Part shown: positions 1-64,000 of the stretch, piece by piece
Position numbering within the stretch: position 1 is the stretch's first letter
How the letters are laid out: every line of letters starts with the position of its first letter
Source: Oscillospiraceae bacterium
GTDB taxonomy: Bacteria; Bacillota; Clostridia; Oscillospirales; Ruminococcaceae
DNA: 64,000 nt
Assembly: GCA_009780025.1 (NCBI GenBank)
Contig: WRAV01000006.1
Coordinates: 1 to 64,000 of the forward strand
Direction of reading: 5' to 3'
The notes under the pieces: model-generated
What the model saw: the letters and a program-made list of their open reading frames with translations, nothing else
What the model was told of the DNA's origin: nothing
The model's database searches: none
Program-made: the position numbers and the translations under genes

Positions 1-10
1 CGGATACCAT

Positions 11-46
11 AGAAAACAGGTTGTGTTTACACAGCCTGTTTTCTAT
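11..46. terminator. Hairpin terminator at the recombinase remnant's 3' end
   Basis: A 10-bp perfect stem (agaaaacagg / cctgttttct) encloses a further short pairing. It is followed on the plus strand by a T-rich stretch. The stop codon of the minus-strand recombinase fragment lies inside it, so it could end transcription from either side. Confidence 0.5.
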
Positions 47-419
47 TTTCTTTGCCAAAAGATTTGTGCAGCTTCTTACGCATTTCAACGTCCGGCAAAT
101 CGACTTCCCCGATGAAGTTGAAATGCACTTCCACCTTTTGCTCCAGCTTCTCGCCAATGGCGGCGGGTTCCCGATGGTGGACAACAATGTGGTGGATAAA
201 CTCACGCAAAATAGCGGGCGTTAGTTCACTGACGCGAGTGTACCTCTGCACAACCTTTAGAAAGTCATTGACATCCATCTCATGCGACAACTCTTCTTTT
301 ACGATAGCATCCAAGTGGCGTATCTGCTCACGCAGAATATCGTACTCCTCTTGGTAGTTGTGCAGCAATTTCTGATACTGGCTATCCGGAAGCTTATCAA
401 GCGCATGATCTTCAGACAA
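27..419 (-). pseudogene. C-terminal remnant of a large serine recombinase
   Basis: About 130 codons match the C-terminal region (coiled coil plus DUF4368-like tail) of the large serine site-specific recombinases found on clostridial integrative elements. The signs are a helical stretch resembling KLPDSQYQKLLHNYQEEYD, the phrase ILREFIHHIVVH, and a tail reading VEVHFNFIGEVDLP. The resolvase catalytic domain and the zinc-ribbon/recombinase domain are absent. An in-frame TGA lies just upstream and the only possible start is TTG, so this is not a functional gene. It probably marks the edge of a decayed integrative element together with the relaxase-like tail at 4.3-4.7 kb. The identification comes from remembered family features, not a search. 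Confidence 0.7.
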
Positions 420-832
420 CGTTTGTCAAGGAGGTTTGGTCTAATTTCTGAAAATATTTTTGTCACTACAAAATTATCCAAGAGCTTACAACAATTATTG
501 ACATTCTATCTGATTAGCGTTATACTGATTGTAAGTTACAAAGGCTCCAAAGAAAAGGAGCCGCATGGCCGCTGCAAGTGCTGGTAACACTTATAGCGGG
601 CAAAGGTGGGCGCTGTTTAGACATACACCCTTGCACTTCCACACGGCAAAATCATTATACAACATCTCAATGATTTTTTGCAAGTGATTGGAGGATAACG
701 CCATTTTTCGGCGCGTGTAAGGGTTGACCACCCTTATGCGCGTCTCTTTCTTTTCGGAGCTTTTGAATAGGCTTGGTGGAGCCGCTTCGCGGCGGCTTCA
801 CTAGCCAAATCAAAAGCGAAAGGTAGTGCAGC
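420..832. other. Gene-free stretch between recombinase remnant and AbrB gene
   Basis: No convincing gene is visible. The stretch holds a near-consensus promoter (498-526), a 6-bp GGCTCC hairpin at 543-562, and a 13-base aaaggtgggcgct string at 602-614. That string recurs as the ribosome binding site of the gene at 5205, but no open frame follows it here. A GC-rich hairpin (agccgc-ttcg-cggcggct) sits near 780-797. Confidence 0.5.
498..526 (+). promoter_or_regulatory. Near-consensus sigma-A promoter
   Basis: TTGACA, a 17-bp spacer, then TATACT. This is the best -35/-10 match in the window. It points toward the AbrB-like gene 300 bp downstream but could also drive a short RNA that includes the GGCTCC hairpin. 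Confidence 0.6.
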
Positions 833-1141
833 ATGACAGAACAAAAAGCTGTAACACGGTCAATGGATAACCTCGGGCGCGTCGTCATACCCGGCGATAT
901 CCGTGAAGCGTTAGGGTGGGGCATCGGTACAAAATTAGAAGTAACAATAAGTGACATTACTGTAAAAACAGTGATAATACGCGAAATTTCGCCTTGTTGC
1001 TCATTGTGCCGTGTAGAGTCCGAAAATCTGATGAAGGTTGAGAAGGGCTATATATGCCCGCTCAGCCTTCGCTTGCTTTCTTTCAATTTTGCATATTCAA
1101 ATTCGAATTTTCAAAATTTTTGCAAATATATTAACAAATAA
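833..1141 (+). CDS. AbrB/SpoVT-type transition-state regulator with degenerate zinc ribbon
   Basis: Residues 8-45 form an AbrB swapped-hairpin DNA-binding domain (SMDNLGRVVIPGDIREALGW, then GTKLEV). Typical clostridial relatives follow this with a CxxC...CxxC zinc ribbon. Here the first pair is present (CSLC) but the second reads ICPLS, so the last cysteine is lost. About 25 residues of low-complexity tail follow. A GAAAGG sequence precedes the ATG at a reasonable distance. The gene sits in a mobile-element remnant, which suggests a cargo or element-control regulator. Known AbrB proteins repress stationary-phase genes; the target here is unknown. The altered tail may mean the gene is decaying. 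Confidence 0.7.
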   Translation: MTEQKAVTRSMDNLGRVVIPGDIREALGWGIGTKLEVTISDITVKTVIIREISPCCSLCRVESENLMKVEKGYICPLSLRLLSFNFAYSNSNFQNFCKYINK

Positions 1142-1154
1142 TACCGAAAAAATA

Positions 1155-1183
1155 TTGAAATATCACTATTATTATGATACAAT
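1155..1183 (+). promoter_or_regulatory. Promoter for the two-gene membrane operon
   Basis: TTGAAA, 17-bp spacer, TACAAT. It lies in a very AT-rich stretch about 170 bp before the start of the 709-aa membrane protein gene, so the transcript would have a long leader. Confidence 0.5.
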
Positions 1184-1352
1184 TTACAGCGCGATTGAAT
1201 ACGACATTTTTGTTAATTGCAATATTTGGGTGAATTTTACAAAAAATGCAAAAGGGAAATTATGACAGATATTGTAGTGGTATACACTTTAAAACGCATT
1301 CAAGATTCCAACATGCTTTTGATTGGGTTAATATTGCAAAGGGGTGTGCGAC

Positions 1353-3482
1353 ATGACAGCTTGGATAAAGAGAATTTGGGAGCGCATACAACAATATATT
1401 AAAGCAATATTATCTTTTTTTCTCATACCACTCATACCACTTGTTTCAATTGGTGCTTTAGTAAAAGCAGCGTTTTTATCTTTTTCGAAGGCAACCATTG
1501 ATTTTTCAAACAATAGCACTGAACATGCAAAAAAAATAGGAGATTTTTTTACGCTTGGTCGATTTCCCAGTGTGAATCGTAGGCGATCTGAACGACTAAG
1601 GCGAAGACTGTTTTCTGCCAAAGACGAAACTTTTCTTAATACAAAAATGCATTACATTGTAATGTTTGCAACTTTGGGGTTGCAAATGATTGCTGTGTTT
1701 ACAACATTCCGTGGGGCGATGGTTTTCTTTGAAGGCATACATTGGACAGCGCCTCTTTTCTTTACAGCCGTGTTAGTATTCATGTTTTGGGTAATGGCAA
1801 ACACCGCATTCAGTAAGCGCCGAAGACTGCGTTCAAGAGGAATATTACTGGCGATCCTTTTCGTAATAACCACTTTTTTATCTTATGTGGGAATATCAAA
1901 CGCAGTGATACGTCCACAGGACAGATATCATCAACAATATGAATTATTTGCTGTAGACTACAATCGACTGCTTGAATTACTCGTCATAGAAACTCCCACT
2001 TCAGATTATGCCCGGTATATCAACAACATATATAATGATGTTAGCCTTTTGATTTCACTAGCTGAAAGAGAAATTTACAGCTTAAACGAAGCAATTGCAG
2101 TAACTATTCAGCCTTCCTTTCCTGGGTATGGCACTGATCCCGAGACAGGGGCTATCATTAGTAGGCCTGTACCAAACCCATATTTTGGCGATGCGCTAGA
2201 GCGGAGAAATCAAAACATCGCCAGACGAAATAGTATCGCGGCAATTCTTGACACGGCTAATCCAATAAACCCTTTGGAAAACAATCCAAATTTTGTAGCA
2301 GAAGTGGGACGTCTAGTGACTGAACCTGATCGAAGAGCTGCATTAGCTGCCCTTGAAGAAAACTTCACAAATGAATTTCAGAATTACGCCGATACAGTGA
2401 GACTACATAATAGCTTGCAAGGCCTCATCGGAAGTTATCCGTTGGAAGAATTTTCACCAACGCTTCGAGATGTTTTAAGTGCAGCGTTAGTTGGCTGGAA
2501 CATGAGTGATTATTTGAGCGATTTGGAGCTGATTCCTTTTGTTTCAACTACTCCTGCTAATGAATCAGAACCCGAAGATAGTATTGCGCAACGAGCAAGA
2601 GAAGAAGAAATTCGGCGTGGGGCACCTAGAGAAGCATATCCGCATATAGATGCGATATACAGTTTTCTATTGCAAGGCACAGAATCTCCGGTTTTATCAG
2701 AATTGATTTACCATGAATTAAGAAATGAGGTCGAGCTGCGCTATGCAGGCATCCAGCGAACGGTTAATGCTTTGCCAGAAGAATTTAGAAGCGCTGAAAT
2801 CATAGATGCAAGCGAAAATTTGACTGATGCAAAAGAGGACTTGGACTCGAATTTGCAAAGCCCTTTTGTTTTTGCTATTTCTAGGTTATCATCGTCTGAA
2901 CGGACGGGGCTGGATATTATTATACTTCTTGTTGCCATCGTTGTAGATGGACTTACAATGCTCATTCCACTTACTGCAGAAAAACGTCGCGACTCTGTTT
3001 TGTTTACAGAATCTTCCAATGATCTTAGAGCCGATCAAGAGGATATTTTGGAAAAAATGTTGCTTTCAATTTTTATGCAGGTATCAAACACTGATAGAAA
3101 TGGTGATTGGTCACTTGACAAGGAGAACGAGATGTTTAGAGATATGCTGAAGAAAGTTAGCGATTATATCAACAGCTTTAGTGCGTCTCCATGCACACAA
3201 CTTTTGGGATACCCTATAAGAAAAAAAGTTGATTTGGATAATCCCTCAGAAGCTGATGGCGGGCTCCCTGGATTAACAACACTTTTATTAGAAATGGGAT
3301 ACATCAAATACGTATCAACATGGGAGTACAGTAAATTGGAGAAAGACTACCATGCTAACGGGGAAGTTTGGAAAGATAATGATAGTAAAGACGAGAACCC
3401 TCGCAATGGGTATTATTTGATGAAGAGACAATTTGTGATGTGGATGAATGACAATCAGCTTTCTTTCTTTTCCAAACTATAA
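1353..3482 (+). CDS. Uncharacterised multi-pass membrane protein (709 aa)
   Basis: I do not recognise a family. Several hydrophobic segments are visible: one at about residues 13-40, a cluster at about 100-185 (two or three helices), and one near 515-535 (DIIILLVAIVVDGLTMLIPL). Between them is a long, mostly helical soluble stretch of some 320 residues. The C-terminal 170 residues look soluble and cytosolic. The ATG at 1353 is preferred because AAAGGGG sits 8 bases upstream; the GTG at 1344 overlaps that site. The gene ends 13 bp before a second membrane gene that has its own strong AAGGAGG site, so the two form an operon. Codon use is AT-rich. An integrative-element cargo function is possible but unproven. 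Confidence 0.75.
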   Translation: MTAWIKRIWERIQQYIKAILSFFLIPLIPLVSIGALVKAAFLSFSKATIDFSNNSTEHAKKIGDFFTLGRFPSVNRRRSERLRRRLFSAKDETFLNTKMHYIVMFATLGLQMIAVFTTFRGAMVFFEGIHWTAPLFFTAVLVFMFWVMANTAFSKRRRLRSRGILLAILFVITTFLSYVGISNAVIRPQDRYHQQYELFAVDYNRLLELLVIETPTSDYARYINNIYNDVSLLISLAEREIYSLNEAIAVTIQPSFPGYGTDPETGAIISRPVPNPYFGDALERRNQNIARRNSIAAILDTANPINPLENNPNFVAEVGRLVTEPDRRAALAALEENFTNEFQNYADTVRLHNSLQGLIGSYPLEEFSPTLRDVLSAALVGWNMSDYLSDLELIPFVSTTPANESEPEDSIAQRAREEEIRRGAPREAYPHIDAIYSFLLQGTESPVLSELIYHELRNEVELRYAGIQRTVNALPEEFRSAEIIDASENLTDAKEDLDSNLQSPFVFAISRLSSSERTGLDIIILLVAIVVDGLTMLIPLTAEKRRDSVLFTESSNDLRADQEDILEKMLLSIFMQVSNTDRNGDWSLDKENEMFRDMLKKVSDYINSFSASPCTQLLGYPIRKKVDLDNPSEADGGLPGLTTLLLEMGYIKYVSTWEYSKLEKDYHANGEVWKDNDSKDENPRNGYYLMKRQFVMWMNDNQLSFFSKL

Positions 3483-3495
3483 GGAGGAACTCTAA

Positions 3496-4209
3496 ATGGA
3501 AATGGAATATCCCCTTAATTACGCAGAGATTGATCCTCGTTTCATTGAAGATTTCCTCGGCCGTGCAGAAAATCTTTTTGTAATTACTGTAGTTTTTGCT
3601 TTCATGGGCCTTGCGGTTGTTATTAGCTTGAACACTGTAAAAAGGGATTTTGGAGAAATTACGCGCGAGCCGGCTTGGAAAAAAATACCTAACGCTATGG
3701 CTGGCGAGCTGTTCTCAATTTTTGCTTTGGTATTTATGTTACATAGAGCTATGCAGATCCGTGTAGCAGTAATCTGTGGTTTAGTGGCTTTGTTTTTATC
3801 TGTAAGCAGTTGGTATCTAAATCGTTATGGGATAAGATTCAGCAGAAGGAAAAATACGGTGGAGTCAGAAAACCTTGAAGCCTCCCCGACCCCCCCCCCC
3901 AAAAAAGTCTCAGAAAACCCTGTGTTTGCTTATACATTGAGTATACTCTCGACATTAGCTATTTGCGCTTTTGGATTCTACGCAGTTATCTCTATTGTAT
4001 TCAACGTAATTATTATAAATATCCAGATACAGGGGTTCCCTGACGAATCCCTGCTTGAGGTTTTGCGTCTTTGGGATATATTAATTACTGCCGTAGCATC
4101 AATCTCTGTGATTGTCTTTGGTTCACGTCTTCTTATTGAAATGACCACTGAAATCAAAGAAACGAGTAATCGTGCCGTTGCAAAAGTTAAAAAACGACTA
4201 ATGCGATAA
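3496..4209 (+). CDS. Uncharacterised membrane protein (237 aa) with a poly-C tract
   Basis: Four or five hydrophobic helices are visible: about 30-52, 75-88, 90-107, 148-172 and 193-215. A charged stretch follows the third. An AAGGAGG ribosome site lies 8 bases before the ATG. The middle of the gene holds 11 C followed by 6 A, coding a short proline/lysine linker (TPPPKK) between the two membrane halves. Slippage in that tract would frame-shift the second half, so on/off switching is conceivable. No family is recognised. It is the second gene of the operon with the 709-aa membrane protein, and the two products probably act together in the membrane. Confidence 0.7.
   Translation: MEMEYPLNYAEIDPRFIEDFLGRAENLFVITVVFAFMGLAVVISLNTVKRDFGEITREPAWKKIPNAMAGELFSIFALVFMLHRAMQIRVAVICGLVALFLSVSSWYLNRYGIRFSRRKNTVESENLEASPTPPPKKVSENPVFAYTLSILSTLAICAFGFYAVISIVFNVIIINIQIQGFPDESLLEVLRLWDILITAVASISVIVFGSRLLIEMTTEIKETSNRAVAKVKKRLMR
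3890..3906 (+). repeat. C11-A6 homopolymer tract inside a coding region
   Basis: Eleven consecutive C are followed by six A, inside the open frame of the 237-aa membrane protein. Tracts of this length are classic slipped-strand sites, so the frame may vary between cells. It may also be a sequencing length error. Confidence 0.85.
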
Positions 4210-4282
4210 ATTTCGAAGACATAGCCTAAATCTAAATAAATTCAGAAAATAACTATTGGCACGTTAGTGCAGCTAATATAGC

Positions 4283-4711
4283 TTACCGTTCTATATCTTT
4301 TGACTTATCCGGCTGATCCCTGCGCCTTTCACCGCTCATAATATCGTAAACACCGTGCCGGATTTTCTCGGCTTCGGCAACTTCATTTTTCAGCGCATGA
4401 TAATCGCGTGTAAGCGATTGCTTGTCGGCGATCAGTCTTGCACGTTTTTCTTTCCACTTCGTAATCGGTGGCAATTTCTTGGGATCAAACCGCCCCTGCA
4501 AAACATCCCGCAAATATCGCTCAGCAGATTCATAAAGCGTAAGTTGTGGACGATGCACCTCGTAAAACTCGTTGGCGGCGTCAAGGGCTTTCTGCGCTTT
4601 GCCTTTTGCGCCCCATCCCTTATATGCTTCAAGTTGTGCTGGCTGATATTCGCCCGAGCATCCCGCCAGTATTAGTATGACCACTAAGGTAGCAAGGATA
4701 AGCTTACTCAT
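4283..4711 (-). CDS. Lipoprotein signal fused to a relaxase-like C-terminal segment
   Basis: The first 20 residues are a lipoprotein signal (ILATLVVILILAGCSG, lipobox LAGC). From about residue 28 on the sequence is a charged helical stretch (LEAYKGWGAKGKAQKALD ... LTLYESAERYLRDVL ... LPPITKWKEKRARL ... EKIRHGVYDIM). I recognise this as resembling the C-terminal tail of relaxase/mobilisation proteins on clostridial integrative elements. If so, decay of an element has placed a relaxase tail behind a signal peptide. The signal and tail are in one frame with no stop. Whether the product is exported or the gene is junk is unknown. It points away from the membrane operon and ends 73 bp from it. Confidence 0.55.
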   Translation of the reverse strand: MSKLILATLVVILILAGCSGEYQPAQLEAYKGWGAKGKAQKALDAANEFYEVHRPQLTLYESAERYLRDVLQGRFDPKKLPPITKWKEKRARLIADKQSLTRDYHALKNEVAEAEKIRHGVYDIMSGERRRDQPDKSKDIER

Positions 4712-4909
4712 AGTGTATCTCCCTCAAATCAAGCCTTAAAGGCTTGTTGCTAGTTGGTCTGTTTATTGCTATTGTAGCAAAGTTGATGTGGCGGTGCAAT
4801 ATAATGTTGGTGCAAACCGCACAAAGTATTTTCATCCATTATAGGCATCTAACGAGCCGCAAGCGAGGCGCGGTGGCACCCTCTCGCGTATTTTGCTTGA
4901 TTTGGCGCT

Positions 4910-4976
4910 GCCCCAATATCCCGAAATTGCCCCGCGTTGCGGAGCGGCTACGCGGCCAGTTGGCCACTATTAAAAT
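4910..4976 (+). repeat. 70-bp dispersed repeat, left copy
   Basis: This copy starts gccccaatatcccgaaa, shares an exact 15-base core (ccccgcgttgcggag) with the copy at 7960-8030, and ends cactattaaaat. The copies are diverged on both sides of the core but align along their whole length in the same orientation. They flank the duplicated-domain/flotillin pair. Confidence 0.6.
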
Positions 4977-5000
4977 TTCGGATTTGTCTGTTTTGTTAAA

Positions 5001-5040
5001 TGGTGACAACAGCTCAAGAACAACTTGTCATTTGTCACCA
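5001..5040. promoter_or_regulatory. Inverted repeat, possible operator
   Basis: TGGTGACAA and TTGTCACCA lie 22 bases apart, with an extra TTGTCA between them. The element is upstream of the 387-aa gene. Its size suits a dimeric repressor site, but no regulator can be assigned. Confidence 0.35.
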
Positions 5041-5204
5041 CGCACCATGAAAGTGCGACTTGGGGTATCCAAATAGAGTTGAAAAAAACGTCTGTATGTG
5101 GTATCCTGAGCAGGTGGAAAACTTGAAGCGTATAACCCACTTAAAGCTTTGTGCTCTGCGGCTCCAGCCGCTTAACGATTTACGTGGTAATAAAGGTGGG
5201 CGCT

Positions 5205-6368
5205 ATGATTAAACTTGCACTACAAAACTCTTGGCAACCCGAGGATGACCTAAGCGCAATCGTTGACAAATGGATTGCTGAAGAGAACGCAAAGATTCCG
5301 GCAGAGGTCCGGGAGAACCTACGCGAGTATTTCCCACATATCGGCATCTCTCCCGACGAGGCGGACCTAATACCGGCAAGTGTTGCACACCACATCACTA
5401 TGCACTCTTTAACCTACCGCAAATATCTCAATAGCCAAAATAAAAGTATCTTTGAGAAAGAGTTCTTTGTGCGCCTGCAAGCATTATATACTATATTAGA
5501 TTTTTACACTGCGTTTGTAGAGACGGTGTCAATTACTAAACGCGCGAATGTTCTTTGCCTAAAATTAATTTCGATAAAAGTCAAATCAGGCTTGCTTGAA
5601 GAAAAATCAAACCTAATGCCAAAGACAAGGGCGGACGAGGAACTGCTGACGCTACTTGTAGAAATAGAGAATTCGTTGCTCGCGTTCGAAAGTATTGTGC
5701 CGGTAGAAACCGTGAAATACATAGGCCATGTCATCTATCAAATCCCAAGTGATACCCTCTCAACTTATCGCACTGTAGAGGAATTAGTTCAGCTCTCAGA
5801 CCTAAAGAAACAAGCGGAAGAGCTCTTTGGTAGATACGGATATATACAAACTGGAAGAAGTACGTTTGTATCAAAACATGATAAAAAGCAAAGCGAATCA
5901 GAGAATACTAACCTTGAAGCCTACACTTTCAAACAAAGATTTTTGGTGCGTTTGCAAGCACTGTACATCCTTCTAGAATTCTATACTACATTCATTGAAT
6001 CGTTGATAGTTGCAAAGCGTACAAACGACTTCTATTTAAAATCGTTCTCCATCAAAGTCAAACCAGACTTGCCCGAAAAAGAAGTGACTCTGTGCCCAAA
6101 AACAAAAGAAGAAGAACAAATGCTTGCGTTTCTTGTGGAAATAGAGAAGTCCCTGCGTTTGTTTGAAAATGTTATGCCGGTGGAGATTGCAAGATACATC
6201 GATTACGACATCTACCAGATTTCGGGCGACAGTCTATCTACCTATAGCATCGCGGCAGAGATGTTCGGGTTATTAGACCTAAAGAAGCAGGCAGAAGGTT
6301 TTTTTGCACATATGGGTAAATCTGAAAAAAGCAAAGACTCGCTCGCACCGGAAAGGGGTGAAAACTGA
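5205..6368 (+). CDS. Uncharacterised protein with a tandem duplicated 130-aa domain
   Basis: The protein is 387 aa from ATG 5205, chosen for its AAAGGTGGG site. The upstream extension in the ORF track has no ribosome site. After an 85-residue N-terminal region come two homologous units starting near residues 87 (FFVRLQALYTILDFYTAFVE) and 246 (FLVRLQALYILLEFYTTFIE). Each runs through a KVK...PKT segment, a (F/L)LVEIE(N/K)SL helix, a PVE segment and a DLKKQAE helix. No signal peptide or membrane span is visible, so it should be cytosolic. I do not recognise the family. It lies 54 bp upstream of a flotillin gene, probably in one operon, so a scaffold or partner role at the flotillin-organised membrane is a reasonable guess. 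Confidence 0.75.
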   Translation: MIKLALQNSWQPEDDLSAIVDKWIAEENAKIPAEVRENLREYFPHIGISPDEADLIPASVAHHITMHSLTYRKYLNSQNKSIFEKEFFVRLQALYTILDFYTAFVETVSITKRANVLCLKLISIKVKSGLLEEKSNLMPKTRADEELLTLLVEIENSLLAFESIVPVETVKYIGHVIYQIPSDTLSTYRTVEELVQLSDLKKQAEELFGRYGYIQTGRSTFVSKHDKKQSESENTNLEAYTFKQRFLVRLQALYILLEFYTTFIESLIVAKRTNDFYLKSFSIKVKPDLPEKEVTLCPKTKEEEQMLAFLVEIEKSLRLFENVMPVEIARYIDYDIYQISGDSLSTYSIAAEMFGLLDLKKQAEGFFAHMGKSEKSKDSLAPERGEN

Positions 6369-6422
6369 TTGAATCTGCTCTGACGTTCAAACAAAGCATA
6401 ATAAAGCAAAGGGGAGTGTACT

Positions 6423-7889
6423 ATGGATATGATTCTTGATTCATCACTGTCGTGGATTGCGATACCTGTAGCCTTAATAATTCTAGTTTGCTTGTTGGGC
6501 TATGTTAAATCTCCACCCGATAAGGCTATTATTATTTCTGGCTTGCGCAGAAAGCCTAAAATGCTTATCGGTAAAGCCGGGGTCAGGATTCCATTCTTAG
6601 AAAGAACCGATAGCTTGTACTTAAAGCAGGTTACAGTCCCTGTAATTAGCAGATCCATTCCGACAAAAGACTTTATCAATGTAAACATTGACGCGGTCAT
6701 CAAAGTCCGCATCTGCCCGGAGTCTGATACTTTGGACCTTGCAATGAAAAATTTCCTGAACAAGAGCCCAGAAATGATTATTCAAGATTTGCAAGATTCG
6801 CTTCAAGGCAATATGCGAGAAATCGTAGGTAGCCTGTCGCTGGAAGAGCTCTCGCAAAACAAAGAGAGATTTAGTGCGGAAATCAAAAACGCTGCTGACG
6901 CAGACATGAAAGCGCTAGGCGTTGAGATTGTCACCTGCAATATTCAAAATGTTACAGACGACCAAAAGCTGATTGAAAATCTGGGAGCGTATAACACAGC
7001 GGAGATTACAAAAAAAGCTTCTATTGTTAAGGCCAAAGCCAAAAGAGATATTCAAGTCGCAGAGGCTGGCGCTGCCAAAGAAGCGAATGATGCGCGTGTA
7101 GCTGCCGATTTGGAAATCGCCCAAAAGAACAACGAACTCGAAATTAGACAAGCAGAACTTAAGAAAGTATCTGATACGGAAAAAGCAAAGGCAGAAGCTG
7201 CATTCAAGATTGAGCAAGAAAGCCAGCGTAAAACCATTGAAGCTGCATCTGTTGATGCTGAAATTGCGAAATCTGAGCGTGAGGTCGAACTCAAAGAAAA
7301 AGAAGCGTTGGTTAAGGAACGTGCGCTCAACGCAGAAGTTCGCAAGCAAGCGGACGCCGACCGCTATCGGAAAGAACAAGAAGCTGAAGCTGAATTATTT
7401 AAGAGAACTCAAGATGCAGAGGCGAAAAAGATTGAAGCGCAAAAAGAAGCTGAAGCTATCAAGCTTCGTGGCGAAGCTGAAGCCGATGCGATTAGAGCCC
7501 GTGGTATAGCAGAAGCAGAAGCTATTAGAGAAAAAGCGGAAGCTATGAAACAATATGGCGATGCCGCAATCATCGAAATGATTGTTAATAGGCTCCCCGA
7601 GATTGCAAAGCATGTTGCAGAACCTATGTCTAGAATTGACAAAGTTACTATCTTTGGTGGCAATGGCCAAGGAATATCTGGGATGACTGAAAATATTCCA
7701 CTTGCTATGGCTCAGGCATTCAATACTGTAAAGGCAGCAACGGGTGTAGACCTTGGAGAAATAGCAAGAGCTGAGACTTTTGAAGGGAAAACCACTAGAA
7801 ATATTAATTTCACAGGCATACCCGAAAGCGTTATTCAGCAAGCAATGAATGATGAAAGTGGAGTTCAAACAGAGTTGGAAACGCTATAG
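6423..7889 (+). CDS. floT: Flotillin-like SPFH-domain membrane scaffold protein
   Basis: A membrane anchor at about residues 8-27 is followed by an SPFH/band-7 domain (about 30-190). A long Ala/Glu/Lys-rich coiled coil with repeated EAEA/AEA units (about 190-390) comes next, then a conserved tail with the flotillin phrase VTIFGGNGQGI. Length (488 aa) and order match Bacillus FloT/YuaG. Flotillins organise ordered membrane microdomains and help assemble membrane complexes. The usual NfeD-type partner is not visible; an unknown duplicated-domain protein precedes it instead. The symbol is given by family resemblance. Confidence 0.85.
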   Translation: MDMILDSSLSWIAIPVALIILVCLLGYVKSPPDKAIIISGLRRKPKMLIGKAGVRIPFLERTDSLYLKQVTVPVISRSIPTKDFINVNIDAVIKVRICPESDTLDLAMKNFLNKSPEMIIQDLQDSLQGNMREIVGSLSLEELSQNKERFSAEIKNAADADMKALGVEIVTCNIQNVTDDQKLIENLGAYNTAEITKKASIVKAKAKRDIQVAEAGAAKEANDARVAADLEIAQKNNELEIRQAELKKVSDTEKAKAEAAFKIEQESQRKTIEAASVDAEIAKSEREVELKEKEALVKERALNAEVRKQADADRYRKEQEAEAELFKRTQDAEAKKIEAQKEAEAIKLRGEAEADAIRARGIAEAEAIREKAEAMKQYGDAAIIEMIVNRLPEIAKHVAEPMSRIDKVTIFGGNGQGISGMTENIPLAMAQAFNTVKAATGVDLGEIARAETFEGKTTRNINFTGIPESVIQQAMNDESGVQTELETL

Positions 7890-7959
7890 TGCAAATCTTA
7901 AGCAAGGCAGCCTGGCGCCTCACTGCGCCAATCTGCACTCGCTTGCTGGTGGCGGACTC

Positions 7960-8030
7960 GCCCCAGACCCCCGAGATATCCCCGCGTTGCGGAGGTCGGC
8001 TGCACAGCCCAGCTTGACTAATATTGAAAC
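7960..8030 (+). repeat. 70-bp dispersed repeat, right copy
   Basis: This is the second copy of the element at 4910-4976, in the same orientation, with the identical core ccccgcgttgcggag and similar flanks (gccccaga..., ...ctaatattgaaa). Together the copies bracket a 3-kb two-gene module. Confidence 0.6.
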
Positions 8031-8069
8031 CACAAAACGTCCCGCCAGACGCAACTAATCTAGTTTGGC

Positions 8070-8110
8070 AAAGAAGAAACACCGCATTTTTAGCGGTGTT
8101 TCTTCTTTTT
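8070..8110. terminator. Strong bidirectional rho-independent terminator
   Basis: A perfect 16-bp stem (aaagaagaaacaccgc / gcggtgtttcttcttt) with a 7-base loop. It is A-rich on one side and T-rich on the other, so it can work on both strands between convergent genes. Confidence 0.85.
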
Positions 8111-8237
8111 GCTATTATGAAATTTCTTGTGCTTTGTGCCCCAAGTTCATTCAGGTGATTGTGTGGGCTTCTTTGTCCTTGCTTCACGAAATAAACATTA
8201 AGCTTTAAATTGCAAGCTGCCCCCGTTGTGCCTACAC

Positions 8238-9413
8238 TCACAACGTCTTTGTAAATTTCGCCAGGCGCTCAACTGCTTCTTTGATGTTATCCATCGAGTT
8301 CGCGTAAGAGAGCCGGATATATCCTTCCCCGAACGCGCCAAACGCGGTTCCCCACGCGGCGGCCACACCGGCCTCGTCCAGCAGCCGCTCGGCAAACGTT
8401 TTGTCGGGAATCCCAAAGCTGGATATGTCGGGGAAAACGTAGAATGCGCCTTGAGGCATACAGCATTTCACGCCATCAATAGAATTCAGCGCACTCACCA
8501 GATAATTGCGCCGCTCAATGAAAGCCGCCCGCATCTCATCCACCGCGTCCTGGGGGCCGTTAAGAGCCTCTATAGCCGCCATCTGGCTGAATGATGCTGT
8601 ACAGGAATTGGAGTTGATCATCAGCATTTCCATCTGCTTTGCAAGCTCAGGGTGCAAAATCCCAAAGCCCAGACGCCAGCCGGTCATGGCATAGGTTTTC
8701 GAGAAGCCGTCCAGAATAATCGTCCTGTCCTTAAACTCAGGCAGAGAGGCGATTGAGAACACCTCGCCCTCAAAAATCAGACGGTCGTAGATTTCGTCAG
8801 AGAGGATGAAAATATCCGGGCGACCTTTGAGGACTTCGGCTATCGCCAGAATGTCTTCGCGGGTAAACACTCCGCCCGTGGGATTTGACGGGCTGTTGAT
8901 TAGCACCATTTTAGTCTTAGGCGTAATCAGTTTTTTGAACTCTTCTAGGTTCAGCCTGAAATCGTTCTCTGCCGACAAGCGCAGCGGAACAGGAACGCCA
9001 CCAGCATACCTAATGCAGGATTCATAGATTGGGAAAGACGGGTTGGGGTAAACGACCTCATCGCCCGGATTAATCAGCATCTGCATGGTGTAGAACATAA
9101 CCGGCTTACCGCCGGGCACTATCACGACCTCTTCTTTGGAGGTCTTAATGCCTTTATGCCGCGCAGCGTATTCAGCTATTGCTTGCCTTGCCTCGGGAAA
9201 GCCGGGCGCAGGAGAATACCCTGTGTAACCATTGTTCATGGCGTGGCAGGCCGCGTCAATGATATTTTGCGGAGTCTTAAAGTCAGGCTGGCCGATTTCC
9301 ATGTGTACGACACTACGGCCCTGTGCTTCTAGAGCCCTAGCTTTTGCAAGGATAGCAAACGCTGACTCGGTATGAAGTAGGTTCATTCTTTCCGCTATTG
9401 CTTTTTCAAACAT
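8238..9413 (-). CDS. PLP-dependent class I/II aminotransferase
   Basis: The fold-type I aminotransferase landmarks are in order: MEIGQPDFKTP near the N-terminus, GYTGYSPAPGFPE, PGGKPVMFYTM, the NSPSNPTGG motif, SDEIYDRL, the PLP-lysine motif SKTYAMTGWRLGF, and the C-terminal arginine phrase YIRLSYANS. Length (391 aa) is normal. It would transfer an amino group between an amino acid and a 2-oxoacid in the cytosol; the substrate cannot be read from sequence. ATG 9413 lies 10 bases after AGGAGG; GTG 9419 is the alternative. It is the last gene of a five-gene minus-strand run with the TRAP transporter, suggesting use of an imported acid. Confidence 0.85.
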   Translation of the reverse strand: MFEKAIAERMNLLHTESAFAILAKARALEAQGRSVVHMEIGQPDFKTPQNIIDAACHAMNNGYTGYSPAPGFPEARQAIAEYAARHKGIKTSKEEVVIVPGGKPVMFYTMQMLINPGDEVVYPNPSFPIYESCIRYAGGVPVPLRLSAENDFRLNLEEFKKLITPKTKMVLINSPSNPTGGVFTREDILAIAEVLKGRPDIFILSDEIYDRLIFEGEVFSIASLPEFKDRTIILDGFSKTYAMTGWRLGFGILHPELAKQMEMLMINSNSCTASFSQMAAIEALNGPQDAVDEMRAAFIERRNYLVSALNSIDGVKCCMPQGAFYVFPDISSFGIPDKTFAERLLDEAGVAAAWGTAFGAFGEGYIRLSYANSMDNIKEAVERLAKFTKTL

Positions 9414-9433
9414 TGTCACTGTACCTCCTCGTA

Positions 9434-10342
9434 TTAATTATAATCTTCAAGCAAGGCCCACGCGCGCTTAAGCGTGCGCTTTGTGTTTGCCATAATTATA
9501 CCCGCATCCTGCTCCGGTCGCGGAGCAACCTCCATAGAGAAAACCAGCGGGTTCTCGGCTCTGAAAAAGCCCTCATCCTTGAGCACCCGCAAAAAATCCA
9601 AAAGCTCGTCTGTGTCATTTGCGCTATTGGGATACCCAAAGCATGGGTGGACATCGCCGTATCCATCGCACCCCTCTTTGATCACCGCGTTACCAAAATG
9701 AAGATGGGTAATGTATGGCCTAAGCATTTGAATTACAAACCGGCTGTTCTCGTAAGTAGTGGGGAAATGAGAAAGATCCACGCAAATCCCAAAATTGCTG
9801 TGGGTGGTGCGCATATCCGCAGCAATTTTGGCGGCAAGAGGGGCCGGCCCTATAAGCACCGCTTTGTCCATGTCAAAGTCAAAGACTTCAAGCTCCACCG
9901 TTATGTCTTTAGTTTTTGCGTAATCACAGACGTTGCGGGTAGTTTTTAAGAGTTGGGCATAGGCCTGGTCTTTTGTAGCTTCCTCCCATTTGCCTGCCAA
10001 AAAAGTTATCTCTTTGGCGCCAAGGTATTCCGCCTCGTCCACCGACTCCATTAGGGTCTTTTCAGCTTTTTGCCGCTCTGCTTCATCAATGTGGTTGGGG
10101 TTGAGCTTGGGTCCTAATATCCGGGTGTGCACGCCGTAGCATACTTTCATATGGCTGTCGGCCAAGATTTGTTTTGCGCTCTCGCGCGTTTTATCGTCCT
10201 TGATTTGGCCTATCTCTATAGCGTCAAAAAAGTCGTCACAGGCAAGGTTTTTCAGCGACTCCAGCAGTTCATACCTCGCCGGAGGGTGAATCATCCACTG
10301 AACTACACCCACCTTAAAATACTTATGAATCGAATCTTTCAT
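9434..10342 (-). CDS. Sugar phosphate isomerase/epimerase-like TIM-barrel protein
   Basis: A xylose-isomerase-like (AP-endonuclease 2 family) barrel. The expected metal ligands appear in order: Glu in VELEVFDF, the Asp/His pair in GICVDLSHFP, His in ITHLHFGNA and Glu in FSMEVAP. No signal peptide is present, and length (about 302 aa) is typical. Members interconvert ketoses or inositol-type intermediates; the substrate here is unknown. It lies between dctM and the aminotransferase gene, 20 bp from the latter. ATG 10342 is chosen; GTG 10351 is possible. Confidence 0.75.
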   Translation of the reverse strand: MKDSIHKYFKVGVVQWMIHPPARYELLESLKNLACDDFFDAIEIGQIKDDKTRESAKQILADSHMKVCYGVHTRILGPKLNPNHIDEAERQKAEKTLMESVDEAEYLGAKEITFLAGKWEEATKDQAYAQLLKTTRNVCDYAKTKDITVELEVFDFDMDKAVLIGPAPLAAKIAADMRTTHSNFGICVDLSHFPTTYENSRFVIQMLRPYITHLHFGNAVIKEGCDGYGDVHPCFGYPNSANDTDELLDFLRVLKDEGFFRAENPLVFSMEVAPRPEQDAGIIMANTKRTLKRAWALLEDYN

Positions 10343-10409
10343 TGCCTTCACACCTTTCGATTGAGCGTGTCTATAACTACAAAGTAGCCGCTACGCCCTC
10401 TACACAAGC

Positions 10410-10450
10410 AAAGCCGACTTATAGAGTGCATACACCCGAAAGTCGGCTTT
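10410..10450. terminator. Hairpin between dctM and the isomerase gene
   Basis: An 11-bp perfect stem (aaagccgactt / aagtcggcttt) with a 19-base loop and no U-run on the minus strand. It may dampen read-through or protect the transporter mRNA rather than terminate fully. Confidence 0.45.
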
Positions 10451-10472
10451 CTAGCCGCTTTAGAACAAGTAT

Positions 10473-11747
10473 TTAACCAAAGAATACCCCCGGCAGCCAT
10501 AAGACGGTTTGGGGCACAAATGCTACTATCATCAGTATAACTATGAGCATTATCACGAATGGGAAAGCTGCCTTTAGCGACGGCCACAAGGGTACGTTGC
10601 CGATTTGGGCCGCGGTGGCAATGCATAGGCCGAACGGAGGCGTTATCAGGCCGATAAATAGGTTAATACAGGCCATAACGGCAAAGTGTATCGGGTCCAT
10701 GCCGGCGGCGATCGCCACTGGCATCAAGAACGGGAATGTAATCATAATTGCAGCCATGGCATCCATAAACAAGCCAATGCACAGCAAAAACAGGTTTAGT
10801 ATGAGTATAATTACTATTGGGTTTTCGCTAACCCCCAGAATAAGCCTGGCGATAGTTTGGGGGACTTGCTCCATGATGAGTATTGATCCGAATACATTAG
10901 CTATACCCATCAGCATCAGTACAGTGGCAGCAGTGCGCATAGTTTTCGAGATATTTCGGTATATGTCTATGAGTTTAAGCTCACGATAGATTAATGCCCC
11001 GGCGATGAGAGCGTACAGTACGGTGACAACCGCAGCCTCGGTGGGAGTGAAGAACCCGCCCATAACGCCGATAATCAATACAACAGGGGCAAGCAGTGCC
11101 CATATTGCCTCTCTGGTGGTTGCTAGGATCTCACGGAAAGTGTAGCGCCGATGCCTTGGATAGTTGCGCTTTACGGCTATGACATACACAAGACCTAAAA
11201 AGGAGAAGCCTATTATCAGACCGGGTATGATGCCGCCCGCAAACATCCTGCCTATACTGATACCAACCGCGGTACCTGCGATAACCATAGGCACACTTGG
11301 CGGCATGGTTGGGGCTATAATCGCGGTACTGGCTGTGAGCGCTACTGCGTACTCTTCTTCATAGCCTTCTCGTTTCATCGCGGGTATAAGTATGGTGCCA
11401 AGGTTACAAACATCGGCTACCGCCGTGCCTGTTATGCCCGCGAAAACCTTTGATGTCAGCACATTTACAAGCGAGAGGCTCCCGCGTATTTGCCCTACCA
11501 AAGAGTTGCAGAAAGCAAACAGCCGTCTGGCGATGCCGCCTGAGTTGAAAAGCGAACCCGCCACGATGAACGCAGGTATCGACAACAGCGGGAACGAGTC
11601 CATACCGGCGTACATTCTCTGCCCCAGCAGCGCAAGCGGAATGTCGGAAACCAAAAGATAAAACATGCTGGCCAGGCCCAAAGAGAAAGCGATAGGTACT
11701 CCCAAGGCCATCATTAAAAAGAATACCCCAAACATTGCACCTATCAT
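10473..11747 (-). CDS. dctM: TRAP transporter large permease subunit DctM
   Basis: This 424-residue protein has about 12 hydrophobic helices. DctM landmarks include an N-terminal MIGAMFGVFFLMMALGVPIA, the phrase SLFNSGGIARRLF, and GTAVADVCNLGTILIPAM. It forms the sodium-driven channel subunit with DctQ and takes the ligand from the DctP binding protein. It overlaps dctQ by 4 bases (ATGA), the usual coupling. Downstream are the isomerase and aminotransferase genes. Confidence 0.93.
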   Translation of the reverse strand: MIGAMFGVFFLMMALGVPIAFSLGLASMFYLLVSDIPLALLGQRMYAGMDSFPLLSIPAFIVAGSLFNSGGIARRLFAFCNSLVGQIRGSLSLVNVLTSKVFAGITGTAVADVCNLGTILIPAMKREGYEEEYAVALTASTAIIAPTMPPSVPMVIAGTAVGISIGRMFAGGIIPGLIIGFSFLGLVYVIAVKRNYPRHRRYTFREILATTREAIWALLAPVVLIIGVMGGFFTPTEAAVVTVLYALIAGALIYRELKLIDIYRNISKTMRTAATVLMLMGIANVFGSILIMEQVPQTIARLILGVSENPIVIILILNLFLLCIGLFMDAMAAIMITFPFLMPVAIAAGMDPIHFAVMACINLFIGLITPPFGLCIATAAQIGNVPLWPSLKAAFPFVIMLIVILMIVAFVPQTVLWLPGVFFG

Positions 11748-12367
11748 GCGTTATTCCCCCCATCTGAGCCGGAACTTGAAGCTAATTTCTGTCTTTTGAG
11801 CTCTTCGGCCAGCGCCGCATTTTCCTGGGATTGCTTTTCGGCCGCTTCTCTCTCGCGCTGTATTACGCGCTCGGGGTTTCTAAAGTCGCCAAACAAAAAG
11901 ATAGCTCTGCCAACGGCCGCTACTGTTGACATGACAGCTAACATCGGCATGGTGATTAGGAAAATAACCATGGGAATCTGCATAGCGAAAGACAGACGCT
12001 GCCCGCCCAAAGCGATGAGCGGCCAACTTGCGAAAATCAGCCCAACGAAGAATACCACGACAAACAAGCTTGCGAGTGCCTCGAAAAACAATCGCACCCT
12101 CAAGGGGACAAGCATAAATATTATGTCAACCCTCGCGAACATACCATACTTAACCGCTATGGGCGCGCCAAAGCCGATAATGTAGAAATAGAACAACATG
12201 GTGAGCTCTTCCGTCCAGATTACAATCAAATCGGGGATGAATCTGGCGGTTATTTGAAGCAGCACTGTAAAAAACAATCCCATAAAAGCCAGGAACAGCA
12301 CAGCGTCAAATATCTTCTCGGTTATGTCCGACACCTTCCTCAAAAGGTACGACCTCCTTTTCCTCAA
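11744..12367 (-). CDS. dctQ: TRAP transporter small permease subunit DctQ
   Basis: Four hydrophobic helices are visible, with the typical DctQ opening (ITEKIFDAVLFLAFMGLF) and the EELTMLFYFYIIGFGAPIA stretch of helix 2. A charged Glu/Lys-rich C-terminal tail of about 45 residues is longer than usual. Small TRAP subunits scaffold DctM. The start lies next to an AAAAGGAGG site. It is separated from dctP by 120 bp holding a hairpin, which could set the ratio of binding protein to permease. Confidence 0.92.
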   Translation of the reverse strand: MRKRRSYLLRKVSDITEKIFDAVLFLAFMGLFFTVLLQITARFIPDLIVIWTEELTMLFYFYIIGFGAPIAVKYGMFARVDIIFMLVPLRVRLFFEALASLFVVVFFVGLIFASWPLIALGGQRLSFAMQIPMVIFLITMPMLAVMSTVAAVGRAIFLFGDFRNPERVIQREREAAEKQSQENAALAEELKRQKLASSSGSDGGNNA

Positions 12368-12400
12368 ACAAGAGGAACAGAATCTGGGTTCAATCCGAAC

Positions 12401-12446
12401 CCGCCCGCGACAGTGATTAGGTTAAGTCCTAATCTGCCGCGAGCGG
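12401..12446. promoter_or_regulatory. Intercistronic hairpin between dctP and dctQ
   Basis: The stem is built from gattagg/cctaatc, cgcg/cgcg and ccgc/gcgg arms with small internal loops, without a U-run. Its placement just after the binding-protein gene is where other binding-protein operons carry stabilising or attenuating hairpins. Confidence 0.5.
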
Positions 12447-12487
12447 AGTCTTGGTTAATTTGCAGAAACGTTAGCGGACACTACAAT

Positions 12488-13534
12488 TTAGAGGCCATAA
12501 GCCTGGATTTCCAGGAAAAGCTCCCAAACTTCGTCGCTGAAGAATTCTTGCATCGCGGGAATCATAGCTTCTCTAAATGCGTCCCTGTCCACATCTTCGT
12601 TAACAATCATGCCAGTGTCGACAATGCGTTGTGTAAAGTCTATTCTGCTGTCCAGATATGCCTGGTATGCAAATGCTTGTGCGCTGGCTGCTGCATCCAA
12701 AACTACTTGTTGCAGTTCGGCATCCAGAGCATCGAAAGCAGTCACGCTGCACAGGAAGAGCTTAACTCCAACGGTGTGCTCGGTCAGATTGACGTGGCTT
12801 TGCACCTCGAACAAGCTGCCGGTGTAGATCATGTCAAACGGGTTTTCCTGCATGTCGATAACGCCTTGGCTGAGTGCCATGAAGACTTCGGCAAAAGGCA
12901 TTGACGCGGGGCTGGCACCTGCGCCTGCCCAAGCTGCGGTCAGAACCGGACTGGGCATAACACGCATGTTTATGCCTTGGATGTCGTCGGGATGGTTTAC
13001 AGCAAAGTTACTTGTCAGGTTTCTGGGCATGCGGGGGATGTAGTAAAGCATCTGGAAACCGGCGTCGTATAAATCATCAAAGATGCGAGCGCCTATCGGG
13101 CCATCCAGAATTGCTTGAAGGTGAGGTGTGTCGCGGAAAGTCCAAGGTGCGTCCAGCAGAGCGGCTGCGGGCGCGAACACTTCCAGCGTACCTGCGGAGG
13201 CGTTCATTTCGGCTGTGCCCAAAAGCATACCGTGCAGAACGTCAATCTCTGTACCCAGCGCACTGGCGGGGAAAACTTGAACTTCCATCCTGCCGCCGCT
13301 CAGTTCATATACTTGCTCGGCGAAGTGGATCGCAGAAATGTGCCAAGGGTGGTCTTCCTGTACAATATGGCCGAATCTCCAGAGTACACTTTCACCAGTG
13401 GAAGCGGCTGGCTCAGCCTGTGCATTTCCACCAGCAGCCGGAGCTGCGGGTGCCGGAGCGGCTGGCGAACCACAGCCTGCAAGCAGAGCTAGGGTCAGCA
13501 CAACGCAAACTAGCAGTAACAACGATCTTCTCAT
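12488..13534 (-). CDS. dctP: TRAP transporter solute-binding lipoprotein DctP
   Basis: A lipoprotein signal (LALLAGCGS) is followed by an Ala/Pro linker and a DctP-family fold. The conserved ligand-arginine region reads GINMRVMPSP, followed by ALSQGVIDMQENPF. In known members that arginine binds the carboxylate of the ligand, so an organic acid or acidic sugar is expected. Length (348 aa) is normal. It is first in a run dctP-dctQ-dctM-isomerase-aminotransferase. The divergent LarA-family gene hints that the ligand could be a 2-hydroxyacid. Confidence 0.93.
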   Translation of the reverse strand: MRRSLLLLVCVVLTLALLAGCGSPAAPAPAAPAAGGNAQAEPAASTGESVLWRFGHIVQEDHPWHISAIHFAEQVYELSGGRMEVQVFPASALGTEIDVLHGMLLGTAEMNASAGTLEVFAPAAALLDAPWTFRDTPHLQAILDGPIGARIFDDLYDAGFQMLYYIPRMPRNLTSNFAVNHPDDIQGINMRVMPSPVLTAAWAGAGASPASMPFAEVFMALSQGVIDMQENPFDMIYTGSLFEVQSHVNLTEHTVGVKLFLCSVTAFDALDAELQQVVLDAAASAQAFAYQAYLDSRIDFTQRIVDTGMIVNEDVDRDAFREAMIPAMQEFFSDEVWELFLEIQAYGL

Positions 13535-13719
13535 GATTTTTCCTCCTAAAGTACGTTAAGTAAATTTTTTTATATCGCACACTGACCCGGACTTCCGAAT
13601 CAGGTATGATACGGGATTTTTTTGGCCGATTGGCCGGTGCGCTACCTACTTGCAGCTAGTCACACAAGCTAATTATTTAGCTGAACATATCTCGATTTGT
13701 ACCAATAGGCACATTTATC

Positions 13720-13748
13720 ATTGTTGCATAAAAATGTCTGTTTGTCAA
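13720..13748 (-). promoter_or_regulatory. Candidate promoter for the dctP operon
   Basis: On the minus strand: TTGACA, 17-bp spacer, AACAAT with an extended TGC just before it. It lies about 190 bp upstream of the dctP start. Confidence 0.45.
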
Positions 13749-13804
13749 TGCTTTATATGTGCATCCCAAATGCTGGCAAAATAACTTAACCCATACGAAA
13801 AGTA

Positions 13805-13833
13805 TTGATTTTTGCATTTCGATTATGTATTAT
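13805..13833 (+). promoter_or_regulatory. Candidate promoter for the larA pair
   Basis: TTGATT, 17-bp spacer, TATTAT, about 50 bp before the 214-aa gene that precedes the LarA-family gene. Confidence 0.5.
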
Positions 13834-13885
13834 TAAACCCTGTATAGATACCAAAGGTTAAATGAAAGGCGGGTCTGGTTAAGCC

Positions 13886-14530
13886 ATGAGTGAATCCGAA
13901 AGTGAAACCCTAGGCCATGAGCTGACAGAAGAACTTTATCAAGACGGAAAGACGCGCAACCCGCAGCGCATAGTGGAAAGACTTGTAGCCGCGTTTCCAG
14001 GGAATATGGGGTATTCGGTTTCCGCTAACTTTAGCCCATACCTTAAAGATGAGATCATCACCAAGAGCCAGGCCGAGGCCTACGACGAGATTATGCTTTA
14101 TCTTGATAGCTTCAAGATAAAGGTACCACTTCTCTTGAGTGTTTTGGATTGGTACTTGTCGTCTTTGTCTCCCAAAGAAAATAAAATGAAAAGCCGAGAA
14201 AATCTAACTACCGAATGGCTGTTAAACGCCTCAGACGAGCAGCTCGAGCTATACAAAAAAGCCTTGCTCAAGCGGGCAAAGGCCCAACAGGGGAATCGTG
14301 GAAGGCGCAATCCCATTGAACGGGCGAACGTCGAGCTTAAAAACCGCATGGAGGCCGCCGGGTATTATAGCCAGATGTTGCCTCTGCTAAAGCAGCTAAG
14401 CCCCACTTACGCGGACCACATGAGACGATTGGAAGAATTAAATGACAAGATTTGCAGCGAGCTTAAGTTGCGATACGATGACGACGGCTATCTCATCGTT
14501 GGGGCTTTGGAATCGGGCGACACCCCTTAG
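13886..14530 (+). CDS. Uncharacterised soluble helical protein upstream of larA
   Basis: A 214-aa protein without signal or membrane span, mostly helical and highly charged. No family is recognised. A basic stretch (KKALLKRAKAQQGNRGRR) lies near residues 122-139. A GGCGGG sequence is 12 bases before the ATG, so initiation may be weak. It lies 37 bp upstream of the LarA-family gene on the same strand and is probably co-transcribed. A DNA- or RNA-binding regulator would fit the basic patch, but there is no visible helix-turn-helix to support it. Confidence 0.6.
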   Translation: MSESESETLGHELTEELYQDGKTRNPQRIVERLVAAFPGNMGYSVSANFSPYLKDEIITKSQAEAYDEIMLYLDSFKIKVPLLLSVLDWYLSSLSPKENKMKSRENLTTEWLLNASDEQLELYKKALLKRAKAQQGNRGRRNPIERANVELKNRMEAAGYYSQMLPLLKQLSPTYADHMRRLEELNDKICSELKLRYDDDGYLIVGALESGDTP

Positions 14531-14567
14531 CTACTTATGAACCCGCACAAGAAATGGAGGCTATATA

Positions 14568-15848
14568 ATGAGCGGCACCTTTTTACTGCCCTACGATAGG
14601 GGTACTATTGAGCTTAATATTCCGGAGCAGAACAAAGTCCAGGTCATCCAAAGCAAGGAGTGGCCTTCCGACGTGGACGTTGCGCGCCTTCTTCGGGACG
14701 CGCTGGAAAACCCCATCGGCGCTCCGACTCTGCGCAGCCTTAGCGAGAACGCGAAAAAAATCACCATCATCACAAACGACAACACCCGCCCCATGCCCAG
14801 TGCAATAACCATTCCGGCGATCATAAATAGCCTCTACCATCCGGAAACGCACTACGATATCACCATACTTATCGCCACCGGCCTCCACCGAGAGATGACG
14901 CGCGACGAGATGATTGAGCAGTACGGCGAGGAAGTTTGTAGAAAGTACCGGGTGGTAAACCACGTGGCTACCGACTCTTCCAGCTTGTGCAGCTTCGGGA
15001 AGTTGCGCTCGGGTGAAGAGCTGTTTCTAAATCAGATCGTTGCGCAGAGCGATCTTCTTATCACCGAAGGGTATATCGAACCGCACTTCTTCGCAGGTTT
15101 TTCCGGTGGGCGCAAGAGCCTTTATCCGGGTGTGGCGAGCGCGGCAAACATTCTCTCAAACCACCGGCCCGAGAACATCGCAAACCAGTGTGCTCGCCAG
15201 GCCAACCTTGACGGAAACCCGGTTCATGAGATATGTTCCGAGGCCGTCCAGCTTGCCGGCCTTAAATTTATATTGAATGTCGCGCTCAACCAAGATAAGC
15301 AGATTATAGCGGCCTTTGCGGGGCATCCGGTCGAAGCTCATCTAGTGGGCTGCAAATTTGTGGAAGAGCACATGTCAGCAGACATCCACAAGACCGATAT
15401 CGCCATAACCTCTAACAACGGCTACCCCCTGGACCGCAACCTGTACCAGGTTGTTAAGGGGATTGACACCGCCGCAAAGGCGGCACGGGATGGCGGCGTT
15501 GTCATTGTCGCGGCCGGGTGTGTTGACAAGGTGGAGCACGTGCACTTTCAAAACCTTCTCCAGTCTTGCTCCACACCGGAGGAGCTGCGCGAGAAGATGT
15601 CGCAGGGGCCGAGTGAAACAGACAAGTGGCAGGTTCAGGTGCTCGCGAAGACACTGGTCACACATACAGTTATTCTGGTCAGCGACGGCATCGGGCCGGA
15701 GCTTGCGAACAGCATGTTCCTAAAACACGCGTACACGATGGACGAAGCCCTGGAAACAGCGTTCGCGATAACCGGGCGCGACGCCTCCATAAGCGTAATG
15801 CCGGAAGGACCCGTGGTCATACCACGCGTTAGAGAGGGTTCGTATTAA
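14568..15848 (+). CDS. larA: LarA-family nickel-pincer 2-hydroxyacid racemase
   Basis: A 426-aa member of the lactate racemase (DUF2088) family. The key residues of Lactobacillus LarA appear in order: the arginine of NDNTRP (near 74), histidine of ATGLHR, histidine of EPHFFAGFSGGRKSLYPG with the cofactor-linked lysine in GGRKS, and histidine of NHRPENI. LarA needs a nickel pincer nucleotide cofactor made by LarB, LarC and LarE, none of which is in the window. Family members racemise or epimerise various 2-hydroxyacids. A good ATGGAGG site lies before the ATG. The divergent TRAP operon suggests an imported hydroxyacid as substrate; its identity is not readable. Confidence 0.88.
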   Translation: MSGTFLLPYDRGTIELNIPEQNKVQVIQSKEWPSDVDVARLLRDALENPIGAPTLRSLSENAKKITIITNDNTRPMPSAITIPAIINSLYHPETHYDITILIATGLHREMTRDEMIEQYGEEVCRKYRVVNHVATDSSSLCSFGKLRSGEELFLNQIVAQSDLLITEGYIEPHFFAGFSGGRKSLYPGVASAANILSNHRPENIANQCARQANLDGNPVHEICSEAVQLAGLKFILNVALNQDKQIIAAFAGHPVEAHLVGCKFVEEHMSADIHKTDIAITSNNGYPLDRNLYQVVKGIDTAAKAARDGGVVIVAAGCVDKVEHVHFQNLLQSCSTPEELREKMSQGPSETDKWQVQVLAKTLVTHTVILVSDGIGPELANSMFLKHAYTMDEALETAFAITGRDASISVMPEGPVVIPRVREGSY

Positions 15849-16036
15849 AGAGGGGTTCATTTCACAGAGACAAAATTCAGGGCTGTTGCAAACCGTTTTA
15901 GGTGGTAGCGATGGCCCCCTTTTCTTATTCCGCACAGGTTGTACTTTTGTGTTTTTTTGAAGTGCAATATTTTAAAAAACACCAACGCATTATATGTTTG
16001 TAAGCTGCCGACTGGTCACACGAAAGGAGCAGCGAC

Positions 16037-17173
16037 ATGACACTTGAAGAACTGCGTCAACGCAGAAGCGACTTGGGCGAGCGCCGGAGCGCAACGTTAG
16101 ATAACATGCGCACTATCGCCGAAGAATCGAACCGAGTAGCTGATGTCGCCCATAACGCGAAACAGATACTTGACAACCTTGACACTGAATTTGAGTCTAA
16201 AACCAAGCTGAACAAGGTCGATGTTTCCTTCCTCTTTTTCGCTACGGCGTTGCAGTGTGTGCGGCAGTACTTGCTCACTAGCTTTAACGAGCGACTTGAT
16301 GATAAGGCAGCTGCAGAAAAAGCAAATGGTGGTGGGACAAAAGAAACAAGCGATCGTTCCCACCGTTGGTACAGACCAACATTAGAAGAAATTTGCACAA
16401 ATCCGGTTCCATATGACGCAACCATGGGAAGCCCTGATTTTGATTTAGGCCTTGGTGGAACGGGTAAAAGGTTTAAGGCGCTTGGGCACGACCCGTTGCT
16501 GGGATATATTTTTGGCACTGCTAATATAGTTACCAGCACGGTAACCACGTGGGACCTTCAATCATTTCATGTCAAGACAGGTCAAACATCGAAGGGGCAT
16601 GCCAGAGACAAGGTTACCAATAGAGCCGACACCTCAAAAGTGTTCGCTTACACAAAGGACAGACTACTTGATGAAGGCATTGAGGGCAAAACATGTGTAG
16701 GAACGGCACTGTTAAAGCAATGGGCACACATAAAGTCTGATATGTATTCTATAACGGGGTTGCCTATTCCAACAATAAGCACAATCTCGCCGGACTTTGG
16801 TAGGGAGTTGGCAAAATATGGCATAGACATGGGGAATCTTGCAACCGTTGGCAAGCAAGCTGCGGGCGCAATATTGATAAATATAATAATCGCGATGATA
16901 CACTACGTGTTTTACGATGAAAGCCAATACTCCAACAGAAGGCAATACGAAGTGAAGACGAGAAAAATATTAAGCTACTCAAACGCAATTGCCTCGGCTA
17001 GTAATATTGTTTATGTCGCAATTAGCGAAGATTTCAAAAAATTTGACATAGGCGGTATGATTGTGACTATATGGCGCTTAATATCGGATTCTAATTTTAT
17101 AGCTAACGTCAAAGAAGAATTTGTCTTTGGCAGCTTCGACAAAATAATTCAAGGCGAAGAATATAGCTTCTAA
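16037..17173 (+). CDS. Uncharacterised 378-aa protein, first gene of a three-gene cassette
   Basis: No family is recognised with confidence. The first 50 residues look like a coiled coil. Residues about 115-180 carry a striking block (DFDLGLGGTGKRFKALGHD, then PLLGYIFGTANIVTS and LQSFHVKTG) that looks conserved rather than random. A further Gly/Ala hydrophobic stretch near 270-295 (QAAGAILINIIIAMIHYVFY) could enter a membrane. A GAAAGGAG site precedes the ATG. It is followed after 24 bp and 15 bp by two small paralogous genes and then a terminator, so the three form a self-contained operon. Codon use is more AT-rich than the LarA and macroglobulin neighbours, suggesting horizontal transfer. 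Confidence 0.75.
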   Translation: MTLEELRQRRSDLGERRSATLDNMRTIAEESNRVADVAHNAKQILDNLDTEFESKTKLNKVDVSFLFFATALQCVRQYLLTSFNERLDDKAAAEKANGGGTKETSDRSHRWYRPTLEEICTNPVPYDATMGSPDFDLGLGGTGKRFKALGHDPLLGYIFGTANIVTSTVTTWDLQSFHVKTGQTSKGHARDKVTNRADTSKVFAYTKDRLLDEGIEGKTCVGTALLKQWAHIKSDMYSITGLPIPTISTISPDFGRELAKYGIDMGNLATVGKQAAGAILINIIIAMIHYVFYDESQYSNRRQYEVKTRKILSYSNAIASASNIVYVAISEDFKKFDIGGMIVTIWRLISDSNFIANVKEEFVFGSFDKIIQGEEYSF

Positions 17174-17197
17174 AAAATAGTGGGAGGTCTTTAGATT

Positions 17198-17599
17198 ATG
17201 CCATTTCCTATTTTAATCGCGGGGGTAGCTGCAAAAGCTATTGCGGCTACAGTAAGCACAAAAGTTGCCGTTGCAGCGGTAGCCGCGACAGCAGGGGCAG
17301 GCGCTACAGTTGCAACAGCGTTATATAAGAAAGGAAAACATCGCGGAAAAAAAGAAGGTTACATACAAGCTTCAAAGGAATATGAAAGTAAACTTAGAAA
17401 ACAAACCGAAGAATTTTTATCGCAATGTGAAGTTTTCGAATCCCAGCGCGGTGAGTATGAACAGTTGATAAATGATTACGAGCGTATTATTGGAGTGTTG
17501 AAAAAAGAAGTTGACAGCAACGATAACCATGCGGCAAACGTTTTGCTGCGCAAAGTTGTTAAGGAGAAACACGAATTAAAAAATCTTAGTAACGCTTAG
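17198..17599 (+). CDS. Small membrane-tail protein A (133 aa), paralogue of next gene
   Basis: Residues 3-45 are an Ala/Gly/Val-rich hydrophobic stretch (one long or two short membrane passes), followed by a basic turn (KKGKHRGKKEG). A charged coiled-coil region follows to the end (YIQASKEYESKLRKQ, RGEYEQLINDYERIIGVL). The TGGGAGG site is strong. The same plan and matching phrases occur in the next gene, so the two are tandem paralogues. Function is unknown. A membrane-anchored coiled-coil subunit serving the 378-aa protein is the simplest reading. Confidence 0.7.
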   Translation: MPFPILIAGVAAKAIAATVSTKVAVAAVAATAGAGATVATALYKKGKHRGKKEGYIQASKEYESKLRKQTEEFLSQCEVFESQRGEYEQLINDYERIIGVLKKEVDSNDNHAANVLLRKVVKEKHELKNLSNA

Positions 17600-17614
17600 C
17601 ATGAGGTGAATATT

Positions 17615-17950
17615 ATGAAATTACCGCTAATTCCGGTTGCCGTAGGGGCAATTGTTGCCGCAAGTTTAGCCTCTTCAGTAGTAAGAAGGATAGTACGCAG
17701 CATAGCAAGGCGTAAAAATTACGCGCAAGCAACCATGGAATATCAAGATAAACTCAAGCGCAGGGCGGAAGTTTTTTTCTCGTCTGACAAATCGCCTGCA
17801 AGCCACCGTGAGGAATACGAGCTGCTTTTGGATGCGTACGAAATTGCCATTAACGGGATAGAGCGAATGCCAAAACGCTCTAAGGGTGAGAAAGAACTAC
17901 TGCTACAAATGTTAAGTGATGAAAAAAAACTGCTAAAGCTCTACTACTAA
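17615..17950 (+). CDS. Small membrane-tail protein B (111 aa), paralogue of previous gene
   Basis: A hydrophobic N-terminus (about 3-22) is followed by a basic segment (VVRRIVRSIARRKN). A coiled coil with phrases matching the previous gene follows: YAQATMEYQDKLKRR against YIQASKEYESKLRKQ, and HREEYELLLDAYEIAINGI against QRGEYEQLINDYERIIGVL. ATG 17615 is chosen because AGGTG sits 6 bases upstream; the GTG at 17606 is that site's own tail. It is last in the cassette and is followed by a good terminator. Function is unknown. Confidence 0.7.
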   Translation: MKLPLIPVAVGAIVAASLASSVVRRIVRSIARRKNYAQATMEYQDKLKRRAEVFFSSDKSPASHREEYELLLDAYEIAINGIERMPKRSKGEKELLLQMLSDEKKLLKLYY

Positions 17951-17970
17951 CGGCTTAACAAAGCCGCTCT

Positions 17971-18010
17971 AAGCGCATCAGCTTCCAGTTGCTGATGCGT
18001 TTGTTTTTTT
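17971..18010 (+). terminator. Rho-independent terminator of the three-gene cassette
   Basis: The stem gcgcatcagc / gctgatgcgt has an 8-base loop, followed by ttgttttttt. It closes the cassette cleanly before the macroglobulin promoter. Confidence 0.85.
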
Positions 18011-18058
18011 ACCGCGCCCACAACCCTCAACCCGCGGCGCGAAAAGCCGATTCTTCCT

Positions 18059-18087
18059 TTGCGCAATCTTCAATATAGTAGTATAAT
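18059..18087 (+). promoter_or_regulatory. Promoter of the macroglobulin-like gene
   Basis: TTGCGC, 17-bp spacer, perfect TATAAT, 55 bp before the start codon. Confidence 0.6.
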
Positions 18088-18142
18088 GTAGGCAGTGTGC
18101 TCGCGGTTGCTTTGCTCCGGGGGTAGTGGAGGGGGATTATAA

Positions 18143-21100
18143 ATGAATAAAATTGGTGACGAAAATAATAATGTTCAGAACCCACAGGAAAAGCCGGATG
18201 AAATATCCAATAGCAAGATAGGGCAACCAGAGCAGTCTGCGGCACCAGCAGGTATTGAGCAAACGGACGTCCCGCTGGTCGGCGATACACAGCCTGCGAC
18301 TGAGCAACCGGATGCTGCCGGCACGCACAAGCCCAAGCCTGTGATAATGGGCCTTACAACACTCCAGTGCGTTATAATCGTTGCTATCGCGGTTTTAGCT
18401 TTTTTCGCGATGCTGCTATTGCCACGGCCAGGCGGTCGAGAAGCCGGCTATCAGGAAGAAGCGATTTCTGTCAGGCCGCTTATCTACGACGAGACCGGAG
18501 TGGCTCCGAACACAGCGTTCCAGATACGCCTACCCGGGGTGCCGGAAGCCCAAGTGGCTGCCGGACTTATTGTTATAGAGACTGAGTCGCTATACACTTT
18601 TGATATAACGCCCCTGCCGGACGCGCAGGATGAGTTTTTGCTCACCCCACGCATTCCGCTCGAGAAAAACAGCCGGCTGACTATCACCGTTGGTGGCGTG
18701 GAGTTTGCGTTCGATGTCCGCAACGAGCTTATAATCACCGGTGTATTCCCCGCAAACCGTGCGTGGAACGTCCCCGTGGGCTCCTCAATTGTCCTCACCT
18801 TCAATACCACCGATCCGGTGATGGACCTGTTCGATTCAATGTCGGTCTTCCGCTCTCAGGACGGCCATTACGAGAACTTTCGGGTGTTGCCCCAAGAGGG
18901 ACGGGAGATACATATAACGCCCACCTACCCCCTGCGGTACAACACAGCCTACCAAATCGTAATCTCACCGCCACTTGAGGACGCTGGCGGTGCACAGCTT
19001 TTACAGCCCTTCGAGTTCATGTTCAACACTGCGTCTGAAGGGCGCGCGCGCGACCCGCACACGCGGTGGACCAGCTTCGAACTTTCAGGCGGCGCGCCTA
19101 GTTTTAACATAATTGCCGACGATATCCCGGTATTGCCGGTTGGGATACACGGCCTCTCCCAAACACCGGCCGTCTCGGTTACCGTGCGCACCTTTGATGG
19201 ATGGGAAGCATTTTACGCAGCGTCCCTTTACGGGGAAGAGGCGGACGCCGAGAGTCTGCCGATTTTCGCGGAATACGAAAATGTCGCCGTCGAGGAGTTC
19301 AACTGGAGGCAGGTGATAGTCTTCCCCGAAACGCTGCCGGTTGGGTGGTACCACGTTGAGGTCACCGTAGATTCCAACGAGCTCGAAGTAAACACCCGGA
19401 GCATACTGTTGCAGGTAAGCGACATCTCGGTATTTTATATGACTACCGGCGATGAAGTTATTGTCTGGGCCCACGACATTCTCACCGGGCAACCTCTGAG
19501 CGGTGCAGAGGTAAGCTTTAGCGGCGACTTTGTCGCATCTGGACAGGCGAATACCAGCGGCGTCTTACAGGTTTCCGGCGTGCAGATCGCCGACCCGGAC
19601 GAGGAGCTTGACTGGTGGAGTCGGCGGATAAACAAGCGTTTCACCGTCACTTACGGCGATCGAGTGTTTGTTGCCGGTGAATCCTATGGCGACCAATTCC
19701 GCGACAGCAGAACGACTGACGTCCAGCGCAGATACATAAGCTATATTTACACCGACCGCGATATTTTCCGCACAACCGATACAATCAAAGTCTGGGGGGT
19801 TGTGCAGCCCCGCGATCTCACTTCCCCGCTGCCCGCCGGGCTCGAGCTCGTCCTGGACCGCAGTCGGATAACGCTGCCAATAACACTGCTGCCCGACGGC
19901 ACATTCACGGCCGAAATCGAGCTGGAAAGCGCTGCGCCCCAGAGCTGGGAATGGCTGCGGTTGCAGACGTCCGGCGGCGATGTGCTGCATAGCCGCAACA
20001 TAACAATCAACGACTTTGTCGCGCCTATTTTCAGGGCCGGCGCACAGCCCGACCAGCTGGTCTTTCTGCTGGATGAGCAGAGAACGGCAGGCGCTACCAT
20101 AAATGTCAGCATGTTCGACGGTACCCCAGCCGGTTCGTACCCCTTGAGTATTTCGTCTTGGGGGCAAAATGAACTTGAATTGCTCTCCGAAGGGCTGGTA
20201 ACGGATCGCAACGGCAACTTGGCGGTTGAGCTACAGATTGTCAATGACCGCAACTCTTGGCGGCCAAGAAGTTACACATTCTCATTCAGGGGAGTGCAGG
20301 CCGCAGACGAGAACGTAAATGGCAGGGGTACGATATGGGCCATACACCGTGATGTCATGCTCACCGGCAACCTCAACAGGGCCGCCAACACCATGGAAGT
20401 TACTACTCACGGCATAGATATTTCAGGGGTGCACGACGTGCACGTACTCTGGAACGCGGACGCGCTACGTGGGCGGCCGCTAGTCCAAGAGGTAACGGCG
20501 ACCATGACCCGGGTGTACTTCGTTCGAGAGCAAACCGGCACATTCTACGACCGCGTCCACCGCGAAACCCGTAACAGGTACAGACTTGTCCGGCAGGAAG
20601 AGGTTTTGGAAACAAGAACCTTTACCGCCCAAGGTGGGAGTTACACGCTCACCAACCTGCCAACGCCGAGAGAGCGAGAGTATATCATAGTTGCGCTGGG
20701 CACTCAAGATTCTCTTGGCCGCCCGGTTGAAACGCGGGTGAGCATCTGGCCCAGCGGTGTGCGGCTCTTTGAGAACACCCACGAAGAGGATGGAGTTCAC
20801 CGTTACTCGCTTACACTGAATCACGACCCCGAGTTCGACAATCCGGAATACGATGAAGATGCCCACAATGCCTGGTGGGGATGGGGCTCGAACTGGTGGC
20901 GGTTCTACGGCAACCGCAACACATTTGTAGATGGCCAAGGAGCGGTCTTCGCCCTGCGCAACAACTCCCACGTGGTTGAAGACACCACCGGGTTTATACT
21001 CAGCGCAGTCGTGCAGGATGGGTTTTCTTCGGTGAGCGTAATCCAGGGCAACGAGGTCGCTGTGCCATTTGACGAAAGCCTGGTGCCCAACTACATAGTA

Positions 21101-23320
21101 ACCGGAGCCTTCTTCGATGGCAGGCATATTTTCGACCTGGGCAATACCTATATGAGCTTTAATCCCGAGCGCCGCGAGCTTGAAATAACCCTTGAACCGG
21201 ACAGTCGGGTGTACGCCCCCGGGGATGAAATGCAGGTGACAGTGAACGTTAGGGACGCATTTACCGGACTACCCGCGGCGAATACAGTGGTGCTGCTCAG
21301 CGTGGTGGACGAAGCTATCTTTGCGGTCAGGGAGCAGCACACCAACCTGATCCGCTCTCTCTACCGGGAAATCTTTTTCCCGCGTATCCACCGGTACACA
21401 TCCTTCACCCAGCTCCAGGTATTTGGGCAGGGTGGCGGTGGCGGCGACGGTGACCAAAACCTCCGTCAAGATTTCCCCGACACGGCACACTTTGCGGCCA
21501 CCACCACTGACGAGTACGGAAACGCCCTTATCACAGTTAGGGTACCGGACAGCATAACCAGCTGGCGTCTGACTTCCCTTGCTGTCTCTCCCCAGGGACA
21601 CGCGGGGAACACAAGGATGAATGTGAGCGCCACCCTCGACTATTTCGTCATGCCTATAGTCAACCAGACGCTGCTTGACGGTGACTCGTTTGTAGTCGGG
21701 CTGTTTAGCGCGGGCACCCAGGTGGAAGATGACGACCCGGTAAGCTACACCGTCCGATTGGTAGGCGAAGGTGTCGATATGGTTCGGGAGACAACGTCAA
21801 CCGTGCGCGGGTACGCGAGCGTCGACTTCGGAAGAATAAGCCTGGGCGAATATACTGTCATGGTGACAGGCCAGAGCGGCCAACACCGCGATTCCATGCT
21901 GCTGCCCGTGCAGGTAGTGGCCTCGGGAGTTGAGACGTCCCGGGTGGAGACCTTCAACCTGAGCGACGGCATAGAGATCGACCCGCTGCGCTGGCCGGTA
22001 AGCATCGTGTTCTACAACGAAAACGCCAGGACTTACAACGCTGTTTTCCGCTCGGTGGTTTCGCGGTCGTGGAGCAGTTGGCGAACCGAAGCCCGCCTGG
22101 CCCGCAGATTTATCGCCAGCCGAAATACCTGGTACCGCGAGGCCTTTGGCCAGGAGGATATTTCGAATATCACCGGCAGGCAGATACTGCAAGCGTTGCC
22201 CCATGCGAACCAAAACATTGAGCTAACCGTGCTTGCACACCTGGCGCTGCCAGAGATGCTCGAGCTATCAAGCTTTGGACCCCTCGAATATCGGCAGCTT
22301 GAGGGCAGAGTGACGCCCGACTTTATTGCACGTGCACTCACCGGCCAAGAATTCGACGTTGATTTGGCCCAGCACATTGAGCACGGCGCTGGGCTAGATC
22401 ATATCGATAGAATCTATCTCGCTATGGCAATGTATATCTCCGGCGACACAGCTGGCGCAAACAGCTGGTACTACGCCTTGGTGGAGGGCCGTTTGAATCG
22501 GCACGTGGGTGTCGATGGTACCACGGCGCTTTCAATCACCGACCCGGCCGGAACTAGCACCGAATCGCAGGCAACCGCCGCAGCCCTGATGCTGGCGACG
22601 CTCATCGGCCACGACGATGCCCACGGCCTTGCCCTATACCTTACACGACGCCCACGCTCCGGGGATCCGCACCTGCTTGAGAAAATATTCTATCTGCAAA
22701 ACTTTTCGCCTTCCGGCGGCGAGCCCACCTCTTTTAGCTACCAACTTGGCGGAGAGACAATTACACACACGATCACCGATGGCACAGTGAGAATTAGCCT
22801 AAATCGCAGCGAGTTTGAAAGCGCGGACTTTACATTGATTTCCGGGCAAGTGTACGCGGATGTTTACTTTGTCGGCAGCCCCGAACAGACGGCGGATGAA
22901 TCCAGCAGGCGGATTGGTCTTACCAAAACCCTCGAGCCGGTAGACGGGGTATTTGAACCCGGCGGGCTTGTGAGAATAACCTTGACACCCGATCTTTCCG
23001 CGTTTGATATTGCCGTTGGCAACGCCATGCTAGTTATCGACGATTACGTCCCCACAGGTATGCGCTTTGAGCATGTCTATCGCCCGCCTTCAGATCATAG
23101 CTGGCGCGGCTGGTGGCTTGCTTCTCGTCAAGGTCAGCGCCTGCAGTTCAGCGCTGTCGGTGGGTGGGAGGTCGCCAGAAACTATCGCCTGCTGGGGCCA
23201 ATTATCTACTACGCCCGAATCGCCACCCCCGGTGAATACGTCGTGGAAAGCGCTTTCATCAGCAGTGCCATCTCCGACACTTGGGGCGCCAGCGAGAGAA
23301 GCACCGTGGTTATTGGCTGA
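18143..23320 (+). CDS. Alpha-2-macroglobulin-like surface protein lacking the thioester
   Basis: A 1725-aa protein. Residues 1-67 are a hydrophilic cytosolic tail; a single membrane anchor spans about 68-93; the rest is extracellular. SbsA-type Ig-like units appear near 120-280 (GVFPANRAWNVPVGSSIVLTF). Macroglobulin domains follow: YTDRDIFRTTDTIKVWGVV near 535, LLSVVDEAIFAVREQ near 1053, and the A2M signature ATTTDEYGNALITVRVPD near 1119 with SWRLTSLAVS. A helical thioester-domain region follows, then a receptor-like C-terminus. The only cysteine of the whole protein lies in the membrane anchor, so the CxEQ thioester used to trap proteases is absent. A GGAGGGGG site precedes the ATG. No PbpC partner is nearby. 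Confidence 0.88.
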   Translation: MNKIGDENNNVQNPQEKPDEISNSKIGQPEQSAAPAGIEQTDVPLVGDTQPATEQPDAAGTHKPKPVIMGLTTLQCVIIVAIAVLAFFAMLLLPRPGGREAGYQEEAISVRPLIYDETGVAPNTAFQIRLPGVPEAQVAAGLIVIETESLYTFDITPLPDAQDEFLLTPRIPLEKNSRLTITVGGVEFAFDVRNELIITGVFPANRAWNVPVGSSIVLTFNTTDPVMDLFDSMSVFRSQDGHYENFRVLPQEGREIHITPTYPLRYNTAYQIVISPPLEDAGGAQLLQPFEFMFNTASEGRARDPHTRWTSFELSGGAPSFNIIADDIPVLPVGIHGLSQTPAVSVTVRTFDGWEAFYAASLYGEEADAESLPIFAEYENVAVEEFNWRQVIVFPETLPVGWYHVEVTVDSNELEVNTRSILLQVSDISVFYMTTGDEVIVWAHDILTGQPLSGAEVSFSGDFVASGQANTSGVLQVSGVQIADPDEELDWWSRRINKRFTVTYGDRVFVAGESYGDQFRDSRTTDVQRRYISYIYTDRDIFRTTDTIKVWGVVQPRDLTSPLPAGLELVLDRSRITLPITLLPDGTFTAEIELESAAPQSWEWLRLQTSGGDVLHSRNITINDFVAPIFRAGAQPDQLVFLLDEQRTAGATINVSMFDGTPAGSYPLSISSWGQNELELLSEGLVTDRNGNLAVELQIVNDRNSWRPRSYTFSFRGVQAADENVNGRGTIWAIHRDVMLTGNLNRAANTMEVTTHGIDISGVHDVHVLWNADALRGRPLVQEVTATMTRVYFVREQTGTFYDRVHRETRNRYRLVRQEEVLETRTFTAQGGSYTLTNLPTPREREYIIVALGTQDSLGRPVETRVSIWPSGVRLFENTHEEDGVHRYSLTLNHDPEFDNPEYDEDAHNAWWGWGSNWWRFYGNRNTFVDGQGAVFALRNNSHVVEDTTGFILSAVVQDGFSSVSVIQGNEVAVPFDESLVPNYIVTGAFFDGRHIFDLGNTYMSFNPERRELEITLEPDSRVYAPGDEMQVTVNVRDAFTGLPAANTVVLLSVVDEAIFAVREQHTNLIRSLYREIFFPRIHRYTSFTQLQVFGQGGGGGDGDQNLRQDFPDTAHFAATTTDEYGNALITVRVPDSITSWRLTSLAVSPQGHAGNTRMNVSATLDYFVMPIVNQTLLDGDSFVVGLFSAGTQVEDDDPVSYTVRLVGEGVDMVRETTSTVRGYASVDFGRISLGEYTVMVTGQSGQHRDSMLLPVQVVASGVETSRVETFNLSDGIEIDPLRWPVSIVFYNENARTYNAVFRSVVSRSWSSWRTEARLARRFIASRNTWYREAFGQEDISNITGRQILQALPHANQNIELTVLAHLALPEMLELSSFGPLEYRQLEGRVTPDFIARALTGQEFDVDLAQHIEHGAGLDHIDRIYLAMAMYISGDTAGANSWYYALVEGRLNRHVGVDGTTALSITDPAGTSTESQATAAALMLATLIGHDDAHGLALYLTRRPRSGDPHLLEKIFYLQNFSPSGGEPTSFSYQLGGETITHTITDGTVRISLNRSEFESADFTLISGQVYADVYFVGSPEQTADESSRRIGLTKTLEPVDGVFEPGGLVRITLTPDLSAFDIAVGNAMLVIDDYVPTGMRFEHVYRPPSDHSWRGWWLASRQGQRLQFSAVGGWEVARNYRLLGPIIYYARIATPGEYVVESAFISSAISDTWGASERSTVVIG

Positions 23321-23348
23321 TAGCCGACGACACTGAAAAATATTATAG

Positions 23349-23384
23349 TTCCGCGCAATTTCAGTAATGATTGCGGAATGTTTT
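23349..23384 (+). terminator. Terminator after the macroglobulin-like gene
   Basis: TTCCGC-CAAT pairs with ATTG-CGGAA around a 10-base loop with one bulge, followed by tgtttt. Confidence 0.6.
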
Positions 23385-23487
23385 GAGTTAACTCTATAGC
23401 AGGCATCGGCAAACACGTTAACTTGCCGTTATGCGCGAAGACACAAAAATCCCCCACAAATCTATATATGTAAGGAGATTTTTTGGC

Positions 23488-24378
23488 ATGGAAAAAGACA
23501 TGTTGAGCATAAGACCAGTCGAAAAATACGAAGCTCCTGAAATTCCAACTTTGAGAGATACTCGCTCTAACCCCGCGCTGCTTAAAAAGCTGCCGTCAAG
23601 GTGGAAGAAAAACGCGGCGGTTATCACCTGCATAGGGCTTATGGGATCGTCCGTGCTTTCGGGTTGCGTAGAACCATCGGTGGGAAATCTCGGCACAGAT
23701 AGCAACAATGGACAGGATGAATATAGCAGCGACAATGGCGGAGAAGGCGGGTACAATGGAGGGTACGCACTCGACAAAGAGAATGGAACAGAAGAAAATC
23801 TCAGCTACAGTGGCGGGGAATACAACGGATACAGCGAATTTGACTTGAGCATTAGAATTCATGGCGGTGGCGCCGGTTTCGCCGCTTATGTTGTGCACCT
23901 AACAGAACAAGAAGCGGTTGGGATTATTCGCGCTCAGCTTGAGGCCGCAGGGCTTAGGCTGAACGACGCCCCGCCGGAGTATACCGCCCTGGAGGAATGG
24001 TGGGGACCAGCCATTGGGATTGATTTGTTTGACGCAAGGCGAAACGTTGCGATCACACACCTCGACTGGCAGCAGAGCCACCAACCGTTTATGCGCGGGG
24101 GAAGAGATTTTGCCGACATGGTCGCGGAAGACTTCGTGGAGCAGACCGACATTTCTGTAGGCGTGTTTTACACATCGGGATTCTTCCCGGAGGGATGGGC
24201 TGTAAGGCGGCATTGGTTTGAGACCGACGACGGCCAATGGGATTACGAAGAACTATCGCGACCAACAGACGAAGAAATCGCACGGGCAAAAGCAGAGGCA
24301 CGACCCATTCTTGAAGAGCGCCTCACCGCGCAAATACAGGAGTTTGTTGCCTTCTTGCAAGCAGAGGGCGTCATATAG
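23488..24378 (+). CDS. Lipoprotein-like protein, probable partner or substrate of the radical SAM enzyme
   Basis: A 296-aa protein from ATG 23488, preceded by AAGGAG; the longer frame from 23431 has no ribosome site. The first 37 residues are an unusually long hydrophilic leader (PVEKYEAPEIPTL...). A hydrophobic segment ending in a lipobox-like LSGC follows at Cys60. A 60-residue Gly/Asn/Glu/Tyr-rich linker (GGEGGYNGGY, GGEYNGYSEFD) follows, then a folded domain from about 135 (HGGGAGFAAYVVHLTEQEA ... FMRGGRDFADMVAEDF) and a charged helical tail. It is followed 31 bp later by a SPASM radical SAM gene. The leader could be a recognition tag and the Gly/Tyr-rich linker a modification target; both are inference. 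Confidence 0.75.
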   Translation: MEKDMLSIRPVEKYEAPEIPTLRDTRSNPALLKKLPSRWKKNAAVITCIGLMGSSVLSGCVEPSVGNLGTDSNNGQDEYSSDNGGEGGYNGGYALDKENGTEENLSYSGGEYNGYSEFDLSIRIHGGGAGFAAYVVHLTEQEAVGIIRAQLEAAGLRLNDAPPEYTALEEWWGPAIGIDLFDARRNVAITHLDWQQSHQPFMRGGRDFADMVAEDFVEQTDISVGVFYTSGFFPEGWAVRRHWFETDDGQWDYEELSRPTDEEIARAKAEARPILEERLTAQIQEFVAFLQAEGVI

Positions 24379-24409
24379 CGGATACGGTCACTTTTAGGAG
24401 GCGATTGCA

Positions 24410-25528
24410 CTGCAACTAACGCTACATGTTACAAACAAATGCAATTTAGAGTGCAAATACTGCTTTGTCGAGCGCGGCCCCGAGATCATGTCGCGGGAGG
24501 TCGCGTTCGCGGCGGTAAAACTGGGCATGGAAAATAAATCCTCATCTGGGTTGCTTTTCTATGGCGGTGAGCCTCTTCTCGAAAAACAGCTTATCTACGA
24601 TATAGTCGACCATACAAAGGCTATCAAAAAGAAGACAGACCATACTTTCTATTACAAAATGACCACCAACGGCACGCTTTTAGATGAAGAATTCCTCAAG
24701 TTTTCGCGGGATGTCAACTTAACCATAGGGTTTTCCCATGACGGGCCGATGCAGGATAAGTGCCGCCTCTCCCCTGATGGTAAGGGCACATTCTCGTTGC
24801 TGGAAGAAAAAATACCGCTGCTGCTTAAATATCAACCCTACGCCGTGGGGATGAGCGTCATGGACCCGTCAACAGTTCACAGTGGTGCAGAAATAGTTAA
24901 GTTCCTATTCGACAAGGGATTTAGGTACATCCATCTTTCTCTTAACTATTCCAAGACCGCTCCTTGGACTAAGGAGCTCCTCTGCGTTTTAGAGCGGGAG
25001 TACAATAAACTGGCGCAGATGTACCTAGAGTGGACAAAGGCGGAGAAGAAATTTTACCTTTCGCCATTTGACATGAAGATTCTGTCCCACCTAAAAGGAG
25101 AGAAATACAATACAGACAGGCTACGCATGGCGCAAAACCAACCCTCAGTGACCCCGGACGGAAAAATCTACTACAGCTCAAAATATTTAGGCGACCCCGC
25201 CTTTATAATCGGAGACGTCTTTTCGGGAATCGACCCAGAAAAGCAAAAAAACATATACGAAAAAGGGGCTGTACCCGCCAACCCTTGCCAAGCATGCGCC
25301 ATTAGAACACGCTGCAACTACGCCTATGACAGCTTGATTTCTCAAGAAGGCGGCATTGTCACCGAGGTATCCCCCATGCAATGTGCCAATGAACAGATAA
25401 TTACTCCCATTGCGGACTATGTCGCGGAAAAACTCTACAAAGAGCGCAACGCTCTATTCATGCATAAGCACTACAATGAGCTATACCCTGTTATGTCCCT
25501 TGTGGAGGATAGGTGTGCGACAAGCTAA
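24410..25528 (+). CDS. Radical SAM/SPASM maturase with apparent CTG start
   Basis: The ORF track begins at ATG 24488, but that would cut off the catalytic cluster. In the same frame upstream the sequence reads LTLHVTNKCNLECKYCF, a perfect CxxxCxxC iron-sulfur/SAM motif (Cys 11, 15, 18). A stop codon (TAG, 24395) leaves only ATT 24404 and CTG 24410 as starts. CTG lies 8 bases after AGGAGG, so it is preferred; length is then 372 aa. FYGGEPLLE is the SAM-binding GGE motif. The C-terminal SPASM region has CQACAIRTRC (293, 296, 302) and a later MQC. Such enzymes modify peptides or protein side chains. The adjacent lipoprotein is the likely substrate. Confidence 0.88.
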   Translation: MQLTLHVTNKCNLECKYCFVERGPEIMSREVAFAAVKLGMENKSSSGLLFYGGEPLLEKQLIYDIVDHTKAIKKKTDHTFYYKMTTNGTLLDEEFLKFSRDVNLTIGFSHDGPMQDKCRLSPDGKGTFSLLEEKIPLLLKYQPYAVGMSVMDPSTVHSGAEIVKFLFDKGFRYIHLSLNYSKTAPWTKELLCVLEREYNKLAQMYLEWTKAEKKFYLSPFDMKILSHLKGEKYNTDRLRMAQNQPSVTPDGKIYYSSKYLGDPAFIIGDVFSGIDPEKQKNIYEKGAVPANPCQACAIRTRCNYAYDSLISQEGGIVTEVSPMQCANEQIITPIADYVAEKLYKERNALFMHKHYNELYPVMSLVEDRCATS

Positions 25529-25550
25529 ATAAACAAGAAGCACAAACAAA

Positions 25551-25580
25551 AAAACGCGTTCCCATATGGGGCGCGTTTTT
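25551..25580. terminator. Bidirectional terminator after the radical SAM gene
   Basis: aaaacgcg pairs with cgcgtttt around a loop that contains its own ccc/ggg pairing, flanked by an A-run and a T-run. It separates the radical SAM gene from convergent xpt. Confidence 0.8.
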
Positions 25581-25607
25581 AGCTTGGTAGCTATCCGCTG
25601 CTAATCT

Positions 25608-26183
25608 CTATTCTCCGCGGAACTCAATGCCGCTTTCATCGGCTTTGTCTATGATTGCGAGCGACTTCAGGTTGTACCCTTTCTCGCGCAGCAGCTTGCC
25701 CCCACGCTGGAAGCCTTTTTCTATCGCGATACCAATACCTATAAGCTCGGCCCCGGCTTGCTCGACTATCTCTACCAGCCCGCGCAGAGCCTCGCCGTTT
25801 GCCAAGAAGTCGTCCACGATAAGTACCTTGTCATTCTCGCCCAACCACTGGCGAGAAAGCAGCAGAGTTACTTCCTTCTTGTATGTGTAGGAATAGATGT
25901 CGCTGCGGTAAAGCCCGCCCTCAATGTTGTCCGACTTCGCTTTCTTGACAAACACAAGCGGCACGCCCAGCTCATCGGCGCAGATAGCGCCAATAGCAAT
26001 TCCCGACGCTTCCACCGTAAGTACAGCCGTAATCCCGGTGGTATCAAACTCCCTCGCAAACTCTTTTGCCATGTCCCGCATTAACACAACATCCACACGA
26101 TGGTTTAGGAACCCGTCCACCTTGATGATGTTGCCTGGAAGCACCTTGCCCTCCGCACGTATTTTGTCACGTAGCTGCTTCAT
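25608..26183 (-). CDS. xpt: Xanthine phosphoribosyltransferase
   Basis: A 191-aa enzyme that makes XMP from xanthine and PRPP (purine salvage, cytosol). The opening MKQLRDKIRAEGKVLPGNIIKVD and HRVDVVLM are typical of Xpt. The PRPP-binding motif reads VLIVDDFLANG. ATG 26183 is chosen because GGAGG sits 8 bases upstream; the TTG at 26198 overlaps that site. It lies 18 bp downstream of a flavoprotein gene, in one operon. I looked for a purine riboswitch upstream and saw none. Confidence 0.93.
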   Translation of the reverse strand: MKQLRDKIRAEGKVLPGNIIKVDGFLNHRVDVVLMRDMAKEFAREFDTTGITAVLTVEASGIAIGAICADELGVPLVFVKKAKSDNIEGGLYRSDIYSYTYKKEVTLLLSRQWLGENDKVLIVDDFLANGEALRGLVEIVEQAGAELIGIGIAIEKGFQRGGKLLREKGYNLKSLAIIDKADESGIEFRGE

Positions 26184-26201
26184 AAAAAATGCCTCCAATT
26201 A

Positions 26202-27608
26202 TTATTTGTTATCGATAAGCCTTCCCATAAGCACGCCCATTGCCGAAGCCATCATCAGCCCACGGGTCCAGCCGCTGCTGTCGCCGATGCAGTACAGCCC
26301 GCTCACGCTGGTTCGCAGTTGGGCGTCCAGCTCAACACAATTGCTGTAGAACTTAAGCTCAGGCGAATAGAGCAGTGTTTCAGTGCTCGCAAAACCGGGA
26401 ACGACGTGGTCGACCGCCTTCATAAACTCGATAATGCTTACCATAGCGCGGTAAGGCATTGCCGAAGTAATGTCGCCCGCCACCGCATCAACCAGTGTGG
26501 GCTGAACATTCGATTGGGCAAGCTCGTCCTGCCAGGTGCGTTTGCCGCCCAAAATATCGCCGTAGCGCTGGACTAAAATCCGCCCGCCACCAAGCATATT
26601 TGTTAGCTCACCAACCTTTTGCGCATAGGCAATCGGCTGGTTGAACGGATGTATAAAGTTGTGTGAGCAAAGTATCGCCAAGTTGGTGTTCCCAGACTTG
26701 CGCTCTTTGTAGGAGTGACCGTTGACCACAGCGAGATCATTGTCGTAGTTTTCCTGGCTGACAAAGCCGCCGGGGTTTTGGCAAAATGTGCGCACCATGT
26801 TCCTAAACGGCGGCGGAAAACCGATCAGCTTGGATTCGTACAGCACGTTGTTGACTTCCTCAATAACCTCGTTGCGTACTTCTACCCGTACACCTATATC
26901 CACCATCCCGGGCTTGTGGGCAATAGAGTGCTCGCTGCACAACCGCTCCAGCCAATCCGCGCCTCTGCGCCCGGTCGCCACTACGGTTTGTCCGGCCAAC
27001 ACCCGATTTGGCTCACCGCCCTTTGCCGGCGAGAGAATCGCGCCCTTGCAGACGCCGCCCTCAATGATTAAGTTATCGCAGATGCTGCCCAATAGCAGCT
27101 CTACACCGTTTTGCGCAAGGTGCTCTTGGATTCTGCCGTATATTTCCTGCGCTTTCTCGGTACCCAGGTGTCGGATAGGACAGTCAACCAGCTTTAACCC
27201 GGCTTGAATTGCCCGTTTGCGTATCTCCTTGACTTTCTCACTGTTGCCAAGCCCCTCGACTGCGTCGCCGGCGCCAAACTCGAGATAGATGCCGTCTGTG
27301 TAGCCTATAAGTTCCTGCGCAACGTCGGTGCCGATAAGCTCGGGCAAGTTGCCGCCGACTTCGTAATTGAGCGAGAGCTTGCCGTCCGAAAACGCGCCCG
27401 CGCCCGAAAACCCGGTGGTGATATGGCAATACGGCTTGCAGTTCACGCAAGCCTTTGTCTTGCCCTTGGGGCAGTGCCTGCGCTCAATCGCGCTCCCCTT
27501 TTCGACTATAGCTATCCGCAAATTTTTGCCGCGGCGCAACAGCTCAAGCGCTGTAAAGATTCCCGAAGGCCCTGCTCCTATGATAAGTACATCGTAGTTA
27601 TTGCTCAT
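26202..27608 (-). CDS. FAD-dependent dehydrogenase (COG2509-like)
   Basis: An N-terminal dinucleotide-binding motif (VLIIGAGPSGIFTALELL) is followed by a cysteine-rich stretch (CPKGKTKACVNCKPYCH) and GFSGAGAFSDGKL. This order is seen in the uncharacterised FAD-dependent dehydrogenase family. A C-terminal FAD phrase reads GLYCIGDSSGWTRGLMMA. Length (468 aa) is normal. Substrate is unknown; the cysteines may bind a metal or iron-sulfur cluster. ATG 27608 is chosen; the upstream start at 27626 lacks a ribosome site. It is first in an operon with xpt. Confidence 0.82.
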   Translation of the reverse strand: MSNNYDVLIIGAGPSGIFTALELLRRGKNLRIAIVEKGSAIERRHCPKGKTKACVNCKPYCHITTGFSGAGAFSDGKLSLNYEVGGNLPELIGTDVAQELIGYTDGIYLEFGAGDAVEGLGNSEKVKEIRKRAIQAGLKLVDCPIRHLGTEKAQEIYGRIQEHLAQNGVELLLGSICDNLIIEGGVCKGAILSPAKGGEPNRVLAGQTVVATGRRGADWLERLCSEHSIAHKPGMVDIGVRVEVRNEVIEEVNNVLYESKLIGFPPPFRNMVRTFCQNPGGFVSQENYDNDLAVVNGHSYKERKSGNTNLAILCSHNFIHPFNQPIAYAQKVGELTNMLGGGRILVQRYGDILGGKRTWQDELAQSNVQPTLVDAVAGDITSAMPYRAMVSIIEFMKAVDHVVPGFASTETLLYSPELKFYSNCVELDAQLRTSVSGLYCIGDSSGWTRGLMMASAMGVLMGRLIDNK

Positions 27609-27700
27609 TGTGTTGCCTCGTTTCAAGGTTACCTTTTCGTACCTATGTTAAACCACTTGTAAAGTCGCACGTTTGTCTGGCTGTTCTACAACTTGTGATA

Positions 27701-27729
27701 AATATATCACCATATTCGACAGCAGTCAA
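27701..27729 (-). promoter_or_regulatory. Promoter of the flavoprotein-xpt operon
   Basis: On the minus strand: TTGACT, 17-bp spacer, TATATT, about 95 bp upstream of the start. A short ATATGGTGATA/TATCAC hairpin overlaps the -10 region. Confidence 0.6.
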
Positions 27730-27747
27730 GTGTATAGGCGTCAAACA

Positions 27748-27775
27748 GCCCTCCACTTGTGCAAGCGGAGGGCTT
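27748..27775. terminator. Hairpin terminator after the copper-amine-oxidase-like gene
   Basis: agccctcc pairs with ggagggct, with an inner cttg/caag pairing. The U-run on the minus strand is weak. Confidence 0.55.
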
Positions 27776-27790
27776 TATTTGATACATACT

Positions 27791-28636
27791 TTACATCATG
27801 TCGCTATACGTTTCAATCACGACTTGGGCCTCGAACACATAGGCTGTCTGCCCAAGAACATTGCGGAAGAAGTCAAGCGGAACAAATGTTACATCATCCA
27901 CAAGAATAGGTGCGACCGAAAGCTCAATAGGCGCCATTCTACCGACATGTGCTTCGGTGTTGTTAATCCAAAGGTGTATCCCCATGCCAAGCTGAATACT
28001 TTGCAGCTCATCGTTCCAGCTAACATCATAGCCCAAAGCTTCCGCAACTACATTAAGCGGAACCATAACTACTTCGCCGTTTTCTGCCTCATACCAAAAC
28101 GGAAGGGGTGCGCCTTCGAGAATCTCGTTATTGACCACAATTTCGCCATTGAGTGCAATCGCGTCTATCTCTTCGAAATCAATTTCTCCGGGTAGTGTCT
28201 GAATGCCAACGTAACCATTTTCCGGTTCTACCCCTTCTGGCAGTGTCGCGAATGTCTCAAATAAAACTGTGATGCTTGCGGGTTCTGTTTGTCCGATTCC
28301 TTCAAAAATCACGCGGAGACTTCTACCGTCAAGGACTTCTGCGAGTGTGCGTCCGAACAGCACTTCGCGTACATTTTGCGTCAAGCCTTCGCACTCATCA
28401 CTCAGAGGCACGTAATCCTCGAAGTAGACCGAGGTGCTTTCGGTAATGTAAATCACAAATTCGCCATCTTCGCTTATCATTGAGAATTCATTGCCCTCAT
28501 ACGACTCTACGACAAAGAACCGATCTGTCACACTAACGACATCCTCTTGTGCTGAGGAGTTTAGCGCAGACACGCCAATCGCGCTTAGAGCTATGACCAC
28601 TACTACCAAAATAGCAATAACTGCTTTTCTTTTCAC
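27791..28636 (-). CDS. Secreted protein with copper amine oxidase N-terminal-like domain
   Basis: A signal peptide (residues about 1-29, VIAILVVVVIALSAIGVSAL) is followed by a beta-rich region. Near residues 185-275 lies the Cu_amine_oxidN1-type stalk domain, recognised by VMVPLNVVAEALGYDVSWNDE and VTFVPLDFFRNVLG. In Clostridia this domain occurs in secreted, cell-surface or matrix proteins and does not imply oxidase activity. It is monocistronic, with a hairpin after it. Role unknown. Confidence 0.8.
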   Translation of the reverse strand: MKRKAVIAILVVVVIALSAIGVSALNSSAQEDVVSVTDRFFVVESYEGNEFSMISEDGEFVIYITESTSVYFEDYVPLSDECEGLTQNVREVLFGRTLAEVLDGRSLRVIFEGIGQTEPASITVLFETFATLPEGVEPENGYVGIQTLPGEIDFEEIDAIALNGEIVVNNEILEGAPLPFWYEAENGEVVMVPLNVVAEALGYDVSWNDELQSIQLGMGIHLWINNTEAHVGRMAPIELSVAPILVDDVTFVPLDFFRNVLGQTAYVFEAQVVIETYSDMM

Positions 28637-28784
28637 TTTAAAACCCTACTTTCTATTTGATTATATTAAGATCGCGTTGTTGTTCTTTCTGGTCTTTTCG
28701 CGTCTATATAGTGTAACCTACTTGCACAGACCAACATTACAACTGGTAGTAAATATATTTACCACAACATGCAAAATGCAACCT

Positions 28785-28822
28785 AAAAAGATAACCACTT
28801 CCACCTTGGAAGCGGTTATCTT
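28785..28822 (-). terminator. Terminator of the minus-strand amino-acid permease gene
   Basis: Read on the minus strand, agataaccgcttcc pairs with ggaagtggttatct (one G-U pair) around a 5-base loop, followed by TTTTT. Confidence 0.8.
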
Positions 28823-28835
28823 ATAAAGTGAAACC

Positions 28836-30200
28836 CTATTTTGCGGACCCCTTATAAAACAGAGCCCCAATAAACATGATGGCAAGGAAAATTAAGAAGA
28901 ACCATACAAATCGCATTCCCTGCGTGCTAATCGCGGCGTAGATGAGAAAGATAGCGCCCGCCATCGCGATAACCGGAGCGATAAATCGGTTGAACGCGCC
29001 CAGCGTTTTCTCTTTCACCATAATCATAATAAAGAGCGGAATCAAAAAGCCTTGGAAGAGGATTGGCATTAGACCGGGCACGTCAAAGGGAAGCGGCTGG
29101 CCGGGGACAAGTTCGCCAAACCAGCCGGCGCGGTTTCCGGCAAACACAAGCATCCAGCACGCGGTCACAAATAAGAATAAAGAGGCGGAGTTATTCGGAA
29201 CGTTTGTTGTTTTGTCTACTTGAGAAATCAGCCCTGGCTTTACACCGCAGCCCCTGATAGACAACGCATAGAAAGACCGCTGCCCGCTCATTACCAGGCC
29301 ATTGAGCGTGCCCAGGCAGGAGATTACTATAAACACAAATAGCGCTGTCCCACCAGCTTCGCTGAACACATTGACAAAGGCACCCCGCACACCTGCACCA
29401 TCCGAGAGAACCTCAACAGGCGCCGCACTAAAAATACCGACGAAGTAGAGTGTATATATCGTCATAATCACAATCAAACCGCCCACCAAGGCGATGGGAA
29501 GATTCCGCTTGGAATCCTTGATTTCTGAGTTCAGCGCCAAAACGCCCTCCCAGCCCACATAGGCAAATACAGTGGCAACAAGGGCCGATAGAAACGGGTT
29601 GGCCACAACATTGCCCACATAATCGGAATGTAGGTTCGCCACAGCTGTCCCGTTTGCAAGCCCGACAATAGTTCCTATAATACCCATTGCAAGCAAGGGG
29701 ACGATCTTGATAAATGTGGCCGACACCTGCACCTTACCCGAAAGCTTCTGCGCGAGTGAGTTGACCGCGTAGGTCATAACCAGGTAGAATAGCGCAATTG
29801 AGTAAGTCTGCCCGCTGAAGAAAGAGTCGGTTTCCCAGCCGAATAAGACGACTGTAAATCGCGCTGAAATCCAAGCGAGAATTCCAGAGAGACCCGGGAG
29901 GAACATGGTAGCCATAAACCAGCCGAAGAAATAGCCATAGCGCTCGCCCAACAAGGCTTCACCATAGTCAACAAGTCCGCCGACGCGTTCATGCCGCGTT
30001 GCGAGTACGCCGAAGACATAAGTGGCCGACAAAGTTATAAATCCGCCAATAAGCCAAGCTGCAACACCAATCCACATTCTGCCACCGGTGTAGCCGATAA
30101 TTGCCTCGTTACGAAAGAAAATACCGGAACCAATTACGGTTCCAACCACCATACACATTGCCGTAAGAGGCCCATACTTTCGTGTTAATTGATTTTCCAT
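28836..30200 (-). CDS. APC-family amino acid permease
   Basis: A protein of about 454 residues with 12 hydrophobic helices. The N-terminal signature GPLTAMCMVVGTVIGSGIFF is the helix-1 G-S/G-G motif that binds the amino acid backbone in APC transporters. GWEGVLALNSEIKDSKRNLP is the typical loop after helix 6. Substrate is not predictable. ATG 30200 (MENQLTRKYG) is chosen; GTG 30212 and ATG 30209 are too close to the GGGGAG site. It is monocistronic, with its own promoter and terminator. Confidence 0.9.
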   Translation of the reverse strand: MENQLTRKYGPLTAMCMVVGTVIGSGIFFRNEAIIGYTGGRMWIGVAAWLIGGFITLSATYVFGVLATRHERVGGLVDYGEALLGERYGYFFGWFMATMFLPGLSGILAWISARFTVVLFGWETDSFFSGQTYSIALFYLVMTYAVNSLAQKLSGKVQVSATFIKIVPLLAMGIIGTIVGLANGTAVANLHSDYVGNVVANPFLSALVATVFAYVGWEGVLALNSEIKDSKRNLPIALVGGLIVIMTIYTLYFVGIFSAAPVEVLSDGAGVRGAFVNVFSEAGGTALFVFIVISCLGTLNGLVMSGQRSFYALSIRGCGVKPGLISQVDKTTNVPNNSASLFLFVTACWMLVFAGNRAGWFGELVPGQPLPFDVPGLMPILFQGFLIPLFIMIMVKEKTLGAFNRFIAPVIAMAGAIFLIYAAISTQGMRFVWFFLIFLAIMFIGALFYKGSAK

Positions 30201-30233
30201 AATATACATCACTCCCCATAGTCACAGTTTATC

Positions 30234-30262
30234 ATGATACGACAATAAGTGCGCTTTGTCAA
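30234..30262 (-). promoter_or_regulatory. Promoter of the minus-strand amino-acid permease
   Basis: On the minus strand: TTGACA, 17-bp spacer, TATCAT, about 35 bp before the start codon. Confidence 0.6.
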
Positions 30263-30303
30263 ATGAGGGCAGAAAGAGAGGCGTGGACAAACGCGTTGAT
30301 GAC

Positions 30304-30396
30304 TGTAGGGGCGAACTGTGTTCGCCCGCGATTGCCATCGCGCTCCGGCGGGCGACGCCGGTCTTTGCGACTTTAGTTGCACAGTTCGCCCCTACA
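30304..30396. repeat. MITE-like nested inverted repeat
   Basis: Perfect 17-bp terminal arms (tgtaggggcgaactgtg / cacagttcgcccctaca) enclose a GC-rich interior with a further gcccgc/gcgggc pairing. No open frame and no clear target-site duplication are visible. The length (93 bp) and terminal symmetry resemble small palindromic mobile repeats. Confidence 0.75.
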
Positions 30397-30476
30397 CGGA
30401 TAAACAACGCTGTTTATCCACTCCCCAGAAAGAGCCGCAACTGCACAGCGCAACCCGAGAACATTAAAGCATTTTG

Positions 30477-30485
30477 TGTTATAAT
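30477..30485 (+). promoter_or_regulatory. Extended -10 promoter of the RpiR-family gene
   Basis: TGTTATAAT matches the extended -10 form (TGn plus TATAAT). No good -35 is visible. It is about 48 bp before the TTG start. Confidence 0.45.
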
Positions 30486-30532
30486 ATACCAAACAAGCTC
30501 AAGCAACCGCACACCAAGGGAGGAACCCAGAT

Positions 30533-31315
30533 TTGTCTATAGACTTTTACGACGCGACCAGTGAGGCCATACACGACCTAAACCAAACCGAACGTCAACT
30601 CTTTGACTATGTAATCAAGAACATAGAGATCGTCAAATATATGAGCATACAAAAATTTGCGGCGGAGCGCTTTTTGTCCACAACCACGATTTTCCGCTTC
30701 ACGCAGAAGCTTGGATTTTCCGGCTACTCGGATTTCATAAACAGCCTGCTGGTCACCTCACACAGCCGCCAGGATACCGTCATGCCGGACATTGTCGTTG
30801 GGCGCGGGTACAGCGAGGAGTATTTGCGCAACGCCATGGAAGCGGTGCGCGTTATGTCCCCCAAGCAAGTAGAGGAGGTCGTGTCGCGCCTGGCTGACAA
30901 ACCCAGCATCTACATCCTAACCGACGACAACAGCCACACACTTGGGCAGTACTGCGAGCGGCTGTTTATCGGCCTCGGGTTCCACGCCTACTTCCCCGAG
31001 ACAGCATATCAAATGCAAAATCTTGTCAACCGCATCCGGGGGAAGGATATGATTCTAGCCCTGTCGTATTCGGGGCGAGACACGTCACTCATCGACTTTA
31101 TCGAGCGGGTGTTCCTAGCTGAACGCCCTTATTTGCTGTCGGTCACGCGGGCGGACAACAACGCCCTGGAAAGCCTATCCGACGCCAACTTCTATGTCTT
31201 TGCCGACAAAATCCTTGTCCCCGGCATGGATTTAACTTCCGGCGTCACCATGCTTATGATAGTTGAACTGCTGATTTACGAGTACATAGCCGCCTCAAAG
31301 TCATCGCCCGAGTAA
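30533..31315 (+). CDS. MurR/RpiR-family transcriptional regulator
   Basis: An N-terminal helix-turn-helix of the RpiR type (LFDYVIKNIEIVKYMSIQKFA, STTTIFRFTQKLGFSGYSDF) is followed by a SIS-like sugar-phosphate-binding domain (GKDMILALSYSGRDTSLIDF). Length (260 aa) is slightly short but complete. The start is TTG, 9 bases after GGGAGG. RpiR proteins usually sense phosphosugars; this one is followed by an amino-acid permease and an AT-rich spacer with repeated ATATTAC motifs, so it probably controls that permease. Confidence 0.85.
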   Translation: MSIDFYDATSEAIHDLNQTERQLFDYVIKNIEIVKYMSIQKFAAERFLSTTTIFRFTQKLGFSGYSDFINSLLVTSHSRQDTVMPDIVVGRGYSEEYLRNAMEAVRVMSPKQVEEVVSRLADKPSIYILTDDNSHTLGQYCERLFIGLGFHAYFPETAYQMQNLVNRIRGKDMILALSYSGRDTSLIDFIERVFLAERPYLLSVTRADNNALESLSDANFYVFADKILVPGMDLTSGVTMLMIVELLIYEYIAASKSSPE

Positions 31316-31447
31316 CAATATTACCCAAAATGTAAAATATTACTTACTTCGGACTATCCATACAACATGCACAAAAGCCCTTTCTTTTGGATGGTAATAT
31401 CGCTATACTGTACTCATGTCGCACATACAATAGAGAGGGTTTTTACT

Positions 31448-32899
31448 ATGCCAGCAAAGAAAATGCAAGTTAAGCAAATGCACCAGGAGAAAATGAAGGT
31501 AAAGAGATTTAAACTGTTCGACGCGGTTTTGGCCGCTGTCTGTGTAATTTTGGTTGTGGAATCCGCGGCGCCGACAGCCGCTATTGGCAACAGCCAATAT
31601 TTTTGGTGGGCGTTCATGTTTATCGCGTTCTTTATACCCTACGGGTTTGTAACAGCCGAGCTCGGCGCTGCCTATCGTGACAAAGGCGGGCTTTTCGATT
31701 GGGTAAAGCGCGCGTTCGGGCGCAGCTGGGGCAGCCGGGTATCGTGGTACTATTGGATCCAGTTTGTGTTCTGGCTTGCGTCTCTGGCGGTACTGTTCAC
31801 CGAAGTGCTGGGGCAGATTACCGGCACAACCATTCCCGTTTGGACGGCGGTCTTGATTCAGCTGGCTTTGATTTGCGTTATGTGCATCGGAAGCCTTGCG
31901 CCGATTTCAGTCAACAAGTGGCTTATTAACCTAGGTACATACGCAAAAGTCCTGCTGATGGTGGCCCTCGGGTTATTTGGTCTCTACTGCGGAATTACCT
32001 TTGGCTTTGCCAATCCGGTGACATCCGCGGGGGATTTGCTGCCGAGTATTGCGGGTATTTCGTTCATCGCCGTTATTATCTTCAACTTCAAAGGATTTGA
32101 AGTAGTTGCCGCGTTCACCGGGGATATGGAAAACCCCAAGAAACAAATTCCGAAGGCGCTTCTTTTGGGCGGTATATTAATTTCGTTTTTCTACATCTTC
32201 GCGGCGTTTGGAATAAGCGCGGCTATACCCGTGGCGGAACTGACCACATACGGTGGGCTGGTAGAGAGCTTCATACACTTCTTCATCGCACTTGGGCTGC
32301 CCGGGCACATTTTGGTTCCGATTGTCGGTATCCTGTTCCTTTTCACTCTGTTCATTAATGTGTTGTCTTGGGCTTTGGGCGTAAACTATGTAGCTTCCCA
32401 CGCGGCTGAACAGGGCGCTATGCCCGCCATCTTCGGCAAGCGCAATAAGGACGGGGCACCGCTGGGGGCGTCTGTTCTCAACGGCGTGGTAGCCGGAATA
32501 ATGGTGATTGCGGTGCCCTTCATTCCCAACCCGGATATCTTTTGGGGGTTCTTCGCGCTCCAGATCATCACCCTAATTTTGGCGTATATGTTTATGTTCC
32601 CCGCATTCAAGAAGCTGCGCCGTATCGATCCCAATACCGAGCGCCCATTCAAAGCGCCGGGCGGGCGGGTAATGCTGAACCTAATCACCTATGTGCCACT
32701 TGCCATGCTTACTCTTTCCGCCATATTTTCAATGGTCTACCCTCTGTACGATGGTAGTTGGTATTTTGACACCATGCTGGTGGCCGGAACAGTCGTAGCA
32801 ATTGTAGTTGGAGAAATCATCGTGTTTACGACAGGGCGAAAAGCACAGCGGACACCGCAGGTAAAGGAAGGGTGCCGCGATTTAATCGCAAACAAATAG
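31448..32899 (+). CDS. APC-family amino acid permease
   Basis: A 483-aa permease from ATG 31448 (MPAKKMQVKQ); the track's longer N-terminus lacks a ribosome site. Twelve hydrophobic helices are visible. FNFKGFEVVAAFTGDMENPK is the helix-6/loop signature, and an acidic residue follows helix 2 (GFVTAELGAAYRDKGGLFDW). The pattern is closest to the glutamate/GABA-antiporter-type branch. It lies downstream of the RpiR gene. Its N-terminus is rich in Lys/Met/Gln and probably cytosolic. Confidence 0.88.
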   Translation: MPAKKMQVKQMHQEKMKVKRFKLFDAVLAAVCVILVVESAAPTAAIGNSQYFWWAFMFIAFFIPYGFVTAELGAAYRDKGGLFDWVKRAFGRSWGSRVSWYYWIQFVFWLASLAVLFTEVLGQITGTTIPVWTAVLIQLALICVMCIGSLAPISVNKWLINLGTYAKVLLMVALGLFGLYCGITFGFANPVTSAGDLLPSIAGISFIAVIIFNFKGFEVVAAFTGDMENPKKQIPKALLLGGILISFFYIFAAFGISAAIPVAELTTYGGLVESFIHFFIALGLPGHILVPIVGILFLFTLFINVLSWALGVNYVASHAAEQGAMPAIFGKRNKDGAPLGASVLNGVVAGIMVIAVPFIPNPDIFWGFFALQIITLILAYMFMFPAFKKLRRIDPNTERPFKAPGGRVMLNLITYVPLAMLTLSAIFSMVYPLYDGSWYFDTMLVAGTVVAIVVGEIIVFTTGRKAQRTPQVKEGCRDLIANK

Positions 32900-32918
32900 T
32901 CTGTCGGGATTAACTTTA

Positions 32919-32927
32919 TGGTATAAT
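32919..32927 (+). promoter_or_regulatory. Extended -10 promoter upstream of the CPBP-like gene
   Basis: TGGTATAAT matches the extended -10 form. It is followed by a hairpin and lies about 80 bp upstream of the GTG start. Confidence 0.4.
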
Positions 32928-32932
32928 TATTG

Positions 32933-32973
32933 AAAGCGGCTCGCTATTCATTTAATGTGTTGGCGAGCGCTTT
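32933..32973 (+). terminator. Hairpin between permease and CPBP-like gene
   Basis: aaagc-gctcgc pairs with gcgagc-gcttt with one bulged base and an 18-base loop. The U-run is poor. It may end the permease transcript or form the leader of the next one. Confidence 0.4.
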
Positions 32974-33006
32974 GTCTTGATAAATTCTTAAAGCAGGGGA
33001 AATTTT

Positions 33007-33801
33007 GTGGATTCACTATACAACCAAGAGGTATCGAAGTGCGGCAAAAAGGACGCCATAATAGCACTTGGATTTTTTGCGTATTTTATGATACGAAACT
33101 TTGCAATTCACATAATCTATTCACAATTTAATATCCCTGCCGAGGTGTGGCCGATAGCACATATTGTTATTGCCGTTGTTGATACTTTAATCGTGTTTGC
33201 AATTATTAAAATAAGAAAGCAAAACCTCGCTTCAATAGGGCTACACAAGAAAAATATTTGGGCGGCACTTGGGCTTGGGCTTTTGTTTGTCCCAATTTTC
33301 ATACTTCAGAGGATTGTGCAAGGGAGCATAGTCGGGTGGGAGTTATATTCTTTTGGTTCGTTCATGCTTAGCTTAATGACTGTAACGCTTTTTGCTGTAA
33401 GAGAGGATATAAATTTTGTTGGTTTTATTCAGACCAGATTGCATGGACTCGTAAAAAATGATTTTTGGGCGGTAAACTTAGGGGCGGCATTGTTTACGCT
33501 GGCACATGTTCCGGCGCGATTCGCACATGACATATCTATGGGAGTTCCAAACTATATCTTGTTATTGGCGAACTGGTTTTTTATGCATCGTGCGTTTGTT
33601 ATGCTTTTCAAAAGACAATTTTCTCTTGTTCCTGTTTTCATAATGCATATAGCCTCAAACTTTCCAAGACTCTGGCAAGGTGATGGAGTAACTGGTTGGT
33701 GGTGGACTGCAATTCCAACTGCCGTATTTGTATTGGCTGTGGAGATTTGGTATTGGAGATGGAGTGAGCGCCGCACCGATAAAGTTAGTAAACAAACGTA
33801 A
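33007..33801 (+). CDS. CPBP-like membrane protein with degenerate first motif
   Basis: A 264-aa protein with about eight hydrophobic helices. CAAX-protease/bacteriocin-processing (CPBP) landmarks are partly present. Motif 2 reads LFTLAHVP and motif 3 reads MHIASN (HxxxN). Motif 1, normally EExxxR, reads REDINFVGFIQ: the second Glu is Asp and the Arg is missing. Peptidase activity is therefore doubtful, or the acidic pair is substituted conservatively. The start is GTG. It is AT-richer than its neighbours. Family placement is by motif only. Confidence 0.6.
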   Translation: MDSLYNQEVSKCGKKDAIIALGFFAYFMIRNFAIHIIYSQFNIPAEVWPIAHIVIAVVDTLIVFAIIKIRKQNLASIGLHKKNIWAALGLGLLFVPIFILQRIVQGSIVGWELYSFGSFMLSLMTVTLFAVREDINFVGFIQTRLHGLVKNDFWAVNLGAALFTLAHVPARFAHDISMGVPNYILLLANWFFMHRAFVMLFKRQFSLVPVFIMHIASNFPRLWQGDGVTGWWWTAIPTAVFVLAVEIWYWRWSERRTDKVSKQT

Positions 33802-33866
33802 ACTTACTTGGCGCAATGGGGCAGCAATGTGCGGCATAACTGATAAGCACCATCCTCAACGACACA

Positions 33867-33906
33867 CAAGCCAAACGGGCACTTCGAAAAGCGCCCGTTT
33901 GGCTTG
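33867..33906. terminator. Strong hairpin after the CPBP-like gene
   Basis: A 14-bp perfect stem (caagccaaacgggc / gcccgtttggcttg) with a 12-base loop and no U-run on either side. It is probably a transcript end or stabiliser. Confidence 0.6.
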
Positions 33907-33945
33907 ATATTCCGTAGTTTCTCCAACGTGTACAGCCTATCACAC

Positions 33946-33974
33946 TTGCTTTTTAGCAGAGATAAAAGTAAAAT
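33946..33974 (+). promoter_or_regulatory. Promoter of the HpaI-type aldolase gene
   Basis: TTGCTT, 17-bp spacer, TAAAAT, about 54 bp before the start codon. Confidence 0.5.
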
Positions 33975-34027
33975 AGAACCAGCACCCCACTCTCAAATAA
34001 AAAAATCTTACTACCTAGGAGATGAAC

Positions 34028-34807
34028 ATGAAAAACCAGCTGAAAACCAAACTGCAAAGCGGGAAAAAAGTTGTTGGCACAATGCAACAGATCGCAAGCG
34101 TTGCAATAGCCGAATGCCTGGGCATCTCGGGACTTGATTTTTTTGTCGCCGATATGGAGCACGCACCGTTTGACGCCGAGAGCTTACGCTCTGTCATCAT
34201 GGCGGCCGAGCTGCGCGGGACAACCCCGCTCTGCCGGATTAAAAATGTCACCAAAGATTATGTTCAGCAGGCGCTCGATATTGGCGCAATGGGCATTGTC
34301 GCGCCGGGCATCGAATCACCGGAAGAAGTGCGCGCACTTGTCCGGTACGCAAAGTATATCCCAGGCGGCAACCGGGGCTTTTGTTACACCCGCACATCGG
34401 CCTTTGGCTACGCCGACTTTGCCAAAACCCCTAACGAATACATAAAAGCCTGCAACGAGCAAACGCTTATCATCCCTCAATGCGAAACCAAACAGTGCGC
34501 CGAAAGCATCGAAGAAATTGTCGCTATCCCCGGCGTTGATGGCATATTTGTTGGGCCGTTTGACCTGTCCGTATCTCTGGGCTGCCCCGCCGACTTTGGC
34601 AATCCGGTTTATAAAGACGCCATCAAGCGCGCGCTGGAAGCCTGTGAAAGGACCGGAAAATTCGCGATTACCTTCGCGGTGGATGTGGCGAGCGCAAAAG
34701 CGTCTCTTGATGCAGGATTTTCCGGTGTCGCCATCGGCACTGATATTGATACTCTTATACGCGGCTACCGCAGCACTATAAACGAAGTGACAAAAGGCAT
34801 GCAGTAA
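34028..34807 (+). CDS. HpcH/HpaI-family aldolase
   Basis: A 259-aa TIM-barrel class II aldolase. Landmarks are FFVADMEHAPFD near the N-terminus, RIKNVTKDYVQQALDIGAMGIVAPGIESPEE, the metal-binding IIPQCETKQC, and GIFVGPFDLSVSLG. These enzymes cleave or form 2-oxo-4-hydroxy acids, releasing pyruvate. The substrate here is unknown. ATG 34028 is chosen (TAGGAG 6 bases upstream); ATG 34022 lies against that site. It is flanked by its own promoter and terminator. Confidence 0.9.
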   Translation: MKNQLKTKLQSGKKVVGTMQQIASVAIAECLGISGLDFFVADMEHAPFDAESLRSVIMAAELRGTTPLCRIKNVTKDYVQQALDIGAMGIVAPGIESPEEVRALVRYAKYIPGGNRGFCYTRTSAFGYADFAKTPNEYIKACNEQTLIIPQCETKQCAESIEEIVAIPGVDGIFVGPFDLSVSLGCPADFGNPVYKDAIKRALEACERTGKFAITFAVDVASAKASLDAGFSGVAIGTDIDTLIRGYRSTINEVTKGMQ

Positions 34808-34821
34808 GCACTAAACCTAAG

Positions 34822-34860
34822 GCCGCCTTTGCAACCAATGCAGAGGCGGCGTTTTATTTT
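34822..34860 (+). terminator. Terminator of the aldolase gene
   Basis: gccgcct pairs with aggcggc (inner tgca pairing), followed by gttttatttt. Confidence 0.85.
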
Positions 34861-34987
34861 CCTTTTATTTTACCTTTTCACAGCTGCCAGTTTACCTTTG
34901 CGGGTTATGCTGTGCATACTCATTCCACTTCAAAAGAAGCCCGCTTTTGAAGACGCGACAAAGAGCGTCGCTCACAGGGCGCGAGCT

Positions 34988-35018
34988 AACTTGAAAAACA
35001 GGGGCACCTTTTCAAGTT
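34988..35018. promoter_or_regulatory. Hairpin in the leader of the DUF4405-rnfCD operon
   Basis: A 10-bp perfect stem (aacttgaaaa / ttttcaagtt) with an 11-base loop, 36 bp before the start of the DUF4405 gene. It is possibly a 5'-leader structure. Confidence 0.4.
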
Positions 35019-35054
35019 GATTGACTATACAGAAAATTGAAAGGACGATGATTT

Positions 35055-35522
35055 ATGAGGGCTATAAGAAGCAGCAGGACTGCCAAGATTGTTGTTGACG
35101 TTCTTATGACGATTTTTCTGGTGTTGTCTTTTATTAGGTGGGAGGACAGCAACTTTGCCTTCCACGCAGTTGTCGGAAGTGTCTGCACTTTGCTTTTTGT
35201 CTTACATATTTGCATACATCATAAATGGATTAAAGCCGTAACAAAATCGTTCTTGGCTGGAAATTTGAGCCCGTCACTGAGGTGGAAATACACCATTGAC
35301 ATCCTCTTGCTGATAGTTTGGGGAGTCGCAATTGTCACGGGATTCCTTGCAATCGGTTACTTCTCGGCCGGAATAGAAGGTATGGCCACGTTCAGCAGGC
35401 TACACGGAGTTACTTCAAGAATTGGGCTTGGGCTTATAGTTGTCCACATTTTTCAGCATTTTCCGCAAATCAAGTCATATCTGGGGATCAAGAGCAAGCA
35501 ACAGGGGGCAAAAGCGCGATGA
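35055..35522 (+). CDS. DUF4405-type cytochrome-b-like membrane protein
   Basis: A 155-aa four-helix protein. Each helical pair holds histidines suited to haem: FHAVVGSVCTLLFVLHICIHHKW in the first half, and LHGVTSRIGLGLIVVHIFQHFPQI in the second. This is the DUF4405 plan, a family linked to membrane electron transfer and, in some members, flavinylated redox systems. It overlaps rnfC by four bases (ATGA), so it is the first gene of a three-gene unit and probably shuttles electrons for RnfC/RnfD. A GAAAGGA site lies upstream. Confidence 0.8.
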   Translation: MRAIRSSRTAKIVVDVLMTIFLVLSFIRWEDSNFAFHAVVGSVCTLLFVLHICIHHKWIKAVTKSFLAGNLSPSLRWKYTIDILLLIVWGVAIVTGFLAIGYFSAGIEGMATFSRLHGVTSRIGLGLIVVHIFQHFPQIKSYLGIKSKQQGAKAR

Positions 35523-36856
35523 GCGGAATCAGGAAACTAGCTGTAAAAATCCGGGGAGGTGCTAAAGTTTCTCATCACAAGAGCACAGCCGAGAGCGAAA
35601 GTGTTAAAATGCCGGCGCCGCCTCTTGTTATACTGCCCATGCAGCAGCACATCGGCGCGCCTTGCCAGCCTGCGGTAAAGGTGGGCGATAATGTCGCGGT
35701 AGGACAGGTTGTGGGAAAATGCGATGCTTTTATATCAGCTCCAATCCACGCAACGGTATCGGGAACAGTTAAAGCTATATCTCCATGCAAGTTCGCCGAT
35801 GGTATCGAGGTCGACGCTATTTATATTGAAAGCGACGGCAAGAATATTTTGCATTCCGGAATAAAAAGACCCGATGTAAAAAGTCTCGAAGATTTTCTCC
35901 AGGCTGTGCAGCAAAGCGGTATCGTAGGCATGGGTGGCGCAGGCTTCCCACTTCACGCTAAGCTCGCCTTAAAAGGCAACGCTCGGGTGGATACGCTTGT
36001 AATCAACGCGGCTGAGTGCGAGCCCTACATAACCTCCGACTATCGGGAGATTATGGAAAACTACACTGATATTCTCGCCGGCATTGAGTGGGTCATGAAA
36101 TATATAGGGATGGACAACTGCATTATCGGTATTGAGGACAACAAACCAAGCGCAATCGCCCTGCTTGCCAGTGAAATCGTCAAGCAGGGTATGCACAGGC
36201 GGGTAAGTGTTACGGAGCTGCCATCCCGCTATCCTTATGGGGCGGAGAGGATGATTGTACAGGCCGCGACAGGCCGGACAATCCCCCTAGGCGGCTTGCC
36301 TAGCGATGTAGGCGTTTCCGTGTTGAATGTCTCCACTATTTCGGCACTCAACCGCTATTTAGACACAGGCATGCCGCTTATTCAAAAACGCATCACGGTG
36401 GATGGCGGGGCTATCGCCAACCCCCAAAATGTAATCGTTCCCATTGGCACGCCAATCCGAGACATTGTAAGTTTTTGCGGCGGATATGTTGAGGAACCGG
36501 AAAAAGTGATTACAGGCGGCCCAATGATGGGTATTGCCCAACATAACGACGAAGCACCCATACTAAAGAGATATAACGCCATCCTCTGCATAAGCGCAAA
36601 AGAAACATTTACGCCGGAGGCAAAGCCCTGCATACGGTGTGGCCGCTGCGTTGAAACCTGCCCTATGAATCTCACACCCATAAACATTGAGCGCTACACC
36701 GAGCGCGGCAATACAAATATGCTAAAGAGGTTTAATGTCTCTGGCTGTATCGAGTGCGGCAGCTGCGCTTATGTTTGCCCTGTCAAACGGCCTTTAGTTC
36801 AACATATGCGTGATGGGAAGCAGGTCGAGAGAAGGGCGGCGGCAATAAATGCGTAA
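35519..36856 (+). CDS. rnfC: RnfC-type NADH/ferredoxin-handling subunit
   Basis: A 445-aa protein from ATG 35519; the longer track start lies inside the previous gene in another frame. The N-terminal barrel-sandwich segment is followed by the flavin/NADH motif GIVGMGGAGFPLHAKL and TLVINAAECEPYITSDYR. The C-terminus has two [4Fe-4S] clusters (CIRCGRCVETCP and CIECGSCAYVCP). In the full Rnf complex, RnfC docks to the membrane and moves electrons between NAD and ferredoxin. Here only RnfD and a DUF4405 protein accompany it; rnfG, E, A and B are missing from both sides. Confidence 0.9.
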   Translation: MSGIRKLAVKIRGGAKVSHHKSTAESESVKMPAPPLVILPMQQHIGAPCQPAVKVGDNVAVGQVVGKCDAFISAPIHATVSGTVKAISPCKFADGIEVDAIYIESDGKNILHSGIKRPDVKSLEDFLQAVQQSGIVGMGGAGFPLHAKLALKGNARVDTLVINAAECEPYITSDYREIMENYTDILAGIEWVMKYIGMDNCIIGIEDNKPSAIALLASEIVKQGMHRRVSVTELPSRYPYGAERMIVQAATGRTIPLGGLPSDVGVSVLNVSTISALNRYLDTGMPLIQKRITVDGGAIANPQNVIVPIGTPIRDIVSFCGGYVEEPEKVITGGPMMGIAQHNDEAPILKRYNAILCISAKETFTPEAKPCIRCGRCVETCPMNLTPINIERYTERGNTNMLKRFNVSGCIECGSCAYVCPVKRPLVQHMRDGKQVERRAAAINA

Positions 36857-37802
36857 ATCGGCAACAGCGGCCTCGCCGCACATACACGATGGCTCAAGTA
36901 CCAAGCGCATTATGCTTGATGTGATAATTGCTCTGGTGCCGGCATCCATTACAGCAACAGTTTTCTTTGGGCCAGCGGTTTTGTTGCTTACCGCAGCCAC
37001 CATTGCCGCAGCGGTATTGTTTGACTGGGGATTCCGGCGAATCTTTAAGCGTGACGTCTCTAATATATTCGATCTATCAGTTGTAGTTTCGGCACTGATA
37101 ATGGTTCTCGGCATACCATCAAACACATCGCTCTGGCTGTCCATTCTGGCTGCAGGAGTTGCCATTGTTGTGGTCAAGCACGTAGCCAAACGGCTTTTGG
37201 GCGGCGCGGGGCGGAGTATGTTTAACCCTGCCCTTATCGGACATATTGTAGTTACAGAACTTACCGCATATGGCACCAGCTATCCCACCCCAATGTCTTG
37301 GCTGGAATCTTCCAGCTACTTTGGCGCAGATGCGATGGCATCTGCAACACCTTTGCAACTCTTGGCTGACGGTAATATGCTGCCCAGCTTATGGCAACTG
37401 TTCCTGGGTCTTCATGGCGGCACCATGGGCGAAACATCAATTCTGGCGCTTTTAATTGGTGCGGGCTATCTGGTTTGGCGACGTGTAATTTCTCCGGCGA
37501 TTCCACTGGCCTATATCGGCACAACAATATTGGTTGTCACCTTAGCCGGACACGACCCGTTGTTACATCTGCTTTCAGGGAGTTTAGTATTTGTAGCTTT
37601 CTTTATGGCCACCGATTACGCCACCAGCCCAATCAACTTAAAAGGCAAGATTCTATTTGGCATAGGTTGCGGGCTAATTACTGTGCTGATTCGCTTGTAT
37701 GGCAGTACAACCGAAGGAGTAACCGTTGCTCTTCTCGTCATGAACACACTCGTCATCTTTATTGATAGGTTGACGTTGCCAAAAGCGCTGAACCATCGCT
37801 AA
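36849..37802 (+). CDS. rnfD: RnfD-type membrane subunit
   Basis: A 317-aa polytopic protein with the RnfD/NqrB pattern: PHIHDGSSTKRIMLDVIIALVP at the start, LLGGAGRSMFNPALIGHIV, and the flavinylation motif ADAMASATPLQLL, whose Thr carries FMN in studied relatives. FFMATDYATSPINLKGK closes the family signature. It overlaps rnfC by 8 bases. No FMN transferase (ApbE) gene is in the window, though the Thr would need one. With the rest of rnf absent, this is a reduced redox module. Confidence 0.9.
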   Translation: MRKSATAASPHIHDGSSTKRIMLDVIIALVPASITATVFFGPAVLLLTAATIAAAVLFDWGFRRIFKRDVSNIFDLSVVVSALIMVLGIPSNTSLWLSILAAGVAIVVVKHVAKRLLGGAGRSMFNPALIGHIVVTELTAYGTSYPTPMSWLESSSYFGADAMASATPLQLLADGNMLPSLWQLFLGLHGGTMGETSILALLIGAGYLVWRRVISPAIPLAYIGTTILVVTLAGHDPLLHLLSGSLVFVAFFMATDYATSPINLKGKILFGIGCGLITVLIRLYGSTTEGVTVALLVMNTLVIFIDRLTLPKALNHR

Positions 37803-37995
37803 GGGGAATGCCCCCAAATATTCTGCTCGCAGCGACGAGGAGGTGAGCAGGACAGGTAACTGCACTCGCATTGTCTCAGCTTCGCGGGTATGGTATAATA
37901 TTCGCAAAATATCATGGACATTATACGATGCACAATTATACCAATGCTACGCTTGTGGCATAATTTGGATATCAGGATATAATAATTAATGCGAG

Positions 37996-38235
37996 GTGCG
38001 ACTATGGGACCTGAAAATACCAATATGGCCATGGGAGAAGGACAAGCAAGCACAAATGATGCCTTTCGACTTTTTCGTTGAGAATCTTGACGAAGCCGTG
38101 GAACACGCTAAGGTGTGCGGAGCGACCGCAAGTAAAGTCCAATACTTCGGTGAAATCGGCACTGTCATGTTTGACCCGGCCGGACACCCCTTCTGTATAA
38201 GCACTGTTTGGGAGGAAGGATTATTCGCAAAATAG
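37996..38235 (+). pseudogene. C-terminal half of a VOC/glyoxalase-like protein
   Basis: About 60 codons match the second half of VOC-fold proteins of the glyoxalase family: KIPIWPWEKDKQAQMMPFDF, FVENLDEAVEHAKVCGAT and TVMFDPAGHPFCI. The first half is missing. An in-frame stop precedes it and the only upstream start is GTG, without a good ribosome site. An extended -10 box (tggtataat) lies about 100 bp upstream. It is probably a decayed gene in the otherwise gene-free 37803-38293 stretch. Confidence 0.65.
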
Positions 38236-38293
38236 TCCCCCGCCATTAGAACAAGCGAAAAATTTCGAAGCGTTAATTGTTGGAGATTAAAGC

Positions 38294-39127
38294 ATGATTT
38301 CTAAAAAAGATATGCACGCGTTTGAAGATAAGCATCGCATATTACTTCAGGCAAACGAATTCATATGTCTGCGTCCCCATCCAAGCTTAAGAGAATATAT
38401 TTCAAACTACAACATAACTTTCCCAACGAAAAATATTATGCCGGATGGCTTTACTTTAATGCCGAGCGGGTGTCCATCGCTCACAATCGCAAGTGACGGC
38501 AGAAATTTATCTGTCGATTTGGATGGGCCTACAATAACGCCGTATATTGTCAACAGCCAAGCTAAGCAGCCTGAAATGCTGGTGACTATCGAGTTTAGAC
38601 CGGCCGGTCTCTACGCCATTACGGGTATAAGTCAAAGTGAGTTGACCGACATGTCGCTCCCATTTGATACAGTAAGCCCTACGCTAAGCAAGCTGATACT
38701 TGATGCAGTTGAACAGGCTGAAAGTGTTCACGAGCTTGCAACCAGGCTCGACGACTTGCTGCTTGCAAATGTGCGCACCGCATACCGCCCCGAGCTAATG
38801 CTCGCCCTTCACGATATTAAAGCGTACGCGGGTAATATTTCCGTCAAACAACTGTCCAATAACTCCCACTACAGCGAGCGGCAGCTAAACAGAATTTTCA
38901 ACCAATTTGTAGGCACGGGCACAAAATCATTCTCAAGACTTATGCGGATTAATAATACCTTCCGCTTGTTTAAGGATTCTCACAAAAGCCTGACGTATAT
39001 CTCAGATGTTACGGGTTTCCATGACTTATCGCACTTTATAAACGACTTTAAGCTGGTGTGTGGAGTAACGCCACAGGAGTACCGCAATAACATGTCCGTT
39101 TTTTACAACAACCCTACGCGGTTTTGA
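38294..39127 (+). CDS. AraC-family transcriptional regulator
   Basis: A 277-aa protein. Residues about 170-270 form the double helix-turn-helix domain (ISVKQLSNNSHYSERQLNRIFNQFVG and YISDVTGFHDLSHFINDFKLVCGVTPQEYR). The N-terminal ligand domain resembles the DUF6597 type (HPSLREYISNYNITFP, IEFRPAGLYAITG). A TTGGAG site precedes the ATG. It lies before two small genes (zinc ribbon, PNPOx-like) that it may control. Confidence 0.9.
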   Translation: MISKKDMHAFEDKHRILLQANEFICLRPHPSLREYISNYNITFPTKNIMPDGFTLMPSGCPSLTIASDGRNLSVDLDGPTITPYIVNSQAKQPEMLVTIEFRPAGLYAITGISQSELTDMSLPFDTVSPTLSKLILDAVEQAESVHELATRLDDLLLANVRTAYRPELMLALHDIKAYAGNISVKQLSNNSHYSERQLNRIFNQFVGTGTKSFSRLMRINNTFRLFKDSHKSLTYISDVTGFHDLSHFINDFKLVCGVTPQEYRNNMSVFYNNPTRF

Positions 39128-39175
39128 TGTACTATCAAGTAGGATTATTTCCAAAAAATATTAGGAGATGAGAAT

Positions 39176-39436
39176 ATGAGCGAAAAGTTATGTCAAAGCT
39201 GCGGCGCGCCCATGGAAAACACTGAGTATGGAACGGAGGCAGATGGAAGTAAAAGCGTGGACTACTGCAAATCTTGTTATGACAACGGTGCATTTGCAAA
39301 CTCGAATTGCACACTTGAAGAAATGGTTGAGCTGGTTGCCGCCATTATGGTAAAAGACTTCGGCTTCTCACCGGAGGATGCAAAAAAACAATGCAGTGAG
39401 GGCATTCCCACTCTTAAACGCTGGAAGGCAGCATAG
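39176..39436 (+). CDS. Small putative zinc-ribbon protein
   Basis: An 86-aa protein with CQSCGAPM and YCKSCYDNGAF, two CxxC pairs in the pattern of the putative zinc-ribbon domain family, then a helical tail (EEMVELVAAIMVKDFGFSPEDAKKQ). A TTAGGAG site precedes it. It lies between the AraC gene and a PNPOx-like gene, as seen for small stress or redox genes. Function is unknown. Confidence 0.82.
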   Translation: MSEKLCQSCGAPMENTEYGTEADGSKSVDYCKSCYDNGAFANSNCTLEEMVELVAAIMVKDFGFSPEDAKKQCSEGIPTLKRWKAA

Positions 39437-39491
39437 CAATTAGAATGCAAGTACTGTAGTAGGCGGCTACAAAAATTAGGAGCGATGAAAA

Positions 39492-39905
39492 ATGAGTGCA
39501 AAAATGCTCGAAAAGGCGAACGAATTCATCAAGGCCTGCAGCGCCTCCAGCTTTAGCGCGATAGACGAGAGCGGCTTTCCGTCTGCGTCGGCTATTTGGC
39601 TAATGGGGCACGAGGGCGTCGCCGAAATCTATTTTTCCACGCCGGTCGGGTCGAACAAGTATAAGCGGCTGCAAAAAAACAACAAGGCATGTATTTGCAC
39701 TTACACCGAGTTCAACAACCTAACCCTTGTTGGAGAAGCTGAAGTTCTCACCGACCAAGAATCAAAAAGCAAACACTGGCAAGAGCCGTTTATACACATA
39801 TATCCAAAAGGTGAAACCGACCCGACATATTGCATTATCAAATTCACCACAAAGCGGGTATCGCTAAACATTGACCATGAAGGTGCGGAATTTACAATCA
39901 ATTAG
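39492..39905 (+). CDS. Pyridoxamine 5'-phosphate oxidase-family (flavin-binding) protein
   Basis: A 137-aa split-barrel protein. FSAIDESGFPSASAIW and EIYFSTPVGSNKYKRLQKNNKACICTY are typical of the PNPOx-like/general-stress FMN or F420-binding family. LTLVGEAEVLTDQE follows. The protein is too short for true PdxH. A TTAGGAGCGATG site precedes the ATG. It is last in the run that starts with the AraC regulator, and is closed by a strong terminator. Confidence 0.85.
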   Translation: MSAKMLEKANEFIKACSASSFSAIDESGFPSASAIWLMGHEGVAEIYFSTPVGSNKYKRLQKNNKACICTYTEFNNLTLVGEAEVLTDQESKSKHWQEPFIHIYPKGETDPTYCIIKFTTKRVSLNIDHEGAEFTIN

Positions 39906-39947
39906 AAAAAAGTGGCAGCGTTTCAATCAAAACGCTGCCACTTTTTT
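39906..39947. terminator. Very strong rho-independent terminator
   Basis: An 18-bp perfect stem (aaaaaagtggcagcgttt / aaacgctgccactttttt) with a 6-base loop. It works in both directions. Confidence 0.92.
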
Positions 39948-39996
39948 ATGGGCGAACATAATTCGACCTAAATTCTTCATCTCAGCTTCATAGACA

Positions 39997-40029
39997 TATC
40001 GTGCGTTTTCCTTTAGAATTAGCACGATA
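39997..40029. promoter_or_regulatory. Inverted repeat before the response regulator gene
   Basis: tatcgtgc and gcacgata are 17 bases apart, 28 bp upstream of the start. The position suits an autoregulatory operator. Promoter boxes are unclear. Confidence 0.4.
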
Positions 40030-40057
40030 GCTATTATTAAGGGCAAGGGTGGGTGCA

Positions 40058-40750
40058 GTGCAGCAAACAGTTCTAGTGGTGGAAGATGATCCCCGTATAA
40101 ACGAAGTCGTAACCGAATACATGAAGGAAGCCGGATACCTCGTGCTCTCGCTGACCGACGGCGAGGAGGCACTGAGTGTCATCTCAGAGGAGGCACTGAG
40201 TGTCATCTCAAAAGACCATAGAATCGATTTGTTTGTGCTGGACATAATGCTGCCCGGTATAAGCGGGCTAAAGCTGCTCCAGGCTGTTAGACAAAGCGAG
40301 CAGCATAAGGACACTCCGGTAATCATGTTAACAGCTTTGGGTGATGAGCAAACACAACTGCTCAGTTTTGACGCGCTGGCCGACGATTATGTCACCAAGC
40401 CCTTTTCCCCAAAGATACTTGTCAAGCGCGCACAAGCTCTGCTTCGGCGTCATGGCAGAGAAAAAACCCTTGTGCATGGTGACATAGTCCTAAGCTATGA
40501 AAGTTACGAGGTCGCCCAGGGGGGGCAACCGATAAAGTTGACCCGCCGTGAATTTGAGATGTTGGGCGCTTTTATGGCAAGTGCCGGTAAAGTGCTCACC
40601 CGCCAGCAGCTCTTGGACCAAGCCTGGGGGTACGATTATTTCGGGGACGACCGCATAGTTGATGTTCACATAAAAAACTTGCGGCGCAAACTGTCAGGAG
40701 AAGTGATTCACACTATTAAAGGCGTCGGCTACAAGTTTGGGGGGAAGTGA
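40058..40750 (+). CDS. OmpR-family response regulator carrying an 8-residue duplication
   Basis: The receiver domain has the acidic pair (VLVVEDDP), phosphoacceptor Asp at about 62 (LFVLDIMLPGISG), Thr in MLTALG and Lys in DYVTKPFSP. A winged-helix DNA-binding domain follows (LTRREFEMLGAFM, DDRIVDVHIKNLRRKL). The segment EEALSVIS occurs twice in a row just before the strand that holds the Asp, shifting it by eight residues from the usual place. GTG 40058 is chosen (AAGGGTGGG upstream); GTG 40049 is inside that site. It is followed by its sensor kinase gene and a sugar ABC operon. Confidence 0.92.
   Translation: MQQTVLVVEDDPRINEVVTEYMKEAGYLVLSLTDGEEALSVISEEALSVISKDHRIDLFVLDIMLPGISGLKLLQAVRQSEQHKDTPVIMLTALGDEQTQLLSFDALADDYVTKPFSPKILVKRAQALLRRHGREKTLVHGDIVLSYESYEVAQGGQPIKLTRREFEMLGAFMASAGKVLTRQQLLDQAWGYDYFGDDRIVDVHIKNLRRKLSGEVIHTIKGVGYKFGGK
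40163..40210 (+). repeat. Exact 24-bp tandem duplication in the receiver domain
   Basis: gaggaggcactgagtgtcatctca occurs twice with no difference and no gap. It adds eight codons in frame. Confidence 0.97.
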
Positions 40751-40754
40751 TAAT

Positions 40755-42266
40755 ATGCTGCTCGGCAAAGGTATTGTGCGCAAGACATTTTTGTTCGCCT
40801 CGCTGCTTATAACGCTTGTCACTTTTATTTCATTTTCCATACTCTACTTTGCCATGCCTGGGTACTATCTCCGCCAAAAGGAGCGCACATTCCAGCGCAA
40901 CCTTTATTCCCTCGCCACGCAGTTGCACAGCGCAGGCTCACACGATGTGTACGCCGAGATGCTGTTCGCGTTTTCGCTGGAGAACAACGCCGTGGTCTTT
41001 TCTTTTGATGAAGCCGGCGCTTTACTGCCTGCGGTGTCCACCCCGTTTCTGGGTATGACCGAAAGGCACGGAACACTCTTCGTCACAACTGGAGAGACAC
41101 AACCTGTGCTAGACCAGAGAGTTTCCATAATTGTAGGCGACTCACATCAAGGCACTGTGCAAATACGAAGGCCACAGCAAGAGCAGGCGGTAGCTCTGCG
41201 TAGCTTCAACCCTGTAACTACCGGCGACGTACTCACGCTAAGCGCACAGGTCGACACCCCTATGGCCGGGTATATTATGGCCACCACCACCCTGCAGCCG
41301 GTCGACGAGGCCCGCGGCGTTATGCTCTCGCTGCTCCCGCACGTGTTTTTTAGTGCCATAGCTATCGGCCTTTTTTTCGCGTGGGTTTATGCGCGCCAGA
41401 TTTCCAAGCCAATACTTAGGATTTCAGGCGCAACGCAAAAAATGCAGCTAATGGAACCGGACGCCCGCTCCAGTGTGCGCAGCGGCGACGAGCTTGGCCT
41501 GCTCTCTCAAAATCTCGACAGTCTGTATAGCAGCTTGCTCAAAAACATCGAGGCGCTAAAATTCGAGAAGGACAACGCCACTGCCCTTGAACGCTCCAAA
41601 ACCGAGATGCTGCAAAGTGCCTCCCATGAGCTCAAGACCCCCATAGCCGCGCTGAACGGTATGCTCGAGGGTATGGCAGACAACGTCGGCGCGTACAAAG
41701 ACAGAGAAAAATACTTGGCGCAGTGCATAGACGAAACTCGCAAGCTCTCCTTGCTCGTGGAGGAGATACTCAACGCCTCCAAAAGCGATACCATAGAGGA
41801 TGTGCTTCAAATTTGCGACGTTTCGCTGGATGAACTAATAGGCGACTTGCTGGATGAGTACAGCGTCCAAGTCCGCGAAAACAGCCTAAGCGTAAGGTGT
41901 GTCATGCCCCCGATAACGCTATCAACCGATGAGGCTGTGCTCTACCGCGCGCTGTCAAACATAATATCCAATGCGGTGCGCTACACGCCAAGCGGCGGCG
42001 AAATCCGTGTAAGCGTGGCCGACAACCGCCTAATAATAGAAAATCAGTGTGACCGGGTACCCGAGGATGAGGTTGCAAAATTTTTCGAGCCCTTCTACAC
42101 CCGCAGCCAGAGCCGGGACAAAACGCAGAGCGGCACAGGGCTCGGCCTCTATATCGTTAAGCGCAGCCTTGAGCGCTTGGGTATGAGCTGTTATGCCGAA
42201 AGCAGCGAGCTGGGGCTAAGGACCGCAATAAATCTACACACGGGATACACGGGCACTACACACTAA
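40755..42266 (+). CDS. Membrane sensor histidine kinase
   Basis: A 503-aa kinase. Membrane segments lie at about 12-34 and 189-212, enclosing a 155-residue extracellular sensor. A HAMP-like linker follows, then the dimerisation domain with phospho-His near 291 (SASHELKTPIAALNGML). The ATP-binding domain has SNIISNAVRYTPSGGEIRV, a lone ENQCD box, and GTGLGLYIVKRSLE. ATG 40755 follows the regulator stop by 4 bp. The pair probably controls the downstream sugar importer. Confidence 0.92.
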   Translation: MLLGKGIVRKTFLFASLLITLVTFISFSILYFAMPGYYLRQKERTFQRNLYSLATQLHSAGSHDVYAEMLFAFSLENNAVVFSFDEAGALLPAVSTPFLGMTERHGTLFVTTGETQPVLDQRVSIIVGDSHQGTVQIRRPQQEQAVALRSFNPVTTGDVLTLSAQVDTPMAGYIMATTTLQPVDEARGVMLSLLPHVFFSAIAIGLFFAWVYARQISKPILRISGATQKMQLMEPDARSSVRSGDELGLLSQNLDSLYSSLLKNIEALKFEKDNATALERSKTEMLQSASHELKTPIAALNGMLEGMADNVGAYKDREKYLAQCIDETRKLSLLVEEILNASKSDTIEDVLQICDVSLDELIGDLLDEYSVQVRENSLSVRCVMPPITLSTDEAVLYRALSNIISNAVRYTPSGGEIRVSVADNRLIIENQCDRVPEDEVAKFFEPFYTRSQSRDKTQSGTGLGLYIVKRSLERLGMSCYAESSELGLRTAINLHTGYTGTTH

Positions 42267-42283
42267 CTTCACATTGGAATTGT

Positions 42284-42319
42284 AAAATACCTCCGAGATC
42301 AAAATCTTGGAGGTATTTT
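42284..42319 (+). promoter_or_regulatory. Hairpin that buries the importer's ribosome binding site
   Basis: aaaatacctcc pairs with ggaggtatttt, with an inner agat/atct pairing. The 3' arm contains GGAGG, which is the ribosome site of the GTG start at 42323 (9 bases away). The structure also looks like a terminator for the kinase gene (ends in TTTT). Confidence 0.75.
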
Positions 42320-42322
42320 ACT

Positions 42323-43855
42323 GTGAAAAAGTTCATCGCGATTTTAATGTCGGTAGTTATAGTGTTCTCGTTGGCGGCGTGTGGCGCGTCCCCGGGAGCG
42401 GGCAATCAAAATGACTCCCCGCCACCGGAAATATCCTCGGATGACGTAATAGTCGGCGAGATTACCGTATCGGCTTTCGATAGCATATTTGCCCAAAGTT
42501 TCCTGGAAGAGGCCGCCGCCCGCTTTGAAGATATGCACCCGGGCACCACAATACATATCGAAACTTTTTCCGCAATGCCCGAGGTGCGCAGGGCAACCGG
42601 CTCGGGCGGCGGCGAGGTTATGGTGAGCATGTTAGAGGACGATCCCCAAGCGCGCACTGACTACATAAACCGCATAAGTGCCCAGCTTATGAGCGGCGGC
42701 GGCCCAGATATACTTGCAATGGACGTGCTGCCGATTTACCAGTTTGTCCGCAGCGGAATGCTCAAAGACCTCTCGGCGTACATGGACGCCGACCCAGACT
42801 TTGACCGAGCCGACTTTCGAACCAACATCTTTGACGCCACACAGGTTGACGGCAGGCTGTGGTTTGTCCCGCTCGATTACAGTTTTGAGTTTTACAATTT
42901 CGACAGCACCCTTGTTCCCGCCGGGCAGGCGTCGGCTTTTGGCCCCGGCAGCGCCGTTTCCACCCAGCAACTGCTGGATATAGGTTCACCTTTGCATGGC
43001 GGCTCGGAAATGCTGTTCGACCAGCCTGAATTCGTTGCGTTTGGCGGGCCGGGAGGGCGCAGAGGCGGGATGTTCCGCACGTTGCTGCGCGAAGACTTTT
43101 CAAGTTTTGTTAACCTCGAAAACCGTACCGCCCACTTCGACGACGGCCGCTTCGCCGCGCTGCTCACCTCGCTGCGGGAGCAGGCCGAGCGCGGGTATTT
43201 TCCGGCGGCAATCGGCGGCGAGATGCCTGACATAAACGAGATGATGCGCATCCGGCAAGAGCAGCCCAACGAGCGGGTGTTTTACAAAGGCAACAGCTCC
43301 TCTATGCTGATGATGGATTTCGCGAGAGGGCTGACCGAGGGCGGACTGATGATGTTCGGCAGCGCTATGGGCACCATTACCGACGACGATATGATAGCGG
43401 GTATTGCCGCCAACACAGACGGAAGCGTTCCCTTTACCTTTACCCAGGGTTACGCCATCAACTCGAACTCGCAAAACCCCCGCCTTGCCTGGGAGTTCAT
43501 AAAGTTCCTGCTAAGCCACGAGATGCAGACTTCTCCCGGTATGTTCGGAGTTTCAAGGCCGGTGCGCCTGTCCGCCACTCAGCCCCGGGCCGAGATGTTC
43601 TTTTCCAACATAACGCACGGCAGATTTGGTATGGAGCAAACCGAGCCTTTGACCGGAGAGGCGCGCCAGGCTATGTACGCCTATCTGGAAACCGCAGAGC
43701 TCATGGTCGCCCAAATCAACAGCTTTAATTTCCGTGACGCCGTGATTGACGACATAATCAACGCTGAGGTTGCTCTTTTCTTCGACGGCTCAAAAACAGC
43801 GAACGAAGTCGCGGCTTCATTGCAAAGCAGGGTGCAGCTAATTCTAAGCGAATAG
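42323..43855 (+). CDS. ABC transporter sugar-binding lipoprotein
   Basis: A lipoprotein signal (VVIVFSLAACGAS) is followed by a family-1 extracellular solute-binding fold. FEDMHPGTTIHIETF, GGGPDILAMDVLPIYQFVRSGML and LKDLSAYMDADPDF are typical. WEFIKFLLSHEMQ occurs late in the protein. Length (510 aa) is on the long side, as for oligosaccharide binders. The start is GTG. Two permease genes follow. No ATP-binding subunit is in the window, so a shared MsmX-type ATPase elsewhere must power it. Confidence 0.9.
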   Translation: MKKFIAILMSVVIVFSLAACGASPGAGNQNDSPPPEISSDDVIVGEITVSAFDSIFAQSFLEEAAARFEDMHPGTTIHIETFSAMPEVRRATGSGGGEVMVSMLEDDPQARTDYINRISAQLMSGGGPDILAMDVLPIYQFVRSGMLKDLSAYMDADPDFDRADFRTNIFDATQVDGRLWFVPLDYSFEFYNFDSTLVPAGQASAFGPGSAVSTQQLLDIGSPLHGGSEMLFDQPEFVAFGGPGGRRGGMFRTLLREDFSSFVNLENRTAHFDDGRFAALLTSLREQAERGYFPAAIGGEMPDINEMMRIRQEQPNERVFYKGNSSSMLMMDFARGLTEGGLMMFGSAMGTITDDDMIAGIAANTDGSVPFTFTQGYAINSNSQNPRLAWEFIKFLLSHEMQTSPGMFGVSRPVRLSATQPRAEMFFSNITHGRFGMEQTEPLTGEARQAMYAYLETAELMVAQINSFNFRDAVIDDIINAEVALFFDGSKTANEVAASLQSRVQLILSE

Positions 43856-43866
43856 GAGCGAGACCC

Positions 43867-44784
43867 ATGTATCGCCTTGCGGATGTTAAACAGGCCCTCA
43901 CCAACAAGACGCCCCCTGCGGCTTTCCGCCCAACGATGGGCCGTAAAGGTTGGGCAACAGGAATGCCGTTCCTGCTGCCCGGCCTAATCGGGTTTGCGCT
44001 CTTTTTTATCTGGCCGTTTGGCATCTCGGTAGGGTATGCTTTTTTGGACAGACCGGTCGGCGGCTCGTTTGTGGGGTTTGCGAACTTTGCTGACCTGCTC
44101 ACCAACCGGGCTTATCTGCTGGGCCTTACCAACACCTTGCGGTTTATCGGCATCTCAGTGCCGATAAACCTTGCACTCTCGCTGGGCGTTGCCATGCTGA
44201 TAAACAAACTGCCTCGACACAAGGAGCTAATCTCGCTCTTCTTCCTCATACCACTGGTGATTCCGTCAGGGTCGATGGTCTCCTTTTGGCACAGTCTATT
44301 TGCTCTGGATGGCGCGCTCAACGGTTTTTTGCACGGCTTTGGCATCGAGCGGATAAACTGGCTAAACTCAGACCTTGCCATGTTTGTAATGGTGCTTATC
44401 TTCGTTTGGAAGAACCTCGGATACAACATGATACTCTACCTTGCCGGGCTTTCCAGCGTCCCGCGCGACTGCTACGAAGCCGCCTGGGTAGACGGTGCAA
44501 AGCCTTGGCAAACTTTCCGGCACATCACGCTCCCTCACCTTATGCCAACAACTGTGCTGGCGCTCATCATGTCGATCATCAACTCGTTTAAGGTGTTCCG
44601 GGAGATATTCCTCATCACCGGCGCCTATCCTCATCCAAGCATTTACACCCTGCAGCACTTCATGAACAACATGTTTGCCTCGCTCAACTATCCGCGGCTG
44701 ACCACAGCCACGACAATACTTGTGGCGGGTATCGCGATTTTCACCCAAGTGCTTCTCCGGTTTGAAAGGAAGATTTCAGCATGA
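43867..44784 (+). CDS. ABC sugar permease, MalF/UgpA type
   Basis: A 305-aa protein with six helices. The cytosolic EAA loop reads YEAAWVDGAKPWQTFRHITLPHL. LLPGLIGFALFFIWPFGISVGYAF is the usual helix 1. An AGGAG site lies before the ATG. It overlaps the next permease gene by 4 bases. Confidence 0.92.
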   Translation: MYRLADVKQALTNKTPPAAFRPTMGRKGWATGMPFLLPGLIGFALFFIWPFGISVGYAFLDRPVGGSFVGFANFADLLTNRAYLLGLTNTLRFIGISVPINLALSLGVAMLINKLPRHKELISLFFLIPLVIPSGSMVSFWHSLFALDGALNGFLHGFGIERINWLNSDLAMFVMVLIFVWKNLGYNMILYLAGLSSVPRDCYEAAWVDGAKPWQTFRHITLPHLMPTTVLALIMSIINSFKVFREIFLITGAYPHPSIYTLQHFMNNMFASLNYPRLTTATTILVAGIAIFTQVLLRFERKISA

Positions 44785-45656
44785 GCGGACACAGGGCACT
44801 AAAAGAAAAGCTACTGCTGCCGCTTATGGTCTGCCTTGGGCTGATTATGCTTTTCCCGCTAATTGTCACATTCACGAACTCGTTTATGAGCGAGGCGGAA
44901 ATCGCGCTGCGCTACACCTCCCGCCTGACCACTTTCGACATTGCAGATGGCATCACCAGGCGGTTTATCGATATGGGCCTCATCCCACAGCGTGTAACAA
45001 CCGAGCAGTATGCGGAAGTGCTTATAAACCAGCCCTCGTTTATGGTGTTGATGACAAACTCAATGCGGCTCACCCTGCCCGTGGTTGCCGGCAGCCTGGT
45101 TATCTCTGCGCTCACAGCATACGGATTTACAATCTGGCGGTTCCGATTTAAAGAAGCCGTCTTCGCGGTCTATATAGTCGTAATGCTCATGCCGCTACAG
45201 GCAGTGCTGGTACCTAACTTTATCATAGCCGACATGATGGGCATCCGCGAGAGCCACCTAGCGATTATTCTGCCTGGTATCTTCTCGCCATTTGGGGTAT
45301 TTCTCATGCGGCAGAGCATGAAGGTGATTCCCTCGGCATATTTCGAGGCGGCAAGGATAGATGGCGCAAGCGAGTGGTATATCTTTTCGCGCGTGGTTAT
45401 GCCACAGCTCAAGTCAACCATAGCGGCTCTGACCATGCTCACCTTTATAGAGTACTGGAACATTGTAGAGCAGGCAATTATTTTTATTACTGATTACAGG
45501 CAGGAGCCACTCTCGGTTTATCTTTCCCGCATTGCGGCGGGGCGGATGGGGCTTGTGTTTGCAGCCTCGTGTATCTATATGTTTTTGCCGCTGTGGTTTT
45601 TGATGGTCGGGCAAAAGGATCTTAAAAAAGGCATCGAACTCTCGGGGGTGAAGTAG
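44781..45656 (+). CDS. ABC sugar permease, MalG/UgpE type
   Basis: A 291-aa protein with six helices. The EAA loop is YFEAARIDGASEWYIFSRVVMPQLK, and GVFLMRQSMKVIPSAYFEA precedes it. The C-terminal QKDLKKGIELSGVK is the family's standard ending. It is coupled by ATGA overlap to the other permease and is 2 bp from the HlyD-type adaptor gene. Confidence 0.92.
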   Translation: MSGHRALKEKLLLPLMVCLGLIMLFPLIVTFTNSFMSEAEIALRYTSRLTTFDIADGITRRFIDMGLIPQRVTTEQYAEVLINQPSFMVLMTNSMRLTLPVVAGSLVISALTAYGFTIWRFRFKEAVFAVYIVVMLMPLQAVLVPNFIIADMMGIRESHLAIILPGIFSPFGVFLMRQSMKVIPSAYFEAARIDGASEWYIFSRVVMPQLKSTIAALTMLTFIEYWNIVEQAIIFITDYRQEPLSVYLSRIAAGRMGLVFAASCIYMFLPLWFLMVGQKDLKKGIELSGVK

Positions 45657-45658
45657 CA

Positions 45659-47161
45659 ATGGATAACGAGCAATTGGCAATCAACCATAAGGATACGTCT
45701 CTGCCCGAGCGGCAAGATAAGCTATCGTACCACAAAACCCGAAGGACTATGCCTAAACTGAACGTAAAAAAGGTCGGCGCAATTTTTCTCGCGCTGATAG
45801 TGCTGCTAATATTTTTCTCGCGGACTATATACGAGCACAACTTGCCAAGGGTGACCGCTGTAAGGCCACAGGTCGGCAGGCTCTCCAAGCTGGAGGTCTC
45901 GCGCGGGGTGGCCGCACACGCGGAGGTCGAGAATATCTTTGCGGCGGTGACAGGCATTGTTGAGGAAGTGCTCGTTAGAGAAGGCGAGGCAGCCCAAGAA
46001 GGGCAAGAGCTCCTCCACTTGAGCTTCGATAGAGCCGACGCCGAGCGCAGACTTGCCGACCTGCAAAACTCCCGGGGCAGGATAAATAACGATATACAAA
46101 ACCTAAATCTGCAAATAGAGCGGCTAAACCGCCAAATCGCGGACTTGACAAATGAGAGCTATGTGGAAGAATACGTATCCCGCCACCAATTGGACACTTT
46201 GGCGGTGGATATCCGCATGGCACGGGCTGAGCTGGACTTTGCGCGGGACGTTTACAACGACGCCAGGGACAACCGCAGCCGCTACGACGAAAGCCACGAA
46301 GCGTACAGACGAGCGCGGCTGGATATGGACAGGGCACAGGCAAGGCTGCAAAGCCTGCAACTCCAGCAGCAGGAAGCGGAAAGAAGCTTCGAAAGGCAGC
46401 AGGAACGTGAGCGTGAATCGGTAACCGAGCGCGAACAAAGTCGCCAGACCCGCCTCGCCGATCTTCAGGGGGAGGTCGCATCACTGCAAAATACCGTGCG
46501 CTCGCGAGGCCTAGACCTTGAGGGAATATCACTGCAGGAGGAGCCTTACCGCAGGGCACTCGAAGATTTCGAGACCTTTGCAGTTATCACCGCTCCAACA
46601 TCCGGGACAGTGCTTTCGATGAATGTCGTAAGCGGCGAACTTGTCCGAGAAAACCAACTCATGGCCTCGGTTGGAGTAACGGGAGAATTTGTGGTGGAGT
46701 GCATTGTCTCGCTGGACAACAACTTTGTCATACCCGGGGACCTGGCCGAGCTCAGCAATATGTCGCACCGGCTTACCGGCACAGTGCTGAACGTCACCCC
46801 AGCAGCGCACGGCAAAATAGTGCAGGTTGGGTTTACCTCCGACCAGGTCACTCCCGGCGAAACATTCGACGTCACCTTCCGAAAAGACAGTGAGACCACC
46901 TTTACGTTGGTGCCCAACGGCGCGCTTCGCCAAGACAACGACGGCTTCTTTGTCAACCAGGTAAGGCGCCGGGACGGCATAATGGGAACGGAGTACTATC
47001 TCACACGGGTGCCGGTATTCATCGGTGATAGCGACAACAGTAATACCGCCATTGTCCAGGGCATAACCTTCTTCGAGCCGATAGCGCATATCAGCAGCAG
47101 GTCGGTTTCCCCCGGAGATGTCATATTCCTTGAAAACGAGGCTGATTTTTTTGAAAGCTAA
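45659..47161 (+). CDS. HlyD/MacA-type membrane-fusion adaptor
   Basis: A 500-aa protein with a membrane anchor near 38-57. A first half-barrel/lipoyl segment follows (GIVEEVLVREGEAAQEGQELLHL), then a long coiled coil (about 125-290). The second lipoyl half (VITAPTSGTVLSMNVVSGELV) and beta domains close the protein. Such adaptors join inner-membrane transporters to export ducts, or in Gram-positives modulate permeases. It begins 2 bp after the MalG-type gene. Its partner is the FtsX/MacB-like protein downstream. No MacB ATPase is present. Confidence 0.85.
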   Translation: MDNEQLAINHKDTSLPERQDKLSYHKTRRTMPKLNVKKVGAIFLALIVLLIFFSRTIYEHNLPRVTAVRPQVGRLSKLEVSRGVAAHAEVENIFAAVTGIVEEVLVREGEAAQEGQELLHLSFDRADAERRLADLQNSRGRINNDIQNLNLQIERLNRQIADLTNESYVEEYVSRHQLDTLAVDIRMARAELDFARDVYNDARDNRSRYDESHEAYRRARLDMDRAQARLQSLQLQQQEAERSFERQQERERESVTEREQSRQTRLADLQGEVASLQNTVRSRGLDLEGISLQEEPYRRALEDFETFAVITAPTSGTVLSMNVVSGELVRENQLMASVGVTGEFVVECIVSLDNNFVIPGDLAELSNMSHRLTGTVLNVTPAAHGKIVQVGFTSDQVTPGETFDVTFRKDSETTFTLVPNGALRQDNDGFFVNQVRRRDGIMGTEYYLTRVPVFIGDSDNSNTAIVQGITFFEPIAHISSRSVSPGDVIFLENEADFFES

Positions 47162-48218
47162 GGCGCGTGTATTGCTCATGTCTATAGCTGCGATATTATT
47201 GGCTACATTGTTTGCTCTCTCATTTCTAGCTGAGAGGGCAGGCCACAGCGGTCTCATGTTGGTTATACCAACCAGCGGAGCCATCGGCCAAATTGCCCTC
47301 ACCACGGCAGAGAGGCTGCGCGACGAGGGCCTGTTGCTCACCTATGAGATATCCAGTCACGCTGCGGTGGAAGCTCTTAATTCTCGACACTCGGCGATAT
47401 TGATCGGAACCAACAGCACGTACTTGGATATAACCGGCCACCGCCTGATTTCCGGCGGATTTTTCACTCAATCCGCATGGGATGGGCAAAGTAGAGTTGC
47501 CACTCTAAACGAAAGCGCCGCCTTCGCTATCTTTGGCGGCACAAATATTGATGGGCTCACTATAAGCATTGGCGGCCAACCATGGACAGTCGTCGGGGTA
47601 ATCGATGACGGACAGAAGGATAATCTGAATATATACGTTCCCAGCTCGGTCGGGGGCGGGGACATCCGCTCGTTTATGATACTTATGCCAGACGGGTCCG
47701 GTCATGCATATGTAGTAAACACTCTGGGCGGCTTTGGTATCCGCGAGGGCGAGTATGACTTTATAAACCTTTCCAGAGTGGCCGGTGTCGCCGGAGAAAG
47801 ATTTTCAGTAGCATGGAAAATTGCAGCTTGTCTCGCAACCATACTGCTTGGGGCAAAAGTGACTTCTTTTGTGAGGAAGATATATCTTGCCTGTAAGCAG
47901 GAGCTCGTCCAGTATTACCCGCGCGAACTGCTAGCCCGGAGGAGAGCGGATATAGCCAAAGCCGGTGTAGCATTGGCACTTTTAGCTGGCGGCATAGCGG
48001 CCGCGCTGAATTTATCACTGCAGGTGCTGGCGACTACCCTTAGGTGGCAGGAGATTTCTCTGCCTGTGTGGTATCCCAGCGCGGACTTCGCGTATAAGCT
48101 TGCATGGCTGCGTGATTTTCACACAGTTGGAACTTGGGTGTTTAGCGCGTATCTTCTAACCACCTTCGCAGTGGCCACAGGACATATAATCACCGCCTGG
48201 GGGAAGAGCTCCGGATAA
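47151..48218 (+). CDS. MacB/FtsX-like permease without ATPase domain
   Basis: A 355-aa protein with TTG start inside the adaptor's end; the longer frame from 47118 lacks a ribosome site. A hydrophobic helix is present near 7-28. A MacB periplasmic core-like domain follows (SGGFFTQSAWDGQSRVATLN, TISIGGQPWTVVGVIDDG). Three helices follow (about 225-240, 275-300 and 325-345). The order resembles the permease half of MacB or FtsX, but the usual helix count is reduced. It overlaps the adaptor and ends 3 bp from the convergent glycosylase gene. Exact role unknown. Confidence 0.7.
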   Translation: MKAKARVLLMSIAAILLATLFALSFLAERAGHSGLMLVIPTSGAIGQIALTTAERLRDEGLLLTYEISSHAAVEALNSRHSAILIGTNSTYLDITGHRLISGGFFTQSAWDGQSRVATLNESAAFAIFGGTNIDGLTISIGGQPWTVVGVIDDGQKDNLNIYVPSSVGGGDIRSFMILMPDGSGHAYVVNTLGGFGIREGEYDFINLSRVAGVAGERFSVAWKIAACLATILLGAKVTSFVRKIYLACKQELVQYYPRELLARRRADIAKAGVALALLAGGIAAALNLSLQVLATTLRWQEISLPVWYPSADFAYKLAWLRDFHTVGTWVFSAYLLTTFAVATGHIITAWGKSSG

Positions 48219-48221
48219 AAA

Positions 48222-48722
48222 TCACCTGGCTATAAAGCGCCACTGACGCATCTTATCCTCTTCGCTAGCGTAATTAATCCCCACACGCGGAGTAGTAGTA
48301 TACGAGGGCTGCACGCCACCTTCCAGCCAAAGCGCATTAGAGTTAATCAAATCTTCTTTATTCAGGCTCATATCAATCTGCAAAGCCTTGGTTAAGCGAC
48401 CTGGGCCTGATATACCCTCTACCCCACGAATCAGCACACATTCCGGTTCATTAATACCCGCCACAACAATATTCAGCAAGTGGTGAATACCATAACACAA
48501 ATAGACATAGGCGGTTCCTCCAACACCGTACATAACGTCTGTGCGTGGTGTCCTGCCCCGGTGCGCGTGGCAGGCGGTATCATTTTCGCCGGCGTAAGCC
48601 TCTGTTTCAGCTATTGAAAACCTCATAATATCGTTGCCGACTCTGCGGCAAAGTACCTTGCCCAGCAAAAGCGGCGCAAGATAAACAGCGGGGCGTTTGT
48701 AAAAATCTAAAGGCAAACGCAT
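48222..48722 (-). CDS. DNA-3-methyladenine glycosylase (AAG/MPG type)
   Basis: A 166-aa base-excision repair enzyme. LDFYKRPAVYLAPLLLGKVL, AETEAYAGENDTACHAHRGRTPR (with the active-site Glu region), GVGGTAYVYLCYGIHHLLNIV and the DNA-intercalating/catalytic GISGPGRLTKAL are all present. It is shorter than many homologues (about 190-200 aa) mainly at the C-terminus, but the ending is plausible (GINYASEEDKMRQWRF). It removes alkylated purines. It is monocistronic and convergent with the permease gene. Confidence 0.92.
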   Translation of the reverse strand: MRLPLDFYKRPAVYLAPLLLGKVLCRRVGNDIMRFSIAETEAYAGENDTACHAHRGRTPRTDVMYGVGGTAYVYLCYGIHHLLNIVVAGINEPECVLIRGVEGISGPGRLTKALQIDMSLNKEDLINSNALWLEGGVQPSYTTTPRVGINYASEEDKMRQWRFIAR

Positions 48723-49120
48723 TTGCAGTGTCCTTTCTGTAATTATTCAGAATCTCCCGGATTTAGTGGGTTAAAATTAAAACACCAGCAAATCGCAAGT
48801 TTATTGGCGTTGGTTTTTGGTGGCTGAAACGTATTGCTTCCATTGGCAGGAGGCACAACACGCTAGACTTTGCTACGCAAAATCCGTGTGGCAGAGGCAA
48901 GCCTCTGTATCCCAAAGTGGCTACGCCGCTTCAAACATACCCACGGTCGTTTACAGCAATTCAAACGGCTGTAAACAGGAGTGCCATCAATATTATCAAA
49001 GCAGCGGCTAATATTTCTCATTATGCCGTTGACGGGCGATTGCCTTTTGTGTAAAAACGGCTGATTCCTTGTGCAGTTTGACGGCGATTTTCTACTTCAA
49101 ATAATGTTCAGAAAATATAT
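48723..49120. other. Gene-free stretch with one hairpin
   Basis: No gene is visible. A perfect 9-bp stem (gtttacagc / gctgtaaac, 48949-48976) stands out; it lacks a U-run. The stretch separates the glycosylase promoter from the 3' end of the nuclease gene. Confidence 0.45.
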
Positions 49121-50599
49121 CTAATGCAAGTAATATCGTATGGTTAATCTCGAACCTAAACCACTTGGCGGAGACTGTAACACCTCATCGTCATCTAGCT
49201 TACATGCTTTCATAGCGGAACAAACCATCGCAGTTTTTTGGTAATTGCCTTCGACGTTTTCCCTAATAATGTCTCCTGCAACAATGTCCAAATATTCCGC
49301 ACCCTTAGTTTTTGCTTCGTCCAACATGGAGCGTATAATTGCTTTGATTTCGCCAGTTTGATTTAATTGCTCAATAGAAAATCCAAGTCGCTTGGCCATA
49401 TCAATGAAAACATCAATGCTCCCTGCGTCCCACTGTGTAGATACTGCAATTTCGCAACCCGAAAGAGCAATTGGTTCGTTGATGAAATGTCTTTTGTGCT
49501 TTGTGCGCTCATAAATTTCTTCCGCCTTGGAAAGAGGTGCTATTATGTTAAGAGTAGGATGATGGAAGGCTTGTAATAAATCTTCCATAGATATACTAGG
49601 ATTACTCGCGACATAGCTCTGTATAACAGCCAAAACCAAACGATTTTTTATGTATACTTGTCCATTGAATTTATACTTAGTATAATCACGATTGGAAGCT
49701 TTACTGACCGCCTGTAAACTTTCATGTATACGGTCACGTTCCTCTTGCTCTAACTCTGGATTATCTGCTAAAGCGTTGAGCGCAGCAGTTAATAAATCTT
49801 TGTTATTTCCCCAAAAGTTTAAGAGCAATTCCCTTTCGCGTGAGCTGACTGCCATAATCACTTCACCTCCATCGAAATCGTCAAATTGTAAGGATGGCTG
49901 ACTAAGTGTTCGTAGGTATTCTTCAATAAATACCCTTGCATCTTGTGGCGTACATTCCGATAAACACGGCTCTAAAACATAGTCAACAAGATATTGATAG
50001 TTTAAACCAATGAACTGTTTACAGTCGCACGTTGGAGATGCTAACATCTCAAAATCGCTGTTGGAAATAGGAGATAAAAATAAGTAAACCGATTCTCCGT
50101 CAAGGTTTTCACCATATGTATAGTAACGATTTGTTTGTTCCTTACCCTCTTTAGACTTAACTTTGTTTTCAAGTATAATGTTTATAGTCTTGATTACTTG
50201 CTCGCTGCTAAAGTCAAAAGAGAGAAATAAATCTAGCCGGTCATTGGCAGAGGTTGCATGTTCTCGCTCACATATGATGTGTTCAAGTGTATATCCACCA
50301 CAAACGATAATATCTTCGATGCCTTCTGGAAATTGTAACTGCTCGTTTTCGGCTTGCAACTTGTTTTTAACAAGCACTAAAAGTTCCAACAAGCGCCTAA
50401 GAGCAAAATCGTTAAGCTCATGGCTCTCCGTTGGGGAAAGCAACCAATGTAAAAAATAACTATGTATATTCTCTTTTCTGGAGATTCCCAAAATATTAAA
50501 AAAGGATTTTTTCTTGTAATATCGGCTTAGTTGCTTAAACTCGTTACTGTTATTCAAGTTTATAATTTGTTCGTGCAAGCGATGCAGATTATCGTCCAC
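49121..50599 (-). CDS. PD-(D/E)XK nuclease-family protein
   Basis: A 492-aa protein. Residues about 40-215 carry a PD-(D/E)XK core of the PDDEXK_4 type: SRKENIHSYFLHWLLSP, then SANDRLDLFLSF (Asp) and NIILENKVKSKEGKEQTNRY (ExK), then QIxxL-like YLVDYVLEP. The C-terminal 170 residues look like a separate domain (FIDMAKRLGFSIEQ, LSGCEIAVSTQWDAGSID). Such stand-alone nucleases occur in defence islands, but no methylase or ATPase partner is nearby. AT-rich codons and a position near a tRNA gene suggest acquisition. The ATG has GAAAGGAG upstream. Confidence 0.75.
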   Translation of the reverse strand: MDDNLHRLHEQIINLNNSNEFKQLSRYYKKKSFFNILGISRKENIHSYFLHWLLSPTESHELNDFALRRLLELLVLVKNKLQAENEQLQFPEGIEDIIVCGGYTLEHIICEREHATSANDRLDLFLSFDFSSEQVIKTINIILENKVKSKEGKEQTNRYYTYGENLDGESVYLFLSPISNSDFEMLASPTCDCKQFIGLNYQYLVDYVLEPCLSECTPQDARVFIEEYLRTLSQPSLQFDDFDGGEVIMAVSSRERELLLNFWGNNKDLLTAALNALADNPELEQEERDRIHESLQAVSKASNRDYTKYKFNGQVYIKNRLVLAVIQSYVASNPSISMEDLLQAFHHPTLNIIAPLSKAEEIYERTKHKRHFINEPIALSGCEIAVSTQWDAGSIDVFIDMAKRLGFSIEQLNQTGEIKAIIRSMLDEAKTKGAEYLDIVAGDIIRENVEGNYQKTAMVCSAMKACKLDDDEVLQSPPSGLGSRLTIRYYLH

Positions 50600-50709
50600 T
50601 GAAAATCTCCTTTCGCTATGTAAATTCGCTAATTTTCATCTTTATATACTCAGTATAGCACATTATGGATAGCTTCTCAATGCCCACGCCAAAGCCTATT
50701 TAAGCGGAA

Positions 50710-50766
50710 GAACAAATGCGAACGCCTCCCCGACAAAGAAAAATCGGGTAGAGTTCGCATTTGTTC
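50710..50766. terminator. Long hairpin downstream of tRNA-Ser
   Basis: A perfect 14-bp stem (gaacaaatgcgaac / gttcgcatttgttc) encloses a second cccga/tcggg pairing. It lies directly after the tRNA 3' end on the minus strand and probably terminates that transcript. Its size also fits a small palindromic repeat. Confidence 0.6.
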
Positions 50767-50770
50767 CATT

Positions 50771-50862
50771 TGGCGGAGAGAGAGGGATTCGAACCCTCGG
50801 TAGGGTATTAGCCTACACACGATTTCCAGTCGTGCGCCTTAGACCAGCTCAGCCATCTCTCC
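50771..50862 (-). tRNA. tRNA-Ser (anticodon GGA)
   Basis: On the minus strand the gene starts GGAGAGATGGCTGAG and ends with encoded CCA. Acceptor stem GGAGAGA/TCTCTCC, anticodon loop CTGGAAA (GGA, reads UCC/UCU), a long class-II variable arm, and TTCGAATCC in the T-loop are all present. Total length 92 nt. It lies between the nuclease gene and the cysteine-rich protein gene. Confidence 0.96.
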
Positions 50863-51214
50863 GTATGCTAATTAATTTAACTCAAACTGGCAAGCCTGGC
50901 GAATACGCAACAAACATATTATATCAGCAAAAATGCGATTGTCAAGATATGAGAGCACAGTTAACTGTACCGGCCATATGCAAATAGGTTTACTCCATAT
51001 AAACTCTTACACAATTTAGGGGTTGCAGGGTGCCTGCGGGATTGAACTTTACCGATATTTCTGTTAAGCTACTGTTAGACATAAATGGATTGCTCTTGCC
51101 CATAAGTAATGCCCCCAATATATTGGCAAAAAAGCCGGGATAAAACGGGAAAGCCCGTTGCCCAGGCCTTTTATTTGCAAGTACGATTTTTATTAGCGGA
51201 GGGCTAGTTATCAA

Positions 51215-51496
51215 GTGGAAAACAGCTACAGATTTTTTCGGAACAATTCATGCAAATACTTTCCATGTCATCAGTTGCCGCAGGAAGTGGAGTTTAACTG
51301 CCTGTTCTGTTACTGCCCGCTATATGCCCTGGGTGAAGATTGCGAAGGCCTCTTCACCCATACTGACGATGGATTAAAATGTTGCGCTCAGTGCCACCTG
51401 CCGCACCTGCCGGATTACTACGATACAATTATAAACAAGCTGGGAGAATTAGCCTGTCCGCCGGATGCCAAGCCACAAGAGCCCTACAAGACCTAG
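51215..51496 (+). CDS. Cysteine-rich small-domain protein
   Basis: A 93-aa protein with the Cys-rich small-domain pattern: FRNNSCKYFPCH, FNCLFCYCPLYAL and LKCCAQCHLPH. Eleven cysteines suggest metal or cluster binding. Such proteins are seen near cobamide genes in Clostridia, but none are here. The start is GTG with GGAGGG 11 bases upstream. It ends 14 bp from the convergent spo0A gene. Confidence 0.8.
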   Translation: MENSYRFFRNNSCKYFPCHQLPQEVEFNCLFCYCPLYALGEDCEGLFTHTDDGLKCCAQCHLPHLPDYYDTIINKLGELACPPDAKPQEPYKT

Positions 51497-51510
51497 GAAC
51501 ACCGGCCAAC

Positions 51511-52281
51511 CTACCCTGCGAATTTTTTCTTCAGTCGCAATTTGTCGCTTATCATAGCGATAAATTCTGAGTTTGTGGGCTTGCCCCTACCGTTATGGAT
51601 AGTATATCCAAAGTAAGAGTTGAGCACGTCAACATCCCCTCTATCCCAGGCGACCTCAATTGCGTGGCGGATAGCCCGCTCAACCCGCGATGGGGTGGTC
51701 TTGCCTTTTTTGGCGACAGTTGGGTAGAGACGCTTGGTAACCGAGTTTATTATGTCCGCGTCTTCTGTAGCCAAAATAATCGATTCCCGCAAATAATGGT
51801 ATCCCTTTATGTGGGCAGGCACGCCGATTTGATGTATGATATCGGTTACCAAAAGCTCTAAGTCAAAAGCAGGTTTGCCGCCCCTTGAGGGACCGGCTTG
51901 CTGGTTCGCCGAGGCAAATTGTAACACCCGCTCAACAACCATTTCGGTGTCCACCGGTTTAAGGAAACAATATACGGCGCCCCCTGCGGTAAGCTGCTTT
52001 TCCAACATGGCATTGGCCGAGTTAGAAATAGTCATGAACAAAGGCATCTTGATATCCGGGTTGGCCCGCACCGCCTCCAGGATCTCAAGCGCGCCCCGCC
52101 CCGGCATAAAGACATCCATAAGAACAACGTCTGGTTGGTGCCGCTCAATCATAGCTAGCACCTCATTGCCGTCAAACGGGGCGCTAATAGTATCACAATC
52201 GCGCAACGAAAACGCGGCGGTGCATTTAGAGAAGAATTCCGTGGAGTCGCCCGAAATTAGCACGTTTAGCTTGGATGTCAT
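51511..52281 (-). CDS. spo0A: Sporulation master regulator Spo0A
   Basis: A 256-aa protein. The receiver has phosphoacceptor Asp in [12 protein letters not shown] and Lys in CFLKPVD. The effector domain has the Spo0A helix-turn-helix: [50 protein letters not shown] and [21 protein letters not shown]. The DNA-recognition segment is intact, so sporulation is likely in this organism. ATG 52281 follows AAAGGAG; the extra six residues of the track are not needed. Gene order spoIVB-spo0A is conserved in Bacillota. Confidence 0.97.
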
Positions 52282-52324
52282 TATTATTCTCCTTTGCATT
52301 CAGAATTACGCCCTGACTTGATAT

Positions 52325-52353
52325 ATATTACCATATTCTGGAAAATGCTGCAA
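52325..52353 (-). promoter_or_regulatory. Candidate spo0A promoter
   Basis: On the minus strand: TTGCAG, 17-bp spacer, TAATAT, about 45 bp before the start. I see no clear Spo0A-box (TGNCGAA) beside it. Confidence 0.45.
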
Positions 52354-52417
52354 CCCCTTGTCTGATAATCTTGCTTATAAATATAATACCAAAAATTTGT
52401 ATATATTGTAAAGTATT

Positions 52418-53638
52418 TTATGCCACCAATCGACGATTTTCGATAATTTTCAGCTGTCTGTCCATATTTTCTGCGAAAATACCGTACCCTCTTGCGGGGT
52501 CGTTCACGAAAACGTGAGTAATTGCTCCCACAAGCTTTCCGTTTTGTATAATTGGAGAGCCGCTCATACCCTGCACTATGCCACCGGTTGCCGCTATAAG
52601 CCGCTCGTCATCTACTCTTATCACCATATTTTTAGTGGGTGAAATGTCGGAATGGTTCACCTTTTCGATAGTTATATCGAACGCCTGGGGCTTGTTGCCG
52701 GAAATGGTTGAAAGTATGGTCGCCGGACCGGGCTGCGCTTCCTGTTTGCGGGCCATGGGTATTGGATCGTGAGATAGAAAAGAGGCGGTGAGCTCGCCGA
52801 ATAGGCCTGCCTGGCTGTTTAGGCTTAGCTCTCCCAAAGGCGAGTGAGAAAGAAAGCTGCCCTTGAGCTCACCCGGCCGGCCGCTCTGCCCGGCGTTTAC
52901 CCCAGAGATGTTGACGTCCACGATTTTGCCGTGGCCCAGGGGCATAATTGCGCCGGTGTCAATATCGCAGACCGCGTGTCCAAGCCCGGCGAACATTCCG
53001 CTTTCCGGGTCGAAGTAAGTCATGGTTCCAATTCCCGCAGAAGAATCCCGCACCCAGATGCCGGCTTTATAGGCGTCGTCAAATTCAGATAGGGCGGGCG
53101 ACACCTCCAGCTCCAATTCCTCGCCGCCGCGCAGGAGAGTAAAGGCCAGCGCCTCTCCCTGGCTGTCGGATACCATCATTCGCACATCGCAACCTCGCTC
53201 CAGCTCCTGCCCGTCAATGTGGGTGAGAATGTCCCCCACCTTGATGCCGGCCTCCTTGGCGGGATTTACCAGAGTGCTTCCCTGCTGTACGTCGGTCATC
53301 CCAACCACCAGAATACCCTGGGTGTGCAAAGTAATGCCGAAGGGATTGCCACCAGGCACGACCATTCTGGATTCACCTTGCGAAATTACAGCCTGGGCCG
53401 GCTGTTCACGAAGGTAGACGTTGAGCCCAAATGTGTTGCCGTGCGTATCCGCTATCTTGGGCAGAAGGTTGCTGGTCTCAGCTAAGGTCAGGGAAAACCG
53501 CTGATTGACAATGAACTTTTCACCCTGGCCAAGACTTATGTCATCGGGTATGATATGCTGTATATATAATATAGTGGCAAAGAACAGGCAAGCGCACGCC
53601 GCCGCCAGCCCGGCTGTAGCCTTAATTAATCTCTTCAT
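52418..53638 (-). CDS. spoIVB: SpoIVB serine peptidase
   Basis: A 406-aa protein with an N-terminal membrane anchor (about 7-28). A PDZ domain follows (LVNPAKEAGIKVGDILTHIDG), then the S55 peptidase domain with catalytic His in FAGLGHAVCD and Ser in QGMSGSPIIQNGKL. SpoIVB is made in the forespore and triggers SpoIVFB cleavage of pro-sigma-K. It is upstream of spo0A in the same direction, as in Bacillus. Both catalytic motifs are intact. I could not place a clear sigma-F or sigma-G promoter. Confidence 0.96.
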   Translation of the reverse strand: MKRLIKATAGLAAACACLFFATILYIQHIIPDDISLGQGEKFIVNQRFSLTLAETSNLLPKIADTHGNTFGLNVYLREQPAQAVISQGESRMVVPGGNPFGITLHTQGILVVGMTDVQQGSTLVNPAKEAGIKVGDILTHIDGQELERGCDVRMMVSDSQGEALAFTLLRGGEELELEVSPALSEFDDAYKAGIWVRDSSAGIGTMTYFDPESGMFAGLGHAVCDIDTGAIMPLGHGKIVDVNISGVNAGQSGRPGELKGSFLSHSPLGELSLNSQAGLFGELTASFLSHDPIPMARKQEAQPGPATILSTISGNKPQAFDITIEKVNHSDISPTKNMVIRVDDERLIAATGGIVQGMSGSPIIQNGKLVGAITHVFVNDPARGYGIFAENMDRQLKIIENRRLVA

Positions 53639-53991
53639 GGTAAGTGGTCTCCATATTCCTAATTTATATTAAAACGCATTGAAAGCGTCAGACTTTCGCC
53701 ATATTAAATTGCCTTGACCAGGCGTGGTTTATTGCAGTAAAATAGTGAGCGGATAACTGTTAGTTTCATCTATTGTCACTTGTAGACAATTTTGAATATC
53801 TTTCCATTGTTTGCGCTTTTAATGCGCACAAAGCTCTGTATGCCCAGCATAAAACACAGTGCCTGCACGACAAACGCGTCTAAATTTTAACTCTCTGTTC
53901 GAGAAAGATTCTCAGGCCTGGCAAAAAAAAAGTTGCAGCAGCGGTGCTTTTCGCCTGGCTGCCCAGGCTATAGAAGTTAGGGGAAGTTTAG
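53639..53991. other. Gene-free divergent region upstream of spoIVB
   Basis: No gene is visible. The region should hold the forespore promoter of spoIVB and the promoter of the SLOG-type gene, but neither is clear. A loose GC hairpin lies near 53912-53971 (gcctgg / ccaggc). Confidence 0.4.
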
Positions 53992-54345
53992 GTGAAGGTG
54001 GCAATAATTGGTTCGCGTGGGATAAGAAGTTATGATGCGGTGTCTATTCTCCAGTATCTGCCGGTCGAGACCAGAGCCATAATAAGCGGAGGAGCCGGTG
54101 GCATAGACACGTGGGCCCAGGAGTTTGCTAGCCGGCATGGTTTTGAGTTTGTCGAGGTTTTGCCGGATTACCAAAAATACGGGAAGAAGGCGCCGACAGT
54201 CCGCAACCGGCAGCTTGTCCGGCAGGCGGACTGTGTGCTGGCTATCTGGGATTACAAGTCCCGTGGGACCGCACATGCCATTGTTTGCTGCATAGAAGAA
54301 GGCGTGCCCGTGCGGATACTGGGATCGGCGGTTAATCCCGGTTGA
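53992..54345 (+). CDS. SLOG/YspA-like nucleotide-binding-fold protein
   Basis: A 117-aa Rossmann-like protein. VAIIGSRGIRSYDAV and IISGGAGGIDTWAQEFA match the DUF2493/YspA branch of the SLOG superfamily, which binds nucleotide-type ligands. PDYQKYGKKAPTVRNRQLV and CVLAIWDYKSRGTAHAI complete the pattern. The start is GTG after GGGGAAG. It stands alone. Some members work in stress or defence; nothing nearby supports a specific role. Confidence 0.75.
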   Translation: MKVAIIGSRGIRSYDAVSILQYLPVETRAIISGGAGGIDTWAQEFASRHGFEFVEVLPDYQKYGKKAPTVRNRQLVRQADCVLAIWDYKSRGTAHAIVCCIEEGVPVRILGSAVNPG

Positions 54346-54441
54346 CGGCACAGCTAACATGTACTAGAATATGTTGGGGCTTGCCCGTCTGATGTGGGCG
54401 GGCCTAGCAAGACAACTCCGAAAAGGCGGGATAAATAAAAT

Positions 54442-55656
54442 ATGCTAACCTTAGTGCTCAACGCGGGCAGCACCTCAATGAAGTTTAAGCTTTACGGTAT
54501 GGGCAACGGCGAGCAAGTGCTGGCACAGGGAAACTGCCAGCGGCTGGGTCTGAAAAATAGCACGGTCAAGTTTGTCGGTCCGTATGGGGAAACTCGTATG
54601 ATTACTACCGACCTGGGCGACCACCTAGAGGCAATGGATCTGACCTTGCGCCTGCTAAGCGAGGGCGAAGGTGCGCCGCTGGGCAATGTGAAAGATTTAG
54701 GCGCTATAGGGCACAGGATTGCCATGGGCGGCCCGGACGCTACGAAATCTAAATTGATTGATGAGGATGTCATCTCGGCTATTGAGCAGTACGCCTACAT
54801 AACTCCCCTGCACAGCCCGCCTCAGGTAGCAGCGATAAGGGCGTGTCAAAAGCTGCTGGGCGGCAGTTTCCCGCAGGTGGCGGGATTTGACACCGCTTTC
54901 CACCAAACAATTCCCAAGGAAGTCTATTTCTGCCCGATCCCATACGAGTATTACGAAAAATATGGGGTGCGCCGGCTGGGTTTTCATGGGCTCTCCCACC
55001 AGTACATTGCTGGACGATATTTCCAACTTACCCATAAGGACACTAAAGGCTCCCGAGTGGTAACCTGCCATCTCGGCGGCGGCTCATCTTTGAGCGCTAT
55101 TAGGGATGGGAAGTCGATAGACAACACCCTAGGTTTTGGCACCGGCCAGGGGCTGATGTGTGGTACCCGGGCGGGTACCTTTGACCATACGGCCATTGCA
55201 CACCTTATGCGGGTGACCGGCAAAAGCTTTGATGAAATTGAGGACGACCTCCAAACACGCTCGGGCTTTCTGGGAGTATCCGGAGTTTCGAGCGACGTAG
55301 GGGACGTTGAGCAAAGCGCGCACGCCGGCAATGAACGGTCGCAGCTGGCCCTTGATATGTTTACCTGCCAGATAAAAAAATATATCGGCGCGTACACATT
55401 TTTGATGGGCGGGCTGGACGCAGTTCTATTTGCCGGCGGTATCGGCGAGAACTCGGAGTATGTCCGCCGCCGGGTTTGCCAGGGCCTGGAAAGCATAGGC
55501 ATCCTGCTGGACGAGCGGCTTAACTCAGAGTACAACCACAAAGAGGGCCGGATAAGCCAGGTCGGCTCCCCGGTCGATTTGTGGGTGATTCCCACCAACG
55601 AAGAACTTGTCATAGCCCGGGACACTTTTGGTGTTGTCCAAAGGCTGGGAATGTGA
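54442..55656 (+). CDS. ackA: Acetate kinase-family enzyme (divergent)
   Basis: A 404-aa ASKHA kinase. LVLNAGSTSMKFKLY at the start, GHRIAMGGPDA, FDTAFHQTIP (catalytic Asp), YGVRRLGFHGLSHQY, CGTRAGTF (Arg) and IPTNEELVIARD near the end follow acetate kinase. Several normally fixed positions differ: HRVVHGG is HRIAMGG, HLGNGSS is HLGGGSS, and GDIDP is GTFDH. The substrate may therefore not be acetate. It is followed by the branched-chain 2-oxoacid oxidoreductase operon, so a branched or other short acyl phosphate is possible. It would form ATP from an acyl phosphate. Confidence 0.85.
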   Translation: MLTLVLNAGSTSMKFKLYGMGNGEQVLAQGNCQRLGLKNSTVKFVGPYGETRMITTDLGDHLEAMDLTLRLLSEGEGAPLGNVKDLGAIGHRIAMGGPDATKSKLIDEDVISAIEQYAYITPLHSPPQVAAIRACQKLLGGSFPQVAGFDTAFHQTIPKEVYFCPIPYEYYEKYGVRRLGFHGLSHQYIAGRYFQLTHKDTKGSRVVTCHLGGGSSLSAIRDGKSIDNTLGFGTGQGLMCGTRAGTFDHTAIAHLMRVTGKSFDEIEDDLQTRSGFLGVSGVSSDVGDVEQSAHAGNERSQLALDMFTCQIKKYIGAYTFLMGGLDAVLFAGGIGENSEYVRRRVCQGLESIGILLDERLNSEYNHKEGRISQVGSPVDLWVIPTNEELVIARDTFGVVQRLGM

Positions 55657-55662
55657 TACAAT
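55634..55662 (+). promoter_or_regulatory. Promoter at the end of the acetate-kinase-family gene
   Basis: TTGTCC, 17-bp spacer, TACAAT with an extended TGA. It overlaps the kinase stop codon and would drive the ATPase-vor genes. Confidence 0.5.
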
Positions 55663-55735
55663 GTTAACAAGGGCCAGTTGATACAGTCATTCAACTTGAA
55701 AAAGGCTCTTTGCTGTGAACTAAAAAGGAGAAGCA

Positions 55736-56404
55736 ATGTTTGACGCCCTCAGCCGCACGGTGGCGATAGTTGGCCACTATGGCAGCGGCAAAACCAACTT
55801 ATCTCTCAACTTGGCCCTTGCTCTCAAGGGGCAGGGCAGGCGGGTGGCAATCGCTGACCTGGACGTACTTAACCCATACTTTGGCAGCGGAGTCTTTAAA
55901 GCGCTGGCCGAGCGAGAAGGCTTGCGGGTTATAACTTCCGCGTACGCGGGCTCAACCCTGGATATCCCCGCACTCACCGGTCGGCTGGCTGCCTGCCTCG
56001 GCGGAGAGGATACCATAGTGATCGATGCGGGCGGCGACGGAGACGGTTCTCTGGCCCTGGGCAGCTACGCCCCAATGATTACCCAGGGAGAGTACGATCT
56101 GCTGTTCGTTGTTAATTTTTTTCGCGCGCTTACAAAAACGGCCCGGCAGGCGGCGGATTATCTGCGAGAAATAGAGACTGCCTGCCGGCTTAAAGTTACG
56201 GCGATCGCAAACAACTCCAACCTGGGCGAGCATACAACGCCCCAGGATATATCAGCTTCAATCGAGGAAGCTGCCAAGCTTTGCCAAATCACCCAAAAAC
56301 CCCTGCTGTTCACCAGCATGAGGGACGACATAGCCCGACAGTTTGTGCGACCGGACAATGGTATCTTTCCCGTTAAGGTCTACCCAAAAACCCCATGGGA
56401 GTGA
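55736..56404 (+). CDS. MinD/ParA-type P-loop ATPase
   Basis: A 222-aa protein. Walker A reads VAIVGHYGSGKTNLSLNLA; IADLDVLNPYFGS follows; TIVIDAGGDGDGS is Walker B-like. The deviant-Walker lysine is not obvious, so it is a MinD/NifH-like or cobyric-type nucleotide-binder rather than true ParA. It sits directly before the vor ferredoxin gene (6 bp), so it could help insert clusters or assemble the oxidoreductase. Inferred from context only. Confidence 0.75.
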   Translation: MFDALSRTVAIVGHYGSGKTNLSLNLALALKGQGRRVAIADLDVLNPYFGSGVFKALAEREGLRVITSAYAGSTLDIPALTGRLAACLGGEDTIVIDAGGDGDGSLALGSYAPMITQGEYDLLFVVNFFRALTKTARQAADYLREIETACRLKVTAIANNSNLGEHTTPQDISASIEEAAKLCQITQKPLLFTSMRDDIARQFVRPDNGIFPVKVYPKTPWE

Positions 56405-56410
56405 AAAAGA

Positions 56411-56623
56411 ATGGCAAACCGCGTGACTATTGACGAAAGTCTTTGCAAAGGCTGCAGCCTCTGCGTTGTTACCTGTCCCAAAAAAATTATGATGCTAAAC
56501 CGGGAAAAGCTGAACCCCAAGGGCTATAACCCGTCGGTGGTTACCGATATTGGTGCGTGTACAGCCTGTGCCATGTGCGCGATAATCTGCCCGGATAGCG
56601 CTATCAAAGTAGAAAAGGAGTGA
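56411..56623 (+). CDS. vorD: 2-oxoacid:ferredoxin oxidoreductase delta (ferredoxin) subunit
   Basis: A 70-aa ferredoxin with two CxxCxxCxxxC(P) motifs (CKGCSLCVVTCP and CTACAMCAIICP), binding two [4Fe-4S] clusters. It passes electrons from the TPP enzyme to external ferredoxin. An adjacent alpha-subunit gene begins 10 bp later. It is the smallest member of the four-subunit Kor/Vor complex. Confidence 0.9.
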   Translation: MANRVTIDESLCKGCSLCVVTCPKKIMMLNREKLNPKGYNPSVVTDIGACTACAMCAIICPDSAIKVEKE

Positions 56624-56633
56624 GCGTAAACCC

Positions 56634-57695
56634 ATGCAGCGACTGCTTATGAAGGGCAACGAGGCCATTGCAGAGGCCGCCATAAAAGCTGGGTGCCGCC
56701 ACTTTTTTGGCTACCCGATAACCCCACAAAACGAAGTCTGCGCCTACATGTCAAGACGGATGCCCCAGGTGGAAGGTGTCTTCCTGCAAGCGGAATCGGA
56801 GATAGCGGCTATCAGCATGGTGCTGGGCGCAAGTGCCGCCGGCGCCCGGGCGATGACCTCGTCTTCTTCCCCAGGTATTTCCCTTAAAACTGAGGGGCTT
56901 TCTTACATAGCCGGGAGCGATTTGCCCGCGCTTATCGTGAACGTTCAGCGGGGCGGGCCGGGTCTGGGCACTATACAACCCGCTCAGTCCGACTACAACC
57001 AGGCCACAAAAGCCCCCGGCCACGGGGACTTGCGCCTGCTCGTCTTCGCGCCGTCAACCGTGCAAGAGATGGTGGACTGCGTATTTGAAACATTCGACCT
57101 GACCGAAAAATACCGTATGCCCGGTATGCTCCTCTGCGACGGACTGTTGGGGCAGATGATGGAGCCGGTCATTTTCCCGGAGGTGGAGGTTACCCCCTCC
57201 GAAAAGCCCTGGGCTCTCACCGGCCACGGGGACAAGCGCCAGCCAAACATAATCACTTCCCTCAATCTTGACCCGGAACTTTCCCAGAGCGCAAACCTTG
57301 CTCGCTTTGAGCGGTATGCCGAAATCGAAAAGACCCAGGCAAGAGCCGAAAGTTTGATGACCGAGGACGCCGACATAGTGGTTGTAGCCTACGGCGCTTG
57401 CGCGAGAATCGCGCGCAGCGCGGTGAGCGCCGCACGCGCCGAGGGGATAAAAGCCGGTATGCTGCGGCCAATAACTGTCTGGCCATTCCCCACACAGCAG
57501 ATTTTGGCGGCCGGTAAAAGCGCGAAGGCTCTGCTGGCGGTGGAGATGAGCATGGGCCAGATGGTGCATGATGTGCGCACAGCAGTCCAGTTCAAGAAGC
57601 CGGTGCACTTTTTTGGCCGCACAGGCGGAGTTGTGCCCACTCCAAACGAAGTGCTTGAGCAGCTTAAAATTATTGACGGGGGGCTAAAGGCGTGA
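56634..57695 (+). CDS. vorB: 2-oxoacid:ferredoxin oxidoreductase alpha subunit
   Basis: A 353-aa protein of the Kor/Vor alpha family. LMKGNEAIAEAAIKAGCRHFFGYPITPQNE is the typical opening. FLQAESEIAAISMVLGASAAGARAMTSSSSPG and VNVQRGGPGLGTIQPAQSDY bind substrate and TPP pyrimidine. The oxidoreductase converts 2-oxoacids (branched-chain or 2-oxoglutarate) to acyl-CoA with reduced ferredoxin. It overlaps the beta gene by 4 bases. The Vor (branched-chain) label is preferred but Kor is possible. Confidence 0.9.
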   Translation: MQRLLMKGNEAIAEAAIKAGCRHFFGYPITPQNEVCAYMSRRMPQVEGVFLQAESEIAAISMVLGASAAGARAMTSSSSPGISLKTEGLSYIAGSDLPALIVNVQRGGPGLGTIQPAQSDYNQATKAPGHGDLRLLVFAPSTVQEMVDCVFETFDLTEKYRMPGMLLCDGLLGQMMEPVIFPEVEVTPSEKPWALTGHGDKRQPNIITSLNLDPELSQSANLARFERYAEIEKTQARAESLMTEDADIVVVAYGACARIARSAVSAARAEGIKAGMLRPITVWPFPTQQILAAGKSAKALLAVEMSMGQMVHDVRTAVQFKKPVHFFGRTGGVVPTPNEVLEQLKIIDGGLKA

Positions 57696-58447
57696 AGGTA
57701 ATATATGAAAAGTCCCCAATGCTCAAAGACGCGCCCCTCAGTTATTGCCCCGGGTGTACCCACGGCATTATCCACAAGCTGGTGGCGGAGAGCATCCACG
57801 AGCTGGGCGCTGGTGGCCGGGCTATAGGAGTATCGCCGGTTGGGTGCGCGGTTTTGGCCTACAACTTCTTTAACTGCGATATGGTTCAGGCCCCACATGG
57901 GCGGGCCCCCGCCTTGGCCACCGGGATGGCTAGGGTTCACCCCGGCCATGTTATCTTCACATACCAAGGGGACGGCGACCTTGCCGCTATAGGCACCGCC
58001 GAGACCATACACGCCGCCTGCCGTGGAGAGAACATCGTAGTAATTTTCGTCAACAATGCTATTTACGGGATGACAGGTGGGCAGATGGCTCCCACCACAA
58101 TTGCCGGACAGACAACACAGACTTCGCCTTATGGCCGGGACGTGGTCAGTGCCGGACACCCCGTTCGTGTCTGTGAGATGCTGGCCACTCAAGAGGGCAC
58201 AACCTACGCCGAGCGGGTGGCGGTACACAGCGTGCCGCACATTCGCAAGGCCAAAAAAGCAATCAAAAAGGCTTTTGAGTACCAGACCCAGGGGCGGGGC
58301 TTCTCCATCGTTGAACTGCTCTCCACCTGCCCAACTAACTGGGGGCTTTCCCCGGTTGAGTCGCTGGCGTGGGTTGAGGAGAACATGATTCCCCAGTACC
58401 CATTGGGTGTCTTCAAAGACAAGTACGCAGGGGAGGTGGCTCGGTAA
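57692..58447 (+). CDS. vorA: 2-oxoacid:ferredoxin oxidoreductase beta (TPP) subunit
   Basis: A 251-aa protein. YCPGCTHGIIHKLVAE, GVSPVGCAVLAYNFFNCD and the TPP-binding GDGDLAAIGTAETIHAACRGENIVVIFVNN are present. YGMTGGQMAPTTIAGQTT follows. It binds the TPP diphosphate and Mg. It is coupled to alpha and gamma by overlaps. Confidence 0.92.
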   Translation: MKVIYEKSPMLKDAPLSYCPGCTHGIIHKLVAESIHELGAGGRAIGVSPVGCAVLAYNFFNCDMVQAPHGRAPALATGMARVHPGHVIFTYQGDGDLAAIGTAETIHAACRGENIVVIFVNNAIYGMTGGQMAPTTIAGQTTQTSPYGRDVVSAGHPVRVCEMLATQEGTTYAERVAVHSVPHIRKAKKAIKKAFEYQTQGRGFSIVELLSTCPTNWGLSPVESLAWVEENMIPQYPLGVFKDKYAGEVAR

Positions 58448-58977
58448 TGACTAATTTTAGCGCTATATTCGCCGGTTTTGGCGGGCAGGGCGTGCTGTTT
58501 ATGGGCAAGGTCACCGCCTATGTGGGGCTACTGCTGGGCAAAGAAGTCTCATGGATGCCCTCTTACGGCCCGGAGATGCGCGGTGGCACCGCAAACTGTA
58601 GCGTCTGCATTTCAGACACACCGATAGGCTCCCCGGTTGTCACAGAGCCGGACGCCCTGGTGGCGATGAATTTGCCATCATATGATAAGTTCCTGCACTC
58701 GGTAAAGCCGGGGGGACTGCTTATCTACGACGACAGTATGTTTAAGCCGGCAGCCAGCCGGGACGACATAAGGGCGTTTGCCTTGCCGGCCACCGCCCTG
58801 GCAAGTGAAGAGGGCCTGGGCGGCATTGCCAACATGATTATGCTTGGGAGAACGTTAAAGGAGGCCGGTCTTGCGGGCCTTGAGATAATCGAACAGGCGA
58901 TAGAAAAATCCGTGCCCAGCTCCAAGCCGGGAATGATAGAGCACAACCTGCGCGCCCTCAAGTTGGGGATGAACTAG
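58447..58977 (+). CDS. vorC: 2-oxoacid:ferredoxin oxidoreductase gamma subunit
   Basis: A 176-aa protein. IFAGFGGQGVLFMGKVTAYVGLLLGKEVSWMPSYGPEMRGGTANCSV is the gamma-family signature. DALVAMNLPSYDKF and NMIMLGRTLKEAGL follow. It helps bind CoA. It starts on the last base of the beta stop codon, and is the final gene before a terminator. Confidence 0.92.
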   Translation: MTNFSAIFAGFGGQGVLFMGKVTAYVGLLLGKEVSWMPSYGPEMRGGTANCSVCISDTPIGSPVVTEPDALVAMNLPSYDKFLHSVKPGGLLIYDDSMFKPAASRDDIRAFALPATALASEEGLGGIANMIMLGRTLKEAGLAGLEIIEQAIEKSVPSSKPGMIEHNLRALKLGMN

Positions 58978-59000
58978 CGGCAAAGTTGCAACATACAAAC

Positions 59001-59038
59001 CGAGCATACCGGGCTTTGCGGTATGCTCGTGTTGGTTT
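59001..59038 (+). terminator. Terminator of the vor operon
   Basis: An 11-bp perfect stem (cgagcataccg / cggtatgctcg) with a 7-base loop, followed by tgttggttt. Confidence 0.75.
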
Positions 59039-59050
59039 AGGGGGACTGAG

Positions 59051-62000
59051 ATGCTGAGCTTCATACTGGGAGTTGCCGGGGCAGGAAAGACAACCCTGCT
59101 ACTAGAGCACTTGAAACTGGCGGCCCAGAGCGGCGGGCGAGTGGTCCTGCTTGTGCCGGAGCAATACTCATTTGAGGCTGAGTTGGCCGTGCAAAAAGTT
59201 CTGGGTCCTATGGTCGCCTTGGGGGTGGAGGTGCTGAGCTTTACCCGCCTGTGCAACAGCATTTTTCGCGAGCTGGGTGGGATATCAAACGCGAATATCA
59301 CTCAGACGGGGCGCTATCTGCTGCTTTCGCTGGCGACCTCCGAGCTGCGGGAACACCTACGCGTCTACCGAAAAAACGCCGGTTCTCCCGCCTTTCTGGA
59401 GATGCTTGCAACGGCCATATCCGAGCTAAAAACTGCGGGTATATCGCCGAGCCGGCTGGAAGAAGTCGCCCGCGGGTGTGACCCAGACACCCCACTAAGC
59501 GAAAAGCTGGGCGACCTTTCGGCCATTTACGCCGCCTTTCAGGCTATGGTCGAAGAAGGCTACACCGACCCGGACGACGATCTCATCCGCGCTTGCCGGC
59601 TGCTGAGGGAGGGCAACCACCTTGCGGGGGCACAGGTTTTCGTGGACGGCTTTACCACATTTATGGCCGGAGAGTTTGAGCTGCTGTCCTTACTGATCGG
59701 ACGGGCAAGGTCGGCGACTTTTGCCATCACCGCCGACGGCCTGCACGACGACCAAGAGGGTGTGGGTGTGTTCTCCCCGGCTAAGCAGGCAATGCGCCGG
59801 CTGATTCGCCTGGCCAGAGCTCAAGGGGTAGAGGTGACCACCCCGACAGTGCTGGCCGAACCTCACCGATACAAGTCCCCCGAACTTGCTCACATTTCTA
59901 CGGCTTTCCACTTGCGGGAGGCGGAGGAGTTCCCCAAAAAGCCGGAGGCTATCGCGTACTACCGGGCTCCAGACCCATATCGGGAGATCCAGTGGGTGGC
60001 GGCGAGCATAGCGAGGCTTGTGCGGGAAGAGGGGCTGCGCTACCGGGATATCGCCGTGATAGCCCGGGAGACCGGCCCCTATCTCCACACGATCGAGAGC
60101 GTCTTTCTGCGTGAGGGCATACCGTTTTTCACAGATGCCCGACGGGAGGTCGAGAACATGCCGTTGGCCGGTGGGCTGCTTGCCGCCCTGGAAGCCGTAC
60201 GCGGCAATCTAGATAGTCAGGCGGTGCTGGCCTACGCAAAGAATCCGCTGGCCGGTTTTGTTCTCGACGAGCTCGCCGCACTGGAAAACTACTGCTACAT
60301 CTGGTCAATACGCGGTAAACTTTGGGAGGTGCCCTGGCAGAACAACCCGCGAGGGATGTCCGGCGCATTGACAGACGACAACCGCGCCGAGCTTGCGCGG
60401 CTGAACACGCTGCGGGAAGCGATTATTGCACCGCTGCTTATATTGCGTGAAGGGCTGCGAGGGTGCGACGGCAAGGGCTTCGCAACAGTTGTCTGCGATT
60501 TTCTGGAGCGCATATCCGCGGGGGAAAACCTTGCCGCTTTCGCGGACGCCATGCCCCAGGGCCAGCGGGAGACTTTCCTGGATGAAAGTGCCCAGCTCTG
60601 GGAAAGTCTTATGGAGATTCTCGATGTCTTTGCTGGGGCGCTTGGCGGGGCTGCACTGCCCGGCCACAGGTTTGTTGAGCTTCTACGTCTATCCCTCAGC
60701 TGCGCCGAAATAGCTCTGCGCCCGCAAACCCTTGACGAAGTGCTGGTAGGAAAGGCTGACCGGGTGCGGCCGGGTGCGGTAAAGGCTGTGTTTGTAATTG
60801 GCGCGGCGCAGGGTCAGTTCCCACCAGAGCAGGTGGGGCACGGAATCTTTACCGACGGGGAGCGCCAGGAGATGATTGAGCTGGGCGCGCAGATTGGGCC
60901 TCCGGCCTTTTCCCGGGCAATACTCGAGCGGCTTTATTGTTACCACGCGCTGACATTGGCCTCTAACAAACTTTTTGTTAGCCTGCCAAACATAAAGGCG
61001 GGCGGCGAGCCCTGTCATCCCTCCTGGCTGATAACCCGGCTGTTCGAGCTCTTCCCGCAGATTGAGGAAACTCGCCCCGACACGCTGGACACAGTCTACA
61101 GCATAGGCGGGGTTTGGGAGGCCTTGGCCGACATCTACAGGGAGGACAGCCCACAAACATCAACTTTGCTGCAGCTGTTGGGCGAGGACGCCAAGCCTCA
61201 GTTGGCGCGGCTTGAGGGCGCCGCCTTCAAAAATGCGCGGGGGATAGCCGACCCGCAACTTGCAAAGCAGCTGTTTGGGGAGCGGATAACCCTTTCGCCC
61301 TCGCGGGTGGAGAGGTACCACCGCTGTGCTTTCAGCTATTTTGCCCGGGACGGCCTGCGACTTCGCCGCCGGGAGCGGGTGGAGTTCAACCCCCTGGAGG
61401 CTGGCAGTGTGCTGCACCATGTACTCCAGGTGATGACCCAGCGCTATGGCAAAGCCCTCTTTCAGCTGCCCAGCCGTCAGCTGAAAGAGGAGGTGCGGCA
61501 GATAATCGAGGGTTATCTCAGCGAGCGGGTCGAGCAAATGCAGGCTCTGCCCAACCGCTTCCGCTATTTGTTTGAGCGGTTGAGCGATACCCTTGTCCGA
61601 TTGTTGCGCAGACTGGGGGAAGAGTTTAGCCAGAGCGAGTACGTACCCGTAGCATTTGAACTACCTATCTCCAGTCAATTAGGTGAAGTTGAGCGGGTAC
61701 GCCCACTAGAGCTACTCACCGCTGACGGAGTGCGGGTCTGTGTAGAGGGCGTGGTCGATCGGGTAGACGTAATGGAACGCGGTGAGCACCGGTATGTTCG
61801 GGTGGTAGACTACAAGTCCGGGGGCAAGCAGTTCCGGCTGGACGACGTGGTCTGCGGGCTGAACATGCAGATGCTGCTCTACCTATTTACTATCTCCGAA
61901 AACGGAGAGGGCGCGCTGGGTGGTGGGCTTCCGGCAGGGGTGCTCTACATGCCGGTGCAGGGCAAGTATGTCAGCGTCGGGCGGGAGATAGACGAGAGCA

Positions 62001-62392
62001 AAGTCTCCGAGCTCGCGGCACGCCAGTGGAAAATGAGCGGCCTGCTTCTAGAGGACGAGGAGAGTCTGCGCGGCATGGAAAAGGAACTTGGCGGCGTCTT
62101 CATCCCCGCCAAGTTGAGTAAGGACGGATTAGATGGTCGCGGGGCTCTGGCCGGCAAGGCCGAGATGGGCCGCCTTTCCCGCAAGGTGCGCGAGCTTATC
62201 GCCGAAATGGCAGGTTGCCTTACCCGGGGTGCACTGCCCGCCCGGCCGTTGCGCAGTGGGGACTTCGACCCCTGTGCCTACTGCGAGATGGGCTCGCTCT
62301 GCGGGTTTGAGCAGGGGGATGAGCAGGGTAGCGTGCCGGTGCTGGATAATGATAAGGTGCTGGCGATGTTGGGGGAGGAAGATGATGAGTAG
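59051..62392 (+). CDS. addB: AddB helicase-nuclease subunit
   Basis: A 1113-aa protein. A Walker A is at residues 6-14 (GVAGAGKTTLL). The middle follows inactive UvrD-like domains. The C-terminal RecB-type nuclease motif is VRVVDYKSGGKQFRLDD near 917, and cysteines frame it (YHRCAF near 758, and CAYCEMGSLC near 1076) to hold a [4Fe-4S] cluster. AddAB resects double-strand DNA ends for RecA repair in Bacillota. A terminator precedes it; the next gene begins inside its stop region, and addA follows 1 kb later. Confidence 0.95.
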   Translation: MLSFILGVAGAGKTTLLLEHLKLAAQSGGRVVLLVPEQYSFEAELAVQKVLGPMVALGVEVLSFTRLCNSIFRELGGISNANITQTGRYLLLSLATSELREHLRVYRKNAGSPAFLEMLATAISELKTAGISPSRLEEVARGCDPDTPLSEKLGDLSAIYAAFQAMVEEGYTDPDDDLIRACRLLREGNHLAGAQVFVDGFTTFMAGEFELLSLLIGRARSATFAITADGLHDDQEGVGVFSPAKQAMRRLIRLARAQGVEVTTPTVLAEPHRYKSPELAHISTAFHLREAEEFPKKPEAIAYYRAPDPYREIQWVAASIARLVREEGLRYRDIAVIARETGPYLHTIESVFLREGIPFFTDARREVENMPLAGGLLAALEAVRGNLDSQAVLAYAKNPLAGFVLDELAALENYCYIWSIRGKLWEVPWQNNPRGMSGALTDDNRAELARLNTLREAIIAPLLILREGLRGCDGKGFATVVCDFLERISAGENLAAFADAMPQGQRETFLDESAQLWESLMEILDVFAGALGGAALPGHRFVELLRLSLSCAEIALRPQTLDEVLVGKADRVRPGAVKAVFVIGAAQGQFPPEQVGHGIFTDGERQEMIELGAQIGPPAFSRAILERLYCYHALTLASNKLFVSLPNIKAGGEPCHPSWLITRLFELFPQIEETRPDTLDTVYSIGGVWEALADIYREDSPQTSTLLQLLGEDAKPQLARLEGAAFKNARGIADPQLAKQLFGERITLSPSRVERYHRCAFSYFARDGLRLRRRERVEFNPLEAGSVLHHVLQVMTQRYGKALFQLPSRQLKEEVRQIIEGYLSERVEQMQALPNRFRYLFERLSDTLVRLLRRLGEEFSQSEYVPVAFELPISSQLGEVERVRPLELLTADGVRVCVEGVVDRVDVMERGEHRYVRVVDYKSGGKQFRLDDVVCGLNMQMLLYLFTISENGEGALGGGLPAGVLYMPVQGKYVSVGREIDESKVSELAARQWKMSGLLLEDEESLRGMEKELGGVFIPAKLSKDGLDGRGALAGKAEMGRLSRKVRELIAEMAGCLTRGALPARPLRSGDFDPCAYCEMGSLCGFEQGDEQGSVPVLDNDKVLAMLGEEDDE

Positions 62393-63377
62393 GATAAGAA
62401 TGGTTGTAATCATTGCGTTGGTGGTTGTTATATTACTTGCGGGGTGCTCCATAGAAGAGAGAAAAAATATTCCAGATCACGGCCATGCCCCACCGGTGGG
62501 TTTAGGTTTTGATTCTGTTAAAGAATTTCATAATTTTTTGATTTCAACAAGAGCAATTGCAAACAGCGGAATCATACTGAGGAACCTGGGTGCTTCTCAA
62601 GACCAGCGAACCGCGATTGATATATTGGAATTACACTATCTGGAGCGTCATTATATACCATCATGGCTGCCAGAAGGGTTTAGGCTACGCGGTAGCGGTA
62701 TAGGTGTTAGCGCTAGTGGTGTTGGCACTAGGAATAGGGGTGTTTTCTATTTTTTTATTACAGACGACTATGATTCTAGCCATGGCGACGAACACAGAAT
62801 TATGTTCTCATGGTACACAGGAGCTATAAGCGCAGAGGCTTATATGGATAACATTATTAGAATCTTTGGCCTTAGACCTGCTGATGGGGTTGGGGGCTTG
62901 TATTACTACGATTACTATACTTACAGATTTGTCCTTATGAGAGATTATCGTTGGCTCCAAGATAATTATGTGTTTAGGCTAAATATACCCTTGCGGTTTG
63001 CAGACGAATATGGCGAAGCTTTGGTAAATGAGCTGGTCATGAACTCCGCGCTGGCGGTGGAGCTTGTAGATGGTGAATATTACGTAGAGCCAACAGGTAT
63101 TGAAATTGTTGCTTCGGTTTTGTTGGATATAGAGGTCGGTGGAACGCTTGAACTGACAGCAAACGTCTCGCCGGCCGACGCCACCCTTAACGCGGTAATC
63201 TGGAGTTCGAGCGACAGCAGTGTCGCAGTTGTAACTCAGGAAGGTGTTGTAACAAGGGTCGGCCAAGGGAGCGCGACCATAACCGCGAGGTCACTGGTCA
63301 ACAGCGACATAAGGGCAACTTTTGAGCTGGGTGGCGGGATAACTGGCGGTTATGTTGGGGATGAAGACAATGAGTAA
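62385..63377 (+). CDS. Big_2 lipoprotein encoded between addB and addA
   Basis: A 330-aa protein from ATG 62385, 6 bases after GGGGGAGG; the track's longer start lies inside addB in another frame. A lipoprotein signal (VVIIALVVVILLAGCS) is present. An unrecognised middle (LEHRYIPSWLPEGFRLR-like region and a Tyr-rich stretch) follows. A C-terminal bacterial Ig-like group 2 domain (VSPADATLNAVIWSSSDSSVAVVTQEGVVTRVGQGSATITA) closes it. It overlaps addB by 8 bases and addA by 8, so it is fully coupled in the operon. The middle is AT-richer than addAB, suggesting insertion. Confidence 0.85.
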   Translation: MSRIRMVVIIALVVVILLAGCSIEERKNIPDHGHAPPVGLGFDSVKEFHNFLISTRAIANSGIILRNLGASQDQRTAIDILELHYLERHYIPSWLPEGFRLRGSGIGVSASGVGTRNRGVFYFFITDDYDSSHGDEHRIMFSWYTGAISAEAYMDNIIRIFGLRPADGVGGLYYYDYYTYRFVLMRDYRWLQDNYVFRLNIPLRFADEYGEALVNELVMNSALAVELVDGEYYVEPTGIEIVASVLLDIEVGGTLELTANVSPADATLNAVIWSSSDSSVAVVTQEGVVTRVGQGSATITARSLVNSDIRATFELGGGITGGYVGDEDNE

Positions 63378-64000
63378 CTGGACGGCACCCCAACAAGACG
63401 CCATAGATGCCCGCCGTGGGCCCATACTTGTCAGCGCGGCTGCCGGTAGCGGCAAAACCTCGGTGCTGGTCGAGCGTGCAGTCCGGCTGATGTTGGATGA
63501 TGAAAACCCGATACCCGCCGACCGCCTGCTGATAGTCACCTTCACAAACGCGGCTGCCGGAGAGATGAAGGAGCGTATCTCCCGCCGGTTGGGCGACCTT
63601 GCCCGCCAAAACCCCGGAGACCTGTGCATTACACGCCAACAAGCCCTGATGGGCGGCGCGAGTATCGGCACTATACACTCGTTCTGCCTCGAGCTTATCC
63701 GGCAGAACTTCCAAGATCTGCCGATCTCCCAGGACTTTGTGCTGGCCGGGGAAGGGGAGCTCGAGCTGCTGCGCCAGGAGTGTGCCGGCGAGGTCATCGA
63801 GGATTTTTACGCCAGGGGAGGCGCTGATTTTCTCGCGCTGGTCGAGCTGCTCTCCACCAGCCGGGACGACGGACAGCTTACCCGCACCCTGCTGCGCCTG
63901 TACGACTTTGCCCGCTCCCACCCGTTCTACCTGGGATGGCTGGCGGAGACTGAGCAGCTTTACCACGATTCGCCGCCCATCGAGGAGACGGCGTGGGGGC
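63370..64000 (+). CDS. addA: AddA helicase-nuclease subunit (runs off the window)
   Basis: This open frame is missing from the ORF track because it has no stop in the window. From ATG 63370 it reads SNWTAPQQDAIDARRGPILV, then Walker A SAAAGSGKTSVLVERAV and RLLIVTFTNAAAGEMKERIS, then SIGTIHSFCLELIRQNF, all UvrD/AddA helicase motifs. Only the first 210 residues of about 1200 are seen. It overlaps the Big_2 lipoprotein gene by 8 bases. Confidence 0.92.
   Translation, partial: MSNWTAPQQDAIDARRGPILVSAAAGSGKTSVLVERAVRLMLDDENPIPADRLLIVTFTNAAAGEMKERISRRLGDLARQNPGDLCITRQQALMGGASIGTIHSFCLELIRQNFQDLPISQDFVLAGEGELELLRQECAGEVIEDFYARGGADFLALVELLSTSRDDGQLTRTLLRLYDFARSHPFYLGWLAETEQLYHDSPPIEETAWG

Follow-up and report, generated by a model that had tools for sequence, protein, structure and literature searches.

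A candidate Bunzi-like three-gene operon with small coiled-coil partners in an Oscillospiraceae bacterium

Bunzi is an anti-phage system made up of BnzA and BnzB (PADLOC PDLC03833/PDLC03834; attributed to Millman et al. 2022 in PMC10952713). It includes a TerB domain (PMC10952713), and a recent review places it among the systems of unknown mechanism (PMC12926258). Two further systems bear on the locus described here: PDC-M09, a candidate system listed by PADLOC and composed of the M09A zipper protein and M09B, and the LeoA/LeoB/LeoC dynamin system. The window, by which we mean the whole 64,000-nucleotide stretch analysed, belongs to contig WRAV01000006.1 of an Oscillospiraceae bacterium. On its + strand, at 16037-17950, three ORFs form one operon, referred to below as the cassette.

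Layout of the cassette and its likeness to named systems

The features of the cassette are as follows.

16020-16036, + strand: ribosome site region of the 378-aa gene, GAAAGGAGCAGCGAC (read by eye)
16037-17173, + strand: BnzB-like core gene, 378 aa (PADLOC BnzB, profile-profile comparison, AlphaFold)
16442-16528, + strand: most conserved block of the core, from DLGLGGTGKRFKALGHDPLLGYIFGTANI; G150, H151, D152, G156, G160 and N163 invariant in the alignment of 80
16727-16771, + strand: second invariant block, HIKSDMYSITGLPIP, with H231, D235 and P245 (alignment of 80)
17198-17599, + strand: small partner 1, 133 aa; a hydrophobic N-terminus rich in Ala and Gly, then a basic turn and a long coiled coil
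17615-17950, + strand: small partner 2, 111 aa from ATG; the coil module again, with a hydrophobic helix at the N-terminus
17970-18003, + strand: intrinsic terminator, 13-pair stem with a T tail (-20.9 kcal/mol, z=-3.3)

An earlier note on this DNA had described three ORFs with their own ribosome sites and terminator, AT-richer than their neighbours, the last two being small tandem paralogues with hydrophobic N-termini. All of these points held. The ORFs are present at 16037-17173, 17198-17599 and 17606-17950, and the terminator is accompanied by ribosome sites AAAGGAG, GGGAGG and GAGGTG across the three genes (by eye). A GTG at 17606 would give small partner 2 a length of 114 aa; the ATG at 17615 is the likelier start since GAGGTG lies six bases before it. 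GC is 0.44, 0.41 and 0.44 for genes 1 to 3, and GC3 is 0.45, 0.33 and 0.43, against 0.67 in the upstream LarA-like gene and 0.65 in the downstream alpha-2-macroglobulin-like gene (both flanking names assigned by eye). The two small proteins match one coil HMM (1e-25 over residues 46-120 of partner 1; 7e-18 over residues 30-102 of the GTG form of partner 2), and their Kyte-Doolittle 19-residue peaks are 1.74 and 2.22. A promoter scan of the 188-bp gap upstream of the core gene gave no good sigma-70 match; the scan returned weak intragenic matches only, no more than in shuffles. Genes neighbouring the cassette in the window are metabolic, and inspection by eye found no WYL regulator or other recognised defence gene beside it there.

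With Bunzi the cassette shares a core homologous to BnzB over profile positions 187-486 of 504 (PADLOC, E=7e-27) and the two-component logic of BnzB plus a Gly/Ala-rich membrane and coil partner in a same-strand operon. It differs in having two small tandem partners instead of a large one, neither with a BnzA match at E<1 (PADLOC), and in its core, which carries a short N-terminal coil of its own where the first 186 BnzB positions go unmatched. TerB is absent from the cassette and from the whole genome. Because the window genes fail BnzA and the genome is without TerB, the cassette is, by its sequence, classed here as Bunzi-like and not formally as Bunzi.

Likeness to the other two systems is slighter. 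BnzB-matching relatives of the same order adjoin an M09A match, and PDC-M09 therefore overlaps the BnzB superfamily, but the window proteins themselves match neither M09A nor M09B. Direct homology of the small partners to the M09A-type partner was unsupported (2.9% in profile comparison). Small partner 1 weakly matches PADLOC LeoBC (4e-5), and some relatives have a dynamin-like partner, as at locus L063 (read by eye) and on a Eubacterium eligens plasmid; the cassette, in contrast, encodes no GTPase and has no Dynamin match.

The BnzB-like core and its coiled-coil partners

The 378-aa protein has no significant match in Pfam, PHROG or NCBIfam. A family alignment was built from it and relatives at 30-69% identity (80 sequences in all), drawn from Bacillota, Treponema, Synergistota, Desulfuromonadales and Bacteroidales. 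Every one of the 80 matches BnzB, and none matches another PADLOC family; Pfam gives scattered weak hits only, and the family profile aligns with canonical-type BnzB of the same order at 95% probability (hhalign, E=3e-8). These profile comparisons place the core gene in the BnzB superfamily, so that the remark in the earlier note that the cassette held no gene it could name is superseded for the first gene. The HMM and structure searches proposed there gave, besides BnzB, a mostly helical AlphaFold2 model (mean pLDDT 92, pTM 0.73) for which Foldseek returned nothing at E<=0.001 from the PDB or the viral models of BFVD; the PDB searched by sequence also gave nothing at E<=0.001, and the fold search returned nothing suggesting an activity.

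The block that had looked conserved on first reading shows the strongest conservation in the family, with six residues invariant in 80/80 sequences. Fifteen core residues are invariant overall (F52, T56, Q73, P125, D127, G150, H151, D152, G156, G160, N163, H231, D235, P245 and D337), a pattern suggestive of catalysis or metal binding. Two motifs, HR..xGHD and HxxSD, raised the idea of a YdjM/DUF457 membrane metal hydrolase (PF04307), which we rejected: hhalign against 31 YdjM proteins scored 16.8, inside the range of 11.2-18.7 given by 20 column-shuffled controls. Residue 144 (16466-16468), just before the invariant GHD block, is Lys in the window protein and His in 79 of the 80 aligned sequences; canonical-type BnzB also has His here. 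K144 may mean that a metal or catalytic ligand has been lost, and the activity of the window copy could be altered, reduced or absent.

The small partners are recognised by a coil module with the consensus GK..GKKEGY..AS.EYE.KL..QAE.F, from which small partner 2 has diverged. AlphaFold models small partner 1 as one long helix (22-108) with pLDDT over 90 in the coil and the first 45 residues unsure. Across relatives the N-termini vary, from the Ala/Gly-rich hydrophobic helix of the window to an amphipathic-looking helix in Neobacillus; longer N-terminal domains occur at L054, L056, L062 and L101, the coil is fused to TerB at L070, and some partners are 450-690-aa proteins with the coil at the start.

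A coil-module protein adjoins the BnzB-like gene in 48 of the 80 loci. Among the 1361 genes of these loci 55 encode such proteins, none of them more than two genes away from a BnzB-like gene; the training set of the coil HMM came from core-gene neighbours, which biases its recall towards them, and no distant gene was hit at 1e-3. Where a locus gave no hit, the corresponding position is mostly taken by a Gly-rich zipper protein or by a large protein. Tandem coil pairs downstream recur (L091, L122 and L131; Terrisporobacter, Bacteroidaceae and Prevotellaceae), and at L052, L098 and L101 one coil gene stands on either side of the core. Core and partner distances are correlated (Mantel r=0.43, p=0.0002, 48 loci). 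Core and coil partner belong to a defence-associated superfamily and make up a unit that is linked and diverges together, with the coil module, as judged from these gene neighbourhoods, strictly linked to this BnzB branch. The N-terminus varies, the coil is kept and the distances correlate; pairing with the core would then be what is conserved in the function of the small genes, the membrane part being one of several options.

Among 102 proteins encoded next to relatives PADLOC matched BnzA (12), LeoBC (15), LeoA (6) and PDC-M09B (9), and WYL genes also occur. Partner domains seen in the family are zinc ribbons, dynamin and TerB, the last in 6 relatives by a home-made HMM. At L005 (the same as L117; 6243-9278) a single 1011-aa protein joins a BnzB-like domain to a long C-terminal extension, which resembles the large separate partners of other loci.

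Distribution, transfer and plasmid copies

None of 10 congeners has the core gene, and a search of the order with the BnzB profile as a whole hit 22 of 394 genomes. In the core-protein tree the window protein falls in a fully supported group with Desulfosporosinus (68-69% identity, full length), Defluviitaleaceae and two Bacillaceae, and Oscillospirales relatives are scattered elsewhere, away from it. Absence from congeners, nearest kin outside Oscillospirales and the GC3 shift indicate that the cassette is horizontally acquired. The genus offered no clean empty site: the LarA-like gene has only distant congener matches, and the sole congener to have a close match to the alpha-2-macroglobulin-like gene shows different genes around it.

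WYL-type regulators occur in 21 of the 80 loci, most of them up to four genes upstream on the same strand. Type I-C Cas genes and Mokosh MkoA lie near some relatives, a result obtained without matched control genes, and McrBC-like genes adjoin L034 (read by eye); the defence neighbours that the earlier note had thought worth looking for thus exist at some loci. Its other suggestion, prophage association, fared worse, since viral copies are rare (2 IMG/VR contigs and one partial INPHARED hit) and a prophage origin is not favoured. At L061 (4518-12660) a GmrSD-type gene and Cas3-like CRISPR genes come after the BnzB-like gene, all on one strand.

Two other places in the window stood out. An AT-rich (GC 0.38) gene at 49121-50599 (- strand) lies between ordinary genes, and the N-terminus of its 492-aa product resembles PD-(D/E)XK nuclease proteins by eye, making it a possible acquired defence gene. 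At 27-419 (- strand) lies what seems, by eye, to be a C-terminal fragment of a large serine recombinase; membrane-protein genes at 1344-4209 belong to the AT-rich stretch that comes after it.

Three plasmids were informative. On Lactococcus pLLI11B (L135, 6076-12496) one strand carries, in order, a WYL gene, a coil protein, a short BnzB, a 549-aa zipper protein and a 513-aa canonical-type BnzB (hhalign 100%, 1e-42), with 176 bp between the short BnzB and the zipper gene; two BnzB paralogues thus stand together in one apparent operon behind the WYL gene. The 381-aa coil-module partner of L101 matches the 549-aa protein in two segments (3e-5), which weakly ties coil partners to BnzA. The classic lactococcal phage-resistance plasmid pNP40 (L136, 7037-10624; NC_010901.1 33611-37198) encodes a WYL regulator, a BnzB-like protein (PADLOC BnzB, 1.9e-13) and a 486-aa partner. 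The copy on the Eubacterium eligens plasmid has the dynamin partner.

Function of the cassette

Our preferred reading, held with moderate confidence, is that the cassette is a horizontally acquired three-gene Bunzi-like anti-phage operon with membrane-anchored coil helpers, acting by abortive infection. The small proteins would anchor the BnzB-like protein at the inner face of the membrane via their hydrophobic Ala/Gly N-terminal helices, with the coils binding that protein or each other, and together they may do the job of the single large zipper protein BnzA of canonical Bunzi. Infection, probably perceived as membrane perturbation or a phage component, would switch the BnzB-like protein, and the complex would then stop the infected cell, most likely at the membrane. 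Membrane action of the small proteins is suggested by their hydrophobic N-termini. Defence is supported by the BnzB homology, the strict coil linkage, the patchy spread with transfer, and the defence and WYL genes nearby. The same evidence lends partial support to the original guess of a sensor/effector with membrane-active subunits in a defence system. Neither of the findings named at the time as counting against that guess, genes that do not travel together or a housekeeping role, was encountered.

A broader proposal is more tentative: that short BnzB plus coil partner makes up a defence system of its own, widespread but unrecognised, whose core takes interchangeable membrane, TerB, dynamin or other partners through a shared coil tag and can share an operon with canonical Bunzi.

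The pair might instead be a general membrane-stress or envelope-maintenance module that shares the BnzB fold and has no part in anti-phage immunity. Stress and membrane remodelling are other settings in which TerB, dynamin and zinc ribbons are known, and the metabolic neighbours of the cassette would fit, but the very patchy distribution and the copies on plasmids, beside CRISPR or Mokosh genes and WYL regulators, make this unlikely. We give still less credence to a toxin/antitoxin- or bacteriocin-like unit of two holin-like toxins controlled by the 378-aa protein. Small, hydrophobic, basic proteins in tandem and a weak Phage_holin_3_5 match (E=0.25) are what such a unit might show; a conserved toxin, however, would retain its membrane part, and here only the coil is kept, other partners having amphipathic-looking helices, larger domains or a TerB fusion. 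Least probable is a decaying or inactive relic, to which K144 and the divergence of small partner 2 could point, but three intact ORFs with ribosome sites and terminator, and full-length identity to the Desulfosporosinus protein, speak against it.

The family view suggests a plan for Bunzi itself, in which coil-tagged partners, several of them pointing to the membrane, can be exchanged around a conserved core. A caller for which BnzA is mandatory would overlook the whole branch, in Bacillota, Treponema, Synergistota, Bacteroidales and dairy plasmids. The branch also offers a concrete candidate on pNP40, which carries AbiE, AbiF and LlaJI (PMC8194271) and a 'DNA penetration' phage resistance (Garvey 1996, as cited in PMC5601072) for which our literature search found no gene assignment; there is perhaps a slim chance that its BnzB-like copy is the source of this resistance.

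Follow-up and report, generated by a model that had tools for sequence, protein, structure and literature searches.

A lipoprotein with a conserved leader and its neighbouring radical SAM enzyme as a probable two-gene maturation system of gut Clostridia

We found a lipoprotein gene and a radical SAM enzyme gene side by side on the same strand of the window (the whole stretch of 64,000 nucleotides that was analysed), with 31 bp between the stop codon of the former and the CTG start codon of the latter (Table 1). Both genes, as well as their spacing, agree with a preliminary description made from the DNA letters. The pair is preceded by a macroglobulin-like gene and followed by a phosphoribosyltransferase gene on the other strand; as that description had also stated, no transporter or protease gene was found within the lipoprotein and enzyme unit when the neighbouring genes were inspected. 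The inverted repeat downstream of the enzyme gene was read by eye, since its loop exceeds the limit of the pattern scan. The macroglobulin-like protein (window 18143-23320, 1725 residues) contains Big_5, A2M_BRD and A2M domains and an N-terminal membrane segment. Its gene lies directly 5' of the pair here and is not kept beside the pair in relatives.

Table 1. Features of the lipoprotein and radical SAM enzyme locus (positions in the window; identities are mean pairwise values over 13 aligned lipoproteins)
Feature	Position	Strand	Basis
Terminator-like hairpin 3' of the upstream macroglobulin-like gene	23354..23375	+	pattern scan, consensus match only
Lipoprotein gene, proposed substrate, 296 aa	23488..24378	+	ORF; about 50 relatives adjoining the enzyme
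Hydrophilic leader, residues 1-42	23488..23613	+	box identities, invariant residues
Leader box 1, residues 8-22	23509-23553	+	identity 0.50
Leader box 2, LLKKLPSRWKKN region, residues 29-42	23572-23613	+	identity 0.72
h-region (residues 43-59) and lipobox LSGC (residues 57-60; lipid Cys = Cys60, codon 23665-23667)	23614..23667	+	sequence, by inspection; Cys nearly invariant in alignment
Gly/Asn/Tyr/Ser/Glu-rich linker, residues ~61-120	23668..23847	+	identity 0.26, poorly conserved
Proposed core, candidate modification site, HGGGAGFAAYVVHLTEQE, residues 125-142	23860..23913	+	identity 0.69
Predicted folded domain, residues 133-296	23884..24375	+	AlphaFold model; no family or PDB fold matched
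RBS of the enzyme gene, AGGAGG	24396..24401	+	sequence
Radical SAM enzyme gene, 372 aa, CTG start	24410..25528	+	Pfam Radical_SAM, PapB, CteB fold, orthologue starts
Radical SAM cluster motif CNLECKYC (Cys11, Cys15, Cys18)	24440..24463	+	invariant in alignment
Reduced SPASM region, CX2CX5C and last Cys (Cys293, 296, 302, 325)	25286..25384	+	clade alignment, anSME/CteB alignment
Conserved C-terminal tail FMHKHYNELYPVMSLVE, candidate reader of box 2	25457..25507	+	co-occurs with box 2
Inverted repeat AAAACGCG...CGCGTTTT 3' of the enzyme gene, likely terminator	25551..25579	+	by eye

The natural start of the enzyme gene is not an ATG, GTG or TTG codon. The frame opens at CTG 24410, 8 bp downstream of the AGGAGG sequence, where orthologues use ATG or TTG; an ATT codon is also in frame at 24404. 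The ORF called mechanically from ATG 24488 would drop the CxxxCxxC motif, and gene callers restricted to ATG, GTG and TTG would thus truncate this enzyme. The protein matches Pfam Radical_SAM and has an intact CX3CX2C motif in residues 11-18, so the radical SAM assignment of the preliminary description stands. Its SPASM assignment needs correcting, since this is not a canonical SPASM enzyme: Pfam SPASM gives no match in it, and four cysteines are left of the seven in the SPASM motif CX9-15GX4C-gap-CX2CX5CX3C-gap-C (PMC6231123). In all 11 enzymes of the window clade the cysteines left are those of AuxII and the AuxI ones are gone, while all seven are kept in the alignment of related clades. We take this division into AuxI and AuxII from the alignment to anSME and CteB and from the presumed ligands of anSME. 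The best NCBIfam model is PapB (NF047865), with 161 bits against a cut-off of 340 (190-235 bits for enzymes of related clades), and the nearest solved relative by both sequence and fold is CteB (PDB 5WGG). A viperin-like defence protein was considered and rejected, as the match (57 bits over the N-terminal 112 residues) covers the general radical SAM region only.

We then investigated how widely the pair is conserved. Scanning GTDB genomes with the enzyme as query yielded nine relatives from termite guts, with 55-78% identity. In eight of them, one to three genes with the leader lie immediately 5' of the enzyme gene, and the ninth (L013) has the substrate on another contig. Searches beyond these nine added members in other genera and families, including one Clostridia family in which 52 of 115 genomes possess enzymes of this group. 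Of 399 genomes of the phylum sampled without selection, five were matched by the lipoprotein profile. One match (G556) proved to be a chance one, with neither such a lipoprotein nor the enzyme in that genome, and the other four are exactly the four genomes whose enzyme exceeds 600 bits against the enzyme profile (the next enzyme has 238). Altogether, 54 enzyme loci were examined: 11 of the window clade, 12 of related clades, G1173, and 30 of family f178, whose link to the window system rests on enzyme homology (338-357 bits), gene order and a short leader motif. The flank runs off the contig at two loci. At 51 of the 52 readable ones, at least one such lipoprotein, often in two to four tandem copies, is encoded beside the RiPP-type modifying enzyme (at G712 and G879 only as a contig-end fragment), and the other has it in trans; the sequences compared are related, several of them from metagenome bins, and these counts are not independent. 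The preliminary description had made its reading depend on the co-occurrence of the two families, and they do co-occur almost without exception.

The order of the two genes is reversed in G728, and in G954 one gene lies between them. Apart from the pair itself, no gene is conserved at the loci compared. Such variable surroundings are what chance neighbours would also show, but the pairing is kept across many genera and several families, and both protein families are absent from most of the sampled genomes. This conservation refutes a chance adjacency, to which we give practically no weight. Dozens of gut Clostridia possess the pair, which is not represented in the curated family libraries that we searched. 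Our literature search, in which subscription journals are thinly covered, found no published description of the pair, and an earlier one is possible.

The lipoprotein was aligned along its leader and linker, as had been proposed earlier. The leader and the core are the conserved parts and the linker drifts (Table 1), and the domain outside the core has a mean pairwise identity of 0.37 among the 13 aligned lipoproteins. About 42 residues precede the h-region, close to the 37-residue hydrophilic leader given in the preliminary description; in the comparison within the window, all three other lipoproteins have an n-region of 3 residues. The leader consensus is P-x3-Y-x2-P-x2-P ... LLKxxPxRWxK, and the core consensus is H-x-G-G-x-G...Y-x-V...T-E-x-E. 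With a conserved leader, a conserved and repeated core, and a variable linker and body, the lipoprotein follows the logic of a RiPP precursor. It matches no known family: neither the lipoprotein nor its relatives fit any NCBIfam model (none at E <= 1 for the window protein), and the only Pfam family above cut-off is Cu_amine_oxidN1 in two fused members. Foldseek with the AlphaFold model, which is weak outside the domain, gave no PDB match, and the lipoprotein profile found nothing among solved structures. The lipobox Cys is absent in three members of the window clade (L007, L010t and G1027a). G1027a has an AQA sequence that signal peptidase I might cleave. Extra copies of the lipoprotein gene, frameshifted or truncated, exist at L011:4401-5183 and L093:2336-2623, reflecting either precursor gene duplication and decay or assembly error.

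The cores themselves are repeated. The H-x-G-G motif occurs 26 times in 19 window-clade proteins, compared with 0.8 in shuffled sequences. Extra isolated core copies of about 20 residues are found once each in L008a, L010a and L014a and twice in L010b, a short way past the lipobox, where the remainder of the domain is missing. A 583-residue protein of G1027 has two whole domains, each with a core, on either side of a Cu_amine_oxidN1 domain, and lacks the lipobox Cys. The f178 substrates are lipoproteins of 53-138 residues, present in one to four copies per locus, and their mature parts contain [VIL]-x-[LYFMI]-x-G repeats (100 counts of [VI]-x-[LY]-x-G against 1.8 in shuffled sequences). Kept leaders, repeated cores and tandem genes together make up the anatomy of RiPP precursors. 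The earlier idea of a whole exported lipoprotein as the substrate therefore needs widening: folded lipoproteins are indeed paired with the enzyme, but so are short lipopeptides with repeated cores in one family, and some substrates lack a lipobox and bear Cu_amine_oxidN1 domains.

These observations bear on whether the lipoprotein is the substrate at all. It might instead be a partner or receptor, with the enzyme acting on another peptide or a small molecule, and its folded domain could well have a function of its own. However, there is no other conserved gene beside the pair, cores and precursor genes are multiplied in a RiPP-like manner, and payloads from 53-residue peptides to 583-residue proteins have only the leader and core-like motifs in common. 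We consider a partner or receptor role improbable. One feature does count against modification of the lipoprotein by the enzyme: the core differs from clade to clade, being H-x-G-G-x-G, H-G-x-G-R-G-x-[FY]-G-C or xLxGx repeats, and in G728, G1026 and G1086 neither of the first two forms is found.

We compared the enzyme termini with the leaders. A conserved tail, FMHKHYNELYPVMSLVED in the window, closes the enzymes whose substrates hold box 2 (LLKxxPxRW). Five aligned f178 enzymes stop before this tail, and their substrates are devoid of box 2; G1173 is intermediate. Since box 2 and the tail are lost together, the tail is a candidate reader of box 2. This points to a recognition mode as a lead, and the joint loss may be one evolutionary event. 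On the other hand, the radical SAM motif begins at residue 11, leaving the enzyme without an N-terminal RRE domain, so that leader binding is a conjecture, and no RRE is encoded beside it, with no further gene conserved in the unit. The enzyme might thus modify the lipoprotein by reading the core alone, the extension being a lengthened part of the signal peptide with a role in slowing or directing export. The extension does directly precede the h-region, and the MNIO enzymes of DAG-RiPPs recognise their substrates by a C-terminal motif, leader-independent enzymes having been expected by the authors of that work (PMC12636315). However, no protein other than those paired with this enzyme was found to have the extension, which is shared by widely differing cargoes, and its box 2 disappears along with the enzyme tail. 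Core-only reading thus seems unlikely, though it deserves more weight than the other alternatives.

As for the chemistry, no Cys is conserved in the mature substrates of the window clade, the core included, and neither Cys nor Ser is conserved at any core position. In SuiB, AuxI accepts an electron from the substrate radical (PMC9012708), and in CteB it binds the substrate Cys (PMC6231123). Because the window clade has lost both the AuxI cysteines and any conserved substrate Cys, a thioether, formylglycine or an AuxI-dependent oxidation is unlikely there. Its chemistry would depend neither on a Cys or Ser conserved in the substrate nor on AuxI with the usual ligands, and the candidates are a redox-neutral change or an oxidation through another electron acceptor. 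We give no single reaction type more than about one chance in three. We had suspected thioether formation as a family-wide rule, as the window clade has neither the core Cys nor the AuxI cysteines and G245, G458 and G576 have both. The rule was dropped because in G712, G728, G1026 and f178 the AuxI cysteines persist although no core Cys is conserved.

An ordinary PapB-type ranthipeptide system forming Cys-to-Asp/Glu thioether cross-links is suggested by the best NCBIfam model and by relatives in other clades having a GC-x-S-V core and full SPASM cysteines. Nevertheless, the window enzyme reaches less than half of the PapB cut-off and, with its AuxI cysteines lost, faces a mature substrate without conserved Cys; we regard this reading as highly improbable. 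While PapB (PMC9413430) shares the radical SAM/SPASM architecture, the window substrate is an exported lipoprotein without conserved Cys or CX3D. Similarly, CteB, the maturase of SCIFF, has an N-terminal RRE and a Cys-binding AuxI site (PMC6231123), both of which the window enzyme lacks. A reaction of the anaerobic sulfatase-maturase type, converting Cys or Ser to formylglycine, would fit with anSME being among the closest solved folds, but the anSME model gives 89 bits against a cut-off of 349 and the core offers no conserved residue for it. We rejected this chemistry, whose probability is close to nil.

Taken from these comparisons, the pair is probably a two-gene maturation system, in which the radical SAM enzyme modifies a leader-bearing lipoprotein before export. 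The earlier reading of a two-gene surface-protein modification system is likewise supported by the co-occurrence and by leader and core conservation, and the proximity of the enzyme to the peptide maturases PapB and CteB and the precedent of RiPP-lipoproteins (PMC12636315) also argue for it. We infer the following order of steps. In the cytoplasm, the enzyme would bind the pre-lipoprotein by its hydrophilic N-terminal leader (boxes 1 and 2), generate a 5'-deoxyadenosyl radical and modify the H-x-G-G-x-G...Y core, which follows the membrane segment. Sec would then export the protein, Lgt would put diacylglycerol on Cys60, and LspA would remove the signal peptide and leader in one cut, yielding a modified surface lipoprotein. 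With the lipoprotein pathway (Sec, Lgt and LspA) exporting and trimming the product, no dedicated transporter or protease would be needed.

The nearest precedent in mode of action is the DAG-RiPPs (DybA/DybH and NedA/NedBC), whose MNIO-modified precursors enter the lipoprotein pathway and whose substrates can be whole proteins of more than 30 kDa (PMC12636315, preprint 2025). The survey describing them mined only the surroundings of MNIO genes. In both cases the precursor has a lipoprotein signal peptide (with a lipobox seen by inspection in the window family, except for a few relatives without the Cys), and a cytoplasmic metalloenzyme acts before Lgt and LspA, as proposed here for the window. 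However, the DAG-RiPP enzymes are MNIOs rather than radical SAM enzymes, they recognise a C-terminal motif whereas the window leader precedes the signal peptide, and their cores contain Cys whereas the window cores are Cys-free. Another system of related concept is the rSAM/lipoprotein system of Bacteroidetes (TIGR04133/TIGR04134), in which a radical SAM enzyme is paired with a putative lipoprotein. TIGR04133 is not among the best 25 of the 76 families listed for the window enzyme, and the window lipoprotein does not match TIGR04134 or any other NCBIfam model.

RiPP systems normally require a transporter and a leader protease. If the proposed maturation is true, the ordinary lipoprotein pathway supplies both, the leader sits where LspA removes it free, and a cassette of two genes can equip the cell surface with products of radical chemistry. 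It would be a leader-dependent radical SAM counterpart to the DAG-RiPPs (PMC12636315). We lean, with somewhat less confidence than for the two-gene system itself, towards a broad class that has no name yet: leader-dependent radical SAM RiPP-lipoproteins with the leader N-terminal to the signal peptide and removed by LspA, payloads ranging from 53-residue lipopeptides to folded proteins, and one clade, without AuxI or substrate Cys, that would perform a reaction undescribed for this enzyme family. Natural variants with and without AuxI, and with and without core Cys, provide a means to probe the roles of auxiliary clusters.

Some loci have unusual settings. L009 (WQYB01000057.1), binned as Treponema, carries the pair and is nested within the Bacillota clade of the enzyme tree, which may be due to horizontal transfer or mis-binning. 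At L054:2267-3537 (G728), genes that by eye resemble a BlaI-type repressor and a BlaR1/M56-type membrane protease precede the enzyme gene, which overlaps the end of the latter, with the lipoprotein gene downstream. This arrangement suggests regulated expression there. Two PapB-like radical SAM enzymes that are further removed, with 238 and 212 bits against the family profile, are encoded at L055:413-2076 and L056:155-1757. Each is preceded by a protein of 131-143 residues that matches no Pfam or NCBIfam family, lacks a lipobox and has the motif H-[IL]-H-L...Y-x-L, possibly forming another enzyme-substrate pair.
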